Program-made: the position numbers and the translations under genes
The notes under the pieces: model-generated
Told to the model about the DNA's origin: nothing
The model's database searches: none
Seen by the model: the letters and a program-made list of their open reading frames with translations, nothing else
Assembly (NCBI RefSeq): GCF_030811115.1
Contig: NZ_JAUSQK010000001.1
Location: 248,001-312,000, forward strand
Reading direction: 5' to 3'
Source of the DNA: Olsenella profusa DSM 13989
GTDB lineage: Bacteria > Actinomycetota > Coriobacteriia > Coriobacteriales > Atopobiaceae
DNA length: 64,000 nt
Part shown: positions 1 to 64,000 of the stretch, piece after piece
Layout of the letters: every line of letters starts with the position of its first letter
How positions within the stretch are numbered: the first letter of the stretch is position 1

Positions 1-2474
1 TGGCCCTTGAGCGTGAAGATGGAGCCACGCTGGCTGCGCATGTTGAGCGCGTGGAACATCTCGACCATGGAGAGCGTGAGGAATGCCATGGTCATGCCCA
101 CGAGGCCCGCCTGGTCACTGGCAATCGCGTCGGCAAGCGAGACGCCTGCGGTCGAGATGCCGATGAAGTAGGCGGCCAACGTGAGCAGGGCGATGACGAC
201 GCCCTGAAAGATGGTGTCCGCACCCATGCCACCGGCGAAGATGCCGTCCTTGGCGTCGCGCGGCCTGCGGCGCATGATGTCAGCCTCGGCGCCCTCCGTT
301 GCCATGGCGAGCGCGGGCAGCGAGTCTGTGATGAGGTTGATCCACAGCAGGTGCGTGGGCTCCAGGATCGTGAAGCCGACGAGTGACGCCACGAACACCG
401 AGATGACCTCGGCCAGGTTGCTGGAGAGCAGGAACTGGATGCACTTGCGGATGTTGTCGTAGATGCGCCGGCCCTCTTCGACGGCACCGATGATGGTGGC
501 GAAGTTGTCGTCGGCCAGCACCATGTCGGCCACGTTTTTGGTGACGTCGGTGCCCGTGATGCCCATGCCGATGCCGATGTCCGCGCGCTTGATGGAGGGG
601 GCATCGTTCACGCCGTCGCCGGTCATGCCGACGACCTTGCCCTCACGCTTCCAGGCGTCGACTATGCGAGTCTTGTGCTCGGGCTGCACGCGGGCATAGA
701 CGCCAAAGTCCCTGATTCGGGCGGCAAGCTCGTCGTCTGACAGGCGGTCGAGCTCGGCGCCCATGATGGCCTGTGAGCGATCCCTCACGATGCCGAGCTC
801 CTTGGCGATGGCCACGGCGGTGTCAATGTGGTCGCCGGTGATCATGACCACGTGGATGCCTGCGGAGTGGGCCTCGTCTATGGCGGCCTTCACCTCGGGA
901 CGGACGGGGTCGATCATGCCGGAGAGGCCCACAAAGGTGAGGTCGTGCTCAAGGTAGTCGGGCTCAAAGCCCTTGGGCCTCTCGTCACCCCAGTCGCGGC
1001 GGGCCGCGGCCATCACGCGCAGGGCCCTGTCGGCCATGGCCTTGTTGGCCTCCATGACCTGCGAGCGCAGCTCATCGGTCATGGGCACGATGCCATCCTG
1101 CGAGAGGTACTTGGTGCAGCGGGAGAGCACCACGTCGGGGCCGCCCTTGGTATGCTGCATGTAGCCGTCCTTGCCGCGGACGACCACGGACATCATCTTG
1201 CGGCCGGAGTCAAACGGCGCCTCGCCCACGCGCGGGCGGCTCTGGGCCAGATGCGCCGTGCTGAAGCCCAGCTTGGCGGCATCGGCCACAAGCGCGGCCT
1301 CGGTCGGCTCGCCCACCGCGGCATCCGCGGTGTCGTCCCACCTGGCGTCGGAGGCCAGGGCCATGGTGCGCACCTGGCTCGTGAGGTTCTCGGTAAAGTG
1401 GTCGACGACGGTCATCTTGTTCTGCGTGAGCGTACCCGTCTTGTCCGAGCAGATGATCTGCGTGCAGCCCAGGGTCTCCACAGCGGAGAGCCTGCGAATG
1501 ATGGCGTGGCGCTCACTCATCTTGGTGACGCCCATGGAGAGCACGATGGTGACGACGGCCACCAGGCCCTCGGGGATGGCGGCCACGGCAAGCGCCACGG
1601 CGACCATGAAGGTATTGAGCACGAGATCGAGGTTGGTGATGAAGCCAGACCCATACCTGAAGAAGCCTGTGAGGAACACGATGGCGCAGATGGTGACGAC
1701 GAGGATGGTGAGGATGTGGGAGAGCTCGTTGAGCCTCGCCTGCAGCGGGGTCTCCTCGTCCTGTGCCTCGGCGATGGCGCCGGCGATCTTGCCCATCTCG
1801 GTCTGCATGCCCGTCGCCACGATCACGGCACGGCCACGGCCAAAGACCACGGTGGAGCCCATGTAGCACATGTTCTTGCGGTCGCCGAGGGGAATGTCGT
1901 CCGCGCCCTCCTCGAGGGTGATGACGTCAGCGTGCTTGGTGACGGGAACGGACTCGCCGGTAAGCGCCGCCTCCTCGACCTTCATGGACGCGCTCTCGAG
2001 GACGCGGCAGTCGGCCGGCACGGAGTCGCCAGCCTCGAGGATCACGATGTCGCCAGGAACGAGGTCCTGGGAGTGAACCTCGACCTGCTTGCCGCCGCGA
2101 ATGACCTTGGAGGTTGCCGCCGCCATCTCCTGCAGGGCCGCCAGGGCCTCCTCGGACTTGGCCTCCTGCACGACGCCCAGCACCGAGTTGAGGATGACGA
2201 CGAACAGGATGATGATCACGTCGGCGAAGTCCGCCTCGCCCTGCGCCACGCTCGTTGCCGCCGAGATGACCGCAGCCACGATGAGCATGATGACCATGGG
2301 ATCGCCCATCTGCTGGAAGAAGCGGATCCAGAGCGGGGTCTTCTCGGCCTCCTTGAGCCTGTTGGGGCCGTTCTGCCTGAGTAGTTCCTCGGCGACACCG
2401 GCACCAAGGCCCTGCTTGGCATCGGTTGCGCACTCCTCGAGCACGTCCGACGCGCTTACCAGATACTCTCTCAC
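1..2474 (-). CDS. Calcium-transporting P-type ATPase (C-terminus cut by window edge)
   Basis: Membrane cation pump of the SERCA/PMCA-like P2 family, expected to export Ca2+ (or a similar cation) with ATP. About 824 residues are in the window; family members are usually about 880-910, so only the last membrane helices are missing. Visible landmarks are the cation-ATPase N-terminal region (NGPNRLKEAEKTP), the actuator motif LTGESVPV, the helix-4 motif AIPEGL, the phosphorylation motif DKTGTLT with Asp344, the KGGPD segment of the nucleotide domain, and the hinge motif TGDGVNDAP at 618-626. The start is GTG at 2474, preceded by AGGAGG eight bases upstream. The family is certain; ion specificity is inferred from motifs. 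Confidence 0.93.
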   Translation of the reverse strand, partial: MREYLVSASDVLEECATDAKQGLGAGVAEELLRQNGPNRLKEAEKTPLWIRFFQQMGDPMVIMLIVAAVISAATSVAQGEADFADVIIILFVVILNSVLGVVQEAKSEEALAALQEMAAATSKVIRGGKQVEVHSQDLVPGDIVILEAGDSVPADCRVLESASMKVEEAALTGESVPVTKHADVITLEEGADDIPLGDRKNMCYMGSTVVFGRGRAVIVATGMQTEMGKIAGAIAEAQDEETPLQARLNELSHILTILVVTICAIVFLTGFFRYGSGFITNLDLVLNTFMVAVALAVAAIPEGLVAVVTIVLSMGVTKMSERHAIIRRLSAVETLGCTQIICSDKTGTLTQNKMTVVDHFTENLTSQVRTMALASDARWDDTADAAVGEPTEAALVADAAKLGFSTAHLAQSRPRVGEAPFDSGRKMMSVVVRGKDGYMQHTKGGPDVVLSRCTKYLSQDGIVPMTDELRSQVMEANKAMADRALRVMAAARRDWGDERPKGFEPDYLEHDLTFVGLSGMIDPVRPEVKAAIDEAHSAGIHVVMITGDHIDTAVAIAKELGIVRDRSQAIMGAELDRLSDDELAARIRDFGVYARVQPEHKTRIVDAWKREGKVVGMTGDGVNDAPSIKRADIGIGMGITGTDVTKNVADMVLADDNFATIIGAVEEGRRIYDNIRKCIQFLLSSNLAEVISVFVASLVGFTILEPTHLLWINLITDSLPALAMATEGAEADIMRRRPRDAKDGIFAGGMGADTIFQGVVIALLTLAAYFIGISTAGVSLADAIASDQAGLVGMTMAFLTLSMVEMFHALNMRSQRGSIFTLKG

Positions 2475-2668
2475 GCTATGTCCCTCCTGGGTCTCGGACG
2501 GCCCCCTGCCGTCCTCTCTTCGCACCTGGCAGATTGATGCCCGATCATAATTCCCCAGGAGGGGCAAGGGCTCACCAAGGCTGCCGTGCCAGGCACCTTG
2601 TCCGCTACATAGTATCGCAAGGGCTCTGTGGGCCGAAGCTTTGTGGGTACAAGCTCCTCCGCGCCTGC

Positions 2669-2845
2669 ATCACCGACTCGCACGCATTTCTCCGTCCACC
2701 TCTTGCGAGTCGTATGCACCTTTTTGGTCGTTTCTGGACAAGGGAGAGATCACACAATCCGTGTACCTGCACAAACACAAAACGGTGGCGCACAAAAAAT
2801 GCGAACGACTCAAAGCGGCCGTCACCAAGATTGCATACGACTCGA
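2669..2845. repeat. Intergenic repeat, copy A (inverted GAGTCGTATGCA motifs)
   Basis: The 385-base gap between the ATPase start and the YhcH stop has no convincing gene. It holds four related motifs: 2675-2690 and 2707-2718 in forward sense, and 2800-2811 and 2832-2843 in reverse sense. The 12-mer GAGTCGTATGCA at 2707 recurs exactly, inverted, at 2832. The whole stretch aligns by eye with 12477-12645. It lies just past the last gene of the minus-strand operon, so it may act as a terminator or mRNA-end structure. Confidence 0.6.
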
Positions 2846-2859
2846 TTGCCTCCTCGGGG

Positions 2860-3348
2860 CTATCCCTCGTCCCAGAACTCGTCCGTGAGGATCTTGAAGC
2901 AGACCTTCCTGATGGCGACAGGCTCCGTCGTGGCACAGATGACGTTGGGCATATGCGGCTCGTGAGCCACGAAGATGGCAAAGTGGCGCTTCTCGAGCGT
3001 GCCCTCGATCTCATCGCCGTTGTCGGGAGCAGCCTTCACATACTGTTTGTCGGATGTCTCGTCGTACTCCCCGAGCGGCTCGGTGGGGCCGGACGTCACG
3101 AAAAAACGCTCGGCACCCTCGATGTCCACCTGCAAGTCCATATATCGACGGTGCACCTCGTAGCGCGCAGTGCCATACGTACGCGTCTTGGCATCCTGCA
3201 CGAGAGCGAACACCTTGTCCCCCAGGATCTCGTGCGGGCCCGTCTCGAGCTTCCGGCACTCGTGCTCGCCCAGCCAGTCGATGAGAACGTCCAGGCCCTT
3301 GTATAGGCCCCGGTACCGTTCGATGACGCCCATGCCATCGTAGATCAT
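2860..3348 (-). CDS. YhcH/YjgK/YiaL (DUF386) family protein
   Basis: A 162-residue single cupin-like domain of the YhcH/YjgK/YiaL family. Characterised relatives act on sialic acid or other sugar anomers (NanQ-type anomerases), and family members usually sit in sugar-acid or sialic-acid catabolic operons. Family features include the metal-site segment around ARYEVHRRYMDLQVDIEG and the C-terminal VAHEPHMPNV histidine pair. The start is ATG with AGGGG upstream. It is the last gene of the operon, 12 bases after the sialidase-like gene. The family is secure. The substrate is not known, and the neighbours argue for an uncommon acid sugar rather than plain Neu5Ac. Confidence 0.85.
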   Translation of the reverse strand: MIYDGMGVIERYRGLYKGLDVLIDWLGEHECRKLETGPHEILGDKVFALVQDAKTRTYGTARYEVHRRYMDLQVDIEGAERFFVTSGPTEPLGEYDETSDKQYVKAAPDNGDEIEGTLEKRHFAIFVAHEPHMPNVICATTEPVAIRKVCFKILTDEFWDEG

Positions 3349-3360
3349 GTCAATCCCCTC

Positions 3361-4548
3361 TCACGATGTGTGGCTGTTGGCTTCCTCGTGTGCCCCCACG
3401 TCACCCGACGTGGGGTTGTATGTGCTCTCACCGCGCCTCTCGCCCATGACGTCAGCCTCGGAGAGCGTCACCCACTTCACACCCCTACGGGTCTCATAGG
3501 CATAGGCGAGGTGAATCATCCCGTCGGCGGCCTGGATGACGCAGGGGTACTCGTACTGCAGGTTGTTGGCCTTGTTCTCGTCGCCCACGTAGCCCTGGCC
3601 GCGCTCGATGTGACGGATGAGCGGGAAGGTCCTGCCGCCATCCTCGGAAAGCGCAATGGAGACGGGACAGCGCAGTCCCGGCCAGGCGCCCTTCTGGCCA
3701 TAGGCCTGGGGTGCACTGGAGTGATTGTGCGCCACGGCGATACGACCGCTCGTGAGTTTGATGGCGCAGATGCCCGAGTTGTTGTTGGGGAGCACCGTGG
3801 GCTCGGGAACGATCCAGGTGTCGCCGTAGTCGAAGGACTCGCTGCGATAGATCCAGTCGGCCTGCCGCGAGCGCATGAAGGCGACGAGGTGGCCCGCATC
3901 GAGCTCTACGACCGTGGGGTGCACACGCCCCGCGGAGCTGGGCACCATCACCTGACGCCAGCTGGCACCCTCGTCATCCGAGATCTGGAAGGCAGAGGGG
4001 TCGCCGGCCAGCGCCGCAGCGGAGTCCGTGCACAGCCAGTTGCCGTAGATCCAACGGCCGTTGGAGAGAACCTGGATGGCCTGGCGGTTGAAGGTGCCCG
4101 GCTCGGCGAAGACGACCTCGGGCTCCGACCACGTCCGACCATCGTCGGTCGAGATCTGCCGCTTCACCTGAGCCGTGTACTGCATGTTGTCCTTACCCGG
4201 CTGACGGCCCAGCTGGGAGGTGTACATGCACCAGATCTCGCCGTTCGGCGCCAGGAACAGCGAGGGGTTCTGGTCCGAGCGATCGTCGTCATGGCTGACG
4301 TAGGTGGGCTCGCTCCAGCGATCGGAGCCCTTCTCCAGACGGGAGATCACGATGTTGATGTCGATGTCGCCCTCGTAGGTGCCGGCGAACCAGCAGCACA
4401 GGATGGTGCCTGTAGGCGTCTCCAGAAGCCCAGGGCCATGAGCCGTGGTCCAGGGGCCGGGGCTGACGAACGCCTCGGTCAGCCTCATCTCGGAGTCGTA
4501 GTACACCTGGCCATCGGGAGTCAGCCTTTCGAGCGTCTTGATTGCCAT
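3361..4548 (-). CDS. Sialidase-like BNR beta-propeller protein, probably cytoplasmic
   Basis: A 395-residue sialidase-superfamily (BNR/Asp-box) protein with Asp-boxes at about 133-140 (STDDGRTW), 190-197 (SDDEGASW) and about 300 (SEDGGRTF). No signal peptide is visible, so it should act inside the cell on an imported substrate. Classical sialidases carry an R-I-P motif near the N-terminus. The equivalent stretch here reads AHGPGLLETPTG and lacks that arginine, so true sialidase activity is doubtful. The gene is translated from ATG behind AAGGAGG and lies between the permease and the YhcH gene. It could be an exo-sialidase or a propeller hydrolase or lyase acting on another acidic sugar. Confidence 0.75.
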   Translation of the reverse strand: MAIKTLERLTPDGQVYYDSEMRLTEAFVSPGPWTTAHGPGLLETPTGTILCCWFAGTYEGDIDINIVISRLEKGSDRWSEPTYVSHDDDRSDQNPSLFLAPNGEIWCMYTSQLGRQPGKDNMQYTAQVKRQISTDDGRTWSEPEVVFAEPGTFNRQAIQVLSNGRWIYGNWLCTDSAAALAGDPSAFQISDDEGASWRQVMVPSSAGRVHPTVVELDAGHLVAFMRSRQADWIYRSESFDYGDTWIVPEPTVLPNNNSGICAIKLTSGRIAVAHNHSSAPQAYGQKGAWPGLRCPVSIALSEDGGRTFPLIRHIERGQGYVGDENKANNLQYEYPCVIQAADGMIHLAYAYETRRGVKWVTLSEADVMGERRGESTYNPTSGDVGAHEEANSHTS

Positions 4549-4634
4549 AGTGCCTCCTTCTGAAAGGACGGGGAGGGCTGGGCAGGTACGGCCCTCCTGG
4601 GCGGACGGTCGGGAGTCACGCTCCCCCTCCCCGC

Positions 4635-5927
4635 CTACGCAGGGAAGACGAGCAGGGCCCCGGCCGTCAGGAAGACCAAGCGCACAAAGTACTGCGGAAT
4701 CGTGAACTTCCAGAACTCAGGCATGGTGTACTTGCCCATGCCATAGGCCATGGCGGGCAGGCCATCGATGGGCATGTAATGGCCACACCAGGCCGAGAGC
4801 GTGACGGCAACGGCAGCGGCCATGGGATTGATGCCCAGGCCCTGACAAACCGAGATGGCCAGGGGGGCAAAGATCATGACCATACCCACCTGCGAGCCCG
4901 TAAAGCAGGCGAACGTGGAACAGATGAGGGCAAAGACGAACACGATCACAAAGGCAGGCACGCCCGTGCCCAGAGCATCGGCCACGACATTGCCGACGAG
5001 GGTGGAGAGACCCGTGTCCGCAAGGCAGTTTGCCACGGGGATGACGCCCGCGGTCATGAGAATGATGGGTGAGAACAGGTTGTCACGGAACTCCCCGAAG
5101 TCGACGACCTTGGCGATGACCATCGCGAAGGCACAGATACCTGGAATGATGTAGGAGAGGACTCCGATGACGTTGACGAGCATCATGGAGACGATGGCGA
5201 CGATGAACGCGAGGGTGGTGATGGTCTCCTGGGCCCTGCTCAACGTAGAGCCGCCCTCCTCAAGGGCCTCCCTGTTCTCGATCGTGGGCTCGGCCACGGG
5301 GTGAGAGGGCAGGAACCTATAGCCAATGATGGCCCAGAGCAAAAAGCCTATGGACAGGATGAAGGACACGATACCAAACTGCACCATGGACAGGCTGTTG
5401 GCGCTCAGGCCAGAGGCGCCCAGGACGGCAATGGCCACGCCGTACTGGAGGGCGACGTTGATGGGCACGAGCGGGTGATTGGATGCGATGCCCAACGGAA
5501 GCATGAGCTTCGAGCCCGGGAGCTTCTCGTTGTAGGGCATGGTCACGACGAGCGAGAAGATGAGCACATAGAACGCCGTCGAACCCATGCCGACCACCGA
5601 GGCACCGAGCATGACCACGATCAGCAGCAGCACATAGCTCTTGAACCCGCCCCTATTGACCAGTGCGGTCATGGCGTCCTTGACTTTGTTGATGATGGAG
5701 GTCTTCTGTATTGCCGCAAGGATCACCATGAAGAACGCCAACATCCATACCGTCGAGTTCGTGAAGCCGGCAAAGGAGTAGGCAATCGGGTCCTCACCCC
5801 CCAGGCCAAACACGACAATCAGGAGGCAAGCCGCGATGGGCGATAGGCCGAACGGAAGCACGTCGAACATGATCATGAGGATCATGGCGACGAGAACGAC
5901 CAGCGCGAGGATCATTGCCGTAGTCAT
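4635..5927 (-). CDS. SLC13/ion-transporter-superfamily permease
   Basis: A 430-residue integral membrane protein with about 11-12 hydrophobic helices. It resembles SLC13/DASS and related ion-transporter-superfamily carriers of dicarboxylates and other organic anions. Repeat-like halves include FAGFTNSTVWMLAFF near the N-terminus and the later FTGSQVGMVMIFAPLA and LSAWCGHYMPIDGLPAMAYG. It is the only transporter in the operon and is presumably the importer of the acidic substrate. ATG follows AAGGAG. The 138-base gap before it contains a small hairpin (arms 5981-5986 and 5993-5998) that may tune permease expression. Substrate is unknown; it is probably a carboxylated sugar. Confidence 0.75.
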   Translation of the reverse strand: MTTAMILALVVLVAMILMIMFDVLPFGLSPIAACLLIVVFGLGGEDPIAYSFAGFTNSTVWMLAFFMVILAAIQKTSIINKVKDAMTALVNRGGFKSYVLLLIVVMLGASVVGMGSTAFYVLIFSLVVTMPYNEKLPGSKLMLPLGIASNHPLVPINVALQYGVAIAVLGASGLSANSLSMVQFGIVSFILSIGFLLWAIIGYRFLPSHPVAEPTIENREALEEGGSTLSRAQETITTLAFIVAIVSMMLVNVIGVLSYIIPGICAFAMVIAKVVDFGEFRDNLFSPIILMTAGVIPVANCLADTGLSTLVGNVVADALGTGVPAFVIVFVFALICSTFACFTGSQVGMVMIFAPLAISVCQGLGINPMAAAVAVTLSAWCGHYMPIDGLPAMAYGMGKYTMPEFWKFTIPQYFVRLVFLTAGALLVFPA

Positions 5928-6065
5928 TCTGCTACTCCTTTCTCTTTACCTGCCGCCATCTTCGTGACAGCAGATCCCTACGCGGGACGCTCCCCGCGCT
6001 CTTCTCGAACCGAATTGGTTGTGGCAATAGTCGCGCGATGCCAGATGGCGCCGTGCGACCCGTGG

Positions 6066-7133
6066 CTATCTGCCTGTCTGCACTGCCCTCCCAGCGGCCA
6101 TACGCAGTGCGTAGTCGATGGCGTTCATGAGCGAGAGCTCGCTCGCGGTCCCCGTGCTGACTAGGTCGAAGCCCGTGCCGTGGTCCACGGAGGTGCGGAT
6201 GATGGGCAGGCCCAGGGTGACATTCACGCCCTCGACGGCCCGCCACCTCCCCTTGTCGCGGTCGTACACGAAGCCCAGGAGCTTGGTGGGGATGTGTCCC
6301 TGGTCGTGGTACATGCACACCGTGATGTCAAACCAGCCGCCGTTCATCTCGGAGAAGACGGTGTCGGGCGGGATGGGCCCGACGGCCTCGATACCCTTGG
6401 CCTTGGCCGCCTCGATGGCCGGGATGATCTCCTCGATCTCCTCGGTGCCGAAGAGGCCATGCTCCCCCGCATGGGGATTGAGGCCGGCGACGGCCACCTT
6501 GGGACCCTCGATGCCCAGGTCGCGGCAGGCGGCATCCGCCAGCTCGATGACCTCGAGCACGCGATCCCTCCTCACGCGGTCGCAGGCCTCGCGCAGACTC
6601 ACGTGCGTGGACACGTGGATGACGCGGAAGTCATGGTGGGCGAGCATCATGGCGTAGCGCTTGGTGTGCGTGTAGGTGGCATAGATCTCGGTGTGGCCGT
6701 CAAAGCGCATGCCCTCGGGCGCAAGCGCCAGGTTCATGGCCTCCTTGTTGAGGGCGTTGGTCACCGTGGCGTCGATCTCGCCGTCCATGGCCAGCTCGAT
6801 GACCTTCCTTACGCTCTGGAAGGCGGCCATGCCACCCTCGGCAGAGACCTCGCCCAGCTTGAAGCTAGCGACGTCCTTCACCAGGTCCAGGTGGTACACG
6901 TCGATGATGCCAGCCTCGAACTTCGCGTCGGCAACGCTCTCGACGGGCCTCACCTTGATCTCGGGATGCCCGACGAAGCCCTTGGCCTGCTCGATCATCT
7001 TTGCGTCGCCCACCACCAGGGGTCGGCAGCGCTCATAGAGCGCGGCATCCGCCAGCGCCTTCACGGTGAGCTCGGGACCGTTGCCCGCGGGGTCACCCAT
7101 GGTGATGCCAACGATTGGTCTTGTGCCAGCCAT
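6066..7133 (-). CDS. pdxA2: PdxA2-like 4-phospho-threonate/erythronate dehydrogenase
   Basis: A 355-residue member of the PdxA family. The usual metal-binding histidine regions are visible (FDGHTEIYA, VIHVSTHVSL, YHDQGHIP), with the GLPIIRTSVDHGTGFD motif near the C-terminus. PdxA2 proteins paired with DUF1537 kinases oxidise 4-phospho-D-threonate or 4-phospho-D-erythronate with NAD, giving dihydroxyacetone phosphate and CO2. The DUF1537-type kinase two genes upstream makes this catabolic role more likely than pyridoxal phosphate synthesis. The start ATG overlaps the stop of the upstream aldolase gene by one base (TAATG). The exact stereochemistry of the substrate cannot be read from the sequence. 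Confidence 0.85.
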   Translation of the reverse strand: MAGTRPIVGITMGDPAGNGPELTVKALADAALYERCRPLVVGDAKMIEQAKGFVGHPEIKVRPVESVADAKFEAGIIDVYHLDLVKDVASFKLGEVSAEGGMAAFQSVRKVIELAMDGEIDATVTNALNKEAMNLALAPEGMRFDGHTEIYATYTHTKRYAMMLAHHDFRVIHVSTHVSLREACDRVRRDRVLEVIELADAACRDLGIEGPKVAVAGLNPHAGEHGLFGTEEIEEIIPAIEAAKAKGIEAVGPIPPDTVFSEMNGGWFDITVCMYHDQGHIPTKLLGFVYDRDKGRWRAVEGVNVTLGLPIIRTSVDHGTGFDLVSTGTASELSLMNAIDYALRMAAGRAVQTGR

Positions 7134-8026
7134 TACTCGATGCCCCTCTGCTTGTCCTCGGCGAGTGCCGTGCGCAGGGCGGCAAGCCCCTCCTCGGAGA
7201 GCTGGTTGAACGGGGCGCGGCACCTGCCCACGGGGAAGCCCAGCTCTCTCACGGCAAACTTCACGACGGTGTTGGGGTTGCCGTACTTGAACACGCTGCG
7301 CAGGTTGGCCACGTTGTCCTGGCACTGCTGGGCGGCGTCGAGGTCGCCCTTCACGAAGTTCTCGTAGATGCCCACCATGTTCTTGGGATACACGTTGGCA
7401 CAGCCGGCGATGGAGCCCTTCGCGCCCTCCTTGAGGGCCCTGAGGATGAGGGCGTCGTTACCGGAGAGCACGGCGAAGTCCTTGTTGCGGGTGAGGTCGA
7501 TGTAGGCCTTGAGGTTGTCCCAGTCACCCGAGGAGTCCTTGGCGCCCACGATGTTGTCCACCTCGGAGAGCTTGGCCACGGTGGCGGGCTCGAGGGCGTT
7601 GCCGGTGCGCATGGGGATGTTGTAGAGCACGATCGGCAGGTCCACGGCAGCGGCCACGGCCTCGTAGTGGGCCTGAAGCTCGGCCTGGCTGGCCTTGGCG
7701 AAGCTCGGGGTGATGATGGAGAGCACGTCGGCGCCCAGGTCGGCAGCCATCTTGGACTGCTCGATGGTCTCCTTGGTGGAGACGCAGCCGGTGCCGGCGT
7801 ACACGGGCACGCGGCCGGCGACCTGGTTGATCACCGTCGCGAGGACGAGCATCTTGTCCTCCTTGTCGAGGATGTAGCCCTCGCCGTTGGTGCCAAAGCA
7901 GAAGATGGCGTGGATGCCGGCCTCGATCTGGCGATCCACCTGGCAGCGCAGCTCCGCCGTGTTGACGGTCTCGTCCTCCCTGAACGGCGTGACGATGGGA
8001 ACGATGATGCCCTTGATGCCTGCCAT
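7133..8026 (-). CDS. DapA/NanA-family class I aldolase
   Basis: A 297-residue TIM-barrel aldolase of the dihydrodipicolinate synthase/N-acetylneuraminate lyase superfamily. It has GTNGE at 45-49, Tyr135 in YNIPMRTG and the Schiff-base Lys163 in GAKDSSGD. The DapA triad tyrosine normally found in the TPYY segment is replaced (TPSF), and the operon is catabolic, so lysine biosynthesis is unlikely. A 2-keto-3-deoxy sugar acid, cleaved to pyruvate plus an aldehyde, is a reasonable substrate class. Its ATG directly abuts the TAG of the upstream kinase-dehydrogenase gene. The superfamily is certain; the substrate is inferred. Confidence 0.88.
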   Translation of the reverse strand: MAGIKGIIVPIVTPFREDETVNTAELRCQVDRQIEAGIHAIFCFGTNGEGYILDKEDKMLVLATVINQVAGRVPVYAGTGCVSTKETIEQSKMAADLGADVLSIITPSFAKASQAELQAHYEAVAAAVDLPIVLYNIPMRTGNALEPATVAKLSEVDNIVGAKDSSGDWDNLKAYIDLTRNKDFAVLSGNDALILRALKEGAKGSIAGCANVYPKNMVGIYENFVKGDLDAAQQCQDNVANLRSVFKYGNPNTVVKFAVRELGFPVGRCRAPFNQLSEEGLAALRTALAEDKQRGIE

Positions 8027-10411
8027 CTACCTCAGCAACCTCTCGTAGATCGCGCGTGCGTCCTCAGCGGTGACCTCACGCATGTTGTTCACGAGCAGCC
8101 GCTGCTGCTGCATGCCTGCCTCCACGAGGCCCTCGAGGTCCTCGGGCTTGACGCCAAACTCCTTGAGATCGGTGGGGATGTCCAGGTCGCGCACGATGTC
8201 ACCGATCCGGTCGAGGAGGGCGCGGGACTTCTCCCCCTCTGTGGAGAGGACCTTGTCACCGTGGTGGGCGCGATCCCAGGCCTGCGCGAACTTGGTGCGG
8301 CAGGCGGGCTCGTTGAACTCCAGGACGGGCAGGAACATCATGGCGATGGAGACGCCGTGGGCCATGTGGTACTTGCCGCCCAGCGGATAGGCCAGGCCGT
8401 GCACGGCCGTGGTGCCCGAGGCCGTGATGGCGATGCCGCCGTAGAAGGCGCCAATCTGCATCCGGTTCTTCTCGACAATGGCGTCCTCGTCGTCGCAGGC
8501 CCTCATGATGTTGTTCATGATGATGTCAAGGCCCTCGAGCGCGAAGGTGTCGCTCATGGGGTTGGCCTTCTTGGACGTGAGGCACTCGATGCAGTGCGCC
8601 AGGGCGTCCACGCCTGTGGTGGCGGCGATCTTGCGCGGGAGGTTGCGGATCATCTCGGCGTCGAGGATCACGTAGTCGGGAACCATGTTGTCGTTGACGA
8701 TGCCGATCTTGGTCTCCTGCTCCGGCACGGCCACGATGGCATTGGGGGTGCACTCGGCGCCGGTGCCGGCCGTGGTGGGGATGGCGAGCAGGGGTGCGCA
8801 CTTCCTGGCGCGACCGGGATCGGAGAGTAGGTCCTTCACGCCGTACGCGTCGGTGTCGAGCACGCTGGCGAGCTTGGCGGCGTCCATCACGGAGCCGCCG
8901 CCACAGGCGATGATGAAGTCCGCCCCAGTGCTGCGGAACTGGTCGACCGTGGCCTGGGCCGCCTCGTAGGTGGGCTCGGGCATGAGGTCGTCGAAGACCT
9001 CGCATACCAGACCGGCGGCCTCAACCTGCTTGGCCACCAGGTCAAAGAGGCCGAGTGACCGGATGGACCCGTCCGTGAAGGCAGCGACTTTGGTAGCTCC
9101 TGCCCCCTTGAGAATGGCGGGAATCCTCCCGAGGGAATTGGCACCGCTATAGACCGCATGTGGCAGCTTGAGGCTGTACGCATCCACTGGCATGGCTGAG
9201 ACCTCCTGTTTCTCGACCAGGTACTGCTGGACTTGCATGAGTAGATCGTCCGCGCCAAAGGCACCGGACTTGGTGATGAGGTAGCGCTCGCGACCGGCGT
9301 CCTCGAAGCGCGCGAGCACGACGCCGGGCAGAATCTCCTCCATGGGCTCGAGCGTCCTGATGCCCATGGCGGTCATGAGGCTTGCAAGCGTGTCGCCACC
9401 GATAACCATCAGCGTGCGGCCGCCATCCTCCAGCACCTCGCGAGCAATGCGTCCCATGGCCTGGTTGATGGCTTGTGAGGGATGGATGCGGCGTTCGAAG
9501 AGCGCCGCCTCGCAGAAGTCAAGCGTGTCGAGAAGGGCGAGGGGCGCGCCTTGGGCCACCCGGACGAAGTCTCGTGCGAGCTGGATGGCATCGCGCTCGC
9601 ACCAGGAACCCGAGAGCACGGGGGCGAGCGGCAGATGCATACGGGGCGCACCATGGGCCTCAATGAAATCCAGCTGGGAACGGGTGACCGCGTTGACCGA
9701 GCCGGAGAGCACCGACAGCTTGGGACTCAGCCTCGTGCATACAGGCACATATGCGGGCGTGCTCGACTGGCGTGGATAGGTCTCCAGGAAGCCGGCACAG
9801 CCCGCCACAAGCACCAGGTCGTCAGCCTCGGCAAGCCTGCGCCCGATGCGTGCGAGGCCCTCGTCGCTGTCGCAGTCGAACACGTCCACCCCAGGCTTGA
9901 GCGCGCTGCCATCGCACGGGCTCACGGCGACATCGCTCTCCAGGTGGATGAGCTCGTCGATGCGGCTTGTGGCGACCGGGTCGATGGGATCTGTGGCAAA
10001 GACGCTCTGCGCAAGGGGCCTGCCGTCCACATACTGGACCAGGCCCTTGGTCACGCGGCCCATCTTGGGGTAGGCGGGGACGAAGTCGATGTGGTCGCGC
10101 CCCGAGGCCGCAAGGGCCGCGGCGATCTCGGCACCCACGTTGCCGCGCAGGCCCGAGTCCACCTTCTTGTAGATGCGAGTCACACCATGGGCGCACGCCG
10201 TCGAGACGAGCTCGAAGACGGTACGGTACGCCTCGTCCGAGGAGGCGTGACGAGTCTCGGCATCGATGACAAGCACGTCGTAATCGTCAAGCAGGGCCAC
10301 ATCCATGGTCGGGTCCGCAGACACCGCCACACGGTCACCCTTGCGAGCGAGCTGCACACCAGAATCCAAGGCCCCCGTAAGGTCATCGGCTATGACGAGC
10401 AGACCAATCAC
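8027..10411 (-). CDS. Four-carbon acid sugar kinase (DUF1537) fused to iron-containing alcohol dehydrogenase
   Basis: One open frame of 794 codons. Residues 1 to about 406 form a DUF1537 acid-sugar kinase (ADDLTGA near the N-terminus, KKVDSGLRGN, GSVNAVTRSQ, VIGGDTLASL, ITKSGAFG). These enzymes phosphorylate D-threonate or erythronate-type acids. From residue 407 on is a complete type III iron alcohol dehydrogenase (CGGGSVMDAAK, TGVDALAHCIE, VHGLAYPLGG and the following His). The start is GTG at 10411 behind GGAGGTG; earlier ATGs lack a ribosome site. At the junction an in-frame ATG (9191-9193) carries a perfect AGGAGG eight bases upstream, so the 388-residue dehydrogenase may also be made alone. 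It is the first gene of the operon. Confidence 0.88.
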   Translation of the reverse strand: MIGLLVIADDLTGALDSGVQLARKGDRVAVSADPTMDVALLDDYDVLVIDAETRHASSDEAYRTVFELVSTACAHGVTRIYKKVDSGLRGNVGAEIAAALAASGRDHIDFVPAYPKMGRVTKGLVQYVDGRPLAQSVFATDPIDPVATSRIDELIHLESDVAVSPCDGSALKPGVDVFDCDSDEGLARIGRRLAEADDLVLVAGCAGFLETYPRQSSTPAYVPVCTRLSPKLSVLSGSVNAVTRSQLDFIEAHGAPRMHLPLAPVLSGSWCERDAIQLARDFVRVAQGAPLALLDTLDFCEAALFERRIHPSQAINQAMGRIAREVLEDGGRTLMVIGGDTLASLMTAMGIRTLEPMEEILPGVVLARFEDAGRERYLITKSGAFGADDLLMQVQQYLVEKQEVSAMPVDAYSLKLPHAVYSGANSLGRIPAILKGAGATKVAAFTDGSIRSLGLFDLVAKQVEAAGLVCEVFDDLMPEPTYEAAQATVDQFRSTGADFIIACGGGSVMDAAKLASVLDTDAYGVKDLLSDPGRARKCAPLLAIPTTAGTGAECTPNAIVAVPEQETKIGIVNDNMVPDYVILDAEMIRNLPRKIAATTGVDALAHCIECLTSKKANPMSDTFALEGLDIIMNNIMRACDDEDAIVEKNRMQIGAFYGGIAITASGTTAVHGLAYPLGGKYHMAHGVSIAMMFLPVLEFNEPACRTKFAQAWDRAHHGDKVLSTEGEKSRALLDRIGDIVRDLDIPTDLKEFGVKPEDLEGLVEAGMQQQRLLVNNMREVTAEDARAIYERLLR
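9191..9207 (-). promoter_or_regulatory. Internal Shine-Dalgarno and ATG inside the kinase-dehydrogenase ORF
   Basis: AGGAGG (complement of 9202-9207) lies eight bases before an in-frame ATG (complement of 9191-9193). The ATG starts MPVDAYSLKLPHAVYSG, a natural iron-alcohol-dehydrogenase N-terminus. This is stronger than the site of the outer start and suggests independent translation of the second domain. Confidence 0.6.
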
Positions 10412-10481
10412 GTGCTGCACCTCCATCCACGGAAAAGTATGGGCCACCGTCACCGATGCCCCAAGGCTTCCTAATCCAGGA

Positions 10482-10502
10482 AACGTTCCTATTTGAAACG
10501 TT
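10482..10502. promoter_or_regulatory. Candidate operator 1 of the divergent regulator
   Basis: A near-palindrome with arms AACGTT(T)C and G(A)AACGTT, centred near 10492 in the 182-base gap between the kinase operon and the regulator. Its complement matches the second dyad at 14 of 19 aligned positions (shared GTTTC...GAAC). A weak -35-like TTGAAA for the regulator (10494-10499) overlaps it. Confidence 0.5.
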
Positions 10503-10529
10503 ACAGGACAGCCATGATGAATTTCTCGT

Positions 10530-10554
10530 AGTATGTTTCTAAATAGAACATACT
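10530..10554. promoter_or_regulatory. Candidate operator 2 of the divergent regulator
   Basis: A 25-base dyad with arms AGTATGTTTCTA and TAGAACATACT (one unpaired T) around a central AA. Its centre is about 50 bp (five helical turns) from operator 1. It lies 40 bp upstream of the regulator start, so autoregulation or divergent control is likely. Confidence 0.55.
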
Positions 10555-10593
10555 CTAGGGGCATCCGATCTGGGGTATGGGAGGTGTGGACAT

Positions 10594-12465
10594 ATGATGC
10601 CATCACGCGCAGCGTCAGACGGAATCTTGGAGAGGAACATGGTCTGCACGGACGCACGGGGGGTGCGCATACTCGCCATCGCGCCCTACCAGGGACTTGC
10701 GATCGCCCTCAGGCGCGTCGCCGACGAGTATGCGAATGTGGGCCTCACCTGCATCGTGGGCAACCTCTCGGCCGGCGTCACCGCAGCCCAAGAGCAGGTC
10801 TCCGCAGGCAATGCCTACGATGTCATCATCTCTCGCGGCGGCACGGCCGACCTCCTGCGCGAGAGCTTCAGCCTTCCCGTCATCGACATCCCGGTCAGCG
10901 CCTACGACGTGCTACAGGCCATCAAGCTCTCCGAAGGGCTCAAGGGACGGCGCGCCGTCGTGGGCTTTACGGCCATCACCCAGACGGCCGACACGCTCAA
11001 CGAGATCATGCAGCTTGGCCTCGACATCTTCACGCTCGTGGACACCGACGACGTCAGTACGGTCATGGGATTCCTCGTGGAGAACGACTACCAGATCATC
11101 CTCTGTGACGTCATCTCGGCCTCGGCGGCACGGGATGCGGGACTCAATCCCGTGCTCATCACCTCGGGCGGCGCATCGATACGGCAGGTGTTTGACGAGG
11201 CCCTCAGACAGACTAGGTACCTGCGCCACTACAGCAGTGAGAACGCGCTGCTGCGTACCGTCATCAACCGCCAGCCACAACGCTGCGCGATCTTTCGCAA
11301 GGACGGGTCGCTCATGCTGGGCACCTACCAGACGGACGATGGGGTCATGGCATACCTGCGAGGCATCGTCAACGAGGTCATGGCGGGGGACGTGCGGGTC
11401 GTGCGCAAGTCGTTGGGTGGCACACTCTGGACGATTCGCGGCGAGAGGGTCTCCACCAGCGCCATCCCCCACAATGACTTCTGCGCCTTCTACTTCACGG
11501 GCACACGCGCCACCCCCAAGCGGCGGCGCGCAGGCATGAGCTCCTTCTCAAGGACCGAGGCGACCAAGGCCTATGACAGGAGCCTCTATGCCCTCACGAG
11601 TGACATCGGACGCATCTCGGCGACGATCGACAACTCGAACCAGACGGGGCAGCCCCTCCTCATCACGGGCGAGTACGGAACGGGCAGGACGGCTGTCGCC
11701 CTCTACGCCTACATCCATGGCCTCCATGCCGACATGCCCCTCACGGAGGTCGACTGCGGCATGATGACCGACTCCTCGCGCGACTTCCTCGTCAACAGCT
11801 CGCGCTCGCCCCTCTACACGCGACATGAGGTCATCCACATCAAGAACTTCAACAGCTCCGACGAGGGGTTCCTGGACAGCCTCTTCTCCACCATCGCGCA
11901 GACGGGCGTGTGCGAGCGCAACCGCGTCATCTTCTCATGCGACCCACACGGCGAGCACGTGCACAGGCGCATCGCCTATCTCAAGGACAAGTTCCAGTGC
12001 GTCGAAGTCCAGCTCATCGCCCTGCGCGAACAGCCAGAACGTGTGGCTCCGCTCACCAGCCTCTACCTCAGCCAGCTGAGAAGCGAGCTGCCCAACGAGG
12101 TCCTGCGCATAGATGGTGCCGCCATGCGACTGCTCGGTGAGTACGCCTGGCCGGGCAACCTCGTGCAGATGGAGCGCATCATACGACAGCTCTACCTCTC
12201 GGCGGTCGATCATGTGATTCGCACCGTGGATGTGCGCAGCGCGCTCGCCCTCGAACGAACCACCTATCCCCAGGGCCCAACGGGACAGGACGTCACGCAG
12301 GCGTCCTCCGCCCATGCACCCACGGACATGTCCGGTCTCACGTTGGCCCAGGTTGACCGCCTTGCCGTGGAGGACGCCGTGCGCCGCAACGGCGGCAACC
12401 AGAGTGCCGCCGCGCGCGAGCTGGGCATCAGCCGCACGACACTCTGGCGCATCCGTAGGCGGTAG
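10594..12465 (+). CDS. PrpR/NtrC-like transcriptional regulator with degenerate AAA domain
   Basis: A 623-residue protein with four parts. Residues about 15-195 resemble the PrpR N-terminal sensor domain (RILAIAPYQGLAI...DVIISRGGTADLL). A PAS-like stretch covers about 215-310. An AAA-like domain covers about 325-545. A Fis-type helix-turn-helix sits at the end (NGGNQSAAARELGISRTTLWR). The AAA part is degenerate: Walker A is GEYGTGRT near 359-366 with Arg for Lys, the Walker B region reads VIHIKNFNS, and no GAFTGA loop is present. It therefore probably does not remodel sigma-54 and instead binds DNA as a simple ligand-responsive regulator. ATG follows GAGGTG seven bases upstream. It faces the acid-sugar operon, its likely target. 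Confidence 0.85.
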   Translation: MMPSRAASDGILERNMVCTDARGVRILAIAPYQGLAIALRRVADEYANVGLTCIVGNLSAGVTAAQEQVSAGNAYDVIISRGGTADLLRESFSLPVIDIPVSAYDVLQAIKLSEGLKGRRAVVGFTAITQTADTLNEIMQLGLDIFTLVDTDDVSTVMGFLVENDYQIILCDVISASAARDAGLNPVLITSGGASIRQVFDEALRQTRYLRHYSSENALLRTVINRQPQRCAIFRKDGSLMLGTYQTDDGVMAYLRGIVNEVMAGDVRVVRKSLGGTLWTIRGERVSTSAIPHNDFCAFYFTGTRATPKRRRAGMSSFSRTEATKAYDRSLYALTSDIGRISATIDNSNQTGQPLLITGEYGTGRTAVALYAYIHGLHADMPLTEVDCGMMTDSSRDFLVNSSRSPLYTRHEVIHIKNFNSSDEGFLDSLFSTIAQTGVCERNRVIFSCDPHGEHVHRRIAYLKDKFQCVEVQLIALREQPERVAPLTSLYLSQLRSELPNEVLRIDGAAMRLLGEYAWPGNLVQMERIIRQLYLSAVDHVIRTVDVRSALALERTTYPQGPTGQDVTQASSAHAPTDMSGLTLAQVDRLAVEDAVRRNGGNQSAAARELGISRTTLWRIRRR

Positions 12466-12476
12466 CAGGGGGTGAA

Positions 12477-12645
12477 AGTCGTACGCACGTTTCCGCCGGC
12501 CCCGTGCGAGTCGCATGCACCCTCTGGGCCGCCGCAAGACGGGACAGCCGCTCAACCCATGTGCCTGCGCGAACGCGCGGTGACTCCACATAGGGTCGCG
12601 AACGGCCGGGGGCAGGCGCGCCGGCGATTGCACGCGACCCGGTTC
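12477..12645. repeat. Intergenic repeat, copy B
   Basis: The 290-base gap between the regulator and ldhA holds no gene but aligns by eye with 2669-2845 in the same orientation. Shared pieces are GTCGTACGCACGTTTCCG, TGCGAGTCGCATGCACC, TGTGCCTGC and, at the far end, the inverted GGGTCGCGTGCAATC. Copies A and B sit at the two outer ends of the acid-sugar locus. Confidence 0.55.
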
Positions 12646-12755
12646 CATAGCGGAACAGAGCCCAGTTCCCCTCACAATTTCTGCGCAACCAGCGCCATCG
12701 CGTTAGAATGAGGGTAGGCGTTGCGTATTGGCAGTCCACGTATGGAGGGACGATC

Positions 12756-13763
12756 ATGAAGATTCTTGTGTTTGGCACCAAGAGCTATGACAAGGCCTCG
12801 TTCGAGAAGGAGCTGAAGGACTATCCCGACCTCCAGGTAGACTTCACGGAAATCAACCTCACCCCGCTCACGGCCCCCCTCGCCCAGGGATACAAGGCCG
12901 TCTGCGGCTTTGTGAATGCCGACGTCTCCGCCATGACGCTCGAACTGCTGCGCGGCCTGGGCGTCGAGCTCGTCCTCATGCGCTGCGCCGGCTTCGATGC
13001 CGTCAACGTCGACTTCGCCAAGTCCATCGGCATGCGGGTCACCCGTGTCCCGGCCTACTCGCCCGAGGCCATCGCCGAGCACGCCATGGCCCTCGCCCTC
13101 TGTGCCAACCGCCACATCCACAAGGGCTACATCCGCGTCCGTGAGAACGACTTCTCGCTCGAGGGCCTTGTGGGCACCACCCTGCACGGCAAGACGGCCG
13201 GCATCATCGGCACGGGCCGCATCGGTGCCGCACTCTGCCGCATCTGCAAGGGCTTCGGCATGACGGTCCTGGGTTCCGACCTCTACCCCAACCAGAAGCT
13301 CATCGACGAGGAGCACGTCATTGACGAGTACGTCGACTACGACGAGCTCTATAGCCGCGCCGACCTCATCAGCCTGCACGCCTTCCTCAACGAGGACAGC
13401 TACCACCTGATCAACGACGAGTCCATCGCAAAGATGAAGGACGGCGTGATCTTCGTCAACACCAGCCGCGGTGCGCTCGTCGACACCGAGGCCCTCATCC
13501 GTGGCATCCGTGCGGGCAAGATCGGCGCGGCGGGCCTCGACGTCTACGAGGAGGAGAACGCCAACGTCTACCAGAACCGCGAGGACCAGATCCTTGGCCA
13601 TTCCGTCACCGCGCGCCTCTGCTCCTTCCCCAACGTGGTCATGACCTCCCATCAGGCCTTCTTCACACACGAGGCACTGGGCCAGATTGCCCGCGTCACG
13701 CTCGACAACGCCGAGGCGTATGCAAACGGTAAGGATTTCGTCGATCGCAGCGTCGTGTGCTAG
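12756..13763 (+). CDS. ldhA: D-lactate dehydrogenase (NAD-dependent D-2-hydroxyacid dehydrogenase)
   Basis: A 335-residue cytoplasmic enzyme reducing pyruvate to D-lactate with NADH. It has an NAD-binding GTGRIGAALCRICKGFG motif near 150, the substrate-pocket segment LMRCAGFDAVNVD, the NTSRGALVDTEAL block with its catalytic-loop arginine nearby, and the catalytic-histidine region MTSHQAFFTHEAL. Length and motifs match LdhA-type D-lactate dehydrogenases. The start is ATG at 12756 behind GGAGGG; the frame stays open upstream to 12708 but without a ribosome site. Pyruvate kinase follows in the same direction 123 bases on, consistent with coordinated homolactic-type fermentation. Confidence 0.92.
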   Translation: MKILVFGTKSYDKASFEKELKDYPDLQVDFTEINLTPLTAPLAQGYKAVCGFVNADVSAMTLELLRGLGVELVLMRCAGFDAVNVDFAKSIGMRVTRVPAYSPEAIAEHAMALALCANRHIHKGYIRVRENDFSLEGLVGTTLHGKTAGIIGTGRIGAALCRICKGFGMTVLGSDLYPNQKLIDEEHVIDEYVDYDELYSRADLISLHAFLNEDSYHLINDESIAKMKDGVIFVNTSRGALVDTEALIRGIRAGKIGAAGLDVYEEENANVYQNREDQILGHSVTARLCSFPNVVMTSHQAFFTHEALGQIARVTLDNAEAYANGKDFVDRSVVC

Positions 13764-13831
13764 GCAAAGCCCTATCCTCGATAAGGCTTCCGCCAGCAAG
13801 CACACCACGGGTGGAATACACGAGAGCATCC

Positions 13832-13860
13832 GGCTGGCCGGCCCCTTGGGCCGGCCAGCC
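13832..13860 (+). terminator. Strong hairpin between ldhA and pyk
   Basis: A perfect 12-bp stem (13832-13843 with 13849-13860, GGCTGGCCGGCC) around a five-base loop. It is followed by only two T residues, so it may be a weak terminator, an attenuator or an mRNA-stabilising element rather than a full terminator. It lies 26 bases before the pyk start. Confidence 0.6.
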
Positions 13861-13886
13861 TTAGAACGGAGAAGGGAACGACCGGT

Positions 13887-15329
13887 ATGACCAACAAGAG
13901 AACCAAGATCATCTGCACAATGGGTCCTGCCACGGAGAGCGATGACGTCCTGCGCCAGCTCATCGCGAGTGGCATGAACGTGGCGCGCTTCAACTTCAGC
14001 CACGGCAGCCACGACTACCACCGCAACAACATCGACCGCGTGCGGCGCATCTCTGCCGAGCTGGGCATGCCCGTGGCCATCATGCTGGACACCAAGGGTC
14101 CCGAGGTTCGCACCGGCGAGCTGAAGGATCACCAGAAGGTCATGCTAAAGACCGGCGGCACGACCGTCGTCACCACCGATGACGGCGTCATCGGCACCGC
14201 CGAGCGCTTCTCGCTGGACTACAAGGAGCTTCCCAACGAGGTCGAGAAGGGTTCCATCATCCTGATCGACGACGGCCTCATCGGCCTGGAGGTCGATCAC
14301 GTCGAGGGCACCGACATGCACTGCGTCATCACCAACGGTGGCGAGCTGGGAGAGAAGAAGGGCGTCAACGTCCCCAACGTGGAGGTGGGCCTGCCCTCCG
14401 TCACCGAGCAGGACAGGGCCGACATCATGTTCGGCTGCGAGCTGGGCATTGACGCCATTGCCGCGTCCTTCATCCGCAACGGTGCCGCCGTGGACGAGAT
14501 TCGCGAGCTGTGCGCCGAGAACGGCCTGCGTAACCTCTACATCCTCCCCAAGATCGAGAGCGCCATGGGCGTCAGGAACTTCGACGAGATCCTCGAGCAC
14601 TCCGATGGCATCATGGTGGCCCGCGGCGATCTGGGCGTGGAGATCAACCCCGCCGAGGTGCCCCACGTGCAGAAGACGATCATCAAGAAGTGCAACAAGG
14701 CCTACAAGCCCGTCATCACCGCAACGCAGATGCTCGATTCCATGATCCACAACCCGCGCCCCACGCGCGCCGAGGTCGCAGACGTTGCCAATGCCATCTA
14801 TGACGGCACCGACTGCATCATGCTCTCCGGCGAGACCGCTGCCGGCCAGTACCCCGTCGAGGCCGTCAGGATGATGGCCTCCATCGCCGAGGAGACCGAG
14901 AAGTACCTGCCGGAGACCGGCGAGTACCATGACCGTGGCGGCCTGAAGAACGTGAACTCCGCCATCGGCGCCGCTGCCGTCGAGGTTGCCGATCGCGTGA
15001 ATGCCAAGTGCATCATCTGCCCGACGCACTCTGGCCGCACGGCTCGCCTGATCTCCAACTTCCGCCCCAAGCTGCCCATTTATGCGATGTCGCCCTCCAA
15101 CCACGCCATCCGCAAGACCTGCTTCCAGTGGGGCGTGCAGGCCATCAAGACCACCGAGCAGGGATCGCTCTCGGCCACCTGCTACAACGCCCTGACTGTG
15201 GCCAAGGAGAGGGGTGTCGTCAAGACGGGTGACCTCGTGGTCATCACTGCCGGCGACCCTCAGACCTCGCCCTCCCAGGGTGACTACATCACGTCCACCA
15301 ACATGGCGATGGTGTCGCAGATCCAGTAG
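13887..15329 (+). CDS. pyk: Pyruvate kinase
   Basis: A 480-residue glycolytic enzyme converting phosphoenolpyruvate and ADP to pyruvate and ATP. Standard features are the N-terminal KRTKIICTMGPA, the SHGSHDYHR nucleotide/K+ region, IMLDTKGPEVRTGE, the active-site block LPKIESAMGVRNFDEIL, MVARGDLGVE and ATQMLDSMIHNPRPTRAEVADVANA, then a C-terminal alpha/beta regulatory domain. No extra C-terminal PEP-utilising domain is present. ATG follows a GGAGAAGGGA stretch. Together with ldhA it forms the lower end of fermentation. Confidence 0.97.
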   Translation: MTNKRTKIICTMGPATESDDVLRQLIASGMNVARFNFSHGSHDYHRNNIDRVRRISAELGMPVAIMLDTKGPEVRTGELKDHQKVMLKTGGTTVVTTDDGVIGTAERFSLDYKELPNEVEKGSIILIDDGLIGLEVDHVEGTDMHCVITNGGELGEKKGVNVPNVEVGLPSVTEQDRADIMFGCELGIDAIAASFIRNGAAVDEIRELCAENGLRNLYILPKIESAMGVRNFDEILEHSDGIMVARGDLGVEINPAEVPHVQKTIIKKCNKAYKPVITATQMLDSMIHNPRPTRAEVADVANAIYDGTDCIMLSGETAAGQYPVEAVRMMASIAEETEKYLPETGEYHDRGGLKNVNSAIGAAAVEVADRVNAKCIICPTHSGRTARLISNFRPKLPIYAMSPSNHAIRKTCFQWGVQAIKTTEQGSLSATCYNALTVAKERGVVKTGDLVVITAGDPQTSPSQGDYITSTNMAMVSQIQ

Positions 15330-15352
15330 GGTTCGCCCACGGAGCGTACGGT

Positions 15353-15382
15353 GGGCCTCCGCCACAGACGGGGGCCCTTTTT
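15353..15382 (+). terminator. Rho-independent terminator after pyk
   Basis: Nine-bp stem GGGCCTCCG/CGGGGGCCC (one G-U pair) with a seven-base loop, followed by TTTTTG. A second GCCCAC/GTGGGC hairpin lies immediately before it. Confidence 0.85.
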
Positions 15383-15460
15383 GTGACCTGGGGGTGCGGC
15401 TGCAGTGTCGTACCCGTCGCTGGAACGAGGTCTTGCATGCTGAGGCAGAACGTGAGGGAC

Positions 15461-16699
15461 TCACTCGATGCACTCCACATGATTTCGCAGCGAGAACCAT
15501 GCACCAACCGTCACAAGCACCGCTCCGAGGGAGATGAAGACGGCGGACGGCGCACCTATCCATGCAACAAACCCGCAATAGAGAGACGAGAGCGGAGCAG
15601 CACCAAAGGAGGCAAGGCTCATCACTGAAATTGCCGTTGCGGTATCGGAACCCCGTGCCTGCGTGATGAAACGTGTGACAAGCAAGGTCGAGCCCACGCC
15701 GCTGCCCAAACCCGCAGCTACAGAGAGCAGTGACGCAAGCGTGTGAGAACTTGTCGCCCCTGCAGCAGCAAACCCAAGCCCAGCGACGACGATCCCCCGT
15801 CCGATATGCGGTTCGGCCCTCTGGGGAACCACAAGGGCCATAAGGCATGCCGCAACGGCCGCACCTGCCCCATAACACGCGAGCACCTGTCCCAATTGGA
15901 AACCATCCCAAGCGCGAGCCGTGGCCAGCATGGCATATCCCGTATTCGTGAGCCCAGAGGCAGCAAACTCCGCCAGCACGATCAACACGAGACACGGACG
16001 AAGCACACTGTTGGCAAGTATGCGCTTGACGCTCCCGAGCATCCGCGTCCCTAACGTATGGAGCGGGCGCCCATCCGTCAGGGAGGTACGGCAGCATTGC
16101 TCCCGTACCATGAGCAGGCAGGCAAGGGACACGAGCGACACAACGGCGAGCATTGAGAAGAGCATGCGTGGAGAGAGGAAGCCGAGCAGTGCGCCGCCAA
16201 GAAGTGGTCCTGCCACCACTCCCAGCCGCTGTATCCCGGAAAACAGCGGCTGGATTCTCTCGATCGTATCCTCAGACGAAACCGTGGTGACCATGCTTTG
16301 CGAACTTGGCAGATAAAAGGCCTCAATACAACCGAAGAGCAGAGCCGCCGCCAACAAGGCCCCCATCATGGGCACGGGCCTATCGCCACAAGCCACGGCC
16401 AGAGCGCCGAGCACGACCATGCGCAGGAAGCTCGCCCTCACGGCAACTCGACGAAACCCCCTCCCATCGGCAAAGGCCCCTGCAGGTAGAAGTAGGATGG
16501 CGCGCGGCAGGGCACCAATCGAAACGACAAGGCCAGCAACGAGGTCGGATTCGGCTAGTGCCAAGGCATACCAGGCCAACGCAAGATAGAAGACCTGATC
16601 CCCCATGACGCTGACGGCATAGCCAAGGAGAAAGAGCGTGACGTTCCTCCCGCTCCCACCAGAATGCAGCGAGGGCGCAGTCCCCTCCACAGGAGTCAC
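15461..16699 (-). CDS. MFS transporter (exporter-like)
   Basis: A 412-residue major facilitator protein with about 12 hydrophobic helices. It belongs to the branch of drug or macrolide-type exporters (LFLLGYAVSVMGDQVFYLALAWYAL at the first helix; loop motif AGAFADGRGFRR between helices 2 and 3). The start is GTG overlapping the stop of the preceding 65-codon ORF (GTGA), so the two are translationally coupled. An ArsR-type regulator is divergent, a common pairing for regulated exporters. Codon use is somewhat less GC-biased than in neighbours, hinting at later acquisition. Substrate is unknown. Confidence 0.85.
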   Translation of the reverse strand: MTPVEGTAPSLHSGGSGRNVTLFLLGYAVSVMGDQVFYLALAWYALALAESDLVAGLVVSIGALPRAILLLPAGAFADGRGFRRVAVRASFLRMVVLGALAVACGDRPVPMMGALLAAALLFGCIEAFYLPSSQSMVTTVSSEDTIERIQPLFSGIQRLGVVAGPLLGGALLGFLSPRMLFSMLAVVSLVSLACLLMVREQCCRTSLTDGRPLHTLGTRMLGSVKRILANSVLRPCLVLIVLAEFAASGLTNTGYAMLATARAWDGFQLGQVLACYGAGAAVAACLMALVVPQRAEPHIGRGIVVAGLGFAAAGATSSHTLASLLSVAAGLGSGVGSTLLVTRFITQARGSDTATAISVMSLASFGAAPLSSLYCGFVAWIGAPSAVFISLGAVLVTVGAWFSLRNHVECIE

Positions 16700-16893
16700 A
16701 GCCGCACTCCTTCTCTTATGGCAAGCGATTCCATATCAATGAGATACGATCGGCTCATCACGGAACAATCTCCCGTGAGCAAGTACTGCACTATCTGGCC
16801 AACCACACTCCTGGGAACTGAGTTGAGCGTACGGTAGTCGTCCTCGCGTTTGAACGCATCGTCATAGGGCGCGAAACTGTCATACACCTCCAC
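16696..16893 (-). CDS. Short hypothetical protein coupled to the MFS gene
   Basis: A 65-codon ORF starting GTG behind AGGAAGG and ending in a GTGA overlap with the MFS start. The protein begins MEVYDSFAPYDDAFKREDDYR, is acidic near the N-terminus, and has no recognised domain. It may be the C-terminal remnant of a longer protein or a small leader that couples translation. The upstream frame closes within about 40 bases with no better start. Confidence 0.45.
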   Translation of the reverse strand: MEVYDSFAPYDDAFKREDDYRTLNSVPRSVVGQIVQYLLTGDCSVMSRSYLIDMESLAIREGVRL

Positions 16894-16950
16894 GAGATCC
16901 GCCTTCCTCGAGTCCGCGCCTGTATGCTGATGACCATTTTATCAACATAT

Positions 16951-16989
16951 ATTGTACAATTATTATTGCTAAATTTCAAAGGGAAATTT
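16951..16989. promoter_or_regulatory. AT-rich operator/promoter region between exporter and ArsR-type gene
   Basis: A sharp AT-rich island in otherwise GC-rich DNA. It contains the palindrome ATTGTACAAT (16951-16960) and the inverted repeat AAATTTC-n5-GAAATTT (16971-16989). Both lie between the divergent genes and are the most likely sites for the winged-helix regulator. Confidence 0.5.
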
Positions 16990-17058
16990 GGGCGAGCCGG
17001 CATGACTCACCGCTATGGCAGAATTGCTCAGGAGCCATCACTGAGGATAGAGGGCAGC

Positions 17059-17652
17059 ATGGGAAAATCAGAAACAATCAAGCGTACAGTCACTGATATC
17101 ACTACGCTTAGGGTCATGTCGAACCCAGAGCGCATGCGAATCCTCGGCCTTCTACGAAACCGGGGTGCTCACACAGTGGGACAGATCAGCTCCGAGATTG
17201 GCCTCGCACCAGGGAGCGTGAGCTATCATTTAAAGAGGCTTGCCGCTGTGGGGCTTGCCGAGCAGATGACTAACCCTGACATGGATCGCCGTCAAAGTTG
17301 GTGGCAGGCATCTGACGCAGCAATTGAGCCGGCAGTCAGCCCAGATGAAGGGGCCAGCAAAGAAGTCCGACTGGAGTTGGGGCGTGCCTCGGTACGCACC
17401 TATTTCGAAGCATATGAGCGCTACCTGCAAGGCTACAGGGACTTGCCGCGCGCATGGCGCGAGCATGAGATACGTCTCGATACCGTGCTTTCTCTCACAC
17501 CAGAGGAGATGGGACAGTTCGAATCTGACCTGGAGGCGCTTTTAGACGCGTGGACAAAGAGAGTGGCGGCTACGACAGGGCACGCCTCCTCGAACCACGA
17601 TCATCGCAGCCAGGTGCTCATCGCACTCCTTGGATTCCCCTGGCAGCCTTAA
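17059..17652 (+). CDS. ArsR-family-like winged-helix regulator
   Basis: A 197-residue DNA-binding protein. Residues about 10-80 form a winged helix of the ArsR/HTH_20 type (LRVMSNPERMRILGLLRNRGAHTVGQISSEIGLAPGSVSYHLKRLAAVGL). The remainder is an acidic, helical ligand or dimer region without ArsR metal cysteines. The start chosen is ATG at 17059, with AGAGGG five bases upstream; in-frame upstream codons lack a ribosome site. It is divergent from the MFS exporter, which it probably represses. Confidence 0.8.
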   Translation: MGKSETIKRTVTDITTLRVMSNPERMRILGLLRNRGAHTVGQISSEIGLAPGSVSYHLKRLAAVGLAEQMTNPDMDRRQSWWQASDAAIEPAVSPDEGASKEVRLELGRASVRTYFEAYERYLQGYRDLPRAWREHEIRLDTVLSLTPEEMGQFESDLEALLDAWTKRVAATTGHASSNHDHRSQVLIALLGFPWQP

Positions 17653-17724
17653 CACCGTGGTAGCCACTGGAATGGCATCCTCGCGGCAGGAAGAGGGCTC
17701 CGGAGCAGGTTCGCCCCGGAGCCC

Positions 17725-17923
17725 TGTGGGTGCCAATCGATCCGTGTGGGTGCCAAATGATTCGTGTGGGTGCCCTTCTCCCGGGAGGGGCCGACAAAAC
17801 CCCAGTTCGCAAGAGGCCGAGACGGGAGATTGGCACCCACATGCAGCAAATCGCACCCACACGGTGAGAATGACACCCACAGCGGTGGAGAATCGCACCC
17901 ACATGCAGCAAATCGCACCCACA
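17725..17923. repeat. Phased GTGGGTGCC repeat array 1 (three forward, five inverted)
   Basis: The 321-base gap between two convergent genes holds no gene. TGTGGGTGCC starts at 17725, 17745 and 17765, exactly 20 bp apart. The inverted form (GCACCCACA or ACACCCACA) starts at 17833, 17853, 17873, 17895 and 17915. The innermost forward and inverted copies extend into CTCCCG/CGGGAG, giving arms of about 19 bases with two mismatches. The same architecture recurs at 45956-46072. Confidence 0.8.
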
Positions 17924-17973
17924 TGGGGATGCCCCATGCATCACACGCACACGAGGAGCTTGCGCCCTCGCCT

Positions 17974-19344
17974 TTAGCGCTCGCAGAGCCAGAGATGCGT
18001 GGTGAAGGGCTCCACCTCGGAGCCACCACCGAAGTCGTGCCACTCCCCCGTCGCCAGATCGGTCGCCCGACCGCACTGCGCATCGAAGTGGAAGGTCACG
18101 GGCTCGCTACCGGCGTTCACGGCCACGATGACGCGCTCGTGCTCGCTTGTGCGCTGGAAGAGCAGCGTGGTGGACGACACCTGGATCTCGGTGTAGTCGC
18201 CCCAGCAGAGCGCCTCAAAGCCAGGGGCGTCCTTCTTGCGCGCCGCCGCATACGCGGCGATGGCTTCCGTGAGCTCGTTCCACTCGGGCGCATCCAGCGC
18301 GGGACGCAGCTCGTGGTCGCCAAACCTCTGCTCGCCCTCGATGCCCCACTCGCTGCCATAGTACAGGCAGGGCACACCGGGGATGCCAAAGAGCAGGCCA
18401 TACAGGCATGGGAGCTGGCGTGTGTCATCCAGCTTGGTGGCAATGCGCGGCACATCGTGGTTGTCCACGAAGTTGAGCAGGTGTCTGCCCGTATAGAGGT
18501 CCCAGGGGTCGCTCCCGCTCTGGCGATTGAGGGCGTAGGCCACCTCATGCATGTTGGACGAGTTCATGGATGACCAGAGGCCCTTGTACACCTCGTAGTT
18601 GGTGACGGAGTCCGCGAGGGTGTCCCCCATCCACTGGTTGTAGTCGCCGAACATGGTCTCGCCCACCAGCACGAACTTGCCGTCGTACGCTCCCAGGCGC
18701 TCCGTGCGCCTTGCCGTGAGCTCGTCGGCGATGCGGCGCAGATACTCCAAGAAGCCACGGTCGAGGCAATAGGCCACGTCCAGGCGCAGGCCATCGATGT
18801 CGAACTCCTCCTCCCAGCCACGAATGACATCGGCCAGGTAGTCATTGAGCTCGAGGTTGCCATGGTTGAGCTTGACGAGGTAGGGCACGCCCGCCCACGT
18901 CTCGTAGGAGAGGCCGTCGTCCCACTCGGTGTTACCGTCCCAGTCGATGTTGAACCAACCGGCATAGGGGCTGCTCTCACGGTTCTTAAGCACGTCCTGA
19001 AAGGCCCAGAACCCACGCCCCACGTGATTGAACACGCCGTCGAGCAGCACCTTGATGCCGGCCTCATGACAGGCGTCCACCACCCTGCGCAGGTCCGCAT
19101 TGGTGCCCAGGCGGCGGTCGACGGTCTTGTAGTCGCGCGTGTCGTAGCCATGCGCGTCGCTTTCGAACACGGGGTTGAGCATGAGGCAGGTGGCGCCCAG
19201 CTTGGTCATGTGCTCGATCCAACCATGATCCACGAGCTGCAGGATGCGCGGTTCCGGATCGGACGTGCCATCGTTCTCATACGGGGCACCTGTCAGCCCC
19301 AGCGGATACACCTGATAGACCACGGATCCCTCATACCAGTTCAT
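17974..19344 (-). CDS. GH13 alpha-amylase-family glycosidase, cytoplasmic
   Basis: A 456-residue alpha-amylase superfamily enzyme with all four conserved regions: DGVFNH (102-107), GLRLDV with the nucleophile Asp189, GET with acid/base Glu229, and FVDNHD ending at Asp297. It has no signal peptide, so it likely trims imported maltodextrins or similar alpha-glucans. Length and the short N-terminus fit cyclomaltodextrinase/neopullulanase-like or small intracellular amylases. ATG at 19344 (MNWYEGSVV) follows GGGAGG; an earlier in-frame ATG eight codons upstream is less well placed. Exact linkage specificity cannot be told. Confidence 0.9.
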   Translation of the reverse strand: MNWYEGSVVYQVYPLGLTGAPYENDGTSDPEPRILQLVDHGWIEHMTKLGATCLMLNPVFESDAHGYDTRDYKTVDRRLGTNADLRRVVDACHEAGIKVLLDGVFNHVGRGFWAFQDVLKNRESSPYAGWFNIDWDGNTEWDDGLSYETWAGVPYLVKLNHGNLELNDYLADVIRGWEEEFDIDGLRLDVAYCLDRGFLEYLRRIADELTARRTERLGAYDGKFVLVGETMFGDYNQWMGDTLADSVTNYEVYKGLWSSMNSSNMHEVAYALNRQSGSDPWDLYTGRHLLNFVDNHDVPRIATKLDDTRQLPCLYGLLFGIPGVPCLYYGSEWGIEGEQRFGDHELRPALDAPEWNELTEAIAAYAAARKKDAPGFEALCWGDYTEIQVSSTTLLFQRTSEHERVIVAVNAGSEPVTFHFDAQCGRATDLATGEWHDFGGGSEVEPFTTHLWLCER

Positions 19345-19450
19345 AGAACCTCCCGTCTGGCGCATGCGCCAGGTCGCAGTGTCACTTCATTGTAGGTGCT
19401 CGTCCACCGATTCCCAGGCCTATACTGGCTTTCGGGCAAAAGGGGGGAAT

Positions 19451-19528
19451 ATGAGCACATCGGCATCGGACGTCTCGTCCTCGGCGCGCGAGGGGCATCT
19501 CGCATACGTCACGGAGACGTACCCCTAG
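19451..19528 (+). other. Possible 25-codon ORF or gene remnant
   Basis: The 296-base gap between the amylase and phospholipase-like genes contains an ATG behind AGGGGGG, opening 25 codons that end in TAG. Translation beyond the TAG continues for dozens of codons, which suggests a decayed gene rather than a functional peptide. A TATACT -10-like box lies about 30 bases upstream. No homologue is recognised. Confidence 0.25.
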
Positions 19529-19640
19529 CTCTTGGACTGTGACCGTGTGGGCAGTGCGCCGCGTCCCATGGGCAAGAGCCGCGCCATGCCCTCAAGGGCT
19601 ACGTCGGGGGCACGACGTGCTTCCGTGAGGTTGCCCGGTG

Positions 19641-20360
19641 TTATCGCAGGTAGAACTTGGGCGGCGCAGCGAGCTCCGGTGCCGACGCGCCTTCGCGCGC
19701 GTAGGCCAGAAGGCCCCGCTCCAGACGTTCCTGCACGTCGTGGGACATGTGCTCGAAGAGTCCCGCCGTCAGCATACGGTAGTGCGGCGTCTCGCTGAGA
19801 TAGTGCTCCTGATTCGCGCGCACGATGGCATCGGACACGTCCACGGCACGACGCACATCCCCCTCCGCAATGCGGTACTGGGGAAATGCCACGGCCTGCG
19901 CGATGAGCGCGTCATCCACCCTGCAGAGCATCGAGATGTCCAACGTACGTCCAAAGAGCGCGAAGTCATCCTGCTTGAGGACGCGCGTCGCGTTCCCCGA
20001 GGGAATGTGACGCTTCATGCGAAACGCATTCACCCAGTGGTTGTAGCCATTGTCCGCCACAAGGTGACACCAGGCGCCCAGCGTCACGTCGCTCACGTGT
20101 CCGGCGTCATCCGCGCTGGGTAGGCCATAGCGCCCCCAGAACTCCCAGAAGCGGGCCTCGGGCACAAAGGCGGGGTCGGCGAAGTGCGTTTCGCGATACT
20201 CGATCGTACGGGTGATGGGCCGTACCATGTAGCCCACGTAGACGTCTGGCACGAAGTTGCCGAAGAGAAAGGCGTTCACATCGTGAATGCCCAGCTCATC
20301 GGCCGTATGCTCGCGGAGGAGCCGCTCGACGTGCGCGGTATGTACGTTCCAGCTTGGCAT
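19641..20360 (-). CDS. Zinc-dependent phospholipase C-like protein
   Basis: A 239-residue protein resembling the zinc-dependent phospholipase C/S1-P1 nuclease-like fold seen in many Firmicutes and Coriobacteriia hypothetical proteins. Metal-site segments are the N-terminal PSWNVHTAHVERLL, NAFLFGNFVPDVY and LGAWCHLVADNGYNHWVN. There is no signal peptide, unlike secreted phospholipases, so the role is probably intracellular and unknown. It precedes no obvious partner; the pheT stop lies 54 bases beyond its start on the same strand. Confidence 0.7.
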   Translation of the reverse strand: MPSWNVHTAHVERLLREHTADELGIHDVNAFLFGNFVPDVYVGYMVRPITRTIEYRETHFADPAFVPEARFWEFWGRYGLPSADDAGHVSDVTLGAWCHLVADNGYNHWVNAFRMKRHIPSGNATRVLKQDDFALFGRTLDISMLCRVDDALIAQAVAFPQYRIAEGDVRRAVDVSDAIVRANQEHYLSETPHYRMLTAGLFEHMSHDVQERLERGLLAYAREGASAPELAAPPKFYLR

Positions 20361-20414
20361 AGCGGCATGGTACCCGCATGACAGCGGGAAGGCTGCCTCA
20401 CGGGTGCCTCCGAG

Positions 20415-22886
20415 TTACCTTCTCACCTCACCACCCGTGGACTTGGTCACCTTGGTCACGAGCTTGTTGTGCGCCCTCTCGACCTCCTCGGAGGTGAGGG
20501 TGTGGTCGGCCGCGCGATACGTGAGCGAGAAGGCCATGGACTTCTTGCCCGCTCCCACGCGCACGGGATCGCGGTACACGTCAAAGAGGCGCACGTCTGC
20601 CAGCAGCTTGCCACCAGCGCTCCTGACGCGCTGCGCCACCTGCTCGAAGGGCATATCCTCATCCACCACGAGCGCAAGGTCGATGGAGACGCCAGGCAGC
20701 GTGGGCACCTCCTTGTAGGGAAGCTCGCGCCTGGCCAGGCGCAGCAGGGCTGCCGTGGAGAGCTCGAAGGCCACCACCGGCACGTCGATGCCGACGTTCC
20801 GGAGGCTCGCAGGATGCATGGTACCCACCCATCCCAACAGCTCGCCCCTGCCAAGCACCTCGGCGGCACGACCGGGCTGCAGCCAGCCGTACCGCTCGGG
20901 GTCGGCCACACGGAAGCGCACCTTGGTGATGCGCAACGCCTCGAGCAGACCTTCCACGATGCCCTTGGCATCAAAGAAGTCCAGGTCGTGATAGGTACGG
21001 TTCCACTGGTTGTCGTCCCAGGAGCCCGAGAGCACACCGGCCACAAAGCTGGGCTCGCTCGGCTGGCTCTTGCCCTCGCGGCCATGGAACACCCGGCCGA
21101 TCTCATAGAGGTGCACGTTCTGCACGCCATGATCGATGTTGTAGGCAACGGAGCGCAGAAGCCCCGGCAGGAGGTCGCGGCGCATCTCGGACTGGTCTGC
21201 CACCAGGGGGTTCATGATCCTGACGGGAATGCCGCGACCGGTCTCTCCCATGCCCAGGCGCTTGAGGTCGCCGGCGTCGGCAAAGGCGTAGGTGCTCGTC
21301 TCGGAGAGGCCGCTGGCGCGTAGCACGGCGCCGATCCTGCGAAGGCACCGCTGCTCCACGGTGAGGCCACCGGCGTGGTTGCGCGCGGCGGGCAGCGTGG
21401 GCTCCACGTCGCCCTCACCCCAGAGACGCAGGACCTCCTCGACGAGATCGACCTCGCGCGTGAGGTCGGGCCGGTTGGTGGGGGCGACCACCGTGAGTGC
21501 GGAATGCTCGTCGGCGCTCCCCGTGACCACGCACCCCAGGCGACGCAGGCGCTCCACCATGAAGCTGGTCTCGATGGGGGCACCGCACAGGGCGCGCACG
21601 CGGTCGGGGCGCAGCGTGAGCGTCACGGGCGAGACGGGCGCGGGGTGGACGTCCACGATACCCTCGCATACCTGGGCCGAGCAGCACTGCTCGAAGAGGG
21701 CGGCCGCCACGGTGGCTACGGTGGCGCACCCCGCGGTGTCCACCTGACGCTCGTAGCGGATGGAGGCCTCGCTCATGAGGTCGAGGCTGCGGCTGGCGCG
21801 GCTGATGTGCCCCGCCTCGAAGCTCGCGGACTCCAGGAGCACGTCGCAGGTGCCCTCGTCGATCTCGGAGTCGAGGCCCCCCATCACACCAGCCAGCGCC
21901 ACGGGCACCCTGTCGTCATCGGTGATGACGACCATGTCGCCCGTGAGCGTGCGCCGCTCGCCATCGAGGGTGGTGACCTCCTCGCCATCGGCGGCGGCAC
22001 GCACCACGATGTGGCGCTTGCCAGCGCGCTCGGAGAGCTTGCCCAGGTCGAACGCGTGCAGGGGCTGTCCGGTAAGGTACATCACGTAGTTGGTGACGTC
22101 CACCACGTTGTTGATGGGGCGGCTGCCCGCGGCGATGACGCGCTTGGCCAGCCACTCGGGGCTGGGGCCGATCTTGACGTTGCGCACCACGCGCGCGGTA
22201 TAGCGCGGGCAGAGCGACGCATCGTCGATGCGCACGTCCACGAGGTCGGCGGAACGACCGAAGGCGGCGCTCTCGCTCTGCACCTTTGGCAGCTCGATGT
22301 GGGTGTCCTCGTCGAGCATGGCGGAGACCTCGGTCGCCATGCCCACCATGGAGAGGCAGTCGGGGCGGTTGGGCGTGATCTCGCAGTCGATGACGGTGTC
22401 ACTCAGCCGGCGCCACCGCACGAAGTCCACGCCCACCGGCGCATCGGGCGGCAGGATCATGATGCCCTCGTGGTCACCCCCCAGGCCCAGCTCACGCTCC
22501 GAGCAGTTCATGCCACAGGAGTCGATGCCGCGCAGCCTGCCCCTCCTGATCTTGACGCCCCCCGGAAGCGTGGCTCCCACCAGCGCCGTGGCGGTCTTGT
22601 CGCCCTGGTTGAAGTTCTGGGCGCCGCAGACCACCTGCAGCGGCACGGGGTTGCCGTCCTCGTCCACGTTGTGGGTTCCCACGTCCATCTTGCAGACGAA
22701 CATGTGGTCCGAGTTGGGGTGCGGGACCTTCTCAAGCACCTGCGCCGTCACGACCTTGGTGATGTCGGCGCCCACCCTCTCGACGGCCTCGACCTCGGTG
22801 CCGGTGCGGACGAACTCGCGCACCAGGTCCTGGGGGTCATCGGGGATGTCCACCATGCCCTTGAGCCACTCGTAGGAGACGCGCAT
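20415..22886 (-). CDS. pheT: Phenylalanyl-tRNA synthetase beta subunit
   Basis: An 823-residue beta chain of the alpha2-beta2 synthetase that charges tRNA-Phe. Domains in order are the MRVSYEWLKGMVDI N-terminus, an OB-fold tRNA-binding domain at about 40-150 (PHPNSDHMFVCKMDVG), the B3/B4 editing region (CPRYTARVV... and INNVVDVTNYVMY), the B5 domain, the catalytic-like core and a C-terminal anticodon-binding domain (YKEVPTLPGVSIDLALVVDEDMPFEQVAQRV...DVYRD). ATG follows AAAGG 47 bases after pheS. Both are controlled by the T-box upstream of pheS. Confidence 0.97.
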   Translation of the reverse strand: MRVSYEWLKGMVDIPDDPQDLVREFVRTGTEVEAVERVGADITKVVTAQVLEKVPHPNSDHMFVCKMDVGTHNVDEDGNPVPLQVVCGAQNFNQGDKTATALVGATLPGGVKIRRGRLRGIDSCGMNCSERELGLGGDHEGIMILPPDAPVGVDFVRWRRLSDTVIDCEITPNRPDCLSMVGMATEVSAMLDEDTHIELPKVQSESAAFGRSADLVDVRIDDASLCPRYTARVVRNVKIGPSPEWLAKRVIAAGSRPINNVVDVTNYVMYLTGQPLHAFDLGKLSERAGKRHIVVRAAADGEEVTTLDGERRTLTGDMVVITDDDRVPVALAGVMGGLDSEIDEGTCDVLLESASFEAGHISRASRSLDLMSEASIRYERQVDTAGCATVATVAAALFEQCCSAQVCEGIVDVHPAPVSPVTLTLRPDRVRALCGAPIETSFMVERLRRLGCVVTGSADEHSALTVVAPTNRPDLTREVDLVEEVLRLWGEGDVEPTLPAARNHAGGLTVEQRCLRRIGAVLRASGLSETSTYAFADAGDLKRLGMGETGRGIPVRIMNPLVADQSEMRRDLLPGLLRSVAYNIDHGVQNVHLYEIGRVFHGREGKSQPSEPSFVAGVLSGSWDDNQWNRTYHDLDFFDAKGIVEGLLEALRITKVRFRVADPERYGWLQPGRAAEVLGRGELLGWVGTMHPASLRNVGIDVPVVAFELSTAALLRLARRELPYKEVPTLPGVSIDLALVVDEDMPFEQVAQRVRSAGGKLLADVRLFDVYRDPVRVGAGKKSMAFSLTYRAADHTLTSEEVERAHNKLVTKVTKSTGGEVRR

Positions 22887-22933
22887 GTCGTTGCCTTTCT
22901 GTTCGTGCGGAAACGGTCGTGTGGGGATGTCGC

Positions 22934-24001
22934 CTAGAACTGACGCAGGAAGCGCATGTCGCCGGTCATGAGCATGCGCAGGTCGGGCAGGTCGTAGCGC
23001 AGGGCTGCCACACGCTCCACACCGATGCCGAAGGCGAAGCCGGAGTAGCGCTCGGGGTCGATGCCAACGTAGTCGAAGACGTTGGGATCGACCATGCCGC
23101 AGCCCAGGATCTCAAGCCAGCCGGTGCCCTTGCAGAAGCGGCAGCCCGCGCCGTGGCACACGCCACACGAGACGTCCACCTCGCAGCTCGGCTCCGTGAA
23201 CGGGAAGAAGTGCGGGCGGTAGCGGGTGGCGCGGTCGGCACCGAAGATCTCGCACGTGAGTTGGTCGAGCGTGCCCTTGAGGTCGCCAAAGGTGATGCCC
23301 TCGTCCACCACGAGCCCCTCCACCTGCGTGAACTGCGGCAGGTGGTTGGCGTCGGCCGTGTCGGGACGAAAGACCGTGCCCGGACAGATCATGTAGATGG
23401 GCGGCCCCTGGCGCTCCATGACACGCACCTGCACGCCGGAGGTCTGGGTGCGCAGCAGCATGTCGGAGACGGACAGCCCCAGGTCGCCCTTGCCCTCGGG
23501 CGCGTTGTCGACCACGTAGAAGGTGTCGGACGCGGCGCGGCTGGGGTGGTCGGCGGGTGCGTTCAGCGCGGTGAAGTTGTGGTAGACGTCCTCGATGTAG
23601 GGGCCGTCCTCCACGGTGTAGCCAAGCCCCACGAAGATGTCCTCGATCTCCTCGCGGATCTGGGAGATGAGATGCTGGGTCCCCGCGTGGAGACGGCGGC
23701 CCGGCAGCGTGACGTCCACGGCCTCGGCCGAGATGCGCTCCTCCAGCGCGGCCCGCTCGAGTGCCTCCCTGCGCGCGGCGAGTGCGGACTCCACGGAACC
23801 ACGCACGCTGTTGGCGAGCTGACCCATGGCCGGACGATCCTCCTGGGGAACCGCTCCCATGGAGCGCATGATGGCCGTGAGCGAGCCCTTCTTGCCCAGA
23901 AAGGCCACACGCACCCGCTCGAGCTCGTCGAGCGTGCCCGCCTGCGCGATACCCTGCTCCGCCTGTGTCTGAATGGCCCTGAGGTCATCGGACATTGCCA
24001 T
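22934..24001 (-). CDS. pheS: Phenylalanyl-tRNA synthetase alpha subunit
   Basis: A 355-residue catalytic subunit. An N-terminal coiled coil (residues 1-90) precedes class II motifs 2 and 3 (HLPQFTQVEGLVVDE, GFAFGIGVERVAALRY). Between them is a four-cysteine insert, CGVCHGAGCRFCKGTGWLE, a knuckle found in some bacterial PheS and absent from E. coli. The start is ATG at 24001 behind GGAAGGGG, which also sits just past the T-box terminator. It forms an operon with pheT. Confidence 0.96.
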   Translation of the reverse strand: MAMSDDLRAIQTQAEQGIAQAGTLDELERVRVAFLGKKGSLTAIMRSMGAVPQEDRPAMGQLANSVRGSVESALAARREALERAALEERISAEAVDVTLPGRRLHAGTQHLISQIREEIEDIFVGLGYTVEDGPYIEDVYHNFTALNAPADHPSRAASDTFYVVDNAPEGKGDLGLSVSDMLLRTQTSGVQVRVMERQGPPIYMICPGTVFRPDTADANHLPQFTQVEGLVVDEGITFGDLKGTLDQLTCEIFGADRATRYRPHFFPFTEPSCEVDVSCGVCHGAGCRFCKGTGWLEILGCGMVDPNVFDYVGIDPERYSGFAFGIGVERVAALRYDLPDLRMLMTGDMRFLRQF

Positions 24002-24015
24002 GAGAGAACCCCTTC

Positions 24016-24054
24016 CAAAAAGAAAGCCGCCCCTGAGCCTGTGCCCAAGGACGG
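24016..24054 (-). terminator. Regulated terminator of the T-box leader
   Basis: A 12-bp stem (complement of 24043-24054 with 24027-24038, including G-U pairs), four-base loop, then CTTTCTTTTT. It competes with the antiterminator that contains the T-box sequence. Confidence 0.88.
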
Positions 24055-24300
24055 AGACGATCCGCGGTACCACCTTGCTTGACGCGCGCGTTTTCACCCG
24101 CACACGTCCCCTCTTGTGTCCCGTGCCGTGGGACGGACGGCTTCCCTACTGGCGCCGCGGCGCGTTCAGGTTGCGGCTGGTGGAGTGAACGTCTTCCGTC
24201 CGCCTGCGTGGGAGCCTCTCAGCCCATGGACTCCCGCTCTGTCCGCTGGCGACGCGACGGCAAGAACCTCTCCGTCAATGCCTTGGAGCATGGTAGCACA
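24016..24300 (-). ncRNA. T-box leader of pheST
   Basis: The leader RNA contains the T-box sequence CAAGGTGGTACCGCGG (complement of 24062-24077), the binding site for the uncharged tRNA acceptor end. An AGTA-type box (CCAGTAGG) and extensive helices lie upstream. A GTTCAC segment provides a candidate UUC specifier. Antitermination on uncharged tRNA-Phe would raise synthetase expression. The 5' end is approximate. Confidence 0.9.
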
Positions 24301-24351
24301 GGGCAGGAGCAGCACCCGAAGGTCACAGCGAATCCGTAACGTGCACCGGAA

Positions 24352-25290
24352 CTAGTGACCAGTCGCCCTGATGGGGTCGCCCGTCACCTTGAAGGTGGGC
24401 TGTACCTGCTCGATCAGGCCGTCTCCCTCGCTGGTGCCCGTGGGATAGTCGAACGTGAGGGAGCAGATCTTGTCCGCCGTGACGTACTCCATGGTATAGA
24501 AGGTCGTCCCGTCTCCCCGGTCGCGCGAGACCACACACCAGCCATCGCCCTTTGTGGCGTAGGCAGAGGGGTCGCCATTCGCACCTGAACTCGACGTGAG
24601 CGACGCATAGGCATCGTCCAAGCTGATGCCGTTGGCGTTTGCGTGCGCCGAAATGCTCACGTCGATGCTGCCCTTGGTGAGATGCAGGCTGTCCTGCGAG
24701 ACGCTGGGGGTGTAGCCCGCAGGCATCTGCAGCGAGATGCCATACTCGTCGCAGGTCACGCTCCTGTCCGCATTGACCTTGAACGTGGCGGTCTCGCTGC
24801 CGGAGCCCGTGGTGTAGGTGTCCTTCTGCGTGTCGACGGAAGGCGAGGCGTTGGTGGCGGGCGAATCGGCCACCTGCTGCGTCTGCTGGGCGACAGGCGC
24901 GTCGCCGGCAGGCGCAGGTGCAGTACCCTGCGAGGACACCTGCGCTGCCACCAGGGCAAACACGATGATGCCGATGATGAGCACGGCCACGACGATGGCC
25001 ACCGCCACGGGCAGCCTGTCCTGCGGGCGGCGCAGGGCAGGGGTTGGCGTGGGGATGGTGGCAGCTGCCTTGGCGGAGCGGAACTTCCCTGCATGGGGCG
25101 TGACGGCGACAGGCTGGACGCCTTGGGGCACGGGGCGTGCCGACCTGGCGGCAGCAGGACGGGCGGCGGGCTTGGCCACATCCATACGCACGGTCCTGTC
25201 GGCTGAGCCCTCGGCAAGAACGGGAGCACCACACTCCGTGCAGAACCTGCTGCCATCCTCGATCCTCGCGCCACAGTTGGTACAGAACAT
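24352..25290 (-). CDS. Zinc-ribbon single-pass membrane protein of unknown function
   Basis: A 312-residue protein. An N-terminal zinc ribbon (CTNCGARIEDGSRFCTECGAP), a proline/alanine-rich cytoplasmic linker, one transmembrane helix at about 92-115 (LPVAVAIVVAVLIIGIIVFALVA), a low-complexity linker and an extracytoplasmic domain of about 140 residues with two cysteines. Proteins of this layout are common envelope proteins in Gram-positive bacteria and rarely characterised. ATG at 25290 follows GAGGAG, itself inside a dyad. It ends 350 bases before pheS and is transcribed in the same direction. Confidence 0.75.
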   Translation of the reverse strand: MFCTNCGARIEDGSRFCTECGAPVLAEGSADRTVRMDVAKPAARPAAARSARPVPQGVQPVAVTPHAGKFRSAKAAATIPTPTPALRRPQDRLPVAVAIVVAVLIIGIIVFALVAAQVSSQGTAPAPAGDAPVAQQTQQVADSPATNASPSVDTQKDTYTTGSGSETATFKVNADRSVTCDEYGISLQMPAGYTPSVSQDSLHLTKGSIDVSISAHANANGISLDDAYASLTSSSGANGDPSAYATKGDGWCVVSRDRGDGTTFYTMEYVTADKICSLTFDYPTGTSEGDGLIEQVQPTFKVTGDPIRATGH

Positions 25291-25298
25291 GATGGCTC

Positions 25299-25338
25299 CT
25301 CGTCACAGTGATGGTGCCTCAATGGTATCAGTGACGAG
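25299..25338. promoter_or_regulatory. Dyad overlapping the ribosome site of the zinc-ribbon gene
   Basis: Arms CTCGTCAC(AG)TGAT and ATCAGTGACGAG (12 bp with a two-base bulge), nine bases before the ATG. It could be an operator or an RNA hairpin that hides the ribosome site. Confidence 0.35.
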
Positions 25339-25406
25339 CGGCTCCCATAGCTCCTGCCCAATGGATGTGGCTTTCTGAAAGCGACATGCGAGCCATGGGT
25401 CCGTGC

Positions 25407-26492
25407 TCAGTCACGCCAACCGGAGGCAGGTCCCCAGGGTCTCTCCAGCACAAAGCCACGACCGCACGTGACGAAGGGCAGGAGAGGCCGGTCCTCGGCG
25501 CACACCCAACCAGCCAGCGTGTCACGCCCGTCCAGCTCAAGCGGTTGGCGGGCAATCCCCACCTCGCCGGCATAGCGGCCATAGGCCTCGTTGCCCACCA
25601 CCACGGCACCGGCCTCGCACGAGAACGTGCGCGCCCTGCTGCCCGCCGCGGAAACGGGCATGTCCCAGCCCCGCGACTCCGGCGAGCGGATGAGGAACTC
25701 CGACGAGTCGGGACGGTCGTGCTGCGGACGGCCATAGAGGTACGAGAACGCCTCGTCCAGCATGGCATGGAGGGTCACGTAGCCTCGATTGAGCTCGCCC
25801 ATGCGTCGCCAGACGATGTCGGACACGTCGGAATCGCCCACGAGCACCACATCGCAGCGGGCATCGAACAGCTCGAGCATGTCGCGCACGAGCCCGATGC
25901 CCGTGTCGCCACGGTGCCCCTCCACGGTGGGCAGACCCTCATGCAGAGGGCCACGCAGGCCAGCGTCCCCCGGCACAAAGCCCATGACCTCGACGCCCAG
26001 GGCCTTGAGGCGGTCGTTGACGGAGGCCACGCGCCGCAGGGAGAGACCACTCCATCGTTTGGGGTAGTAGTTATGGCAGGCCGCGACCCGCGCAAGGTCC
26101 ACGCCTGCGGCACGCCAGGCGGCGATGTCATCGTCCGAGATGGTCGATGCGTTAAACACCACATGGAAGCGACGCGACAGCTCAGCCACGCGCGGGGCGC
26201 CAAAGCCAAAGTCGAGGCGCAGGTAGGTGAGTCCCAGCTGCGCCACGTCATCGATGCTGGAGCACCCCAACAGGCCAAGGGTACGAGGCGACACATCTGC
26301 CACCAGCTCGATGCCTGCCTCGCGGCAGAGCCTCACCAGACGCGCCGCCTCTCTCTGGTAATCGGGGATCCGCTCCTCGGGGATGTGCAGCGATGTGAAC
26401 GCCCGCCGCACGCCCGCACGCCGGGCCTTTTCCACCAGACGCGCGTTGTGCTCGTAGCCATTCGACAGATAGAGCGAGACGCCCGTATGCAT
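25407..26492 (-). CDS. mupG: MupG-like 6-phospho-N-acetylmuramidase (DUF871)
   Basis: A 361-residue TIM-barrel protein of the former DUF871 family, whose Staphylococcus aureus member MupG cleaves MurNAc-6P-GlcNAc imported by MurP. Characteristic segments are VSLYLSNGYEHN at the N-terminus, FTSLHIPEE, DVSPRTL, LRLDFGF, FNASTI, CHNYYPKRWSGLS and GDTGIG. The start is ATG at 26492 behind AGGGGGG. It lies 75 bases downstream of the MurNAc PTS gene, matching the gene content of the staphylococcal mupG-murQ-murP-murR cluster. Together these indicate uptake of the disaccharide and intracellular splitting. Confidence 0.85.
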   Translation of the reverse strand: MHTGVSLYLSNGYEHNARLVEKARRAGVRRAFTSLHIPEERIPDYQREAARLVRLCREAGIELVADVSPRTLGLLGCSSIDDVAQLGLTYLRLDFGFGAPRVAELSRRFHVVFNASTISDDDIAAWRAAGVDLARVAACHNYYPKRWSGLSLRRVASVNDRLKALGVEVMGFVPGDAGLRGPLHEGLPTVEGHRGDTGIGLVRDMLELFDARCDVVLVGDSDVSDIVWRRMGELNRGYVTLHAMLDEAFSYLYGRPQHDRPDSSEFLIRSPESRGWDMPVSAAGSRARTFSCEAGAVVVGNEAYGRYAGEVGIARQPLELDGRDTLAGWVCAEDRPLLPFVTCGRGFVLERPWGPASGWRD

Positions 26493-26567
26493 GCCAACCC
26501 CCCTCGCCGGCGTGGGACCCTCCACGACCGGGTGCCGGAGAGGGTCCCACGCCCAAACGCTCGAGCG

Positions 26568-28052
26568 CTATGCGCCAAACACGTCGTTGATGCGGTCCTC
26601 GTCGACGCCAAAGAAGTATGTGAGAACGAACCCGGCACCATAGGCGGCCAGCATGGCGACCACGTAGAGCCACTGCGTGCCCGGCACCACGATCAGGAGG
26701 CCAAACAGGCCGGAGACGCCCTGCGAGACCGTGCCCAGGTGGAAGAGCCACGCCAGCACGCCGCCCACGCCCGCACCCAGGCAGGCGGTCACGAAGGGCT
26801 TGCCCAAGGGCAGCGTCACGGCGTACATGAGCGGCTCTCCCACGCCGAGGATGCCCACGGGGATGGACTCGCGCAGGTAGGTCCTGACGCGCTCGTTCCT
26901 GGTCCTCACCAGAAGGGCTATGCCCGCGCCAACCTGGCCACCACCGGCCATCATGAGGATCGGGAGCAGATAGTTGACGCCCTGCGTGGGACCGGCAGGA
27001 TCGTTGAGCATGGCATGGATGGGCGTCAGGGCCTGATGCAGGCCCACGGAGACCAGGGGCAGGAACGTGGATGACAGCAGGTAGGCACCAAACGCGCCAA
27101 GCGTGTCGTAGAAGAACTGCAGCGCGAAGAAGATGCCCTGCGTGAGGAAGGCGCCCACCGGCTGCAGCACGATGATGGCCACAAGGGAGCCCACGATGAC
27201 CGTGCAGAGCGGGGTCAGGAAGGTGTCGAGCACGCTCGGCATGAGCCTGTGCAGGCGCCTCTCGAGGAAGGCAAAGAAGATGCCGCAGATGAGGGCACCC
27301 AGAAGACCACCGGCCGCAGGGTTGTACGTCATAGATGCCGCAATGGAGATGCCCCCGTTGGCAAACGTGGCCGTCGGCAGCGCGAAGGGCAGCTGCACGA
27401 GGGCAACACCGCTGGTGGCATCCTTCAGCAGCAATGGCATGGCTGCGTTGGAGATGGAGAGTGCACCGGCCATGGCACCCAGAACGGAGGAGCCGCCAAA
27501 CTCCTTACAGGCGTTGGAACCCACGAGCAGGGGCAGGTAGAGGAAGAGCGCCCAGCCCATGGTCCTGATGCACTGGTACCACCATACGGTATTGAACGCG
27601 TCGCCCGTGGAGTAGTTGATCACGTTGGCGATGCCGTTGATGAGACCTGCGGCGATGATGCCCGGCAGCAGGGGCACGAAGATGTTGCCGATGCGCTTGA
27701 GGAAGCGCTGCACGGGCTTGTCGTACCTGGCCCTCTGGGCGGCCTTGTTCTCGGCCGCGGCGCTGCGCACGTCCACGTCCTCCACGTCTCCAGCCTTCAC
27801 GCCCGTAAGCTTGACGAACTCGTCCAGCACCTTGTTGACGACACCTGGGCCAAAGACCACCTCGCAGCGATCGACATCCTCCACGAGGGCCATGACCCCC
27901 TCGACGGCCCTCACGGCAGCACCATCCACCTTGGCCGGGTCGGCCACCGTCAGGCGTAGCCGCGTCATGCAGGCCATGTTGCCCCGCACGTTCTCCCTGC
28001 CACCAACGGCAGCGAGGACCTCGCGCGCGACACGTGCATACTCCATGCTCAT
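26568..28052 (-). CDS. murP: N-acetylmuramic acid-type PTS transporter, IIBC
   Basis: A 494-residue PTS permease. An N-terminal IIB domain carries the phosphocysteine in GNMACMTRLRL (residue about 28), followed by a IIC domain with about ten helices (PGIIAAGLINGIANV, GGSSVLGAMAG, GVGEPLMYAVTLPLG). As in MurP no IIA domain is attached, so phosphate must come from another PTS protein. The ATG overlaps the murQ stop (ATGA). Assignment to MurNAc or MurNAc-disaccharide rests on murQ, mupG and the RpiR-type regulator in the same operon. Confidence 0.9.
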   Translation of the reverse strand: MSMEYARVAREVLAAVGGRENVRGNMACMTRLRLTVADPAKVDGAAVRAVEGVMALVEDVDRCEVVFGPGVVNKVLDEFVKLTGVKAGDVEDVDVRSAAAENKAAQRARYDKPVQRFLKRIGNIFVPLLPGIIAAGLINGIANVINYSTGDAFNTVWWYQCIRTMGWALFLYLPLLVGSNACKEFGGSSVLGAMAGALSISNAAMPLLLKDATSGVALVQLPFALPTATFANGGISIAASMTYNPAAGGLLGALICGIFFAFLERRLHRLMPSVLDTFLTPLCTVIVGSLVAIIVLQPVGAFLTQGIFFALQFFYDTLGAFGAYLLSSTFLPLVSVGLHQALTPIHAMLNDPAGPTQGVNYLLPILMMAGGGQVGAGIALLVRTRNERVRTYLRESIPVGILGVGEPLMYAVTLPLGKPFVTACLGAGVGGVLAWLFHLGTVSQGVSGLFGLLIVVPGTQWLYVVAMLAAYGAGFVLTYFFGVDEDRINDVFGA

Positions 28053-29092
28053 TGTTGTCCCTTCTCTCCGTGCTCGCTCCCTGTCGCTTCCAACGCATCC
28101 CTGCCGTCATGCGATACGTCCGCAGGGGCCAAGGATGCCGAGAGCCCCCCTCGTCGCCTGCGCGCATCCAGGTGGGCGTCCCCCTCACCGGCCTCCTCTG
28201 TGGCCACCGCCTGCGAGATCCTTCCCTGGGACGCCGCAAGGAGGCCCTTCGCCTGGTCGGACGTGGTGTCGGTGAGCAGCATGACGATGGCCACCTTGGC
28301 AGAGCCATCCGCCTGGGCAAGTGCCTCCTCGGCCTGGCCCTGCGTGCAGCCCGTCGCCGCCATCGTGATGTTCTGTGCGCGAACGCGCAGCTTCTCGTTG
28401 GTCTGCTGCACGTCCACCATGAGGTTCTGGTACGTCTTGCCGACACCCACCATGGAACCCGTCGAGATCATGTTGAGAATCATCTTCTCGGCGGTCCCCG
28501 CCTTGAGGCGCGTGGATCCCGTGAGCACCTCGGGCCCGCAATCCGGCTCGATGGCCAAATCGGCCTCCATCCCTATCTGGGAATTGCGATTGCCCGCTAT
28601 GGCGACGGTCCTGCAGCCCACCGCACGCGCATGGCGCAGCCCGCCAAGCACATAGGGCGTCCTGCCACTCGCAGCCAAACCGATGGCCAGGTCATGCCCA
28701 GAGAGCCCCAGGGCGTCCATCTCCCTGCCGCACAGCCCGAGGTCGTCCTCGGCACCCTCGACGGCACGCACGAACGCGCTTTCGCCCCCAGCGATGAGAC
28801 CCACCACCACAGAGGGGGGCACGCCAAAGGTGGGGGGGCACTCCACGGCATCAAGCACGCCCAGCCTGCCCGACGTTCCCGCACCAAAGTAGACGATCCT
28901 GCCCTCGTCCCGCAGGGCCTCGGTTGCCCACTCGATGGCCTGGGCCACCTGGTCGAGCACCGCACGAACCGCCTGCACCACACGACCGTCCTCGTCGTTC
29001 ATGACACCCGCCAGCTCGCGGGGGCTCATCTGGTCGAGATGCATGGTGAGCGGGTTGCGCGCCTCGGTCGACAGATGTGAGAGGTCTATCAC
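28049..29092 (-). CDS. murQ: N-acetylmuramic acid 6-phosphate etherase
   Basis: A 347-residue SIS-domain enzyme cleaving the lactyl ether of MurNAc-6P to GlcNAc-6P and D-lactate. The family signature is present (STEARNP near the N-terminus, GAGTSGRLGVLDAVECPPTFG, ESAFVRAVEGAEDD with the catalytic glutamates, STRLKAGTAEKMILNMISTG). The start is GTG behind GGGAGGG, overlapping the rpiR stop (GTGA). The protein has a tail of about 45 residues, rich in Arg and Ala, beyond the usual 300-residue end; it may be junk or frame-worn sequence. The D-lactate made fits the organism's D-lactate metabolism. Confidence 0.93.
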   Translation of the reverse strand: MIDLSHLSTEARNPLTMHLDQMSPRELAGVMNDEDGRVVQAVRAVLDQVAQAIEWATEALRDEGRIVYFGAGTSGRLGVLDAVECPPTFGVPPSVVVGLIAGGESAFVRAVEGAEDDLGLCGREMDALGLSGHDLAIGLAASGRTPYVLGGLRHARAVGCRTVAIAGNRNSQIGMEADLAIEPDCGPEVLTGSTRLKAGTAEKMILNMISTGSMVGVGKTYQNLMVDVQQTNEKLRVRAQNITMAATGCTQGQAEEALAQADGSAKVAIVMLLTDTTSDQAKGLLAASQGRISQAVATEEAGEGDAHLDARRRRGGLSASLAPADVSHDGRDALEATGSEHGEKGQQ

Positions 29093-29979
29093 GAACGCCC
29101 TCCCTTCCCATCGTGCGCCGGCCGGCGCACATCCGAACCCTTCTCGATCCAGTTGGACGAGAGCCGTTTGATGCTTTGCGCATAGTGGGCATTGACATAG
29201 GATACGAAGAGTATGTCCACCACATTGAGCTGGGCGATGCGCGATGACATGGCACCCGTCCTCTTGACCAGCTCCGTCGCCGCTACGCCCAGCACCACGT
29301 CGGAGAGCGAGACGAGGGGCGACCCGTATCCACCGCGCGTGATGGACACCACCCGTGCCCCGTTCGCACGCGCCACGCGCACGCAGTCGAGCACCTCGGT
29401 CGTGAGGCCCGAGTAGCTGACGGCGAGGGAAAGGTCCCCGGCGCGCATGTTCTTGGCACACAACAGCTGCGCGTGAAGGTCATCGCAGAGGTTGCAGGGT
29501 ATGTCCAGCCTGAGCAGCTTAAGCTGCAGGTCGCGTGCGACCAGCAGGGATGCCCCCACACCAAAGAGGCAGACGCTGCGCGCCGACGCCAGGAGCGAGA
29601 CGGCCCGATTGATCGCCTCCGCATCGAGATCCTCGGCAGTGAGCTTGAGGGAGGAGACGTTCTTGAGTGTGACCTTGTCAATGATGGCCTGCGTGGAGTC
29701 GCTCGAGAGCACGTCGCTCGTCACCACGGAGTCGGTCTGTGAGGCAATGGCAACCTCGCGCATGAGCGACTGCTGGAACTCGCGATAGCCGCTGCAGCCC
29801 AGCTTGCGGCAGAGGCGGATGATGGTCGACGGCGAGGTGCACGTGAGCTTTGCAAGCGCGCTCATCGATATGCCGGCGACCTGGTCGGACGTGGTGAGGA
29901 TGAAGTTGATAATGGCCTGCTCCGATGCCGTGGCAAGGCCACAGTACTCCTCCAGTCGGAGCTTCAGGCCACGAATCAT
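29089..29979 (-). CDS. RpiR/MurR-family transcriptional regulator
   Basis: A 296-residue regulator: N-terminal RpiR helix-turn-helix (TASEQAIINFILTTSDQVAGISMSALAKLTCTSPSTIIRLCRKLG) and a C-terminal SIS sugar-phosphate sensor domain (ARSVCLFGVGAS...SYSGLTTEVLDCVRVARANGARVVSITR). ATG at 29979 follows AGGAGG. It is first in the MurNAc operon and overlaps murQ by four bases, so it likely senses MurNAc-6P and controls its own operon. Confidence 0.9.
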   Translation of the reverse strand: MIRGLKLRLEEYCGLATASEQAIINFILTTSDQVAGISMSALAKLTCTSPSTIIRLCRKLGCSGYREFQQSLMREVAIASQTDSVVTSDVLSSDSTQAIIDKVTLKNVSSLKLTAEDLDAEAINRAVSLLASARSVCLFGVGASLLVARDLQLKLLRLDIPCNLCDDLHAQLLCAKNMRAGDLSLAVSYSGLTTEVLDCVRVARANGARVVSITRGGYGSPLVSLSDVVLGVAATELVKRTGAMSSRIAQLNVVDILFVSYVNAHYAQSIKRLSSNWIEKGSDVRRPAHDGKGGRS

Positions 29980-30054
29980 GGCAATCCTCCTCATATGCCC
30001 TAACGATCAGCTGGCGCCATGCTGCGGCGCTCCCTGGCCGTATGATACTGGCAT

Positions 30055-30080
30055 AGTCATAATTTTTTGGAAAAGTGACT
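30055..30080. promoter_or_regulatory. Candidate operator of the MurNAc operon
   Basis: An AT-rich dyad with outer arms AGTCA/TGACT around a T-tract and A-tract, in the gap upstream of the rpiR-type gene. RpiR-family sites are often A/T-tract dyads. The rest of the 184-base gap shows no gene. Confidence 0.4.
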
Positions 30081-30163
30081 CATTACTTGTCAGCTTATGG
30101 CATAGGCAGAGCGCGCGACAGACCGCTCGCCACCCCGACAGCGCCGCTCGGCACGTCTGGCCG

Positions 30164-31003
30164 TCAGTGCAGGTGGCAGGACGAAGCCGTATGCGGAGGC
30201 ATCTCGCCCCGTACGAGCGCCTCGATGGCCATGGGCACGGCATCGTCCTCGCAGGCGCCGATGAGGTAGCGTGCCGCATCCTTCGCATCCCGCGTTGCCC
30301 CGCTCACGGCAAACGACAGGGGCACGTACGAGAGCATCGAGACGTCATTGCCACCGTCGCCGAACACGGCGACCTGGTCGAGGCCGATGCCCAAGCGCCC
30401 ACAGAGCACGTCGATCGCCGGCCCCTTGCCCCACCCCCGCGTGAGGACGTTGAGCCACCCCGCCCGGGGCACGTCGAAGTCGAGCTGTGGGATCAGCGCC
30501 GCCAGGCGATCCGCCAGCTCGTGCATCAGGGTGATCGTGTCGTCAGAGAAGACGTTGGCCTTCACGATGTCAATACGGGGAACGTCGTCCACGGAAACGC
30601 AGCTCCTGCCATAGCTGGGGAAGCAGCGCGTGAGCTCCTCGCGCGAGCCCACGACCAACTCGGGCGTCACGTCGTCAAAGCACACGAGGCCACAGCCGGG
30701 CATGCCGCGTAGGACGTCAGCCAATGACCGCAGGGCATCATGGGGCAGCAGCTCCTTGTGCACCTCGCAGCCGTCCAGATAGACTTCCATGCCATTGGAG
30801 GCGAGTGCCGTGGCGCAACACGACCCATCGTCCCTCAGCAGCGGCGGAATCCACCTGAGACCACGCCCACTGGCCGGCCCCACACGCAGGCCCGCATCCA
30901 TGGCCGCGTGGAACGCGTCGAGGCAGCGCTCCCCCACCCGTGTCTGCCCGTAGGGCAGAATGGTGCCGTCAATGTCCGTGAGGATGAGTCTGGTGTCTGG
31001 CAT
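30164..31003 (-). CDS. HAD-IIB (Cof-type) sugar phosphatase
   Basis: A 279-residue HAD hydrolase. Motif I is ILTDIDGTILPYG, motif II is around GPASGRGL, Lys of motif III is in GWGKGPAIDVL, and motif IV is FGDGGNDVSML. It has the Cof-type IIB cap. Such enzymes dephosphorylate sugar phosphates or flavin/pyridoxal phosphates with broad specificity. ATG at 31003 has a weak GGGGGCG site. It is a single gene between the MurNAc operon and the divergent radical SAM gene. Confidence 0.88.
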   Translation of the reverse strand: MPDTRLILTDIDGTILPYGQTRVGERCLDAFHAAMDAGLRVGPASGRGLRWIPPLLRDDGSCCATALASNGMEVYLDGCEVHKELLPHDALRSLADVLRGMPGCGLVCFDDVTPELVVGSREELTRCFPSYGRSCVSVDDVPRIDIVKANVFSDDTITLMHELADRLAALIPQLDFDVPRAGWLNVLTRGWGKGPAIDVLCGRLGIGLDQVAVFGDGGNDVSMLSYVPLSFAVSGATRDAKDAARYLIGACEDDAVPMAIEALVRGEMPPHTASSCHLH

Positions 31004-31335
31004 GGCACGCCCCCGATGGTTGGTCGCCTCCCCAGCAGCGTAGCGCATGGAACAGACGCAAGACGTCGAGGGACGTTGCACGTCGCGCGATCGATGGCCG
31101 CGCGACGCGTTCCCCGAGCATCCCTTGGGACGATTTCGTCACGCTGGACCTTTATTTCCCATACGTAAGAAAGGGCCATGTTTCTGACCTCTATTCAAAA
31201 ATATTTGCTATGGTGGATACATTCATAGTCAAGCATGGTGGCCCTACGACCTTGCGACCACTCAGAGGGCCTGCGCCACAAGCAGGCGTGCGTCCACGGC
31301 GAGCAGAGCCACGTGGCACCAGGGAAGGAATGGAC
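31004..31335. other. Intergenic region between HAD phosphatase and radical SAM gene
   Basis: A 332-base divergent gap with no gene. It contains a perfect 9-bp inverted repeat CGTCGCGCG/CGCGCGACG (31081-31089 and 31099-31107) and an AT-rich stretch (31185-31230) that probably holds the radical SAM promoter. The transcript would carry an untranslated leader of roughly 100 bases. Confidence 0.5.
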
Positions 31336-32826
31336 ATGCAGTCAAAGCTCGCGCACGCGGCCGAACGCAAGGCCTTCGAGATCGTCATCGACCAGTTCAT
31401 CAATGCTCCTGAGGGGAAGGCGCGCGAGAAGGTCTTCAACCGCTTCCTTGACATGGCCGGCAAGCTCCTTGCCGACACCGCACCCGACATGGGCAATGCG
31501 CTCCGCCAGGCGTTCTACCCAGGCTCCAAGTGGGAGAAGGTCATCCTGAGCCTGCCCGAGCGCGTCGACCACCACATCCTGCACACCGCCGTGACCAACG
31601 GCGCCTACGAGGCCGCCTTCCGCGGCCTGCGCACCACCACCGAGTCTGCCGAGAGGTACCAGTGCAACGTGCCCTGGATCATCATCTTCGACCCCACCAG
31701 CGCCTGCAACATGCACTGCGTCGGCTGCTGGGCCGCCGACTACTCCAAGTCGCTCAACCTCTCGTTTGACGAGATGGACCGCCTCGTCAGTGAGGCCAAG
31801 GAGCTGGGGTGCCACTGGTTCATGATGACCGGCGGCGAGCCCATGTGCCGCTGGCGCGACATTGCCAGGCTCGCCGAGAGGCACAACGACTGCCTCTTCG
31901 GCCTCTACACCAACGGCACCCTCATCAACCAGCAGGTCTGCGATGACGTCAAGCGCATCGGCAACGTGCTCTTCTCCGTCTCGCTCGAGGGCTCCGAGGA
32001 GGCCAACGACGGGCGGCGTGGCGACGGCTGCTTCGACAAGGTCATGGCCGCGTTCGATCTCATGAGGGAGAACGGCGTCGCCTTTGGCACCTCCACCGCC
32101 TACACCCGCGCCAACGTGGAGTCCGTCACCTCCGACGAGTACTACGAGCTCCTGGAGCAGAAGGGCGCCCTGTGGGCCTGGTACTTCCACTACATGCCCG
32201 TCGGCGAGGGCGCCAACGCCGACCTCATGCCCACGCCCGAGCAGCGCGAGTACATGATCAAGCGCATCCGTGAGATTCGCGACTTCGAGGGCGGCCATTC
32301 CGTCATGGCGATGGACTTCCAGAACGACGGCGAGTACGTCGGCGGCTGCATCGCCGGCGGGCGCGTCTTCTGCCACATCACCGCCCGTGGCGACGTGGAG
32401 CCCTGCGTCTTCATCCACTACTCCAACGCCAGCATCAAGGACCAGAGCCTCCTCGGGTGCCTGCAGCAGCCCATATTCCAGGCGTATCGCGCTCACTGGC
32501 CCTGGAATAACAACATGCTCGAACCCTGTCCGATGCTCGAGAACCCCGAGGTGCTGCCCGAGATCGTGCACGAGGCGGACGCCAAGTCCACGGAGTACGT
32601 CACGCCCGAGAGCGTCGACCACCTCTGCGAGCGCACCGCTCCCTACGCCAAGACCTGGAAGCAACATGCCGACAAGATCTGGCTCGAGGAGCACCCGACG
32701 GGCAAGAAGGTCTACGAGGACGACATCTCGATGATGGACGTGGATGCCAAGGCCAAGCGCCTCGCCAAGAAGGACAGGGAGCTTGATGCCGAGGAGCAGA
32801 GCGTGTTCGCCTCGGCAGCCGAGTAG
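31336..32826 (+). CDS. Radical SAM/SPASM-like protein of unknown function
   Basis: A 496-residue protein. A helical N-terminal region of about 105 residues precedes a radical SAM core with the cluster motif at Cys124, Cys128 and Cys131 (SACNMHCVGC) and a following GGEP motif (MMTGGEPMC). Additional cysteines near 335-400 (VGGCIAGGRVFCHITARGDVEPC, LEPCPML) look like a C-terminal auxiliary cluster region. The C-terminus is charged and helical. The start chosen is ATG at 31336, seven bases after AGGGAAGG; an ATG two codons earlier is too close to that site. No peptide substrate or partner gene is adjacent, so the reaction is unknown. Confidence 0.85.
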   Translation: MQSKLAHAAERKAFEIVIDQFINAPEGKAREKVFNRFLDMAGKLLADTAPDMGNALRQAFYPGSKWEKVILSLPERVDHHILHTAVTNGAYEAAFRGLRTTTESAERYQCNVPWIIIFDPTSACNMHCVGCWAADYSKSLNLSFDEMDRLVSEAKELGCHWFMMTGGEPMCRWRDIARLAERHNDCLFGLYTNGTLINQQVCDDVKRIGNVLFSVSLEGSEEANDGRRGDGCFDKVMAAFDLMRENGVAFGTSTAYTRANVESVTSDEYYELLEQKGALWAWYFHYMPVGEGANADLMPTPEQREYMIKRIREIRDFEGGHSVMAMDFQNDGEYVGGCIAGGRVFCHITARGDVEPCVFIHYSNASIKDQSLLGCLQQPIFQAYRAHWPWNNNMLEPCPMLENPEVLPEIVHEADAKSTEYVTPESVDHLCERTAPYAKTWKQHADKIWLEEHPTGKKVYEDDISMMDVDAKAKRLAKKDRELDAEEQSVFASAAE

Positions 32827-32846
32827 CGGAGGGTGAGTCCGCGTGA

Positions 32847-32890
32847 GGCACGCCGTCCGGCATCGTGCGGGGCGGCGTGCCATCGTTTCT
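32847..32890 (+). terminator. Hairpin terminator after the radical SAM gene
   Basis: A 12-bp stem (32847-32858 with 32870-32881, one G-U pair) followed by ATCGTTTCT. The U-tract is weak, so efficiency is uncertain. Confidence 0.6.
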
Positions 32891-32974
32891 CATGCCTGCC
32901 GGCGCTGCGGCATGCCGGAAGACACGGGAAGACAAACTCGGAGACGTCATCACAGCGGCATGGACTGCAAGCTT

Positions 32975-33060
32975 CGCCCAAAGTGCATGCGCAACGCGTT
33001 TCGCCCAGCGTTTGCCCAGATGGCATTTTCTGGAAGTGCGTTGCGCGTGCACTTTGGGCG
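32975..33060. repeat. Long inverted repeat between convergent genes
   Basis: Arms of 23 bp (32975-32997 and 33038-33060) match at 22 positions around a 40-base loop. The arms carry TGCACTTTGGGC, which resembles the TGCACC-tTTGG core of copies A and B. It lies in a 319-base gap between the 3' ends of two convergent genes and may be a bidirectional terminator or a member of the same repeat family. No gene is seen in this gap. Confidence 0.7.
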
Positions 33061-33145
33061 GCGCCACTCAGGTAGGGAGGGCAGACGTCGGCACCACGGC
33101 GTCCGCCCCGCCCACCTTTATGTCAAGCGGCGTCGACGGCAACCC

Positions 33146-33871
33146 CTAGAACATCCCCAGGAAGCCATGGACGAAGAGCGCCGCAAGCGCCGCGCCCACG
33201 AACGGCGCAATGCCCGGCACTATCAGGCCGTAGCGCCAGTTGTTGTCGGCTTTGTTCCTGATGGGAAGGATCTGGTAGGCCAGGCGGGGGCCGAGGTCGC
33301 GCGCCTGGTTCATGGCGAAGCCCGTGATGCCGCCCATGCCCATGCCCACGGCCCAGACGATGATGCCCACGGCAATGGCCAACAGCAGCACGTTCTCGCC
33401 GGCACGGCTGGCGGCCGCAAGGATGGCGGAGACGAACACGAAGGTGCAGAGCGTCTCGCAGGCAAAGTCGCGCGGAAGGTTCTCGATCACGGGGTTGGTC
33501 GAGAAGATGTTGCGCTGTGCGACCGGATCGACCTCGCCCTCGGAGGCCCTGAAGTCGTCCGCGTACATGAACCATGCGATGATGGCGCCCACCAGGCCGC
33601 CCAGCATCTGGGCAACCATGTAGGGGACGAGGAGGCTCCACGGCACGAGGCCGATCAGGCATTGGGCGAGCGTCATGGCGGGATTCATGCAGACGGCCCC
33701 GCCAAAGATGAAGAGTGCCACCGAGATGCCGAACGCCCAGGTGGTAATCGCAAACATGTGGCCCGAGCCCTGGTACTTGGTCCCCTTGAGGACGGTGTCG
33801 CAATGGACGCCGACGCCGAAGACGATCATGAGTGCCGTGCTCCCGAACTCGGCCAGAACGCTAGGCGGCAT
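33146..33871 (-). CDS. MIP-family channel (aquaglyceroporin)
   Basis: A 241-residue six-helix channel of the major intrinsic protein family. The first half-helix motif is NPA (CMNPAMTLA). The second reads NQA instead of NPA (AMNQARDLGPR), followed by the arginine of the selectivity filter and the DLGPR signature of glycerol facilitators. It probably conducts glycerol or small polyols. ATG at 33871 follows GGGAG five bases upstream; two earlier in-frame ATGs are less well placed. Single gene. Confidence 0.88.
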   Translation of the reverse strand: MPPSVLAEFGSTALMIVFGVGVHCDTVLKGTKYQGSGHMFAITTWAFGISVALFIFGGAVCMNPAMTLAQCLIGLVPWSLLVPYMVAQMLGGLVGAIIAWFMYADDFRASEGEVDPVAQRNIFSTNPVIENLPRDFACETLCTFVFVSAILAAASRAGENVLLLAIAVGIIVWAVGMGMGGITGFAMNQARDLGPRLAYQILPIRNKADNNWRYGLIVPGIAPFVGAALAALFVHGFLGMF

Positions 33872-34026
33872 GAGAACTCCCATCAGTCGTTGTCTACACC
33901 TATGACCTGATTGCAGCACTGTGCGACAGGCACTGCCCCCACTAGGGTAGCAACTCAGTCAACGACTGTGGTCAGCAAGCTGCACATAAACTGGTAGACG
34001 CAGGGCAGACCGGCTTGGGTGTGCCC

Positions 34027-34827
34027 CTACCCCCTGCGTTTGGCAAGGGCCTTGCCCGCAAGGATCAGCAGGAGAAGCGCCACGGCCATGAGCACGATGG
34101 TGCCACCCGGCTTGAGACCACAGCAATACGAGATGACAAGGCCAAGCACCGTGGTCGCCACGCCAATGCCACTCGCCAGCACGCAGGTCTGGCGCCAGCT
34201 GCGCGCCAGCTGCAGGGCGCACGCCACGGGTACCACCATCATGGAGGACACGATAAGGGACCCCACCGTGCGCGCCGCCACGGCCACGACCAGGGCCACG
34301 ACGATGACGAAGGCCACGTTGGCCGCGCTTACGGGCACGCCCACACAGCGCGCATGACGCTCGTCGAACGACATGAGGAAGAGCTCGCGGCGGGTCAGCA
34401 CGCAAAAGCCCAGCGCGATGACACTGATGGCCACGATGGCCACGGTCTCCTCCGCGCTCACCGTGAGGATGCTGCCGAACATGAAGCTGTTGAAGCTCGA
34501 GGCGTTGGGCACGAAGCCCGAGAGCACGCCCGCAAGGCCGATGCCCGTGGCCATGACCACGGCCACCGCCAGCTCGGACTGGTCGCGGAAGCGCCGACGT
34601 ATCCCCTCGATGCAGAGGGCGCCCGCCAGGCAGGCGATGGTCGCCCCCGCCACGGGACTGATGCCGGCCACCAGGCCTGCGGCCACGCCGGCGAGCGACG
34701 TGTGTGAAAGCGCGTCGCCGATCATGGAGAGACGCTTGAGTACCACCGTCACACCCACGAGCGGTATCACGATCCCCAGCAGCACGCCCACGACAAGGCT
34801 GCGCTGCATGAACACGTACCCCAGCAT
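34027..34827 (-). CDS. Zinc/manganese ABC transporter permease
   Basis: A 266-residue ABC-3 family membrane subunit (ZnuB/MntB/SitC type) with about eight helices, including GDALSHTSLAGVAAGLV near the N-terminus and the VGSLIVSSMMVVPVACALQLA segment. It directly abuts the ATPase gene upstream and completes the substrate-binding protein-ATPase-permease order. Zinc is favoured over manganese because of the Fur/Zur-like gene upstream, but the metal is not proven. Confidence 0.92.
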   Translation of the reverse strand: MLGYVFMQRSLVVGVLLGIVIPLVGVTVVLKRLSMIGDALSHTSLAGVAAGLVAGISPVAGATIACLAGALCIEGIRRRFRDQSELAVAVVMATGIGLAGVLSGFVPNASSFNSFMFGSILTVSAEETVAIVAISVIALGFCVLTRRELFLMSFDERHARCVGVPVSAANVAFVIVVALVVAVAARTVGSLIVSSMMVVPVACALQLARSWRQTCVLASGIGVATTVLGLVISYCCGLKPGGTIVLMAVALLLLILAGKALAKRRG

Positions 34828-35538
34828 CTATGCGGCCTCCTCACGCGCCACGCCATCGACAACCCGCACCACGCGCGCGCCCAGCCCCTCGAGCGGCGCC
34901 AACTCGTGCGTCACCAGCAGCACGGCCATGCCACGCTCCCGATGCGCCTCACCCACCAGCCGATAGAAGACGGCACGGCTCTCGGCATCGAGCCCGCTGG
35001 TGGGCTCGTCCAGCACCAGCAGGCAGGGATCGCCCACCAGGGCACACGCCAGGCGCACGCGCTGGAGCTGGCCGCCCGAGAGCTCGCGCACCAGGCGCTG
35101 CCCAACGTCCCGCATGCCCACGCGCGCAAGGGCGTCCCCACTGCGCTCGCGTCGGGCGCGGCGACCCAGCTGCCGTCCGGTGGCATACTGGCTGGCATCC
35201 ACCAGCTCGAGCACGCTCGCAGGGAAGCGCGCAACCGCCTCGGACGGCAGCTGGGGCACATAGCCCACGCGCTGCCAGTCACGAAAGCGCAGGGGGTTCT
35301 GCCCGAAGAGCTCCACCGTGCCCTCATCAGGCACGAGCTCCCCCACCACCAGGCGCGCGATGGTGGACTTGCCGGCGCCGTTGTCGCCCACAAGGGCGCA
35401 CACCTCCCCCGCGCCAACGCTCGCGCTGGCACCTCGCAGGACCTCCGTCCCTCGGTACGAGAAGCGAACGTCGTGCAAGGCCACGGGCGTTCCATCCGAT
35501 GCGTGCGTGTGCCGCGCGCCCTCCCGCTTGGCTGCCAT
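34828..35538 (-). CDS. Zinc/manganese ABC transporter ATP-binding protein
   Basis: A 236-residue ABC ATPase: Walker A GDNGAGKSTIARLV, Q-loop YVPQLPS, signature LSGGQLQRVRLA, Walker B LLVLDEPTSGLD and switch His in VTHEL. It energises metal import with the neighbouring permease. The ATG overlaps the stop of the substrate-binding protein gene (TGATG). Confidence 0.94.
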   Translation of the reverse strand: MAAKREGARHTHASDGTPVALHDVRFSYRGTEVLRGASASVGAGEVCALVGDNGAGKSTIARLVVGELVPDEGTVELFGQNPLRFRDWQRVGYVPQLPSEAVARFPASVLELVDASQYATGRQLGRRARRERSGDALARVGMRDVGQRLVRELSGGQLQRVRLACALVGDPCLLVLDEPTSGLDAESRAVFYRLVGEAHRERGMAVLLVTHELAPLEGLGARVVRVVDGVAREEAA

Positions 35539-36521
35539 CAGGCAAGGGCCTCCTCGATCTTCCGTAGGTTCTCGCGCATCACGGAGAAGTAGTCCTCGCC
35601 TGCCGCCAGCTCCTCGTCGGAGAGACCCTCGAGTGGGTTGAGCTCCTCCACGGTTGCTCCCGTGGCGTCTGCGATGGACTGGGCCACCTTGGGACTCACC
35701 AGCTCCTCACTGAAGATGGTGCGCACGTTGTTCTCGCGCACGAAGTCCACGATCTTGGACATCTGCTGGGCGTCCGGCTCCGCATCCGCCTCGATGCCCT
35801 CGATGGGCAGCTGCGTGAGGCCAGCGTCTCGACAGAGGTAGCCAAAGGCCTCATGGCTCACCACGATGGTCTTGTTCGCGAGGCCCGAGAGGCCATCCGT
35901 GAACTCCTGCATCAGCTTGTCGCACTCGGCCGCCCACGTCTCGGCATTGGCGTGATAGACGTCCGCGCCGTCCGGTTCCGCCTGGGAGAGGCCATCGGCG
36001 ATGCGCGCCAGCTCCTGCTTGGCAACGAGGGGAGAGAGCCAGCAGTGGGGGTCGGTGTCGGACACCTCGCTGGGGTCCTCGCCCGCCTCCTCATGCTCCT
36101 TGCGCTCCTCCTCGAGCGCGTCATCGGAGAGCTTGAGGAGGTCAGCCCCCTCGCTCGCCTCCACGACCGTGAGCGTGCCGGCATCAAGGCTCGCAAGCGT
36201 ATCGGCGACCCAGTGCTCCATGCCCGCACCGTTGTACACCAGAACCTGCGCGTTGGCGATGGTGCGCAGATCCGCCGTGGACGGTTCCCAGTCGTGGGGC
36301 TCTGTTCCCGCGGGCACCAGGCAGGTCACATCCACACGGTCGCCACCCACCTTCTGGGCGAAGTCGTACATGGGGTAGAAGCTTGCGGCCACGCGCAGCT
36401 TGCCCGAGGCGTCGGTTGACGCGTCCGGCCCCTTACCACAGGCCACCAGACACGCGGCCGCGGAGAGGATGGAAAGGCCCAGAAAGTGGCGGCGCGAGAT
36501 GACGCCCGTACGACATGTCAT
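35538..36521 (-). CDS. Zinc/manganese ABC transporter substrate-binding lipoprotein
   Basis: A 327-residue cluster A-I (ZnuA/TroA) metal-binding lipoprotein. The signal region has a twin arginine (SRRHFLGLS) and lipobox LVAC, so export through Tat and lipidation at the cysteine are likely. Candidate metal ligands are the histidines in EPHDWEP, DPHCWLS and SHEAFGYL and an acidic residue in FSEELVSP. A short Glu/His-rich stretch (LEEERKEHEEAGEDP) resembles the ZnuA metal-collecting loop. ATG follows GGGAG. First gene of the importer operon. Confidence 0.93.
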   Translation of the reverse strand: MTCRTGVISRRHFLGLSILSAAACLVACGKGPDASTDASGKLRVAASFYPMYDFAQKVGGDRVDVTCLVPAGTEPHDWEPSTADLRTIANAQVLVYNGAGMEHWVADTLASLDAGTLTVVEASEGADLLKLSDDALEEERKEHEEAGEDPSEVSDTDPHCWLSPLVAKQELARIADGLSQAEPDGADVYHANAETWAAECDKLMQEFTDGLSGLANKTIVVSHEAFGYLCRDAGLTQLPIEGIEADAEPDAQQMSKIVDFVRENNVRTIFSEELVSPKVAQSIADATGATVEELNPLEGLSDEELAAGEDYFSVMRENLRKIEEALA

Positions 36522-36615
36522 GCTTGCTCCCGTCTGTCAGGAATCTCGTCTGGGCTTGTGACACCAGGTGCCTGCCACCCACGGCGCCGCCCCCAGAGGG
36601 TGGATGAGCCGATGG

Positions 36616-37032
36616 CTAGCCACGGGCCCGCTCCTCGCATGTGCCACAGGTTCCATAGAGCACCGTGCGGGAGAGCTCGATGGAAAAGCCGTGCTCGCTG
36701 TGGACGTGCTCCGCCAGCTCGTGCAGGTGGCCGCAGTCCAGCGCGACGACCCTGCCGCAGGAGAGGCACACCATCTGCCCCTCGCCCGCATGGGCGACAT
36801 CGATGAGGCGATAGAGGGCCTCGCCCCTGCCCGGCGAGATGACCTTGGCAACGGTTCCGGCGCCAACGAGCGCCTCGAGCGTGCGGTATGTCGTCGTGCG
36901 GCCCACGGTCGTGCCTGCGGCACGCATGCGGCCAAAGACGTCATCAACGCTCAGGTAGCGGTCGCTGTGCGCCGCCATGAAGCCCTGGATGGCCTGCCGC
37001 TGTCGCGTGTTGTACGTACGTCGCCCCGTCAT
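36616..37032 (-). CDS. Fur-family regulator (Zur/PerR-like)
   Basis: A 138-residue Fur-family repressor: winged helix at about 20-80 (YLSVDDVFGRMRAAGTTVGRTTTYRTLEALV) and a dimerisation/metal domain with two CxxC pairs (CLSCG and CGTC) that bind structural zinc. ATG follows GGAGGG. It stands 94 bases upstream of the metal ABC operon in the same direction, which makes a Zur role most likely. PerR or Fur cannot be excluded from sequence. Confidence 0.88.
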   Translation of the reverse strand: MTGRRTYNTRQRQAIQGFMAAHSDRYLSVDDVFGRMRAAGTTVGRTTTYRTLEALVGAGTVAKVISPGRGEALYRLIDVAHAGEGQMVCLSCGRVVALDCGHLHELAEHVHSEHGFSIELSRTVLYGTCGTCEERARG

Positions 37033-37059
37033 GCGTCACCCTCCCCCATGGCATCAGAT

Positions 37060-37076
37060 TTGAAAACGAAATTCAA
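37060..37076. promoter_or_regulatory. Candidate Fur/Zur box
   Basis: TTGAA and TTCAA inverted arms in an A/T-rich island upstream of the Fur-family gene, resembling Fur-superfamily boxes. It may mediate autoregulation. Confidence 0.35.
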
Positions 37077-37159
37077 TTTTAGAAAAGAGGGGGAGCTTGT
37101 CAAGCGACATCCGCATCGTGAGCTCGTACCGCCCATCGAACGGGGGCGGGGCGCAGCCC

Positions 37160-37792
37160 CTATGCGCTCTTCATGATGACGGTACGTACCACACCCGCGG
37201 CGGCGTCGCAGGCGTCGAGCGCGCCCTCCATGCGGTCGAACACGCGCATCCAGCCCACCACGTGGCCACGTCGTGCCTCATCGAGCGAGTCATCGTGATA
37301 CAGGCGGTAGATGGCCTGGTCGTACACATCGTCCCCCTCGTCCTCTATCTCGCCGACGGCGAGGGCCCTCTCGCGCACGAGGGGATCCCTCTTGTAGTCT
37401 GCCAGGTGCTCGAACATCTCGTTGAGTGCCACGATGGCGAGCTGCGTAAGCCCCGCGAGCTCACGGGCCTCGCGACGCGTCGCGCTCATGTTGAAGAGGT
37501 CGAGGCCGGTGCAGACCCGCTCCATGTAGTCCATGATGTCGTCCATGCGCAGCGCGAGGCTGCTAATGTCATCGCGATCGAACGGCGTGATGAACGAGGT
37601 GTAGAGCTCCTTCATGATAGTGCGCACATGCGCATCACAGCGGCCCTCATAGAGCTTCATGGTGGAGATCATCGTGACGGTGCCGGGATAGCCATCCACG
37701 AAGCGCACATAGTCGTTGGCGGCCTTCACGAGGTCTGCCGAGAACTTGCGAAGCAGACCATAGAACGGGTCTTCCTTCTTGACGTGAGCCAT
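37160..37792 (-). CDS. DUF47/PhoU-like Pit accessory protein
   Basis: A 210-residue helical DUF47 protein (PhoU-related), usually encoded with PiT phosphate permeases. Typical segments are KKEDPFYGLLRKFSADLVKAANDYVRFV and FITPFDRDDISSLALRMDDIMDYME. ATG at 37792 follows AAGGGG. It is 34 bases downstream of the Pit permease gene and probably modulates phosphate uptake or storage. Confidence 0.92.
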   Translation of the reverse strand: MAHVKKEDPFYGLLRKFSADLVKAANDYVRFVDGYPGTVTMISTMKLYEGRCDAHVRTIMKELYTSFITPFDRDDISSLALRMDDIMDYMERVCTGLDLFNMSATRREARELAGLTQLAIVALNEMFEHLADYKRDPLVRERALAVGEIEDEGDDVYDQAIYRLYHDDSLDEARRGHVVGWMRVFDRMEGALDACDAAAGVVRTVIMKSA

Positions 37793-37826
37793 ATGGGTCC
37801 CCTTTCCATGCATGCGGACGAAGTGC

Positions 37827-38876
37827 CTAGAACCAGATGAGGAAGAGCCTGGCCAGCACGAAGCCGATGATGCCGCAACCCGGGAACGTGAAGACCCAAG
37901 TGAGCACCATGTCCCTTGCGATGGCCCAGTTGACCGAGCGTACGTTCTCCGCCGCGCCGGCGCCCATGATGGCTGCCGTCTTGGTGTGCGTGGTGGAGAC
38001 GGGCAGGCCCGTGAGCGTGGCGACGAGCAGCGAGACCGTCGCACTCACGGATGCGGCAAAGCCCTGGTACTTGTCAAGCTGCACCATGCTCATGCCCACG
38101 GTCTTGATGATCTTCTTGCCGCCCACGGCCGTGCCCAGCGCCATGACGCCTGCACAGAGCACCATGATCCACAGGGGGAACTTGACGCCTGCCATGCTGG
38201 AGGAGCCCGAGGCAAGCACGATGGCCATCATCGCCGTGGACATGAACTTCTGACCATCCTGTGCGCCATGCATGAGGGCGACGCCCGCCGCACCCAGCAC
38301 CTGCATGCGACCGAAGAAGTCGTTCGCGTGCCGTCGATCAACCTGGCGGCAGGCACGCGGTATGACCTTGGAGATGACCCACCCGGCAGCGTACCCCAGC
38401 ACCGTGGAGAGCACCAGGCCGTAGATGACCTTCACCCACTCCGCCCCATTGACGCCGCCCAAGCCCCCGTGCACGGCGAGCGCCGCGCCGGTGAGGCCCG
38501 CGATGAGGGCATGGCTCTCCGACGTGGGGATGCCAAAGATCCAGGCGCCCACGCCCCACCCAACGATGCCCACGGTGGCGGCGGCCAATGCAATGAGCGC
38601 GGCGTGCGTGTCCCCGCCAAAGTCGACCATGCCGCTCATGGTGTCCGCCACGGCCGTGGAGACGAGCGTCATGCCCACCAGGCCAACGAAGTTGCAGATG
38701 ACGCTCATGACGATGGCCTGGTTAACGCCAATGGAGCGCGTGCCCACGGGCTCGGCGATGGCATTGGCGGCATCCGTGGAGCCATTCACGAAGATGGATC
38801 CCAGAATGAGCGTCATGACGACGAGCAGAAAGGGGTTGGAGACGAGGATCTCCATGAACTGACCGATGGTGACCAT
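37827..38876 (-). CDS. Low-affinity inorganic phosphate transporter (PiT family)
   Basis: A 349-residue membrane protein with the duplicated PiT signatures: NGSTDAANAIAEPVGTRS near the N-terminus and GLPVSTTHTKTAAIMGAG near the C-terminus, with about ten helices. It imports metal phosphate driven by protons. The start chosen is ATG at 38876 with AAGGG six bases upstream. It forms an operon with the DUF47 gene. Confidence 0.92.
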   Translation of the reverse strand: MVTIGQFMEILVSNPFLLVVMTLILGSIFVNGSTDAANAIAEPVGTRSIGVNQAIVMSVICNFVGLVGMTLVSTAVADTMSGMVDFGGDTHAALIALAAATVGIVGWGVGAWIFGIPTSESHALIAGLTGAALAVHGGLGGVNGAEWVKVIYGLVLSTVLGYAAGWVISKVIPRACRQVDRRHANDFFGRMQVLGAAGVALMHGAQDGQKFMSTAMMAIVLASGSSSMAGVKFPLWIMVLCAGVMALGTAVGGKKIIKTVGMSMVQLDKYQGFAASVSATVSLLVATLTGLPVSTTHTKTAAIMGAGAAENVRSVNWAIARDMVLTWVFTFPGCGIIGFVLARLFLIWF

Positions 38877-38974
38877 GGTGGCCCTTCTCGAGGATGTCCC
38901 ATGCATGCTAGGGCACGTGCAGTGGGCCCTATTCTACATGAGCGAAGGGCAGGGGAAACCGGGCGCCCGTAAGG

Positions 38975-39112
38975 CTAGAGCAGGCAGACGAGGTTTCCCA
39001 CCAGCAGCGTGGAGGCGGCGGAAAGCGCCACGAGCGCGCGACCCGTCCTGCGTCCCCAGGGCGCAGGCGGCACATGATCACGAACGCCAGCGTTCGGAAT
39101 CGCTGACGGCAC
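38975..39112 (-). CDS. Possible 45-residue membrane peptide
   Basis: A short ORF from GTG to TAG in the gap between the Pit and LysR genes, divergent from the LysR gene. Its C-terminal half is one hydrophobic helix (ALVALSAASTLLVGNLVCLL). The ribosome site is poor, so this could be a remnant rather than a gene. No family is recognised, and nothing else is seen in this 322-base gap. Confidence 0.3.
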   Translation of the reverse strand: MPSAIPNAGVRDHVPPAPWGRRTGRALVALSAASTLLVGNLVCLL

Positions 39113-39198
39113 CCCTGCCGTGGCTGGCACCTAGAATGGGTATTCGTATGACATGTGCCAGGACATGGTCCGGGCGTCGGATGTGACAAGGAGGAGTC

Positions 39199-40173
39199 GT
39201 GCAGATCCAGCAGTTGCGTTACCTGGTGGCCGCAGCGGAGCATGGCTCCTTCAGGGCGGCGGCCCAGCACCTCTTCGTCTCGCAGTCGAGCCTGTCCGTG
39301 GCCATCGGCGACCTCGAGCGCGAGTGCGGGACCACGGCGTTCAGCCGCACGACCAGGGGCATCACGCTCACGAGCGAGGGCGTGGAGCTTGTGAGCTATG
39401 CCCGGCAGGTGCTGGAGCAGGTCGACCTCATGGAGCGCCGCTACGCGCGCGACCGCGTACGGGAGACGCGCCTCTGCGTGTCATCGCAGCATTACTACTT
39501 TGTGGTGGAGGCATTCGGCGACTTCGTCGATGCGCACGGCGGCGAGGGCGCCTGTGACTTCTCGCTGCGCGAGACCTACACCAACCAGGTCATCAAGGAC
39601 GTGCAGGACTCCCGCAGCGACCTGGGCGTCATCTACCTGAGCAACTACAACGACCGCGTCATCAGGCGCGTGCTGGAGGCCGGGGACCTGCGCTTCATGT
39701 CGCTCTTCGTGGCGCAGCCGCACGTGTTCGTGAGCGCGCACAACCCGCTGGCCGAGCGCGACTCCATCGCGCCGGAGGAGCTCACGGGGCTCTTCCGCTA
39801 CGTGCAGGAGCAGGGCATCCAGAGCTCGTCGTACTTCGCCGAGGAGCCGCTGGCCACCATACCCAACGCACGACGTATCACCGTGGGCGACAACGGGACG
39901 CTGGCGCGGCTGCTCGCGCGCGGGGAAGGCTATACCATCGCCACGGGCGTCTTTCCCGAGAACGAGGGGCTTGTCTCCGTCCCGCTCGAAACCGACGAGG
40001 TCATGAACGTGGGCTACATCGCGCATGCCGACAGGGGGCCGAACCCCCTGCAGGACGAGTTCCTGGGGTTCCTGATGCGTCGCATCATGGACTACAGCGG
40101 CACCGTGGAGCCGTCCTCCCTCGTCTTTGACCGCCTGCGACAGGCGGATCCGCCGGCGGGCGACGGGCGCTAG
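39199..40173 (+). CDS. LysR-family transcriptional regulator
   Basis: A 324-residue LysR regulator: N-terminal helix-turn-helix at 1-60 (QQLRYLVAAAEHGSFRAAAQHLFVSQSSLSVAIGDLERECG) and a two-lobed periplasmic-binding-like effector domain. The GTG start follows AAGGAGG. Its stop overlaps the stop of the convergent histidine kinase gene by four bases. Target genes are not obvious; the only divergent candidate is the 45-codon ORF. Confidence 0.9.
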   Translation: MQIQQLRYLVAAAEHGSFRAAAQHLFVSQSSLSVAIGDLERECGTTAFSRTTRGITLTSEGVELVSYARQVLEQVDLMERRYARDRVRETRLCVSSQHYYFVVEAFGDFVDAHGGEGACDFSLRETYTNQVIKDVQDSRSDLGVIYLSNYNDRVIRRVLEAGDLRFMSLFVAQPHVFVSAHNPLAERDSIAPEELTGLFRYVQEQGIQSSSYFAEEPLATIPNARRITVGDNGTLARLLARGEGYTIATGVFPENEGLVSVPLETDEVMNVGYIAHADRGPNPLQDEFLGFLMRRIMDYSGTVEPSSLVFDRLRQADPPAGDGR

Positions 40174-41405
40174 TACAGCACGCAGGTGAAGCTCACGACG
40201 CCACCCTTCCAGGAGGCCTTGATGGAGCCGTTGCTCTCCTCGCAGATGTGCTGTGCGATGGACAGGCCAATGCCGTAACCCGACTGGTTGCCATGTGAGG
40301 TATCGCCCCGATAGAAACGATCGAAGAGGCGGTTGAAGTCGATCGAGGTGCCGTCCGCATAGGTGTTGGACACCACGATGCGCGCGCCCCGGCGCCAGAA
40401 CCCCAGCACGCGCGAGCGTTTGAGCGGGGAGACCTTCACGAGGATGCTGCCGTTCTCATCGCAGTACTTGCAGGCGTTGTCCACGAGCAGGCGCAGCAGC
40501 TGGCTGACCGTCTCCCGCGACGACGCCACGGTGACGCCGGAGCTGGGCGTGCTCGCGAGCGTCAGGCCACGTTGCTGCGTGACGGCCTGATAGGTCTCGA
40601 CGACCTCGGCGGCAACCTGGGCGACGTCCACCTCTGCCAGCTCCTGGTCAGCCGGCACCTCTTCCGCGCGAGCGAACTCCACGAGGTTCTTCACGAGGCC
40701 ATCGAGGTAGTCAACCTGTCGGAGCGTCGATTGGCTCCACTCGGACTCCCCCTGCAGGGCCTCTTCGACCTCGGTGTTCGCGCGTATCACCGCCAAGGGC
40801 GTCTTGAGCTCGTGGCTGGCGTTGGTGATGAACTCCTGCTGTCGCTTGGCCGCCTCGATCTCGGGCTCGATGGCGCGGCGCGAGAGGAACCACACGAGCA
40901 CGAACGCCACGGCAAGGCCCGCGCCAAGGAAGACGAGGGTCATGGAGCGAACCCTGCGGCCCTCCCCCAGCTCCACGGTGCCGTTCACGAAGGCGATGGC
41001 CTTGCCGCCGTCGGGTGCGTCCACCACCTTGTAGTAGTAGTCGCCGATGGAGCCCGAGCCAAAGAGGGAGCCCCTCACCTGCTGGGCGAGGTCTACGGCC
41101 ATCGCGCGATCCATATCGGCGTCGGCATCCAAGCCGACGTCCAGCACGTTGCCACGGCTGTCCAGGACAACCATGAAGTACTGGACGTCGTGCCTGGCGG
41201 TGATGCTCAGGCTGTCGCGGGCGTTCTCGGGCAGGACGCCGTCATTGGTGATGATCGAATCCAGGATGCCATCCATCCGTGACTGGGCTGCATTGACATA
41301 GGCGCCGTTCACGGCCACGGCGATGAGGACCATGATGGCCAAGAACGCCATGAGCATGATGGCGATGATCTTCGTGCGCAGGTGGCGGATGGCCTTCTCT
41401 CCCAT
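40170..41405 (-). CDS. Sensor histidine kinase
   Basis: A 411-residue membrane kinase. A helix at about 12-34, an extracytoplasmic domain of about 120 residues, a second helix at about 148-168, a HisKA domain with phospho-His in NASHELKTPL, and a HATPase domain (N-box LLVDNACKYC, G-boxes FDRFYRGD and GYGIGLSIA). No HAMP domain is evident. ATG follows GAGGGGG. It is the third gene of an operon with an alarmone synthetase and its response regulator. Confidence 0.93.
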   Translation of the reverse strand: MGEKAIRHLRTKIIAIMLMAFLAIMVLIAVAVNGAYVNAAQSRMDGILDSIITNDGVLPENARDSLSITARHDVQYFMVVLDSRGNVLDVGLDADADMDRAMAVDLAQQVRGSLFGSGSIGDYYYKVVDAPDGGKAIAFVNGTVELGEGRRVRSMTLVFLGAGLAVAFVLVWFLSRRAIEPEIEAAKRQQEFITNASHELKTPLAVIRANTEVEEALQGESEWSQSTLRQVDYLDGLVKNLVEFARAEEVPADQELAEVDVAQVAAEVVETYQAVTQQRGLTLASTPSSGVTVASSRETVSQLLRLLVDNACKYCDENGSILVKVSPLKRSRVLGFWRRGARIVVSNTYADGTSIDFNRLFDRFYRGDTSHGNQSGYGIGLSIAQHICEESNGSIKASWKGGVVSFTCVLY

Positions 41406-41429
41406 GCGAACCCCCTCGAATATGGCGGG

Positions 41430-42104
41430 CTAGCCGTGGCGCGACACGTCCAGCGTCACGCCGCTGTCAGCCCCCTCCGCGATGACAAGCGCCGATCCCA
41501 CGGCAGCGAGCTTGTCCCTGAGGTACGAGAGGTACAGCACGAGGCCCTCGTCCGTAGCGGTGGAATCGTCCCCCCACACATGCCCCAGGATGAAGGCGCG
41601 CGAAAGCGGACGGCCCACATTGCGCATGAGCAGCTGCAGGAGCTCGGCCTCGCGCGACGAGAGGCACACGGAGTTCTCGGCCGAGAGCTCGGACGTACCC
41701 ATCCTGAGGGTGGTGCCGCCAACCGAGAGTGGGGCATCGTCGGTGGTGGTCTGCCGACACATGGCGCGCACGCGCGCGAGCAGCTCGCGCATGGCAAAGG
41801 GCTTGGGCAGGTAGTCGTTGGCACCAGCGTCCAGGCCGGCCACGCGGTCGTCGACCTCCGCCTTGGCCGTCAACAGCAGCACGGGCGTCTTGACGCCACG
41901 GTCGCGCATCTTTCGCAGGGCCTCGATGCCGTCCATCCGCGGCATCATGATGTCCAGGATGATGCCGTCAAATGTCTCGGCCATCACGTGGTCGAGCGCC
42001 TCCTGGCCATCATACGTGCAGGTGACCTCGTAGCCGCTCTTCTCCAGAATCGCCTGGAGCGCCCGATTGAGGTCGAGGGTGTCCTCTGCGATCAGCAGCC
42101 TCAT
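41430..42104 (-). CDS. OmpR/PhoB-family response regulator
   Basis: A 224-residue two-domain regulator: receiver domain with phospho-acceptor Asp51 (GIILDIMMP) and Lys101 (YLPKPF), then a winged-helix DNA-binding domain at about 125-220. The ATG overlaps the stop of the alarmone synthetase gene (ATGA). It pairs with the kinase 24 bases downstream. Confidence 0.94.
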   Translation of the reverse strand: MRLLIAEDTLDLNRALQAILEKSGYEVTCTYDGQEALDHVMAETFDGIILDIMMPRMDGIEALRKMRDRGVKTPVLLLTAKAEVDDRVAGLDAGANDYLPKPFAMRELLARVRAMCRQTTTDDAPLSVGGTTLRMGTSELSAENSVCLSSREAELLQLLMRNVGRPLSRAFILGHVWGDDSTATDEGLVLYLSYLRDKLAAVGSALVIAEGADSGVTLDVSRHG

Positions 42105-42754
42105 GAGGCCTCGCCACCCCCCATCATGGTCGTGGTGTCGCTTGCGTCACTGGCGCGGATCATGTTCCGGATCGTCTGCATCGAGAGGTCCGTGGAGGCC
42201 AGCTCGTCGGCACAGCGCTTGAGCTCCGACGTTATGAGGGCGAGGTTGCCGCCCACGTCGTGCTTGTACTTGATCTGATGCTCGAGGGCCGCCCAGGTGT
42301 CCTGTGATATGGTGCGAATCTGGAACTCGGCACAGAGATCCCCCTCCACGCGCACCACCATATGGTAGCTGCGATACCCATTGGGCTTCACGTGGCGGAT
42401 GTAGTCCTTCTCCTGCACCACCTCGATGCCGGGGAGCGCAGCCACGCGGTCACGCATGAGGTAGACGTCATCGAGGAACGTGCAGACCAGGCGGATGCCC
42501 ACGATGTCGTAGACGTTCCGGAGCACGACCTCTCCCGTAGGGGGCATGCCCTTGCGCGCGCACTTCTCCCGGATGCTCTGGACGCTCTTGATCCTGCCCA
42601 GGCAATGCTCGATGGGATCCTCGCCCTGCTCGCGCTCGAGGTTGGCACGCAGCTGCTCGACGCCTGCCAGGAGACGGTCCCTCAGGGCCATGAGGTCGGC
42701 GAGCCTGCCCCCATAGATGGGATCCTCGTTCGCGCCAGCAGTGGCTTCCGTCAT
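42101..42754 (-). CDS. Small alarmone synthetase (RelQ/RelP-like GTP pyrophosphokinase)
   Basis: A 217-residue single-domain (p)ppGpp synthetase. Conserved blocks are the substrate-binding GRIKSVQSIREK, DIVGIRLVCTFLDD, HVKPNGYRSYHMVV and the catalytic EFQIRTISQDTWAALEHQIKYK. There is no hydrolase, TGS or ACT domain, as expected for small alarmone synthetases. ATG follows GGAGGAGA. It leads an operon with a two-component system, joined by a four-base overlap. Confidence 0.9.
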   Translation of the reverse strand: MTEATAGANEDPIYGGRLADLMALRDRLLAGVEQLRANLEREQGEDPIEHCLGRIKSVQSIREKCARKGMPPTGEVVLRNVYDIVGIRLVCTFLDDVYLMRDRVAALPGIEVVQEKDYIRHVKPNGYRSYHMVVRVEGDLCAEFQIRTISQDTWAALEHQIKYKHDVGGNLALITSELKRCADELASTDLSMQTIRNMIRASDASDTTTMMGGGEAS

Positions 42755-42810
42755 GTCGTCGTCTCCTCCAGATGCGCCGGTATCCCTCTAGTCTTGCCCA
42801 AAGTGGCGGC

Positions 42811-42840
42811 ACTCTACACCATCCATGCGTGGGAAGACAA
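42811..42840 (-). promoter_or_regulatory. Candidate promoter of the alarmone synthetase operon
   Basis: Reading the minus strand, -35 TTGTCT (complement of 42835-42840), an 18-base spacer and -10 TAGAGT (complement of 42811-42816), about 57 bases before the start codon. Confidence 0.45.
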
Positions 42841-42875
42841 CAATCGGCATACCCCGACACACAGGAGCTTGCGCC

Positions 42876-43700
42876 TCATGCCAGGGCGTCAAGGGCAAGC
42901 TGGCGCATTCCCACGCCACCCATGGCGTCGTGCGCAAGGATGTTGACGTGCGTGAAGCCGGACGCGATGGCCGCACCGACGGCCACATCAAAGCCCCCGT
43001 CCAAAAGCTCGCGCTGGTGCGCGTCCGAGTTGATGAGGATCTCGCCGCCAAAGCCGTGCAGCGCGCGCAGGAGCTCGCGGCGCGGATAGAGCTCCTCCTT
43101 GCGGCCGCGGTTGTAGGCACCGCAGTTGATCTCAAACGGAACTCCCTGCCTCACCAGGTGCTCCATGGCCTCCAGGGCCGGCGTCAGGTAGCGTGGGTCC
43201 GTCTCGTCAAAGGCGCGCATCTGGTCGTTGAAGCGGGTCACGAGGTCAAAGTGACCCACGAAGCTGCAGTTCGTACGGTCGTGCACCTGTGCCTCGAAGT
43301 CGTAGTACGACCGCACGAGCGCATACCAGTCCCCGTCATAGAACTCGCGGCAGAGCGTCTCGAGCATACCGGGCGTGTTGTCCACGCTCATGGGGACCTC
43401 GGTCTCGACGGGCAGGAAGTGCGTGGAGCCAATGACGTACTCCGCACCGGGACAGCAGGCGGGGTCGTAGGCATTGTCCAGCTCAACGCCCATGAGGATG
43501 TCCAGGCGGTCACCGTAGCGCGCCTTCATGCGGTCCATCTCCGCAACATAGGACGGCCAGTCCATATGGATGTCCGGGTCCATGTGCCCCGAGAAGCCCA
43601 GGTGCTCAAAGCCCAGGTCAAGGGCCTGCCGAACCATCTCCTCGGCGGTGTCGGTACCATCACAGAGCACGGTGTGCGTATGGTAGTTGGCTTTGAGCAT
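42876..43700 (-). CDS. PHP-family histidinol-phosphatase-like phosphoesterase
   Basis: A 274-residue PHP-domain enzyme (HisJ-like). Metal-binding motifs are HTHTVLCDG at the N-terminus, GHMDPDIH, GVELDN, a histidine in GSTHFLP, VGHFD and the final INSDAHQ. Relatives hydrolyse L-histidinol phosphate, but no other his genes are nearby, so another phosphate ester is possible. The start used is ATG at 43700 behind GGGAGAGG; in-frame codons further upstream lie in the gap. Confidence 0.85.
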   Translation of the reverse strand: MLKANYHTHTVLCDGTDTAEEMVRQALDLGFEHLGFSGHMDPDIHMDWPSYVAEMDRMKARYGDRLDILMGVELDNAYDPACCPGAEYVIGSTHFLPVETEVPMSVDNTPGMLETLCREFYDGDWYALVRSYYDFEAQVHDRTNCSFVGHFDLVTRFNDQMRAFDETDPRYLTPALEAMEHLVRQGVPFEINCGAYNRGRKEELYPRRELLRALHGFGGEILINSDAHQRELLDGGFDVAVGAAIASGFTHVNILAHDAMGGVGMRQLALDALA

Positions 43701-43865
43701 GGCCTCTCCCGTCACATAGGGGTCGATACCCAGATGGTACCGTCCAAAGCGTACGTACGGTGCGCCTCGCGTGACGTCTGCCCAGTTGGCATTTGCAAAA
43801 ACGCATCCAACGCACACGTCGAGCGGCGCCCACACCGCACGTGGCGGCGCTCACGACCAACGAGC

Positions 43866-44246
43866 CTACTGCTTCGGCAGCCTCCCCGACTCCTGGGCGC
43901 GCCTGATGGCCATCTCCATGTTGGCAAACATCGGGGCCGTGGAGGCATCGGGCAGCCCCTCGCCCTCGTAGCTGCCGCCAAAGAGGACGCCCAGCATGTC
44001 TGGCAGCGGGCTCCTGTAGCCGGAGTCCTCGGGCACATACCCAATGACGTCATAGCCCGATGCCATCAGGGCCATCGAGACCACGGAGAACTCGACGCCG
44101 AGCCCCTCCGCAATCTCGGGCAGCGCCCTGTCGGCAGGGAGGTCCTCAAAGCCGAGCTCATCAAGAATGCCCTTCAGGCCGGGGTTCTCCCCCACGAGCT
44201 CTCCCACCGGCCGGCTCACGTCCAGCGTCCGTACCTCGTTTGGCAT
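43866..44246 (-). CDS. DUF1858-domain protein
   Basis: A 126-residue cytoplasmic protein. Residues about 5-60 match the DUF1858 fold (TLDVSRPVGELVGENPGLKGILDELGFEDL), a small domain often linked to redox or hybrid-cluster proteins, here without the usual cysteine. The C-terminal half is acidic and unassigned. It ends 165 bases before the PHP gene and starts 21 bases after the aminotransferase stop, so it is likely co-transcribed with the latter. Confidence 0.75.
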   Translation of the reverse strand: MPNEVRTLDVSRPVGELVGENPGLKGILDELGFEDLPADRALPEIAEGLGVEFSVVSMALMASGYDVIGYVPEDSGYRSPLPDMLGVLFGGSYEGEGLPDASTAPMFANMEMAIRRAQESGRLPKQ

Positions 44247-44267
44247 GCCCTCTCCCCTCGTTGCCTA

Positions 44268-45758
44268 CTACTGCCGATAGTACCCCAGAAACTCCTCGAG
44301 CTTGTCCATGGCCTCGTGCAGGGTGTGCTTGCGTGGCAGATAGACGATACGGAAGTAGCCCTGGGTCATCCAATTGAACCCCTTGCCGCCCACGACGAGC
44401 ACGTGCTGGTCCTTGAGCAGGTCAAGGGCAAACTGGTCGTCATCGCTGATATTGAACTTCTTGGGATCGAGTCGGGGGAAGATGTAGAATGCCGCCTTGG
44501 GCCTCATCACCGAGACCCCGTCGATGGCCGACAGTCGTTCGTAGACGTAGTTGCGCTGCTCAAAGACGCGCCCGCCCGGCACGAGGAGCCGCTGGGAGGC
44601 CTGCGTGCCGCCCAGGCAGGTCTGCACCACGGACTGCGCGGGCACGTTGGAGCACAGGCGCATGTTGGACAGCATGTTGATGCCCTCGATGTAGTCCATG
44701 GCCAGGCGCTTGTTGCCCGAGAGGCTCATCCAACCGATGCGGTAGCCCGCGATCATGTGGCTTTTGGAGAGCCCGTTGAACGTCACGCAGAACAGGTCGG
44801 GCGCCAGGCTGGCGATGGAGGTGTGCCGCAGGCCATCCATCACCAGGCGGTCGTAGATCTCGTCCGCGAAGATGACCAACTGGTGCTCGCGTGCGATCTG
44901 GACGATGCCCTCCAGCAGCTCACGCGGATAGAGCGCGCCCGTGGGGTTGTTGGGGTTGATGACGACGATGCCCTTGGTGCGCGGCGTGACCTTGGCACGG
45001 ATGTCATCGAGGTCGGGGCACCAATCCTGCTGCTCGTCGCACAGGTAGTGCACCACATGGCCACCGGCGAGCGTGGCGCAGGCCGTCCACAGCGGGTAGT
45101 CGGGGCTGGGGATGAGGATCTCGTCGCCATCGTCCAGGAAGGCCGACATGGCGAGGTTGATGAGCTCGGAGGCGCCATTGCCGGTGTAGATGTCCTCGAC
45201 GTCCACGTTGGGGATGTCCTTGAGCTGGTCGTACTGCATGATGGCCTTGCGTGCGGAGAAGAGGCCGCGGCTGTCAGAGTAGCCCTCGCACTCGGTGAGC
45301 TGATCCTGCATGTCCTTCACGACCTCGTCGGGCGTACGGAAGCCAAAGGGGGCGGGGTTGCCGATGTTGAGCTTGAGGACGTGCGTGCCCTGGTCCTCCA
45401 TGCGCATGGCCTCGTCGAGCACCGGACCACGCACGTCGTAGAGCACATCGTTAAGCTTGGTGGACTTCTTGAACCTTCTGACGGTCATGGGCAGTTCCTC
45501 CTGGGGTGACAACGCTGAAATTGAACTTTTTTGAGTGGGCTGTGTGCCATCGAGCTGGCTCACGGGAACGTCGAGAAGCGTGGCTAGCATGGCAAGCATG
45601 CCCGCACGGGGCACGGTCTTGCCGCTCAGATACTGGGAGAGCTGACTTTTTCCCAGCTTGCGGCCCTGCTCATGGGCCAGGCGGACAAGGTCGGACTGCT
45701 TGAGACCCCGTTCTCTCAGCGCCGAGGCAAGACGTTCCGCGAAGGTGTCCGCTGCCAT
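44268..45758 (-). CDS. XRE helix-turn-helix domain fused to AlaA-like aminotransferase
   Basis: A 496-residue ORF. Residues 1 to about 70 form an XRE-type helix-turn-helix (FAERLASALRERGLKQSDLVRLA...LSQYLSGKTVPRAGMLAMLATLLDV). From residue 91 a complete 406-residue fold-type I PLP aminotransferase begins (NIGNPAPFGFRTPDEV, NPNNPTGALYP, DEIYDRLVMD, NGLSKSHMIAGYRIGW with the PLP lysine). The closest type is alanine aminotransferase AlaA. The outer ATG at 45758 follows AAGGAGGG. At the domain junction an ATG at 45486-45488 has AGGAGG eight bases upstream, so the enzyme may also be translated alone. The regulator domain probably binds the GTTCAA sites just upstream. Confidence 0.9.
   Translation of the reverse strand: MAADTFAERLASALRERGLKQSDLVRLAHEQGRKLGKSQLSQYLSGKTVPRAGMLAMLATLLDVPVSQLDGTQPTQKSSISALSPQEELPMTVRRFKKSTKLNDVLYDVRGPVLDEAMRMEDQGTHVLKLNIGNPAPFGFRTPDEVVKDMQDQLTECEGYSDSRGLFSARKAIMQYDQLKDIPNVDVEDIYTGNGASELINLAMSAFLDDGDEILIPSPDYPLWTACATLAGGHVVHYLCDEQQDWCPDLDDIRAKVTPRTKGIVVINPNNPTGALYPRELLEGIVQIAREHQLVIFADEIYDRLVMDGLRHTSIASLAPDLFCVTFNGLSKSHMIAGYRIGWMSLSGNKRLAMDYIEGINMLSNMRLCSNVPAQSVVQTCLGGTQASQRLLVPGGRVFEQRNYVYERLSAIDGVSVMRPKAAFYIFPRLDPKKFNISDDDQFALDLLKDQHVLVVGGKGFNWMTQGYFRIVYLPRKHTLHEAMDKLEEFLGYYRQ
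45486..45502 (-). promoter_or_regulatory. Internal Shine-Dalgarno and ATG inside the HTH-aminotransferase ORF
   Basis: AGGAGG (complement of 45497-45502) precedes an in-frame ATG by eight bases. The ATG starts MTVRRFKKSTKLNDVLYDV, the usual N-terminus of free-standing AlaA-like enzymes. Spacing is identical to that in the kinase-dehydrogenase fusion. Confidence 0.6.
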
Positions 45759-45779
45759 ATGCCCTCCTTCGGAAGTTAA

Positions 45780-45864
45780 GTTCAAAACCAGAGTTCAATC
45801 AATTGGACATGATGATACTAGTTCACTTCCTACAGGCTACAGTGAGTTCAATATTTGGTTCAAT
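45780..45864. promoter_or_regulatory. GTTCAA direct-repeat operator cluster
   Basis: GTTCAA occurs at 45780, 45793, 45846 and 45858, with a GTTCAC at 45821, in an AT-rich stretch upstream of the HTH-aminotransferase gene. They form two pairs spaced 13 and 12 bp. Direct pairs of this kind fit XRE-domain binding and autoregulation. Confidence 0.5.
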
Positions 45865-45955
45865 TTATGGATAAGCCGTGGTGACACAGCTGTCAGCATC
45901 GAGACGACCCCGCAAGGATCTGCGTGCCGTCGATGGTACGGGGCCCCTCCCGGCG

Positions 45956-46072
45956 TGTGGGTGCCATATGCTCCGTGTGGGTGCCTTCCTCCCGGATGAC
46001 ACAGTCACGACCTGCAGGTTCGTTGGCCTCTCTCGGGAGATTGGCACCCACATGGCGCGAAAGGCACCCACA
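45956..46072. repeat. Phased GTGGGTGCC repeat array 2 (two forward, two inverted)
   Basis: TGTGGGTGCC starts at 45956 and 45976. The inverted GCACCCACA starts at 46044 and 46064, all at 20-bp steps. The distance between the innermost forward and inverted copies is 68 bp, identical to array 1. The right arm with CGGGAGATTGGCACCCACAT is the same in both. It fills a 364-base gap between a racemase 3' end and the aminotransferase promoter. Confidence 0.8.
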
Positions 46073-46122
46073 CGAGGCGCATCGGGGGCAACGCCGGGGC
46101 ACGATGCGACCCAGGGGCGGGC

Positions 46123-46827
46123 CTAGCCGTGGGTCGCATCTCCCATTACCACATCAACGAGGGCATCAATGTGCAGCTGCAGGACATCGATGGCGGGAAT
46201 GGGCAGCTCGCAGCGATGCGCCAGCATGGGCAGCTCCGTGCAGCCAAGGATGACGGCCTGTGCACCCTCGCCAGCCCCCTGCTCCACGATGGAGCGGAAG
46301 CGTGCCACGCTCTCGTCGCGCACGACGCCATGCTCGAGCTCGTTGGAGATGATGTCCCACAGCCAGGTCCTCTCCTCGGCGTTGGGAGAGACCACGGGCA
46401 CGTGCGAGAGGATGATGGGCTGCTTGAGGAAGGGCTGCTCCATGGTCGCCCTGGTGCCCAGCAGGAGCACCGCACGATAGCCCCGACGAACGATCTCGTC
46501 GCGTATCACGTCCACGATGCTCACGAGCGGAATGGGCGAGCGATCCACAAGTTGCTCGAACACGATGTGTCCCGTTACGCAGCAAAGCGCAGCCACGTCA
46601 CAGCCCGCCGATGCCAGATGTTCGATGCCGCCCATGAAGTAGTCCGTCAGCTCGTCCAGGCGCCTCTCGGCCGCCAGGGGCATGACATCGTAACAACTCA
46701 TGCTTTCGATGGTCAGAGGAGGAAAGTAGTCTCTGCCCACACGCCTGCGGACACCCTGGGTGATACCCAGGTAGTAGTCAATCGTGGATTCGGGACCCAC
46801 GCCTCCGATGAGACCAAGCTTGTGCAT
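46123..46827 (-). CDS. Aspartate/glutamate racemase-family protein
   Basis: A 234-residue cofactor-independent racemase (YgeA type). It has LGLIGGVGPESTIDYY at the N-terminus, the first catalytic-cysteine region DVAALCCVTGHIVFEQL and the second GCTELPML. It probably racemises aspartate, glutamate or a related amino acid for the cell wall or catabolism. ATG at 46827 follows AGGAGGGG. Transcribed alone on the minus strand. Confidence 0.88.
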   Translation of the reverse strand: MHKLGLIGGVGPESTIDYYLGITQGVRRRVGRDYFPPLTIESMSCYDVMPLAAERRLDELTDYFMGGIEHLASAGCDVAALCCVTGHIVFEQLVDRSPIPLVSIVDVIRDEIVRRGYRAVLLLGTRATMEQPFLKQPIILSHVPVVSPNAEERTWLWDIISNELEHGVVRDESVARFRSIVEQGAGEGAQAVILGCTELPMLAHRCELPIPAIDVLQLHIDALVDVVMGDATHG

Positions 46828-46921
46828 ATGCCCCTCCTGTCGCCAGCCGTGGGAACGAGGCCCGTTCCCGTTCGGCCTATCATAGTGGAATGCAACCGGT
46901 GACACTTTGAGAGGGGCACCC

Positions 46922-47752
46922 ATGGACGCAGGCTCGCGGACCGCGCTGGGGCTCTTGGCCGAGATGAACGTGCGGTACCTGGTGCCGGCGTACCAGCGGC
47001 CCTACTCGTGGGACGAGGCCCGTGCCTGCGCTCGCTCGTGGACAACCTGGAACGCCCCGATACGCCGATCCAGGAGACGTCCGCGCGCATCATGGGCAGC
47101 CTGGCGCTCTTCGAGCGCCGTGTCTCCACGCTCCAGGACCTTGGGGCGCTCTGACGGGTCCCCCGGCGCCTGGAGGTGATCTCCATCGAGCTCACGTAGG
47201 ACCGCGACCAGCCACAGCTCATCTTCGAGTCCATGAACTCCACGGGCAAGGGCCTGAGCTGCGCCGACCTCGTGCGCAACTTCGTGCTCATGGACTTCCC
47301 CATCACCGAGCAGCGGGAGGTCCACCACAGCTACTGGCGCCAGCTCGAGGTCGTCCTCGCGCGCGTCAAGCAGTATGGCACCGTCAGGGACGACGTGTTC
47401 GCAGACTTCACGCACTGCTACCTCACCGAGGTGGAGGCACGGCAGGGCTTTGCTGCCATCGACGCCTGCCAGGCACTCAAGGCCCATGCCTGGCAGACGG
47501 GCTACAAGGGGCAGGGGCGCATGCGCTTCTTCTGTCTCGACCTGCGTGACCATGCCAACACCTATGCGTCCGCCCTCCCAGGCGAGCATCACGACGCCGC
47601 AACGCACAGCGTGAAGCGCATCTCCCCGGCCACGGGGACTGGGCAACCTGGAGACGCTCGGAGCCTCGGGCAAGGGCGCGGACGACTGGATGCGCTGGCG
47701 CCGCGGCGCCGGTGGCCCGCTCCTGGACGCCCTGCGCGAGGAGCTGCTGTAG
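46922..47752 (+). pseudogene. Decayed DUF262 (GmrS-like) gene
   Basis: The N-terminal DUF262 hallmark VRYLVPAYQRPYSWDEA is in one frame. The next segment (SLVDNLERPDTPIQETSARIMGSLALFE) is in another and meets TGA and TAG stops near 47150-47200. A third stretch from about 47220 reads FESMNSTGKGLSCADLVRNFVLMDFPI, another DUF262 hallmark, and a further frame change near 47630 precedes the C-terminal LREELL and TAG. At least three lesions and a shortened middle show a dead gene. DUF262 proteins include the GmrSD modified-DNA restriction family. Confidence 0.85.
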
Positions 47753-47760
47753 CGGTGACG

Positions 47761-48288
47761 CTACCCCTCCCCCAACAGGAGCCCGGCCTCCATGAGCTTG
47801 ACTGCCTCGACAGAGCTCACCGCACGCACGGGTGACGCCTTGAGCAGACGGGTGTCATTGGTCACCAGATAGCTGGCGCCCGCACGAACGGCAGCACACA
47901 CGACCAGGGAATCCTCAAAGTCACCAATCACATCCTGATACTTCGCTGCGAGCCAGAGGTCGGACTCATCACAGCCTACCGCCGTTGCCACCGAACGCAT
48001 TCTGTCCACACAGGACCATGCCAAACGGTAGACGTGGCTCGCCTCGTCTTCGGTGAGCCCCCCATGCTCCCTGAGGCGTTGTTTGGTACTTCGCTCGCAC
48101 AGGTAGAAGACGTCCTTTACGGCATGGACGGGGTAGAGTAGCTTGCAGTCGTGCTGTCGGGCACGTCGGATAAGCGTTCTTGCGCCCTCTGTTTGCATGC
48201 GCCAAGGTAGCAGTGCGTCCAGCCATACATTTGTGTCCACGAGCAACGAGGGTGTGCCCACAGAGCCCTCGAACGCAGGGATGCTCAT
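47761..48288 (-). CDS. PIN-domain toxin
   Basis: A 175-residue PIN nuclease. Acidic catalytic residues are visible in LLVDTNVWLD (Asp18), the central segment around TEDEASHV, DFEDSLVVCAA and VTNDTRLL. It likely cleaves RNA and is neutralised by the upstream RelB-like antitoxin, whose stop overlaps its ATG by four bases. Confidence 0.88.
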   Translation of the reverse strand: MSIPAFEGSVGTPSLLVDTNVWLDALLPWRMQTEGARTLIRRARQHDCKLLYPVHAVKDVFYLCERSTKQRLREHGGLTEDEASHVYRLAWSCVDRMRSVATAVGCDESDLWLAAKYQDVIGDFEDSLVVCAAVRAGASYLVTNDTRLLKASPVRAVSSVEAVKLMEAGLLLGEG

Positions 48289-48641
48289 GCCAGCCCCTGT
48301 GCCGCATAGCGCTCGAAGAGGTCATCTGCAACGGCGGCATCGTCATCGACAGGGGTGACGTCTGTGCCGAGCTCGATATGTGGCCTCAACTGCTCAAGAC
48401 CGTCAGAAATTATCGAGAACATACTGTCGAGCTCGGCATCCACGGACTCTGAGCTCTCCCCGCGCACAGGATCACATAGGATGTGCTGCAACGCAGCCAG
48501 GCTCTCTCCCCTCTCTGCAGCGCGACCCCACAGCAAGCGCACGGCCACAGAGGGGCTCAGCCCAATCTGCGAGAGGGCAGCATCCCCACGCTCCTTGAGA
48601 CTTCGGTCAAGACGCACGTTTATCTGTGCTGTCGCAGTCAT
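48285..48641 (-). CDS. RelB/DinJ-like ribbon-helix-helix antitoxin
   Basis: A 118-residue protein whose N-terminus (AQINVRLDRSLKERGDAALSQIGLSPSVAVRLLW) is a RelB/DinJ-type ribbon-helix-helix DNA-binding fold. The acidic C-terminal tail would wrap the PIN toxin. The start used is ATG at 48641, which has AAGGAG upstream. It overlaps the toxin gene in the standard antitoxin-toxin order. Confidence 0.85.
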   Translation of the reverse strand: MTATAQINVRLDRSLKERGDAALSQIGLSPSVAVRLLWGRAAERGESLAALQHILCDPVRGESSESVDAELDSMFSIISDGLEQLRPHIELGTDVTPVDDDAAVADDLFERYAAQGLA

Positions 48642-48652
48642 GATCGTCTCCT

Positions 48653-48676
48653 TTGCTTTACTGTAAAGCAATTATA
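48653..48676 (-). promoter_or_regulatory. Toxin-antitoxin operator and -10 box
   Basis: A perfect palindrome TTGCTTTACtGTAAAGCAA (9-1-9) at 48653-48671 abuts a TATAAT -10 box (complement of 48671-48676). Antitoxin binding here would block transcription. Confidence 0.65.
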
Positions 48677-48792
48677 GCGCACAGCATGAGCTGAAGGCTC
48701 CCTGCCGTCGACCTGTCGGGAAACGGTTACGGAAGTACGTCGATGTCCCTAGTTGGCATATGGCCAGCCATTGCGCTTTTATGAGCGGTAGC

Positions 48793-50607
48793 CTACCGGG
48801 CCTCTCCATCGAGGAAGCCACCGGTCTGGCGATCCCACAGGCCAGCATACTCGCCACCCGCCTCCACCAGCTCGTGGTGGGTGCCATCCTCAACCACCTG
48901 TCCATGGCTCAGCACCACGATGCGGTCGAGCGACGCCACCGTGGAGAGGCGGTGCGCCACCACGATGGACGTGCGCCCGCGCATGAGGTTCTCGAGCGCG
49001 CCCTGCACGAGCGCCTCGGACTCGGAGTCGAGCGCGCTGGTGGCCTCGTCCAGCACGAGGATGGGGGCGTCCACGAGGATGGCACGGGCGATGGCCACGC
49101 GCTGGCGCTGGCCGCCGGAGAGCCTGACGCCCCGCTCGCCCACCATGGTGTCGAAGCCCCCAGGCAGACGCTCGATGAACTCGAGCGCGTTGGCTTCGGC
49201 GGCCGCCGTGCGGATCTCCCCCTCCGTGGCGTCCGGCTTGCCATAGGCTATGTTCTCGCGGATGGTGCGGTGGAAGAGCAGGGCCTCCTGGGGCACGTAG
49301 GCCACCTGCTGGCGCAGGGACTGCTGGGTGCAGTGACTCACGTCCTGTCCGTCCACGAGCACCTGGCCCTGCTGGACATCATCCAGACGCAGCAGCAGCT
49401 TGGTGAGGGTGGTCTTGCCCGAGCCGGAGCGGCCCACCAGACCCATGCGCTGCCCGGCGGGAATGTGCAGGTTGAGGTCCTGGAAGACGTAGTCGTCCTC
49501 CGGCGCGTCCGGATAGCGAAAGCCGATGTGCGAGAAGTCGATGGCACCCTCCGTCACCTTGAGGGGCTTGGCTCCCTCGTCGTCCGCCACGAGCGTGGGC
49601 TCGTCGAGTACACGCGTCATCTCGGCGGCGTCACCCAGAGCACGGTTGATGCGCGCCATCATGGAGTTGAAGTAGTTGAAGCGCATCGTGAGGTTATAGG
49701 TATAGGTGAACATCATCACGAGCGTACCGGCGCTGATACCGAACCAGGCGTTGCCGCCCGACACGAAGATGGACACGATGAGCATGATCACCGTGATGAG
49801 GAACGACGTGATGAAGCCGCGACGCATGGCGGCGCGCATGTTGACGTTGGCCGCACGCATGGCATCCTGGTCGGCCTGGGTGAACGTGTCGCGCTCGAAG
49901 TCCTCGCGCCCGTAGGTCTTCACGGCAAGGATGTTGGTGACGGCGTCGGACAGCACGCCCGAGAGGCGGTTCTGCGCGTTGGAGGCGTCTGAGGCCAGCA
50001 CCAGGATGCGCTTATACATGCGATAGGCCAACAGCACGTAGAGCATCAGCATGAGCATGAGGACGAGCACGAAGCTCGGGGCGGAGGGAGCCAGGGTCGT
50101 GATGGTGAGCACCACGGAGGCGAGGGTGGGCCACAGGCTGTAGGTGAGCACGTCCACCAGGCCGGAGTAGCCGCTCACGAAGCGCGAGGTCTGGCTCACG
50201 AGGCTGCCGCCAAGGCGACTGTCATGGAAGGTCATGGACTGGTTGGAGAGCGTGTCGAAGCACAGGCGCGAGAGCTGGTAGTCCCCGTTGATCTCGAGCT
50301 TGTAGACCGAGTAGTCCTGCAACTTGGAGAGCACCTGTCCCACGGCGTTGACCAGCAGGAGGGCCAGGATGTAGGGGCCGAAGACCTGAAACACCTGATC
50401 AGCCGCCACGGGAGATGCCTGCACGCGGTCCACGATGAGGCCCATCACATACGTGTTCGCAAAGGTGAGCAGCGCGATGTAGCCAACCGAGCTGATGATG
50501 GAGAGGGCGAAGACCCCAGGCTTCTGCCTGGTGACACCCCAGAAGTAATGGAGCGTGCGCCCGATGGTGGCGCGGTCGTTCGCGTCGGTCGTCTTGCGAA
50601 GTGCCAT
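48793..50607 (-). CDS. ABC exporter, fused membrane and ATPase domains
   Basis: A 604-residue half-transporter. Six transmembrane helices occupy about 25-320, then an ABC ATPase with Walker A GRSGSGKTTLTKLL, Q-loop YVPQEALLF, signature RLSGGQRQRVAIA and Walker B ILVLDEATSALD. It belongs to the MdlB/MsbA-like multidrug exporter group. The start at ATG 50607 follows GGGGG. No partner half-transporter is adjacent, so it may act as a homodimer. Confidence 0.93.
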   Translation of the reverse strand: MALRKTTDANDRATIGRTLHYFWGVTRQKPGVFALSIISSVGYIALLTFANTYVMGLIVDRVQASPVAADQVFQVFGPYILALLLVNAVGQVLSKLQDYSVYKLEINGDYQLSRLCFDTLSNQSMTFHDSRLGGSLVSQTSRFVSGYSGLVDVLTYSLWPTLASVVLTITTLAPSAPSFVLVLMLMLMLYVLLAYRMYKRILVLASDASNAQNRLSGVLSDAVTNILAVKTYGREDFERDTFTQADQDAMRAANVNMRAAMRRGFITSFLITVIMLIVSIFVSGGNAWFGISAGTLVMMFTYTYNLTMRFNYFNSMMARINRALGDAAEMTRVLDEPTLVADDEGAKPLKVTEGAIDFSHIGFRYPDAPEDDYVFQDLNLHIPAGQRMGLVGRSGSGKTTLTKLLLRLDDVQQGQVLVDGQDVSHCTQQSLRQQVAYVPQEALLFHRTIRENIAYGKPDATEGEIRTAAAEANALEFIERLPGGFDTMVGERGVRLSGGQRQRVAIARAILVDAPILVLDEATSALDSESEALVQGALENLMRGRTSIVVAHRLSTVASLDRIVVLSHGQVVEDGTHHELVEAGGEYAGLWDRQTGGFLDGEAR

Positions 50608-50718
50608 GTGATCCCCCAAGTAGGTGCCGTGTGCAGAAGGTGCAGGCGATATACCCGAGGTTGATACCCATTTGTCGGCCGCTGTTTCGGCCTGGGTCTG
50701 ACTCCGGTCACACAAGGA

Positions 50719-50742
50719 GGGGGCCTCCCGAAGGAGGCCCCC
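50719..50742 (-). terminator. Terminator after tRNA-Leu
   Basis: A 10-bp stem GGGGGCCTCC/GGAGGCCCCC with a TTCG loop, followed by TCCTTGTG, just past the tRNA 3' end. A near-identical hairpin lies at 57421-57444. Confidence 0.75.
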
Positions 50743-50752
50743 TGATCATGCG

Positions 50753-50843
50753 TGGTGTCGGAGGCGGGACTTGAACCCGCACGACCTTTTAGTCAGTCAC
50801 TAGCACCTCAAGCTAGCGCGTCTGCCAATTCCGCCACTCCGAC
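50753..50843 (-). tRNA. tRNA-Leu (anticodon GAG), CCA encoded
   Basis: A class II tRNA of 91 bases including CCA. Acceptor GTCGGAG pairs with CTCCGAC. The anticodon loop is TTGAGGT, so anticodon GAG reads CUC and CUU. A long variable arm and a T-arm with loop TTCAAGT are present. It is flanked by a clear promoter and terminator. Confidence 0.95.
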
Positions 50844-50863
50844 ATTCATGTGGTGCAGGAAGA

Positions 50864-50892
50864 ACGATAACACAGCCCTTGACTCATGGCAA
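50864..50892 (-). promoter_or_regulatory. Promoter of tRNA-Leu
   Basis: On the minus strand, -35 TTGCCA (complement of 50887-50892), a 17-base spacer and -10 TATCGT (complement of 50864-50869), about 20 bases before the mature 5' end. Confidence 0.65.
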
Positions 50893-50958
50893 TGGAAAAA
50901 GATGGACCCTGCGACCCATGCGACATCCCGGTCACGCAGCAGAAAGCAAGCTGACAGC

Positions 50959-52011
50959 CTACAGCCTGACAGAGGCCCCCTTGATGGGATGGGGCTCCGC
51001 AAAGTGGCATGCGCAGAAGTGTCCCTGCCTGATCTCGCGCAAGGCAGGGACCTCCTCGGAGCAACGCTCCCGTGCGATGGGACAGCGCGTATGAAACGGA
51101 CAGCCTGAGGGCGGGTCAATGGGCGAAGGCACGTCACCGGCAAGGATGATGCGCTTACGCTTGTGCTGGACGTCAGGATCGGGGACGGGCACCGCAGAGA
51201 GCAGCGATTGCGTGTAGGGGTGGCAGGGTTCCACATAGAGGGACTTCCAACCGGAGCACTCCATGAGGTGTCCCAGGTACATGACGGCCACACGATCGGA
51301 GCTATGCTGCACCACCGAAAGGTCATGCGCAATGAAGAGGTATGCCGTCTCGTACTCCCTCTGCAGGTCGGAAAGCAGGTTCAGGACCTGGGCTTGGATG
51401 GAGACATCGAGCGCCGAGACCGGCTCGTCGCAGATGATGAGCTTCGGATGCACGGCAAAGGCGCGAGCGATGCCCACACGCTGGCGCTGACCACCGGAGA
51501 ACTCATGGGGATAGCGGTTGATGTGCTCGGGATTCAGGCCAACGATATCCAGAAGATCTCGCACATACTTCGTGCGCTTCGCCCGATCGGGCAGGATCCC
51601 ATGAATCAGCAGTGGTTCGGAGATGATCTCCCCGATGGTCATGCGTGGGTTCAACGATGCGTAAGGGTCCTGGAAGATATACTGGATGTCACGATGCATC
51701 GCTTTGAACTCGGACCTGCTCATCTTGGCAATGTCCTTGCCATCGAAGAGGACCCTCCCGGACGTAGGGGTCGTCAGGCGCATGATGGACCGCCCGGTCG
51801 TGGACTTGCCACAGCCGGATTCGCCAACAAGACCGAAGGTCTCACCTGGATAGATGTCAAAGCTCACGTCCTCGACGGCGTGGACCCTCTTCGCATCCCT
51901 ACGCTTGGAGGCGATCACGCCGGACTCGATGGGAAACTCCTTGGTGAGGTGCTCGACCCGTAGCAGAGGCCTCCGCTCGGTGCGAGCCTCCCTGTGCTCG
52001 GTACGTGACAT
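50959..52011 (-). CDS. oppF: Oligopeptide ABC transporter ATPase, OppF type
   Basis: A 350-residue ATPase: Walker A GESGCGKSTTGRSI, signature FSGGQRQRVGIA, Walker B LIICDEPVSALD, and the C-terminal oligopeptide-transporter extension with CPFHTRCPIARERC, whose cysteines may hold an iron-sulfur cluster in this family. ATG at 52011 lies one base after the oppD stop. Last gene of opp operon 1 (oppA-B-C-D-F order). Confidence 0.93.
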   Translation of the reverse strand: MSRTEHREARTERRPLLRVEHLTKEFPIESGVIASKRRDAKRVHAVEDVSFDIYPGETFGLVGESGCGKSTTGRSIMRLTTPTSGRVLFDGKDIAKMSRSEFKAMHRDIQYIFQDPYASLNPRMTIGEIISEPLLIHGILPDRAKRTKYVRDLLDIVGLNPEHINRYPHEFSGGQRQRVGIARAFAVHPKLIICDEPVSALDVSIQAQVLNLLSDLQREYETAYLFIAHDLSVVQHSSDRVAVMYLGHLMECSGWKSLYVEPCHPYTQSLLSAVPVPDPDVQHKRKRIILAGDVPSPIDPPSGCPFHTRCPIARERCSEEVPALREIRQGHFCACHFAEPHPIKGASVRL

Positions 52012-52012
52012 C

Positions 52013-53149
52013 CTATGCCTCGCCTCCTTCCCCGTTTGAGGCGCCCACAGACGCGGCGCCGTCACCGTCCCTCGACCGCGAGGTGTGCGGCGCATTCCTC
52101 GCAACGAACGCGGCATCATGCGAGTAGTGGCAGCGGGAATAGTGGCCTGTCTCGCCTACATAGAGCTCGGGCTCCTTCGCCCTACAGAGATCGGTCGCAT
52201 AGGGGCAGCGTGGCGCAAACACACAGCCTGCAGGTACGCTCACCAATGAGGGCGGATTGCCCTTGATGGGCGTGAGCGCATGCTTGGCATCCATGATGGG
52301 ATCAGGGATGGAGCGTGTGAGACCCCAGGTATAGGGGTGCATCGATGCATAGAAGATCTCGTCTGCCGTGCCGAATTCGACGGGCTGCCCCGCGTACATG
52401 ACCATGATCTTGTCCGCCACGTCAGCGACGACACCGAGGTCGTGCGTGATCATGATGATGGCGTTGCCGTTCTGACTCTGCATCTGTTGCATGAGCTCGA
52501 TGATCTGCGCCTGGATCGTGACGTCAAGGGCGGTGGTGGGCTCGTCGGCAATGAGGATGTCGGGATCGCAGGCAAGCGCCATGGCAATCATGACGCGCTG
52601 ACGCATGCCACCAGAAAACTCATGGGGGTAGTCCCTCACGCGCTGCTCGGGATTGGGGATACCCACCATGTCAAGAAGCTCGATGGAACGCTGGAGCGCC
52701 TGCCTCTTGCTGTACCCACGATGGAGGATCATGCCCTCGCTGAGCTGGCGCCCTATGGTATAGACCGGATTGAGGGAGGTCATCGGATCCTGGAAGATCA
52801 TCGCGATGTCGTTGCCACGGATATGCTCCATCTGCTCCTCGCCCATCTTGAGCAGGGACTCACCGTGATAGCGGACATCTCCGCCCTCGATGCGCCCCGG
52901 TGGCATGTCAACTAGGCCCATGATGGTAAGGGATGTGACGGACTTGCCCGAGCCAGACTCCCCGACAACTCCCAGCGTCTCCCCCCTGTCAAGCGTATAC
53001 GAGACACCATTGACGGCCTTTACGACACCATCCTGCGTGTGAAAGTACATCCTGAGATCGTCAACCTCAAGCAGATGCCGTCCGTCAGGAACCGGCTGCT
53101 CCTTGAGATCCCTATAGGTGACGTCCTTCTTCCTTCTGAATAGCATCAT
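52013..53149 (-). CDS. oppD: Oligopeptide ABC transporter ATPase, OppD type
   Basis: A 378-residue ATPase: Walker [15 protein letters not shown], signature [12 protein letters not shown], Walker [13 protein letters not shown], and the [15 protein letters not shown]-terminal motif. The ATG overlaps the oppC stop by four bases. It pairs with OppF to drive uptake. Confidence 0.93.
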
Positions 53150-54120
53150 GCATCCTTCATCTTGACGTCGAGGGCATCGCGCAGACCGTCACCAAGGAGC
53201 GTGAACGCAAGGACGGTCAGCAAGATCGCAAGGCCCGGCATGATCATGAGCCATGGTTGTGTCGCAAGGAACTTCTGTCCATCCTCAATGAGGATTCCCC
53301 AGGAGGGGTCGGGTGGGACGACGCCCATGCCCAGAAACGAGAGCGCCGCCTCGGTGAGAATGGCGCCACCGATGTTCATCGTGGCATAGACCACAATGGA
53401 TGCGACGGAGTTGGGGAAGATGTGTCGCACGATGATGCGCGCATCCGATGCGCCCATGGAACGTGCGGCATCCACGTAATCGTTCTCCTTGACCGAGAGA
53501 ATCGCCGAGCGGAACACGCGAGCGATGGAGGGCCATCCCAGAACGCCGATGGCAATGAACACGTTTTGGATGCCGGATCCCAACACCGCCAGCATCACGA
53601 TCACGAAGAGCGTATAGGGGAATGCCAGGAAGATGTCGGCAAGGCGCATGATTATGGTGTCCCATATACCACCATGGTAGGCCGCAAGCGCACCCATCAC
53701 CAGGCCGATGGCCGTGGAAATCGCCGTTGCCAGGATGCCGACGGCCAGGGAGATGCGCGCACCATAGATGACGCGCGAGAGCACGTCACGTCCAACCTGG
53801 TCGGTGCCAAAGGGATGCTGGGCGCTCATAGGCAGGCGAGCGTCATAGAGCTGGGCCGTGGGACTACCAAGTGCCTGGGGAACCCAGAGGTCGGCGGTGA
53901 GGGCCACGATGACGATGAACACGACCCACACGACAGCGGCAATGGCAAGCCGATTCCTGCGGAGACGTGCGAAGGCGTCACCCCAGAGCGTGCGGGAGGG
54001 TGCCGCCGAGACCGCTTGGGTACCCTCGGGAGGTGCGGCACTGCGCTGATCTTCCGGCGTCTCAATGCCCACGGGCTCGCCCTTCCTGATGGTCTGAAAG
54101 GTCTTCCTCATGCGTCCCAC
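53146..54120 (-). CDS. oppC: Oligopeptide ABC transporter permease, OppC type
   Basis: A 324-residue BPD-transport permease with a hydrophilic N-terminal region, one helix, then the periplasmic loop and the five-helix core containing the EAA motif (YVDAARSMGASDARIIVRHIFPN). The GTG start at 54120 is contiguous with the oppB stop. ATG at 54111 is an alternative start that removes three residues. Confidence 0.92.
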   Translation of the reverse strand: MGRMRKTFQTIRKGEPVGIETPEDQRSAAPPEGTQAVSAAPSRTLWGDAFARLRRNRLAIAAVVWVVFIVIVALTADLWVPQALGSPTAQLYDARLPMSAQHPFGTDQVGRDVLSRVIYGARISLAVGILATAISTAIGLVMGALAAYHGGIWDTIIMRLADIFLAFPYTLFVIVMLAVLGSGIQNVFIAIGVLGWPSIARVFRSAILSVKENDYVDAARSMGASDARIIVRHIFPNSVASIVVYATMNIGGAILTEAALSFLGMGVVPPDPSWGILIEDGQKFLATQPWLMIMPGLAILLTVLAFTLLGDGLRDALDVKMKDA

Positions 54121-55161
54121 CTACCCCTGGTCCTTGGACTTGCCATATCTGATACGTGGATCAAGGAAGGCATAGCTGATGTCGACGACGAGGTTGATGA
54201 CCATAACCACCAGGACAATGACCGTCACGGACCCAAGCACGATGGGCCAGTCGCGCTGCGTGATGGCACGATAGGTCTCGTATCCCACTCCGGGCCAGTT
54301 GAAGACCGTCTCGGTAAGGATGGCGCCGGCAAGCATGGTGCCGAAGTCAATGCCGATGTAGGTCACGACGGGAATGAGGGCGTTCTTCAGGGCATGATGA
54401 AGAATGACCGCATGACGAGAGAGGCCCTTGGCGCGAGCCGTGCGAATGTAATCCTGGTTCATGATCTCCAGCAACTGGGAACGCATGATACGCGCCGTAT
54501 ACGCCGTCGAGACCGATGCGAGCGTAATGGCTGGAAGGATGTAGTACATGCCACTGCTGAACTCGGCATATGGTCCACCCGCCCCAGAGATGGGCAGATA
54601 GGCCGATCCTCCCGTGGCATTCTTGAGCACAATGCCGAAAAGGAGCTGCAGGAGCATGCCCAACCAGAATGCCGGCATGGCCACGAGGATGGACGTCGAG
54701 AGAGTCACCAGGACGTCCCAGAACGAGTATCTCTTGATGGCCGAGACCATCCCGGCAAGGATGCCTATCACCGCCTCTATCAGAATGGCCACGATGGCCA
54801 AACGGATGGTATAGGGATACTTCTCGGCAAGGATGTCGGCAACGGGTCTGCCCGACTGCTGATAGGAGACGCCCAGATCGCCGTGGAGCAGACCACCGAC
54901 ATACAGCACATAACGCTTCCAGAGAGGGGTCTCGATGGTATGCCCTGTCTCGTCATAGACGATGTTGCCATCTCCGTCGGTCTCGATGAGGTGATAGGTG
55001 GCACGCAGGTTGTTCTCGGTCACCTGGTCAAGCTGCTTTTCGCCCGCGATGAGCTTGATGGGGTCGCCGGGAACGACGTTCTGCATCAGGAACAGGATGA
55101 GCGTCACACCCAAAAAGACGGGAATGAACTGCAGGATGCGCTTTGCGATGTATCTACCCAT
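54121..55161 (-). CDS. oppB: Oligopeptide ABC transporter permease, OppB type
   Basis: A 346-residue permease beginning MGRYIAKRILQFIPVFLGVTLILFL, with the usual long periplasmic loop and core EAA motif (DYIRTARAKGLSRHAVILHHALKN). ATG follows AAGGAGAG. It is separated from oppA by a hairpin. Confidence 0.93.
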   Translation of the reverse strand: MGRYIAKRILQFIPVFLGVTLILFLMQNVVPGDPIKLIAGEKQLDQVTENNLRATYHLIETDGDGNIVYDETGHTIETPLWKRYVLYVGGLLHGDLGVSYQQSGRPVADILAEKYPYTIRLAIVAILIEAVIGILAGMVSAIKRYSFWDVLVTLSTSILVAMPAFWLGMLLQLLFGIVLKNATGGSAYLPISGAGGPYAEFSSGMYYILPAITLASVSTAYTARIMRSQLLEIMNQDYIRTARAKGLSRHAVILHHALKNALIPVVTYIGIDFGTMLAGAILTETVFNWPGVGYETYRAITQRDWPIVLGSVTVIVLVVMVINLVVDISYAFLDPRIRYGKSKDQG

Positions 55162-55239
55162 GAAGGGGACTCTCCTTGGTTGGGTCTGCCCCATGACAGG
55201 GACGAAGGCACATCTTGCCTGGGACGAACCCATATGAAC

Positions 55240-55271
55240 GGGGGCGGGCACCTAACCTGATACCCGCTCCC
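55240..55271 (-). terminator. Intercistronic hairpin between oppA and oppB
   Basis: An 11-bp stem with one mismatch (complement of 55261-55271 with 55240-55250) and a ten-base loop, without a U-tract. It probably limits read-through or protects the oppA mRNA end, giving more binding protein than permease. Confidence 0.5.
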
Positions 55272-55307
55272 GACCTCTGCTGTCTTGGGATGGCCTGCGC
55301 CGTGAGG

Positions 55308-56933
55308 CTACGCCTTGAGCGTCGTCGTGGCGAAGTCCACCTTGTTCTGAGGGTCGAGATAGAGGCTCTCGACTCGCTCGCTACCCACCCAGTTGTGAGC
55401 GTAGAACATCAGGGGGACGATGGGCATGTCCTCACCGATGAGCTGATTGACCTCGCGGAGCTTGGCCTTGCGCTCCTCCTCGTCAGCAATCTGTCGGGCA
55501 TCATCGATGCCCTGGTCCACCTCGTCATCCTTATACTTGGAGTAGTTGTTGTCAGCGGTGCTGTAGAAGTTGGGGTAGAGCATGTTGTCGATCGTGGGAT
55601 AGTCGGCAATCCAGCCGAGACGTCCCATCGTAAAGTCGCCGCCCTTGAGCTTTTGCAGATAGGAGGCCCACTCCTGGGACTCTTGCTGAACCTTCAGCCC
55701 CACGGCCTCAAGATCGCTCTGCACCATGGACATGATGTCCTCATGGCCACCACCCGAGTTATAGGAGAGGGTCACCTCGGTACCGGCAAGGCCGTTGTCG
55801 TCAATGAGCTTCTGGGCCGCATCCTTGTCGTACCTGCAGTCCGCCCAGGCGTTGCTGCCGTCGGGATCGAGCACCGTGGGGATGACGCTGTCGGCTGGGA
55901 TGCGTGTGCCCTCGAAGAGCGTGTCGCAGATGCTCTGCCTATCGATGGCCAGCGAGACGGCATGACGCAGGTTCTTGTCAGGCATCTTCTCGATGTTGAT
56001 GGCGAGGTAGTAGACGGACAGCTCGGCGCCCGTCAGGGTCTGGTGACCCGGCGTCACGGTGTAGCCGTCATCCGACTTGCCGTACTTCTCGATGGTCTCG
56101 TTGAAGCGACCGGTGGGGATCTGCGCCATGTCGATATTGCCACCCTCGAACTCGCGGAAGGCCGTGTCGGGATCCTTCTGGATGGAGAAGTTGATACCGT
56201 CGAGCTTGGCCTTCTCGCCATAATAGTCATCGAAGCGCACGACGTTGATGTATTGGTCGGCCACCCACTGGCCATCCATCTTGAAGGGGCCATTGCCAAT
56301 GGGGGCCACCAGGAAGGACTCGGGGTCGTCGAGGGCAGCCTGGGGCACGGGCGCCAATGCGGAATGCGTGCACACCGTAAGGAAGTCGGCCATGGACGAG
56401 CTTAGGGTCACCTCGAACGTGGTGTCATCCACGGCCTTGAGGCCCTCCATCTCGGTTGCCGTGCCCTTGAGAAACTCGTCGTATCCCTTGACGGGAGCAA
56501 GATGGTAGTTGATCTCAGATGGGGTAGCCATCTTTGGGTTGACGATGCGCTCCCAACCGCGCTTGAAGGAGGCCGCATCGACGGCATCACCGTTGTGGAA
56601 CGTGGCCCCCTTGACGAGATGGAAGGTGAAGACGGTGTCATCGTCATTGACCTCCCAGGACTCGGCGGCCTTGCCCACGACCTCGTGCTTGCTCCAGTCG
56701 TAGCCGACCAGCGCGTCGAAGAGGATGTGCTCGACCTGTGTGCCCTGATCCTCCTGCGTGTTGTAGGGGTCGATGGCAACGGGATTGTTGATGTAGTACT
56801 TGAGCGTGCCGCCCTTCTTGCCTTGGCCCGTGCTGCCGTCCCTCTTGCCGCAGGCGGCCAGGGTGGCAAGGGCACTAGCGGCAAGCCCTCCCCCAATGAA
56901 GCCGCGACGACTCACCACATGATCGTTTTTCAT
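55308..56933 (-). CDS. oppA: Oligopeptide-binding lipoprotein, OppA type (system 1)
   Basis: A 541-residue SBP family 5 binding protein. The N-terminus has twin arginines (SRRGFIGGGLAASALATLAACG) ending in a lipobox Cys, so Tat export and lipid attachment are likely. The family signature follows (AAESWEVNDDDTVFTFHLVKGATFHNGDAVDA). ATG at 56933 follows AGGAGGAG. First gene of opp operon 1. Confidence 0.92.
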   Translation of the reverse strand: MKNDHVVSRRGFIGGGLAASALATLAACGKRDGSTGQGKKGGTLKYYINNPVAIDPYNTQEDQGTQVEHILFDALVGYDWSKHEVVGKAAESWEVNDDDTVFTFHLVKGATFHNGDAVDAASFKRGWERIVNPKMATPSEINYHLAPVKGYDEFLKGTATEMEGLKAVDDTTFEVTLSSSMADFLTVCTHSALAPVPQAALDDPESFLVAPIGNGPFKMDGQWVADQYINVVRFDDYYGEKAKLDGINFSIQKDPDTAFREFEGGNIDMAQIPTGRFNETIEKYGKSDDGYTVTPGHQTLTGAELSVYYLAINIEKMPDKNLRHAVSLAIDRQSICDTLFEGTRIPADSVIPTVLDPDGSNAWADCRYDKDAAQKLIDDNGLAGTEVTLSYNSGGGHEDIMSMVQSDLEAVGLKVQQESQEWASYLQKLKGGDFTMGRLGWIADYPTIDNMLYPNFYSTADNNYSKYKDDEVDQGIDDARQIADEEERKAKLREVNQLIGEDMPIVPLMFYAHNWVGSERVESLYLDPQNKVDFATTTLKA

Positions 56934-57420
56934 GCTCTCCTCCTCTGTTGACGGGAACCGCTCCAACCTGACACCGCCACGACACCACATGAATCATACT
57001 GGTTATTTTAAGGAACAATGGGCATGGTATTGCCTTGCGGTGCTCGCTTGTTGCGTGGTTGTAACGCATGAGTATACTAGGTTCATCCACAGGCCCATCC
57101 GGACACTCGGGTCTTGCTCCCAAACCTACCCGCATGCGCCCCGCCGAGGCCGAGCTGGGATGCTGGAGTCGCTCTACACCATCGAGCCGCCTACGAATCG
57201 GGGTACGTCCACCCGCTCGATCGCCTGCAGTTGGCGAGAGCCCAAGGCCGCAGTGGACAAACTGGAGGGGCACAGGGAGGCCGTGCTCGCGGAGGACGCA
57301 TCCACCCCCTCTCCGCCTTCGGATGCGGGCCGATTGCCACCAACAGCTCGGTGTGACTGACCGCATGGCGAAAGGCGTCCGAAACGGGACAGGACCCCCA
57401 AGGCCGCGAGGCGATTGGAA
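56934..57420. other. Gap upstream of opp operon 1
   Basis: The stretch between oppA and the decayed tRNA contains the oppA leader and an AT-richer segment (56990-57080) with a TATGAT and a TATACT box as promoter candidates. The part at 57090-57400 is GC-rich with short open frames in both directions and no recognisable protein. It may be worn coding sequence. Confidence 0.4.
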
Positions 57421-57444
57421 GGGGGCCTCCCGCAGGAGGCCCCC
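57421..57444 (-). terminator. Hairpin after the decayed tRNA-Leu copy
   Basis: The 10-bp stem is the same as at 50719-50742 (GGGGGCCTCC/GGAGGCCCCC), and only the loop differs (TGCG). It was evidently duplicated together with the tRNA. Confidence 0.65.
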
Positions 57445-57453
57445 GACGATGCA

Positions 57454-57543
57454 TGGCGCCAGTGGCGGGACTCGCATCCGCTTGACCCTCCAGTCAGCCA
57501 CTAGCAACTCAGCTAGTGTGTCTGCCGATTCACTCACTCTGAC
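57454..57543 (-). pseudogene. tRNA-Leu pseudogene (paralogue of the 50753 gene)
   Basis: It aligns along its full length with the intact tRNA-Leu. The anticodon loop has lost one base (TGAGTT), the T-loop is TGCGAGT with a mismatched stem, the acceptor has an A-A mismatch, and the position matching the terminal CCA is retained. The upstream sequence to about 57595 still resembles the intact promoter, but the -35 box is lost. It was duplicated as a unit with promoter and terminator, then decayed. Confidence 0.8.
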
Positions 57544-57605
57544 CTTCATGTGCCACAGGTGGAGCGATAACACAACCATCACGCCATCGCGGCGACTCTG
57601 TTGAC

Positions 57606-59378
57606 TTACTGTTCCTTCTCCCATCCGACATTCTCGGCAACGATGTCCAACAGCAGGGCCGGGCCCCAGTTGGCAAGCCCCTTCTTGCAGACGATGGTGT
57701 CCGCGCCACTATACAGGGGGATGAACGCATAGGATGCAAGAGCCTCCCTCTCTGCCTCGTTGAAGGCCTTCATCTGCTCCCCATGATCCTCGATGCCCGT
57801 CACCGCGAGGAACTTGGCATCGAGCTCCGCACTGCCAGCATGGGTGTAGTTCGACTCTGAGGTAGAGCCGAAGAGCTGCCCACCATTGTTATAGGTCGCG
57901 CTGCCGGAACTCCAGCCAAAGAGGACAGTGTCCCACTCGCCACCCGTAAGCGTCTTTGAGAACTCAGAGCTGGGCTTGTTCACAATGGTGACGTTCATTC
58001 CCGCATCCTTAGCCATCTTCTGGATGGCGGCGGCACGGTTCTTGACGACGTTGGAGTCACCAATGGCCGTAAAGCTAAAGGCGACCTGCTTGCCCTCCTT
58101 GACATAATAGCCATCCGAATCCAGTTCGTAGCCGGCATCCTCAAGAGTCTTCTTGGCCGCAGCAGTCTGAGCCTCAGCGGTGGTATTGGCCGATACGTCT
58201 TCGGGTAGATTGTCCTCGTAGCCATCCATCCACGGAAGGATGCAAAGGGAACCTAGACGATCCTCCTTCCAGTTCACTCCCTGATATACGATGCCCAAGA
58301 TGGTCTCGGTGTTGATGCACTGCATGAAGGCTCTCCGCACCTCGATATCTGAGAGGGAGTCGCGCTCGGTGTTGACCTCCAGGCACGCAATGGACTTGCT
58401 GTCGGAACGACGGATCTCGACATCGTCCATGCCCTGGAAGTTGGAGAGCATCTCGCCTGTGCCACTCTGTCCAAGTTCGGTTGCGTCGAGTTCACCGTTC
58501 TTGAAGGCATTGAACTCTGCCTGGGTCTCCATCTGTTTGAAGGTGACCGACTCAAGCTTGGCAGCGTCGCCCCACCATTCGGAGTTACGCACGAAGGTGA
58601 TTTGGGTCTCATCCACGGAATCTACGATGAAGGGACCACAACCCCACTCGTTATGGGGGTTCATCTTCCAACCATCGTTAAAGACCTCGGGACTGGCAGC
58701 ACTGGGATGCAGGAAGCCCACAAGGGCCTCGTACGGATAGTAGGGCTGGGAGAAGGTGATGATGGCCTGCTTGTCATTCTCACCTCTTTTTACGCTCTCG
58801 ACCTGATTCCAACCATCGGTCGAAGAGGGAGTGTAGTCGGAGTTCGTACCATTCATCACCGTCCAGAGGGCCTCGACGGCACGCCAGTCGATGGGCGTTC
58901 CGTCATTAAATGTTGCCTTTTCGGCAATATCAATGGTCACAACCTCCTTGTCACTATCCTCCGTGACGGAAGAGGACTCGATGAAGTTGGGATCGGGTTT
59001 GAACTCGCTTGCCGTGGCATTGCAGAGGAAGGGAATTGCTGCCGGATTATAGAAGCGCCAGAACCATTTCATATAGATAGAGTTGCCGTTGACGCTGAAG
59101 TAGTTGAAGTCGGGACCCACCTCAGCTACAGGGAACGTCACAGTGCCGCCGTCCTTGAGCTTGTCACGATCCTGGGGGTTGTTGTAGACCTTGCCCTTTT
59201 CGGGAAGCGGAAGCTTGTCGAGATCGGTCGTAGCCGGAGATCCCGACTGGGGCTCCGCATCCGACGAGCCGCCGTTACCGTCACTGCCACCACAGCCAGC
59301 CAGCCCCAGGCCGGCAACCGTGGCGGTGGCCACACCAGCGGTACCGAGGAACGTCCTACGCGTGAATGAATGTGCCAT
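57606..59378 (-). CDS. Oligopeptide-binding lipoprotein, OppA type (system 2)
   Basis: A 590-residue SBP family 5 lipoprotein with twin-arginine signal FTRRTFLGTAGVATATVAGLGLAGC and a Ser/Gly-rich linker after the lipobox Cys. The signature KATFNDGTPIDWRAVEALW follows. It is not closely similar to the system 1 protein. ATG follows AGGGAGG. Last gene of opp operon 2, after pepF, so imported peptides meet a dedicated peptidase. Confidence 0.9.
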   Translation of the reverse strand: MAHSFTRRTFLGTAGVATATVAGLGLAGCGGSDGNGGSSDAEPQSGSPATTDLDKLPLPEKGKVYNNPQDRDKLKDGGTVTFPVAEVGPDFNYFSVNGNSIYMKWFWRFYNPAAIPFLCNATASEFKPDPNFIESSSVTEDSDKEVVTIDIAEKATFNDGTPIDWRAVEALWTVMNGTNSDYTPSSTDGWNQVESVKRGENDKQAIITFSQPYYPYEALVGFLHPSAASPEVFNDGWKMNPHNEWGCGPFIVDSVDETQITFVRNSEWWGDAAKLESVTFKQMETQAEFNAFKNGELDATELGQSGTGEMLSNFQGMDDVEIRRSDSKSIACLEVNTERDSLSDIEVRRAFMQCINTETILGIVYQGVNWKEDRLGSLCILPWMDGYEDNLPEDVSANTTAEAQTAAAKKTLEDAGYELDSDGYYVKEGKQVAFSFTAIGDSNVVKNRAAAIQKMAKDAGMNVTIVNKPSSEFSKTLTGGEWDTVLFGWSSGSATYNNGGQLFGSTSESNYTHAGSAELDAKFLAVTGIEDHGEQMKAFNEAEREALASYAFIPLYSGADTIVCKKGLANWGPALLLDIVAENVGWEKEQ

Positions 59379-59454
59379 GGTTATCCTCCCTTTGGATTTC
59401 TTGATGCAGAGTTAAGTATACGAATTATCTGATGCACGTACGCACACACAGTGC

Positions 59455-61275
59455 CTAATCGGTCAATGCAAGAAGCCGTTCGAGCCGCTCGACCGTCTGG
59501 GCAAAGGAGGCAAGCGCCTCACTGACGGCAACACCCGAGGCCATGTCCACGCCAGCCCTGGCAAGGAGGTCGATGGGAGGCCTGGAGTTGCCGCTCGAAA
59601 GGAATTCGAGGTAACGCTTGCGTGCAGGCTCCCCCTCCCTGAGGATGCGTTCCGAGAGCGCAACCGCCGCGGCAAAGCTCGTCGCATATACGTAGACGTA
59701 GTAGTTGTAGTAGAAGTGCGGGATGCGCGACCATTCGAGCGCTATCTCCCCGTCCGAGACATTCGCTGGACCGTAATAGAGGTCGTTGAGCGCACGATAG
59801 CGCTCGGAGAGGGCATCGGCACCCGTGCCCTCGCCCTTCGCGGAGGCCCCATTGGCATCGCGCTCGAACTCGGCGAACATCGTCTGGCGATACAGCGTGC
59901 TCTTGAACTGGTTGCACAGGTGGTCAAGCAGGAAGGCGCGCATGGCATCGTCCGTGGCGTGATCGAGCAGGTGGTGCATGAGGAGCATCTCGTTGGTCGT
60001 GGAGGCCACCTCCGCCACGAACATCTCATATGCGGCATAGCGCGTGGGCTGCGCCCTGTTGGTAAGGAAGGTGTGCATGGAGTGGCCCGTCTCGTGCACC
60101 AGGGTGAAGACGTCCTCAAGCGCACCCTGGAAGTTGAGGAGGATGAGGGGCCTCACGCCACGACCGCCCGAGGAGTAGGCGCCACTGGCCTTGCCAGGAG
60201 TCTCGTAGACGTCATACCAACGCTCGTCGATGGCCTTACGTACCTGGGCGACATAGTCCTCCCCCAAGGGCGCCAACGCATCGAGCATGAGGTCACACGC
60301 CTCCTCAAAGCTGTAGCAACGCTCCGGCGTGTCCACGATGGGCACATAGACGTCCCAATAGCGCGCGGGTGAGAGGCCCAGCGCCCTGGCCCGCAGACTC
60401 ATGTAGCGATGCATGGTGGGGGCGTTCTGGTGAACGGCATCGATGAGGCCATCGTAGACCGACAGGGGAATCTCGGTAGGGGCAAGGGATGCCTCAAGCG
60501 AGGAGCCGTAGTGGCGAGCATCGGCAAAGAACGCCAGCTGCTTCATCTGCGACCCCAAGACGGCAGCGCTCGTGTTCTTGATCTTGTCATAGGTTCCGTA
60601 CACGCTGTGATAGGCGCTCTCGCGCAGGGTACGATCCTTGTCCTGCAGCAGCACGCCATAGCTGCCATGCGTCACATGGTGCGCCTTGCCCTGGGAGTCG
60701 ATGGCATCGGGGAAGGTGAGGTCGGCATCGTTGAGCATGGAGAACACCTGGCCGGGACCGGCGGCCATCTCCTGAGCCTTGGCCAGCAGGGCCTCCTCGG
60801 CAGGCGGCAGCACGTGGTCACGCAGGGCACGGACCTTGTCGAGGGCGCGACGGTACTGTGCAAGTGCGGGAAGCTCCTGATACCAGCCCTCAAGCGTCGC
60901 GTCATCAAGCGCCATCAGGGCGGGCTCGAACCATGCGGCAGCCGCAGAGGTACGCGCGGACAGGGCCACCACCTGGCTCTTGAGATCCTGGAACCTACTT
61001 ATGGTATGGTCCTCGTCGGCACGACGAAACACATACTCGCCTATGCGATCCAAGGTAAGCTCGGCCTCGTCGTCAAAGCGCAGATACCCCAGGAGTTCCT
61101 GGGCGCTATGGAGCGCCTTGGATTCCCAGGCGGCGTAGGCCTCGGGCAAGCCCTGGGCGTCCGTGATGGCCTTGACACAGTCCTCCACGCTAGCAAAGAC
61201 GGAGGCAATGTCCCACGTGTACCTCTCGGGGATGTCCTCCCGATGCTGATAGGTGGGAAAATCGCTCTTTTTCAT
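59455..61275 (-). CDS. pepF: Oligoendopeptidase F (M3 family)
   Basis: A 606-residue cytoplasmic zinc metallopeptidase with the active-site HETGH at 394-398 and the third ligand region around EMFVAEVASTTNEMLL. It degrades peptides of about 7-17 residues. The start used is ATG at 61275 behind GGAAGG; frames further upstream lack a site. It lies between the ATPase and binding-protein genes of opp operon 2, linking uptake with breakdown. Confidence 0.94.
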   Translation of the reverse strand: MKKSDFPTYQHREDIPERYTWDIASVFASVEDCVKAITDAQGLPEAYAAWESKALHSAQELLGYLRFDDEAELTLDRIGEYVFRRADEDHTISRFQDLKSQVVALSARTSAAAAWFEPALMALDDATLEGWYQELPALAQYRRALDKVRALRDHVLPPAEEALLAKAQEMAAGPGQVFSMLNDADLTFPDAIDSQGKAHHVTHGSYGVLLQDKDRTLRESAYHSVYGTYDKIKNTSAAVLGSQMKQLAFFADARHYGSSLEASLAPTEIPLSVYDGLIDAVHQNAPTMHRYMSLRARALGLSPARYWDVYVPIVDTPERCYSFEEACDLMLDALAPLGEDYVAQVRKAIDERWYDVYETPGKASGAYSSGGRGVRPLILLNFQGALEDVFTLVHETGHSMHTFLTNRAQPTRYAAYEMFVAEVASTTNEMLLMHHLLDHATDDAMRAFLLDHLCNQFKSTLYRQTMFAEFERDANGASAKGEGTGADALSERYRALNDLYYGPANVSDGEIALEWSRIPHFYYNYYVYVYATSFAAAVALSERILREGEPARKRYLEFLSSGNSRPPIDLLARAGVDMASGVAVSEALASFAQTVERLERLLALTD

Positions 61276-61404
61276 GAGCCTTCCTTTCTGATGGTCGACA
61301 GAGGCGGATGAAGTGCACGAACAACAACCAGATGGTACCGTTCGAGACAAAAGTGGAGCCCACCTGATGCGGACTCCACAGAGTGACAGCACCTGGACGT
61401 TCCA

Positions 61405-63456
61405 TCACTTGCCCGTAGGCAACAGCGACGTTGCCGGCACAAGCTTGCCGTCCTGGTAGACGAGACGCTCGCGCGTGCGCTCGATCTTGGGATCGGGGAT
61501 GGGAATGGCAGAGAGCAGCGCCTTGGTATAGGGATCCTGCGGGTTGGAGAAGACCTCCTCCGTGTCACCCTGCTCCACAATCTTGCCCAGATGCATGACG
61601 GCGACAGAGTCGGAGATGTGGCGGATGACCGCCAGGTCGTGCGCCACGAAGAGATACGACACCTTGAGCTGCACCTGCAGATCCTCGAGAAGGTTGATGA
61701 TGCCCGCCTGGATGGAGACGTCAAGCGAGGCGATAGGCTCGTCGAGCAGCAGCACCTTGGGGCGCGTCGCCAGGGCACGACCGATGGCGATGCGCTGGCG
61801 CTGGCCACCGGAGAACTGCGTGGGGAAGCGATCCACGTAGTCGGGATTGATGCCCACGAGATGCATGAGCTCGCCGATGCGGGAGTTGATGTCCCTCTCG
61901 GACCAGCGCTGGGCACGCAGGGGCTCTGCCAGCACGTCGTAGATCGGCATGCGCGGATCAAGCGAACTCATGGGATCTTGGAAGATGATCTGCAGATCGC
62001 GGCGAATCGCGTTGCGGTCATGCTTGCCCTTGAGCGCGGAGATGTCCCTGCCCATGACGGAGATGGTACCGCTCTCGGGCCTCATGAGCTCCATGATCTG
62101 CATGAGCGTCGTGGACTTGCCAGAGCCAGACTCGCCCACGAGTGCCAGCGTCTCTCCCTCATGAATCTCGAATGACACATGATCCACGGCCATCATGGTG
62201 CCCTTGTTGCGCTTGATGAGGCCCTTGGTCTGGATGGGAAACGTCTTCACCAGATCCCTGACCTCAAGCACCACGGGTCGCCGCTCGCGCGGGACCTCTG
62301 CCCACTTGGCAGGTAATGGCTCGAGCCCGGGATACACCTCCTGGAACGTGAGGTGCCTCTCCTTGATCTCCGCAAGGCGATGGCAGCTGGAGAGATGTCC
62401 CTCGGAGGCATCCGCAGGCCCAAGGGACGGCTCGACCTGGAAGCACCTCTCCTGTGCCATGGGGCAACGCGGCGAGAAGGGGCAGCCGGAAGGGATCGCG
62501 GCCATCGAGGGAGGGTTCCCCTTGATGGGGACGAGACGATGGTCAGCGGCCATGTGCGGCTTGGGCACGGCACCGAGCAGGCCCATCGTGTAGGGATGGG
62601 AGGGTCTGTCATAGAGCGTGTCGATGCTTGCGCGCTCCACGGCACGACCGGCATACATGACCATGACATCATCGGCCGTGCCGGCGATGACGCCAAGGTC
62701 ATGCGTGATGAGCACGACGGCGGCACCCGTCTCCCTCTGGGCGACGGCCAGCACGTCGAGGATCTGCGCCTGGGTGGTGACGTCAAGGGCCGTCGTGGGC
62801 TCGTCAGCGATGATGACATCGGGATCGTTGGCAATGGCGATGGCGATGACCACCCGCTGGCGCATGCCACCCGAGAACTCGTGCGGATAGGCTTCAAGAC
62901 GCTCCTCGGGCGTGGTGATGCCCACGGTACGCAGCAATGCGATGCAGCGGTTGCGCACATCCTCGCGACTCATGTCAGGGTTATGGATAAGCAACGCCTC
63001 GGCCAGCTGCTCGCCGATCGTGAACATGGGCGTCAGGGCGGACAGGGGATCCTGGAAGACCATGGAGATGGACTTGCCCCGGAAGGCGGCCATCTCCTCG
63101 TCGCTCTTACCGATGAGCTCCTCGCCATCGAACCTGACGGAACCCGTGACGTGGGCGTTGTCGTCCAGGAGTCCAATGAGCGAGAGCGCCGTGACGGACT
63201 TGCCTGAGCCGGACTCGCCCACGATGCCCAGCGTGCGGCCGCGCCAGAGGTCAAAGTTGACACCGCGGACAGCGTCGACCCTACCCGCCTCGGTATTGAA
63301 CGAGACCCTGAGGTCGCGCACGCTCATGATGGGCTCGCCCTGGGGCGCGCCCTTGGGTCCATTGCCCTCAAGCAGCTCGTTCTCGAGCGTCTCGTCATGA
63401 GGGGGCCACGATGCCCTATCGTCCGTCATGACCTCACCTGTTGCCTTCTCGGCCAT
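61405..63456 (-). CDS. Fused OppD-OppF ATPase (system 2)
   Basis: A 683-residue protein with two complete ABC ATPase modules. Module 1 has Walker [14 protein letters not shown], signature [12 protein letters not shown] and CPFSPRCPMAQERC. Module 2 has Walker [14 protein letters not shown], signature FSGGQRQRIAIG and Walker B LLLDEPIASLD. In system 1 these are separate genes. The start at 63456 (MAEKATGEV) has GGAG upstream; an in-frame ATG nine codons later is possible. Confidence 0.92.
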   Translation of the reverse strand: MAEKATGEVMTDDRASWPPHDETLENELLEGNGPKGAPQGEPIMSVRDLRVSFNTEAGRVDAVRGVNFDLWRGRTLGIVGESGSGKSVTALSLIGLLDDNAHVTGSVRFDGEELIGKSDEEMAAFRGKSISMVFQDPLSALTPMFTIGEQLAEALLIHNPDMSREDVRNRCIALLRTVGITTPEERLEAYPHEFSGGMRQRVVIAIAIANDPDVIIADEPTTALDVTTQAQILDVLAVAQRETGAAVVLITHDLGVIAGTADDVMVMYAGRAVERASIDTLYDRPSHPYTMGLLGAVPKPHMAADHRLVPIKGNPPSMAAIPSGCPFSPRCPMAQERCFQVEPSLGPADASEGHLSSCHRLAEIKERHLTFQEVYPGLEPLPAKWAEVPRERRPVVLEVRDLVKTFPIQTKGLIKRNKGTMMAVDHVSFEIHEGETLALVGESGSGKSTTLMQIMELMRPESGTISVMGRDISALKGKHDRNAIRRDLQIIFQDPMSSLDPRMPIYDVLAEPLRAQRWSERDINSRIGELMHLVGINPDYVDRFPTQFSGGQRQRIAIGRALATRPKVLLLDEPIASLDVSIQAGIINLLEDLQVQLKVSYLFVAHDLAVIRHISDSVAVMHLGKIVEQGDTEEVFSNPQDPYTKALLSAIPIPDPKIERTRERLVYQDGKLVPATSLLPTGK

Positions 63457-63538
63457 AGTCACTCCGTTACTGTGGTAGCCGTACCCGTTCCGTGCAGCCT
63501 GGTGCATGTGCCGCGAACATCCCCCGCTGAGAGTCGCC

Positions 63539-64000
63539 CTATGCCTTGGCCGTTGCCTGTACGTCCACAACAGTCTCGACCGACTTGGTGTCGTCATCGC
63601 TCACGCTACCCGTCGCACGCGAATAGGGATCGAGGGCGTCGCGCAGGCCGTCACCGATCATCTGCATGCTCACGCAGAGGACGATCAGCACGACCGACGG
63701 AATCAGGATGACCCACGGAGCCGACAGCATGGCCGAGGAGCCCTGGCTCAGCAGATAGCCGAGCGAGGTGTCCGGCGCCTTGATGCCCAGGCCAAGGAAG
63801 CTATAGGCCGTCTCGGAGTTGATGCCACCAATGACGCAGAGAACCATGTCGATGATCAGGATGGATCCCAGGTTGGGGATGAGGTGGCGGATGATGGTCG
63901 TGATGGGTGAGACGCCCATATACTTGGCGGCACGCACATAGTCGCGCTCACGCAGCGAGAGCGCCACGGTGCGCAGCGTACGGGCGTAGCCAATCCAGCC
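63539..64000 (-). CDS. Oligopeptide ABC permease, OppC type (N-terminus beyond window)
   Basis: The last 153 codons of a BPD permease, running off the right edge. The EAA motif is RERDYVRAAKYMGVSPITTIIRHLIPN, followed by SYSFLGLGIK-like sequence (AYSFLGLGIKAPDTSLGYLL) and a final helix near PWVILIPSVVLIVL. It ends in an acidic tail (SVSDDDTKSVETVVDVQ). It is upstream of the fused ATPase gene in the same operon. Confidence 0.9.
   Translation of the reverse strand, partial: GWIGYARTLRTVALSLRERDYVRAAKYMGVSPITTIIRHLIPNLGSILIIDMVLCVIGGINSETAYSFLGLGIKAPDTSLGYLLSQGSSAMLSAPWVILIPSVVLIVLCVSMQMIGDGLRDALDPYSRATGSVSDDDTKSVETVVDVQATAKA

Follow-up and report, generated by a model that had tools for sequence, protein, structure and literature searches.

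A set of five genes that recurs together in four bacterial phyla, and that lies within a six-gene operon of Olsenella profusa DSM 13989, may encode a linear route from a C7 2-keto-3-deoxy-aldarate (the rare pectin sugar Dha being the likeliest candidate) to pyruvate and dihydroxyacetone phosphate (DHAP), a reading to which the sequences lead us to give a probability of roughly 0.4. The operon lies in a 64,000-nucleotide stretch of the genome (the window), for which an earlier note had proposed the use of a larger acidic sugar other than Neu5Ac, ending in a DUF1537 kinase and PdxA2. The co-occurrence of the genes and the lack of a NanE match agree with that proposal, but its substrate chemistry needs correction. 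We found no published pathway of this kind among the open-licence PMC matches listed.

The operon runs on the minus strand from 10426 to 2860, opposite a PrpR-like regulator on the plus strand, and all genes that the earlier note had named were found approximately where it had placed them, with their families matched by curated models. The first gene (8027..10426) encodes, in a single uninterrupted frame of 799 amino acids, a fusion of an N-terminal DUF1537 tetronate kinase (about 411 residues) with a C-terminal iron-containing alcohol dehydrogenase (about 388 residues; Pfam SBD_N, NBD_C, Fe-ADH, and ADH_Fe_C). Its length is counted from an ATG at 10426 that we chose as the start; with the mechanically called start, a GTG at 10657, the frame would share bases with the regulator gene. 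Another genome of the same species encodes the identical 799 residues (100% identity, no stop), and the fusion was seen only in O. profusa, with no case among 93 related loci or in a search of 7 genomes from other species. Directly adjoining its stop is the start of a gene for a DapA/NanA-family pyruvate aldolase, proposed here as a 2-keto-3-deoxy-aldarate aldolase (7133..8026; Pfam DHDPS), whose stop is overlapped by 1 base by the start of the gene for a putative PdxA2-like 4-phospho-tetronate dehydrogenase (6066..7133; Pfam PdxA). These are followed by a CitMHS-like anion transporter (4635..5927; Pfam CitMHS, E = 2.3e-17, above the gathering score), a probably cytoplasmic sialidase-fold protein (3361..4548; Pfam BNR_2 and fold comparison), and a YhcH-family (DUF386) protein that we propose as an ulosonate ring-opening anomerase (2860..3348; Pfam DUF386). 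The transporter had been described as SLC13-like, but its DASS/SLC13 match lies below cut-off and the CitMHS model is passed. The facing regulator (10594..12465, plus strand; Pfam PrpR_N and HTH_8) carries a degenerate sigma-54 AAA domain (Sigma54_activat 19.7 bits, below the gathering score of 20.2). With its interaction domain not intact and sigma-54 not found in the genome (no match to the sigma-54 DNA-binding domain PF04552, which 4 of 14 control genomes match), it does not qualify as a PrpR-type sigma-54 activator. Promoter and terminator scans gave site numbers not above those of shuffled sequence.

The earlier note had named a lack of conservation outside this genome as grounds for refuting it, and that refutation fails. 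Conservation was assessed in 93 loci picked because their propeller resembles the window's, 80 of which are the best 80 of 582; of 315 plasmid records, 9 were examined. The five core genes, for kinase, dehydrogenase, aldolase, PdxA, and propeller, are found together (within the fetched stretch, with flanks of up to about 12 kb, and not always in one operon) in 61 of the 65 well-flanked loci, i.e., those in which the propeller gene has more than 5 kb of sequence to either side, and in 76 of the 93 loci overall. With all five present in so many of the well-flanked loci, the set is not a product of chance. It spans four phyla in several gene orders, and its carriers include Coriobacteriia and Clostridia of the gut as well as rhizobia and enterobacteria. 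In two loci, L019 and L104, none of the other four core genes accompanies the propeller. As a lead to rhizobial symbiosis we considered pSymB, on which the accessible part of PMC12904279 lists a four-carbon acid sugar kinase and members of the DHDPS family as candidates, and dropped the lead since no tie to the present cluster could be established from that part.

The cluster shares a DUF1537 kinase and a PdxA-family dehydrogenase with the D-threonate pathway of DtnK, a described D-threonate kinase (PMC10971088, in the part available), and PdxA2. Both proteins pass the curated D-threonate equivalog cut-offs in Klebsiella and Brenneria, as does the PdxA of Pantoea; neither reaches them in Succinivibrio or in the window (kinase, 174.7 versus 450 bits; PdxA, 330.9 versus 583 bits). 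The solved structures nearest to the window PdxA are 4jqp, 2hi1, and the D-threonate 4-phosphate dehydrogenase 6e85 (283–288 bits, with the other 11 sequences listed at 176 or less). Two PdxA motifs are present in 74 and 75 of 76 cluster PdxA proteins, respectively, and the kinase motif ADD[FL]TGA in only 59 of 78 cluster kinases. Unlike the DtnK/PdxA2 pathway, the present cluster adds a conserved aldolase, iron alcohol dehydrogenase, and sialidase-fold protein, and often also YhcH or a small glyoxalase-like protein. In one known system that pairs a DUF1537 kinase with an aldolase, the aldolase works after the kinase; in the present cluster, by contrast, a pyruvate aldolase would start the route and PdxA would end it. 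Such a pairing is described in the accessible part of PMC10580937.

The aldolase (AlphaFold model pLDDT 94.7) retains, in E. coli DapA numbering, the Schiff-base Lys161, Tyr133, and Arg138, and has Asn in place of Thr45 and Phe in place of Tyr107. Lys161 and Tyr133 are kept in all 81 cluster aldolases, and the Asn and the Phe are each found in 78 of them, the window's included. Arg138, the carboxylate arginine of DapA, is kept in 77 of 81 (counting per locus the DapA-like frame most like the window's) and is Leu in E. coli NanA, YagE, and YjhH; the exceptions have Lys (L018) or Met or Val (L020, L023, and L024, only 25–27% identical to the window aldolase). The conserved Arg138 would indicate an aldehyde product that itself carries a carboxylate. 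The window aldolase passes the DapA model TIGR00674 (226.6 versus 206.15 bits), yet we rejected a role in lysine biosynthesis because the genome holds a separate DapA adjoining other lysine-pathway frames. The enzyme is part of a widespread set and not a peculiarity of this locus. The D-xylonate route of E. coli likewise uses a DapA-family aldolase (YagE/YjhH, 31–33% identical to the window's) to form pyruvate and an aldehyde, and differs in lacking Arg138, the kinase, and PdxA2.

All 79 cluster dehydrogenases show the iron-site pattern, and the solved structures closest to the window's are lactaldehyde reductases. An enzyme of the iron alcohol dehydrogenase family would, moreover, hardly be expected to turn an aldehyde into an acid, as had been suggested for this step, so that it more plausibly reduces an aldehyde-acid to a tetronate, which would in turn require a dicarboxylic C7 substrate.

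The propeller (model pLDDT 87.1) superimposes in its predicted fold on the GH33 sialidase 1wcq (Z 37.6, rmsd 2.2, 316 residues aligned). At the positions of what we take to be the GH33 catalytic glutamate and the first arginine of the triad (RIP motif), the window protein has His210 and His37, the latter by an alignment extrapolated by two residues; His occupies these positions in 94 of 94 and 93 of 94 propellers, respectively, with a gap in the remaining one. A simple test found a hydrophobic leader in none of the 94, and the window protein is probably cytoplasmic. The idea that the propeller releases the sugar outside the cell is therefore not supported, given the absent leader and the two missing active-site residues. 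GH143 is the described Dha hydrolase; we recognised no GH143 entry among solved-structure sequence matches or the 50 rows listed for each propeller fold search, and a link may still exist. An informal look at the genes beside the loci revealed no RG-II glycosidase that we recognised, a point that counts against Dha.

YhcH belongs to its family at the level of TIGR00022 (89.2 versus 45.5 bits) and falls below the Neu5Ac-anomerase equivalog NF040884 (80.7 versus 160 bits). It is followed on the same strand by the gene for a P2A (calcium-type) ATPase (1..2474, cut at the window start, its frame extending about 200 bases beyond), which is 72% identical over residues 1–823 to an ATPase adjoining the L010 cluster, whose best NCBIfam match is calcium PMR1-type, below cut-off; a full frame was found in L109. 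This ATPase is a probable functional neighbour of the operon. Calcium exporters adjoin 25 of the 93 loci, 22 of them with the CitMHS-like carrier that is present in 47 of 93, and Fisher test values for this pairing and for a small protein set against YhcH ignore relatedness. CitMHS carriers move metal complexes. The accessible part of PMC7843439 says nothing on calcium-citrate transport.

From the gene content, co-conservation, folds, active-site residues, and family assignments found here we can sketch a route whose reactions, substrate, and transport are predicted. The acid would enter through the CitMHS-like carrier, perhaps complexed with calcium, which the neighbouring ATPase would then expel. 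The sialidase-fold protein may free or reshape a ketosidic or cyclic form in the cytoplasm, and YhcH would open the ring, much as it opens an ulosonate for a DapA-family aldolase in sialic-acid use (PMC8141875, in the part available). Judging from its residues, the aldolase would then cleave the C7 acid to pyruvate and D-threuronate, an aldehyde-acid of four carbons, which would be bound by the same arginine with which DapA grips aspartate semialdehyde. D-threuronate would be reduced with NADH to D-threonate by the dehydrogenase half of the fusion and phosphorylated by its DUF1537 half, and PdxA2 would oxidise and decarboxylate 4-phospho-D-threonate to DHAP and CO2, leaving the route redox balanced because this step regenerates NADH. 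By stereochemical enumeration, only the D-lyxo and D-xylo isomers of the eight possible 3-deoxy-heptulosarates yield D-threonate. Dha is the D-lyxo isomer according to the accessible part of PMC12168206 (that of PMC7899658 says nothing on it) and so fits the route in both chain length and stereochemistry.

The same linear chemistry could serve another 2-keto-3-deoxy dicarboxylate, of seven carbons or otherwise, that leads to D-threonate or another tetronate and whose source is not RG-II but a small molecule of plant origin or a polysaccharide made by bacteria. The D-xylo isomer fits equally, and the esterase genes that 12 of the 93 loci carry, the sucrose-phosphorylase-like genes in 5, for which Dha offers no explanation, and the MFS, TRAP, ABC, and SSS carriers of other loci suggest varied conjugates. 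Against this, Dha matches both chain length and stereochemistry and we are not aware of another common plant compound of the C7 type, so that we regard such a substrate as unlikely, if worth keeping in mind. We would also call it unlikely that the route is branched, with the sialidase-fold protein splitting a conjugate of a tetronate and a 2-keto-3-deoxy acid, the tetronate passing through kinase and PdxA2 to DHAP, and the other half being cleaved to pyruvate and a small aldehyde that the dehydrogenase turns into waste alcohol, as happens in the E. coli D-xylonate route. The co-conservation is equally compatible with a linear and a branched route, and the likeness of the dehydrogenase to lactaldehyde reductase and of the aldolase to YagE/YjhH speaks for branching. 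However, Arg138, where those two enzymes have Leu, favours a carboxylate-bearing aldehyde, and the conjugate would be an unnamed one. In another strain of the species, moreover, the carrier and the propeller N-terminus are swapped for another carrier, a 2-hydroxyacid dehydrogenase (possibly a maker of the 2-keto acid), and an MBL-fold protein between flanks still 99.3–99.6% identical, a replacement easier to picture if the propeller precedes a linear pathway.

Ordinary use of free D-threonate, with the remaining genes as passengers, would suit the described activity of DtnK and the cluster members that pass its cut-offs, but across phyla kinase and PdxA are no more constant than aldolase, dehydrogenase, and propeller (in loci chosen by the propeller), and we consider it improbable. 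Most improbable is a variant pathway for Neu5Ac, KDN, or KDO with the propeller as sialidase, the DapA-like enzyme as neuraminate lyase, and YhcH as Neu5Ac anomerase, to which the sialidase fold and the YhcH and DHDPS families lend a likeness to the NanA, YhcH/NanQ, and sialidase operon. The aldolase lies far below the NanA cut-offs (nanA equivalog, 135.5 versus 382 bits; PRK04147, 157.5 versus 281 bits) and has Arg138 where NanA has Leu; YhcH misses the anomerase cut-off; the propeller lacks the catalytic Glu and first Arg; and from C9 and C8 acids the fragments left would be C6 and C5, which do not suit the tetronate end-steps of kinase and PdxA2. NanE, already reported as missing, has no match in the 2.6-Mb genome (8 of 14 controls match, 6 over cut-off), and on these grounds Neu5Ac use was rejected.

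Public records that we examined name members of this cluster "exo-alpha-sialidase", "4-hydroxy-tetrahydrodipicolinate synthase", and "PdxA", names that point to the metabolism of sialic acid, of lysine, and of vitamin B6 and not to a single pathway. Whether a common Dha catabolism, from calcium-complex import through ring opening, cleavage to pyruvate and D-threuronate, and reduction to D-threonate to DHAP, is shared by all four phyla and also forms a natural D-threonate source for DtnK/PdxA2 seems to us possible but doubtful. If true, the route would outline the use of a C7 keto-aldarate, for example Dha, which is among the rarest sugars of plant cell walls; it would also tie breakdown of the pectin RG-II to cross-feeding in the gut and the rhizosphere and account for the origin of D-threonate.

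The gene set described in the earlier note was recovered by family scans: an operon on the minus strand from 10426 to 2860 encodes a DUF1537 kinase/iron alcohol dehydrogenase fusion, a DapA-family aldolase, a PdxA2-like protein, a CitMHS-like carrier, a propeller of the sialidase fold, and YhcH, and it faces a PrpR_N-type regulator on the plus strand (10594–12465). The sigma-54 domain match of this regulator is below threshold and a family search did not find the sigma-54 DNA-binding domain in the genome, so that, judging from sequence, the regulator probably works with a different sigma factor. A P2A-type ATPase gene lies 3' of the YhcH gene on the same strand (1–2474, minus) and runs off the window. 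Genes for a D-2-hydroxyacid dehydrogenase and pyruvate kinase adjoin the cluster at 12708–15329, as they do in several Coriobacteriia (also loci L013, L026, L028, and L131). Kinase and dehydrogenase form a single frame in the window, and another genome of the same species encodes the identical 799 residues (100% identity) without a stop. No fusion was found among 93 related loci, and in 2 of 7 genomes of other species compared (G211 and G224) the two are in-frame with a single TAG between them, a distribution that makes the fusion look like an event at the species level.

An initial search of 60 genomes, including its own, found near-full-length propellers (74–86% identity) with the same neighbours in 4 others and, in 2 further ones, nothing longer than matches spanning 29 and 39 residues. 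Named bacterial genomes were then scanned with a propeller alignment; the best 80 of 582 loci plus 13 others gave a sample of 93, all picked through the propeller and many of them short contigs. All 5 core genes (kinase, dehydrogenase, aldolase, PdxA, and propeller) occur together in 61 of the 65 loci with more than 5 kb either side of the propeller and in 76 of 93 overall (kinase 80, dehydrogenase 81, aldolase 82, PdxA 79). Of the 4 well-flanked exceptions, L019 and L104 have the propeller as their only core gene; tblastn rechecks found no kinase in L021 and no PdxA in L030. YhcH is present in 29 of 93 loci. Sources are Coriobacteriia, Clostridia, Bacilli, Gamma-, Beta-, and Alphaproteobacteria, and one spirochaete, with many organisms from rumen, gut, or plant samples according to their sequence records; within Coriobacteriia, the propeller was found at E 1e-40 or better in 12 of 296 genomes, including its own and one same-species remnant. 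Gene order varies among the 93 loci, which suggests that linkage has been selected rather than passed on as a frozen block.

The end of the proposed pathway points to D-threonate. DtnK of the DUF1537 family has been described as a D-threonate kinase (PMC10971088), and PdxA2 as acting in organic-acid catabolism (PMC9997740). Kinase and PdxA of Klebsiella (L022) and Brenneria (L087) score above their respective NCBI equivalog cut-offs (D-threonate kinase for the former, D-threonate 4-phosphate dehydrogenase for the latter), and so does the PdxA of Pantoea (L021); both proteins of Succinivibrio (L042) fall under these cut-offs. In the window, D-threonate kinase is the best-scoring kinase model for the kinase half, yet below cut-off, and the D-threonate model scores second best for PdxA, also below cut-off. 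Among the matches listed, this PdxA reaches 283–288 bits with solved structures 4jqp, 2hi1, and 6e85 and at most 176 bits with 11 other structure sequences; the deposited name of 6e85 is D-threonate 4-phosphate dehydrogenase.

Iron alcohol dehydrogenases interconvert aldehydes and alcohols, and oxidation of an aldehyde to an acid is not their usual reaction. The D-x3-H...H-x10-14-H pattern, which we take to be the iron site, is present in all 79 dehydrogenase frames above 330 residues, and the nearest solved relatives of the window protein are lactaldehyde reductases. The earlier note was right about the genes and partly right in its core idea. It had the dehydrogenase and kinase turn an aldehyde into a phospho-tetronate; for these reasons the dehydrogenase step has to be turned round, and the aldehyde would have to carry its acid group already.

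The aldolase could supply such a compound. In E. coli DapA numbering, 81 cluster aldolases (the window's included) all share Tyr133 and Lys161 with DapA, whereas 78 differ from it in having Phe107 and Asn45. Arg138, which in DapA holds the four-carbon aldehyde-acid aspartate semialdehyde by its carboxylate, is kept in 77 of 81; in E. coli NanA, YagE, and YjhH, Leu takes its place. Cleavage of a C7 keto-aldarate would yield D-threuronate, which shares chain length and carboxylate with aspartate semialdehyde. Arg138 is missing in L018 (Lys), L020, L023, and L024; with only 25–27% identity to the window's aldolase, the last 3 clusters may employ a different one. A role of the operon gene in lysine synthesis is rejected, since the genome has its own DapA at 2.50 Mb beside frames read as lysA, dapB, and dapD, leaving the operon gene dispensable for lysine.

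The propeller model (pLDDT 87.1) has the same fold as GH33 sialidases (Z 37.6, rmsd 2.2, 316 residues), but when aligned with NanC and with a sialidase in complex with DANA, 94 of 94 propellers have His210 at the catalytic-glutamate position and 93 have His37 at the RIP-motif arginine position, with a gap in one. Tyr334, Arg226, and Arg293 are invariant; for all 5 positions we assume the sialidase active-site roles. A hydrophobic 15-mer ahead of residue 25 is absent from all 94 propellers. We predict that the enzyme is cytoplasmic and that its substrate is the acid in a ketosidic, dehydrated, or cyclic form. YhcH has been described as an anomerase that provides its aldolase with open-chain Neu5Ac (PMC8141875). 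A small protein of 115 residues, whose glyoxalase-family matches are weak and under cut-offs (e.g., L074 7685–8032), occurs in 31 of 93 loci, together with YhcH in L040 only, and 34 loci have neither; it may be an unrelated substitute for YhcH and a candidate anomerase.

Carriers vary: of the 93 loci, 47 have CitMHS/DASS-like, 5 SSS, and 2 MFS carriers and 13 have LplB-type ABC permeases, with TRAP and Opp-type ABC carriers in other loci. In 25 of 93 loci, 22 of them with a CitMHS-like carrier, a putative calcium exporter is found no more than 3 kb from a cluster gene: 19 P2A ATPases (3 on the opposite strand, some contig-end fragments) and 6 calcium/sodium antiporters. Two antiporters examined both pass TIGR00367, calcium models are the top matches, below cut-off, of the two ATPases examined, and all 8 further Coriobacteriia loci compared have the ATPase. 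The acid may be taken up as a calcium complex. Separately, 12 of 93 loci contain one to three esterase-like genes within or near the cluster (e.g., L012 6561–8195), with an additional BD-FAE family gene in L054, and 5 loci (L098 at 11243–12757, L099, L100, L102, and L104) have a sucrose-phosphorylase-like GH13 gene, accompanied in 2 by a PfkB kinase; the closest solved relative of the L098 protein is sucrose phosphorylase 7qqj.

In the same-species genome G210, 3892–6087 of the window is replaced by 3.65 kb (L130 9456–13104) between flanks 99.3–99.6% identical. Lost are the carrier, propeller residues 1–219, and the last few PdxA residues, leaving a C-terminal propeller remnant; gained are an MBL-fold protein, a carrier that matches CitMHS more strongly, and a D-2-hydroxyacid dehydrogenase. 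Because 2-hydroxyacid dehydrogenases can yield 2-keto acids, the exchange is consistent with a new entry module that supplies the same aldolase and, if the back end still functions in G210, suggests that it can dispense with the propeller.

Of eight 3-deoxy-hept-2-ulosarates enumerated by script, only the D-lyxo and D-xylo forms give D-threonate after cleavage and reduction. One known sugar, Dha of pectin RG-II, matches in length, charge, and stereochemistry; the match is circumstantial, and Dha as the substrate, our most specific claim, is strictly a proposal. We read the system as an extension of the D-threonate pathway that is widespread among bacteria and for which the open-licence literature searched gave no earlier description.
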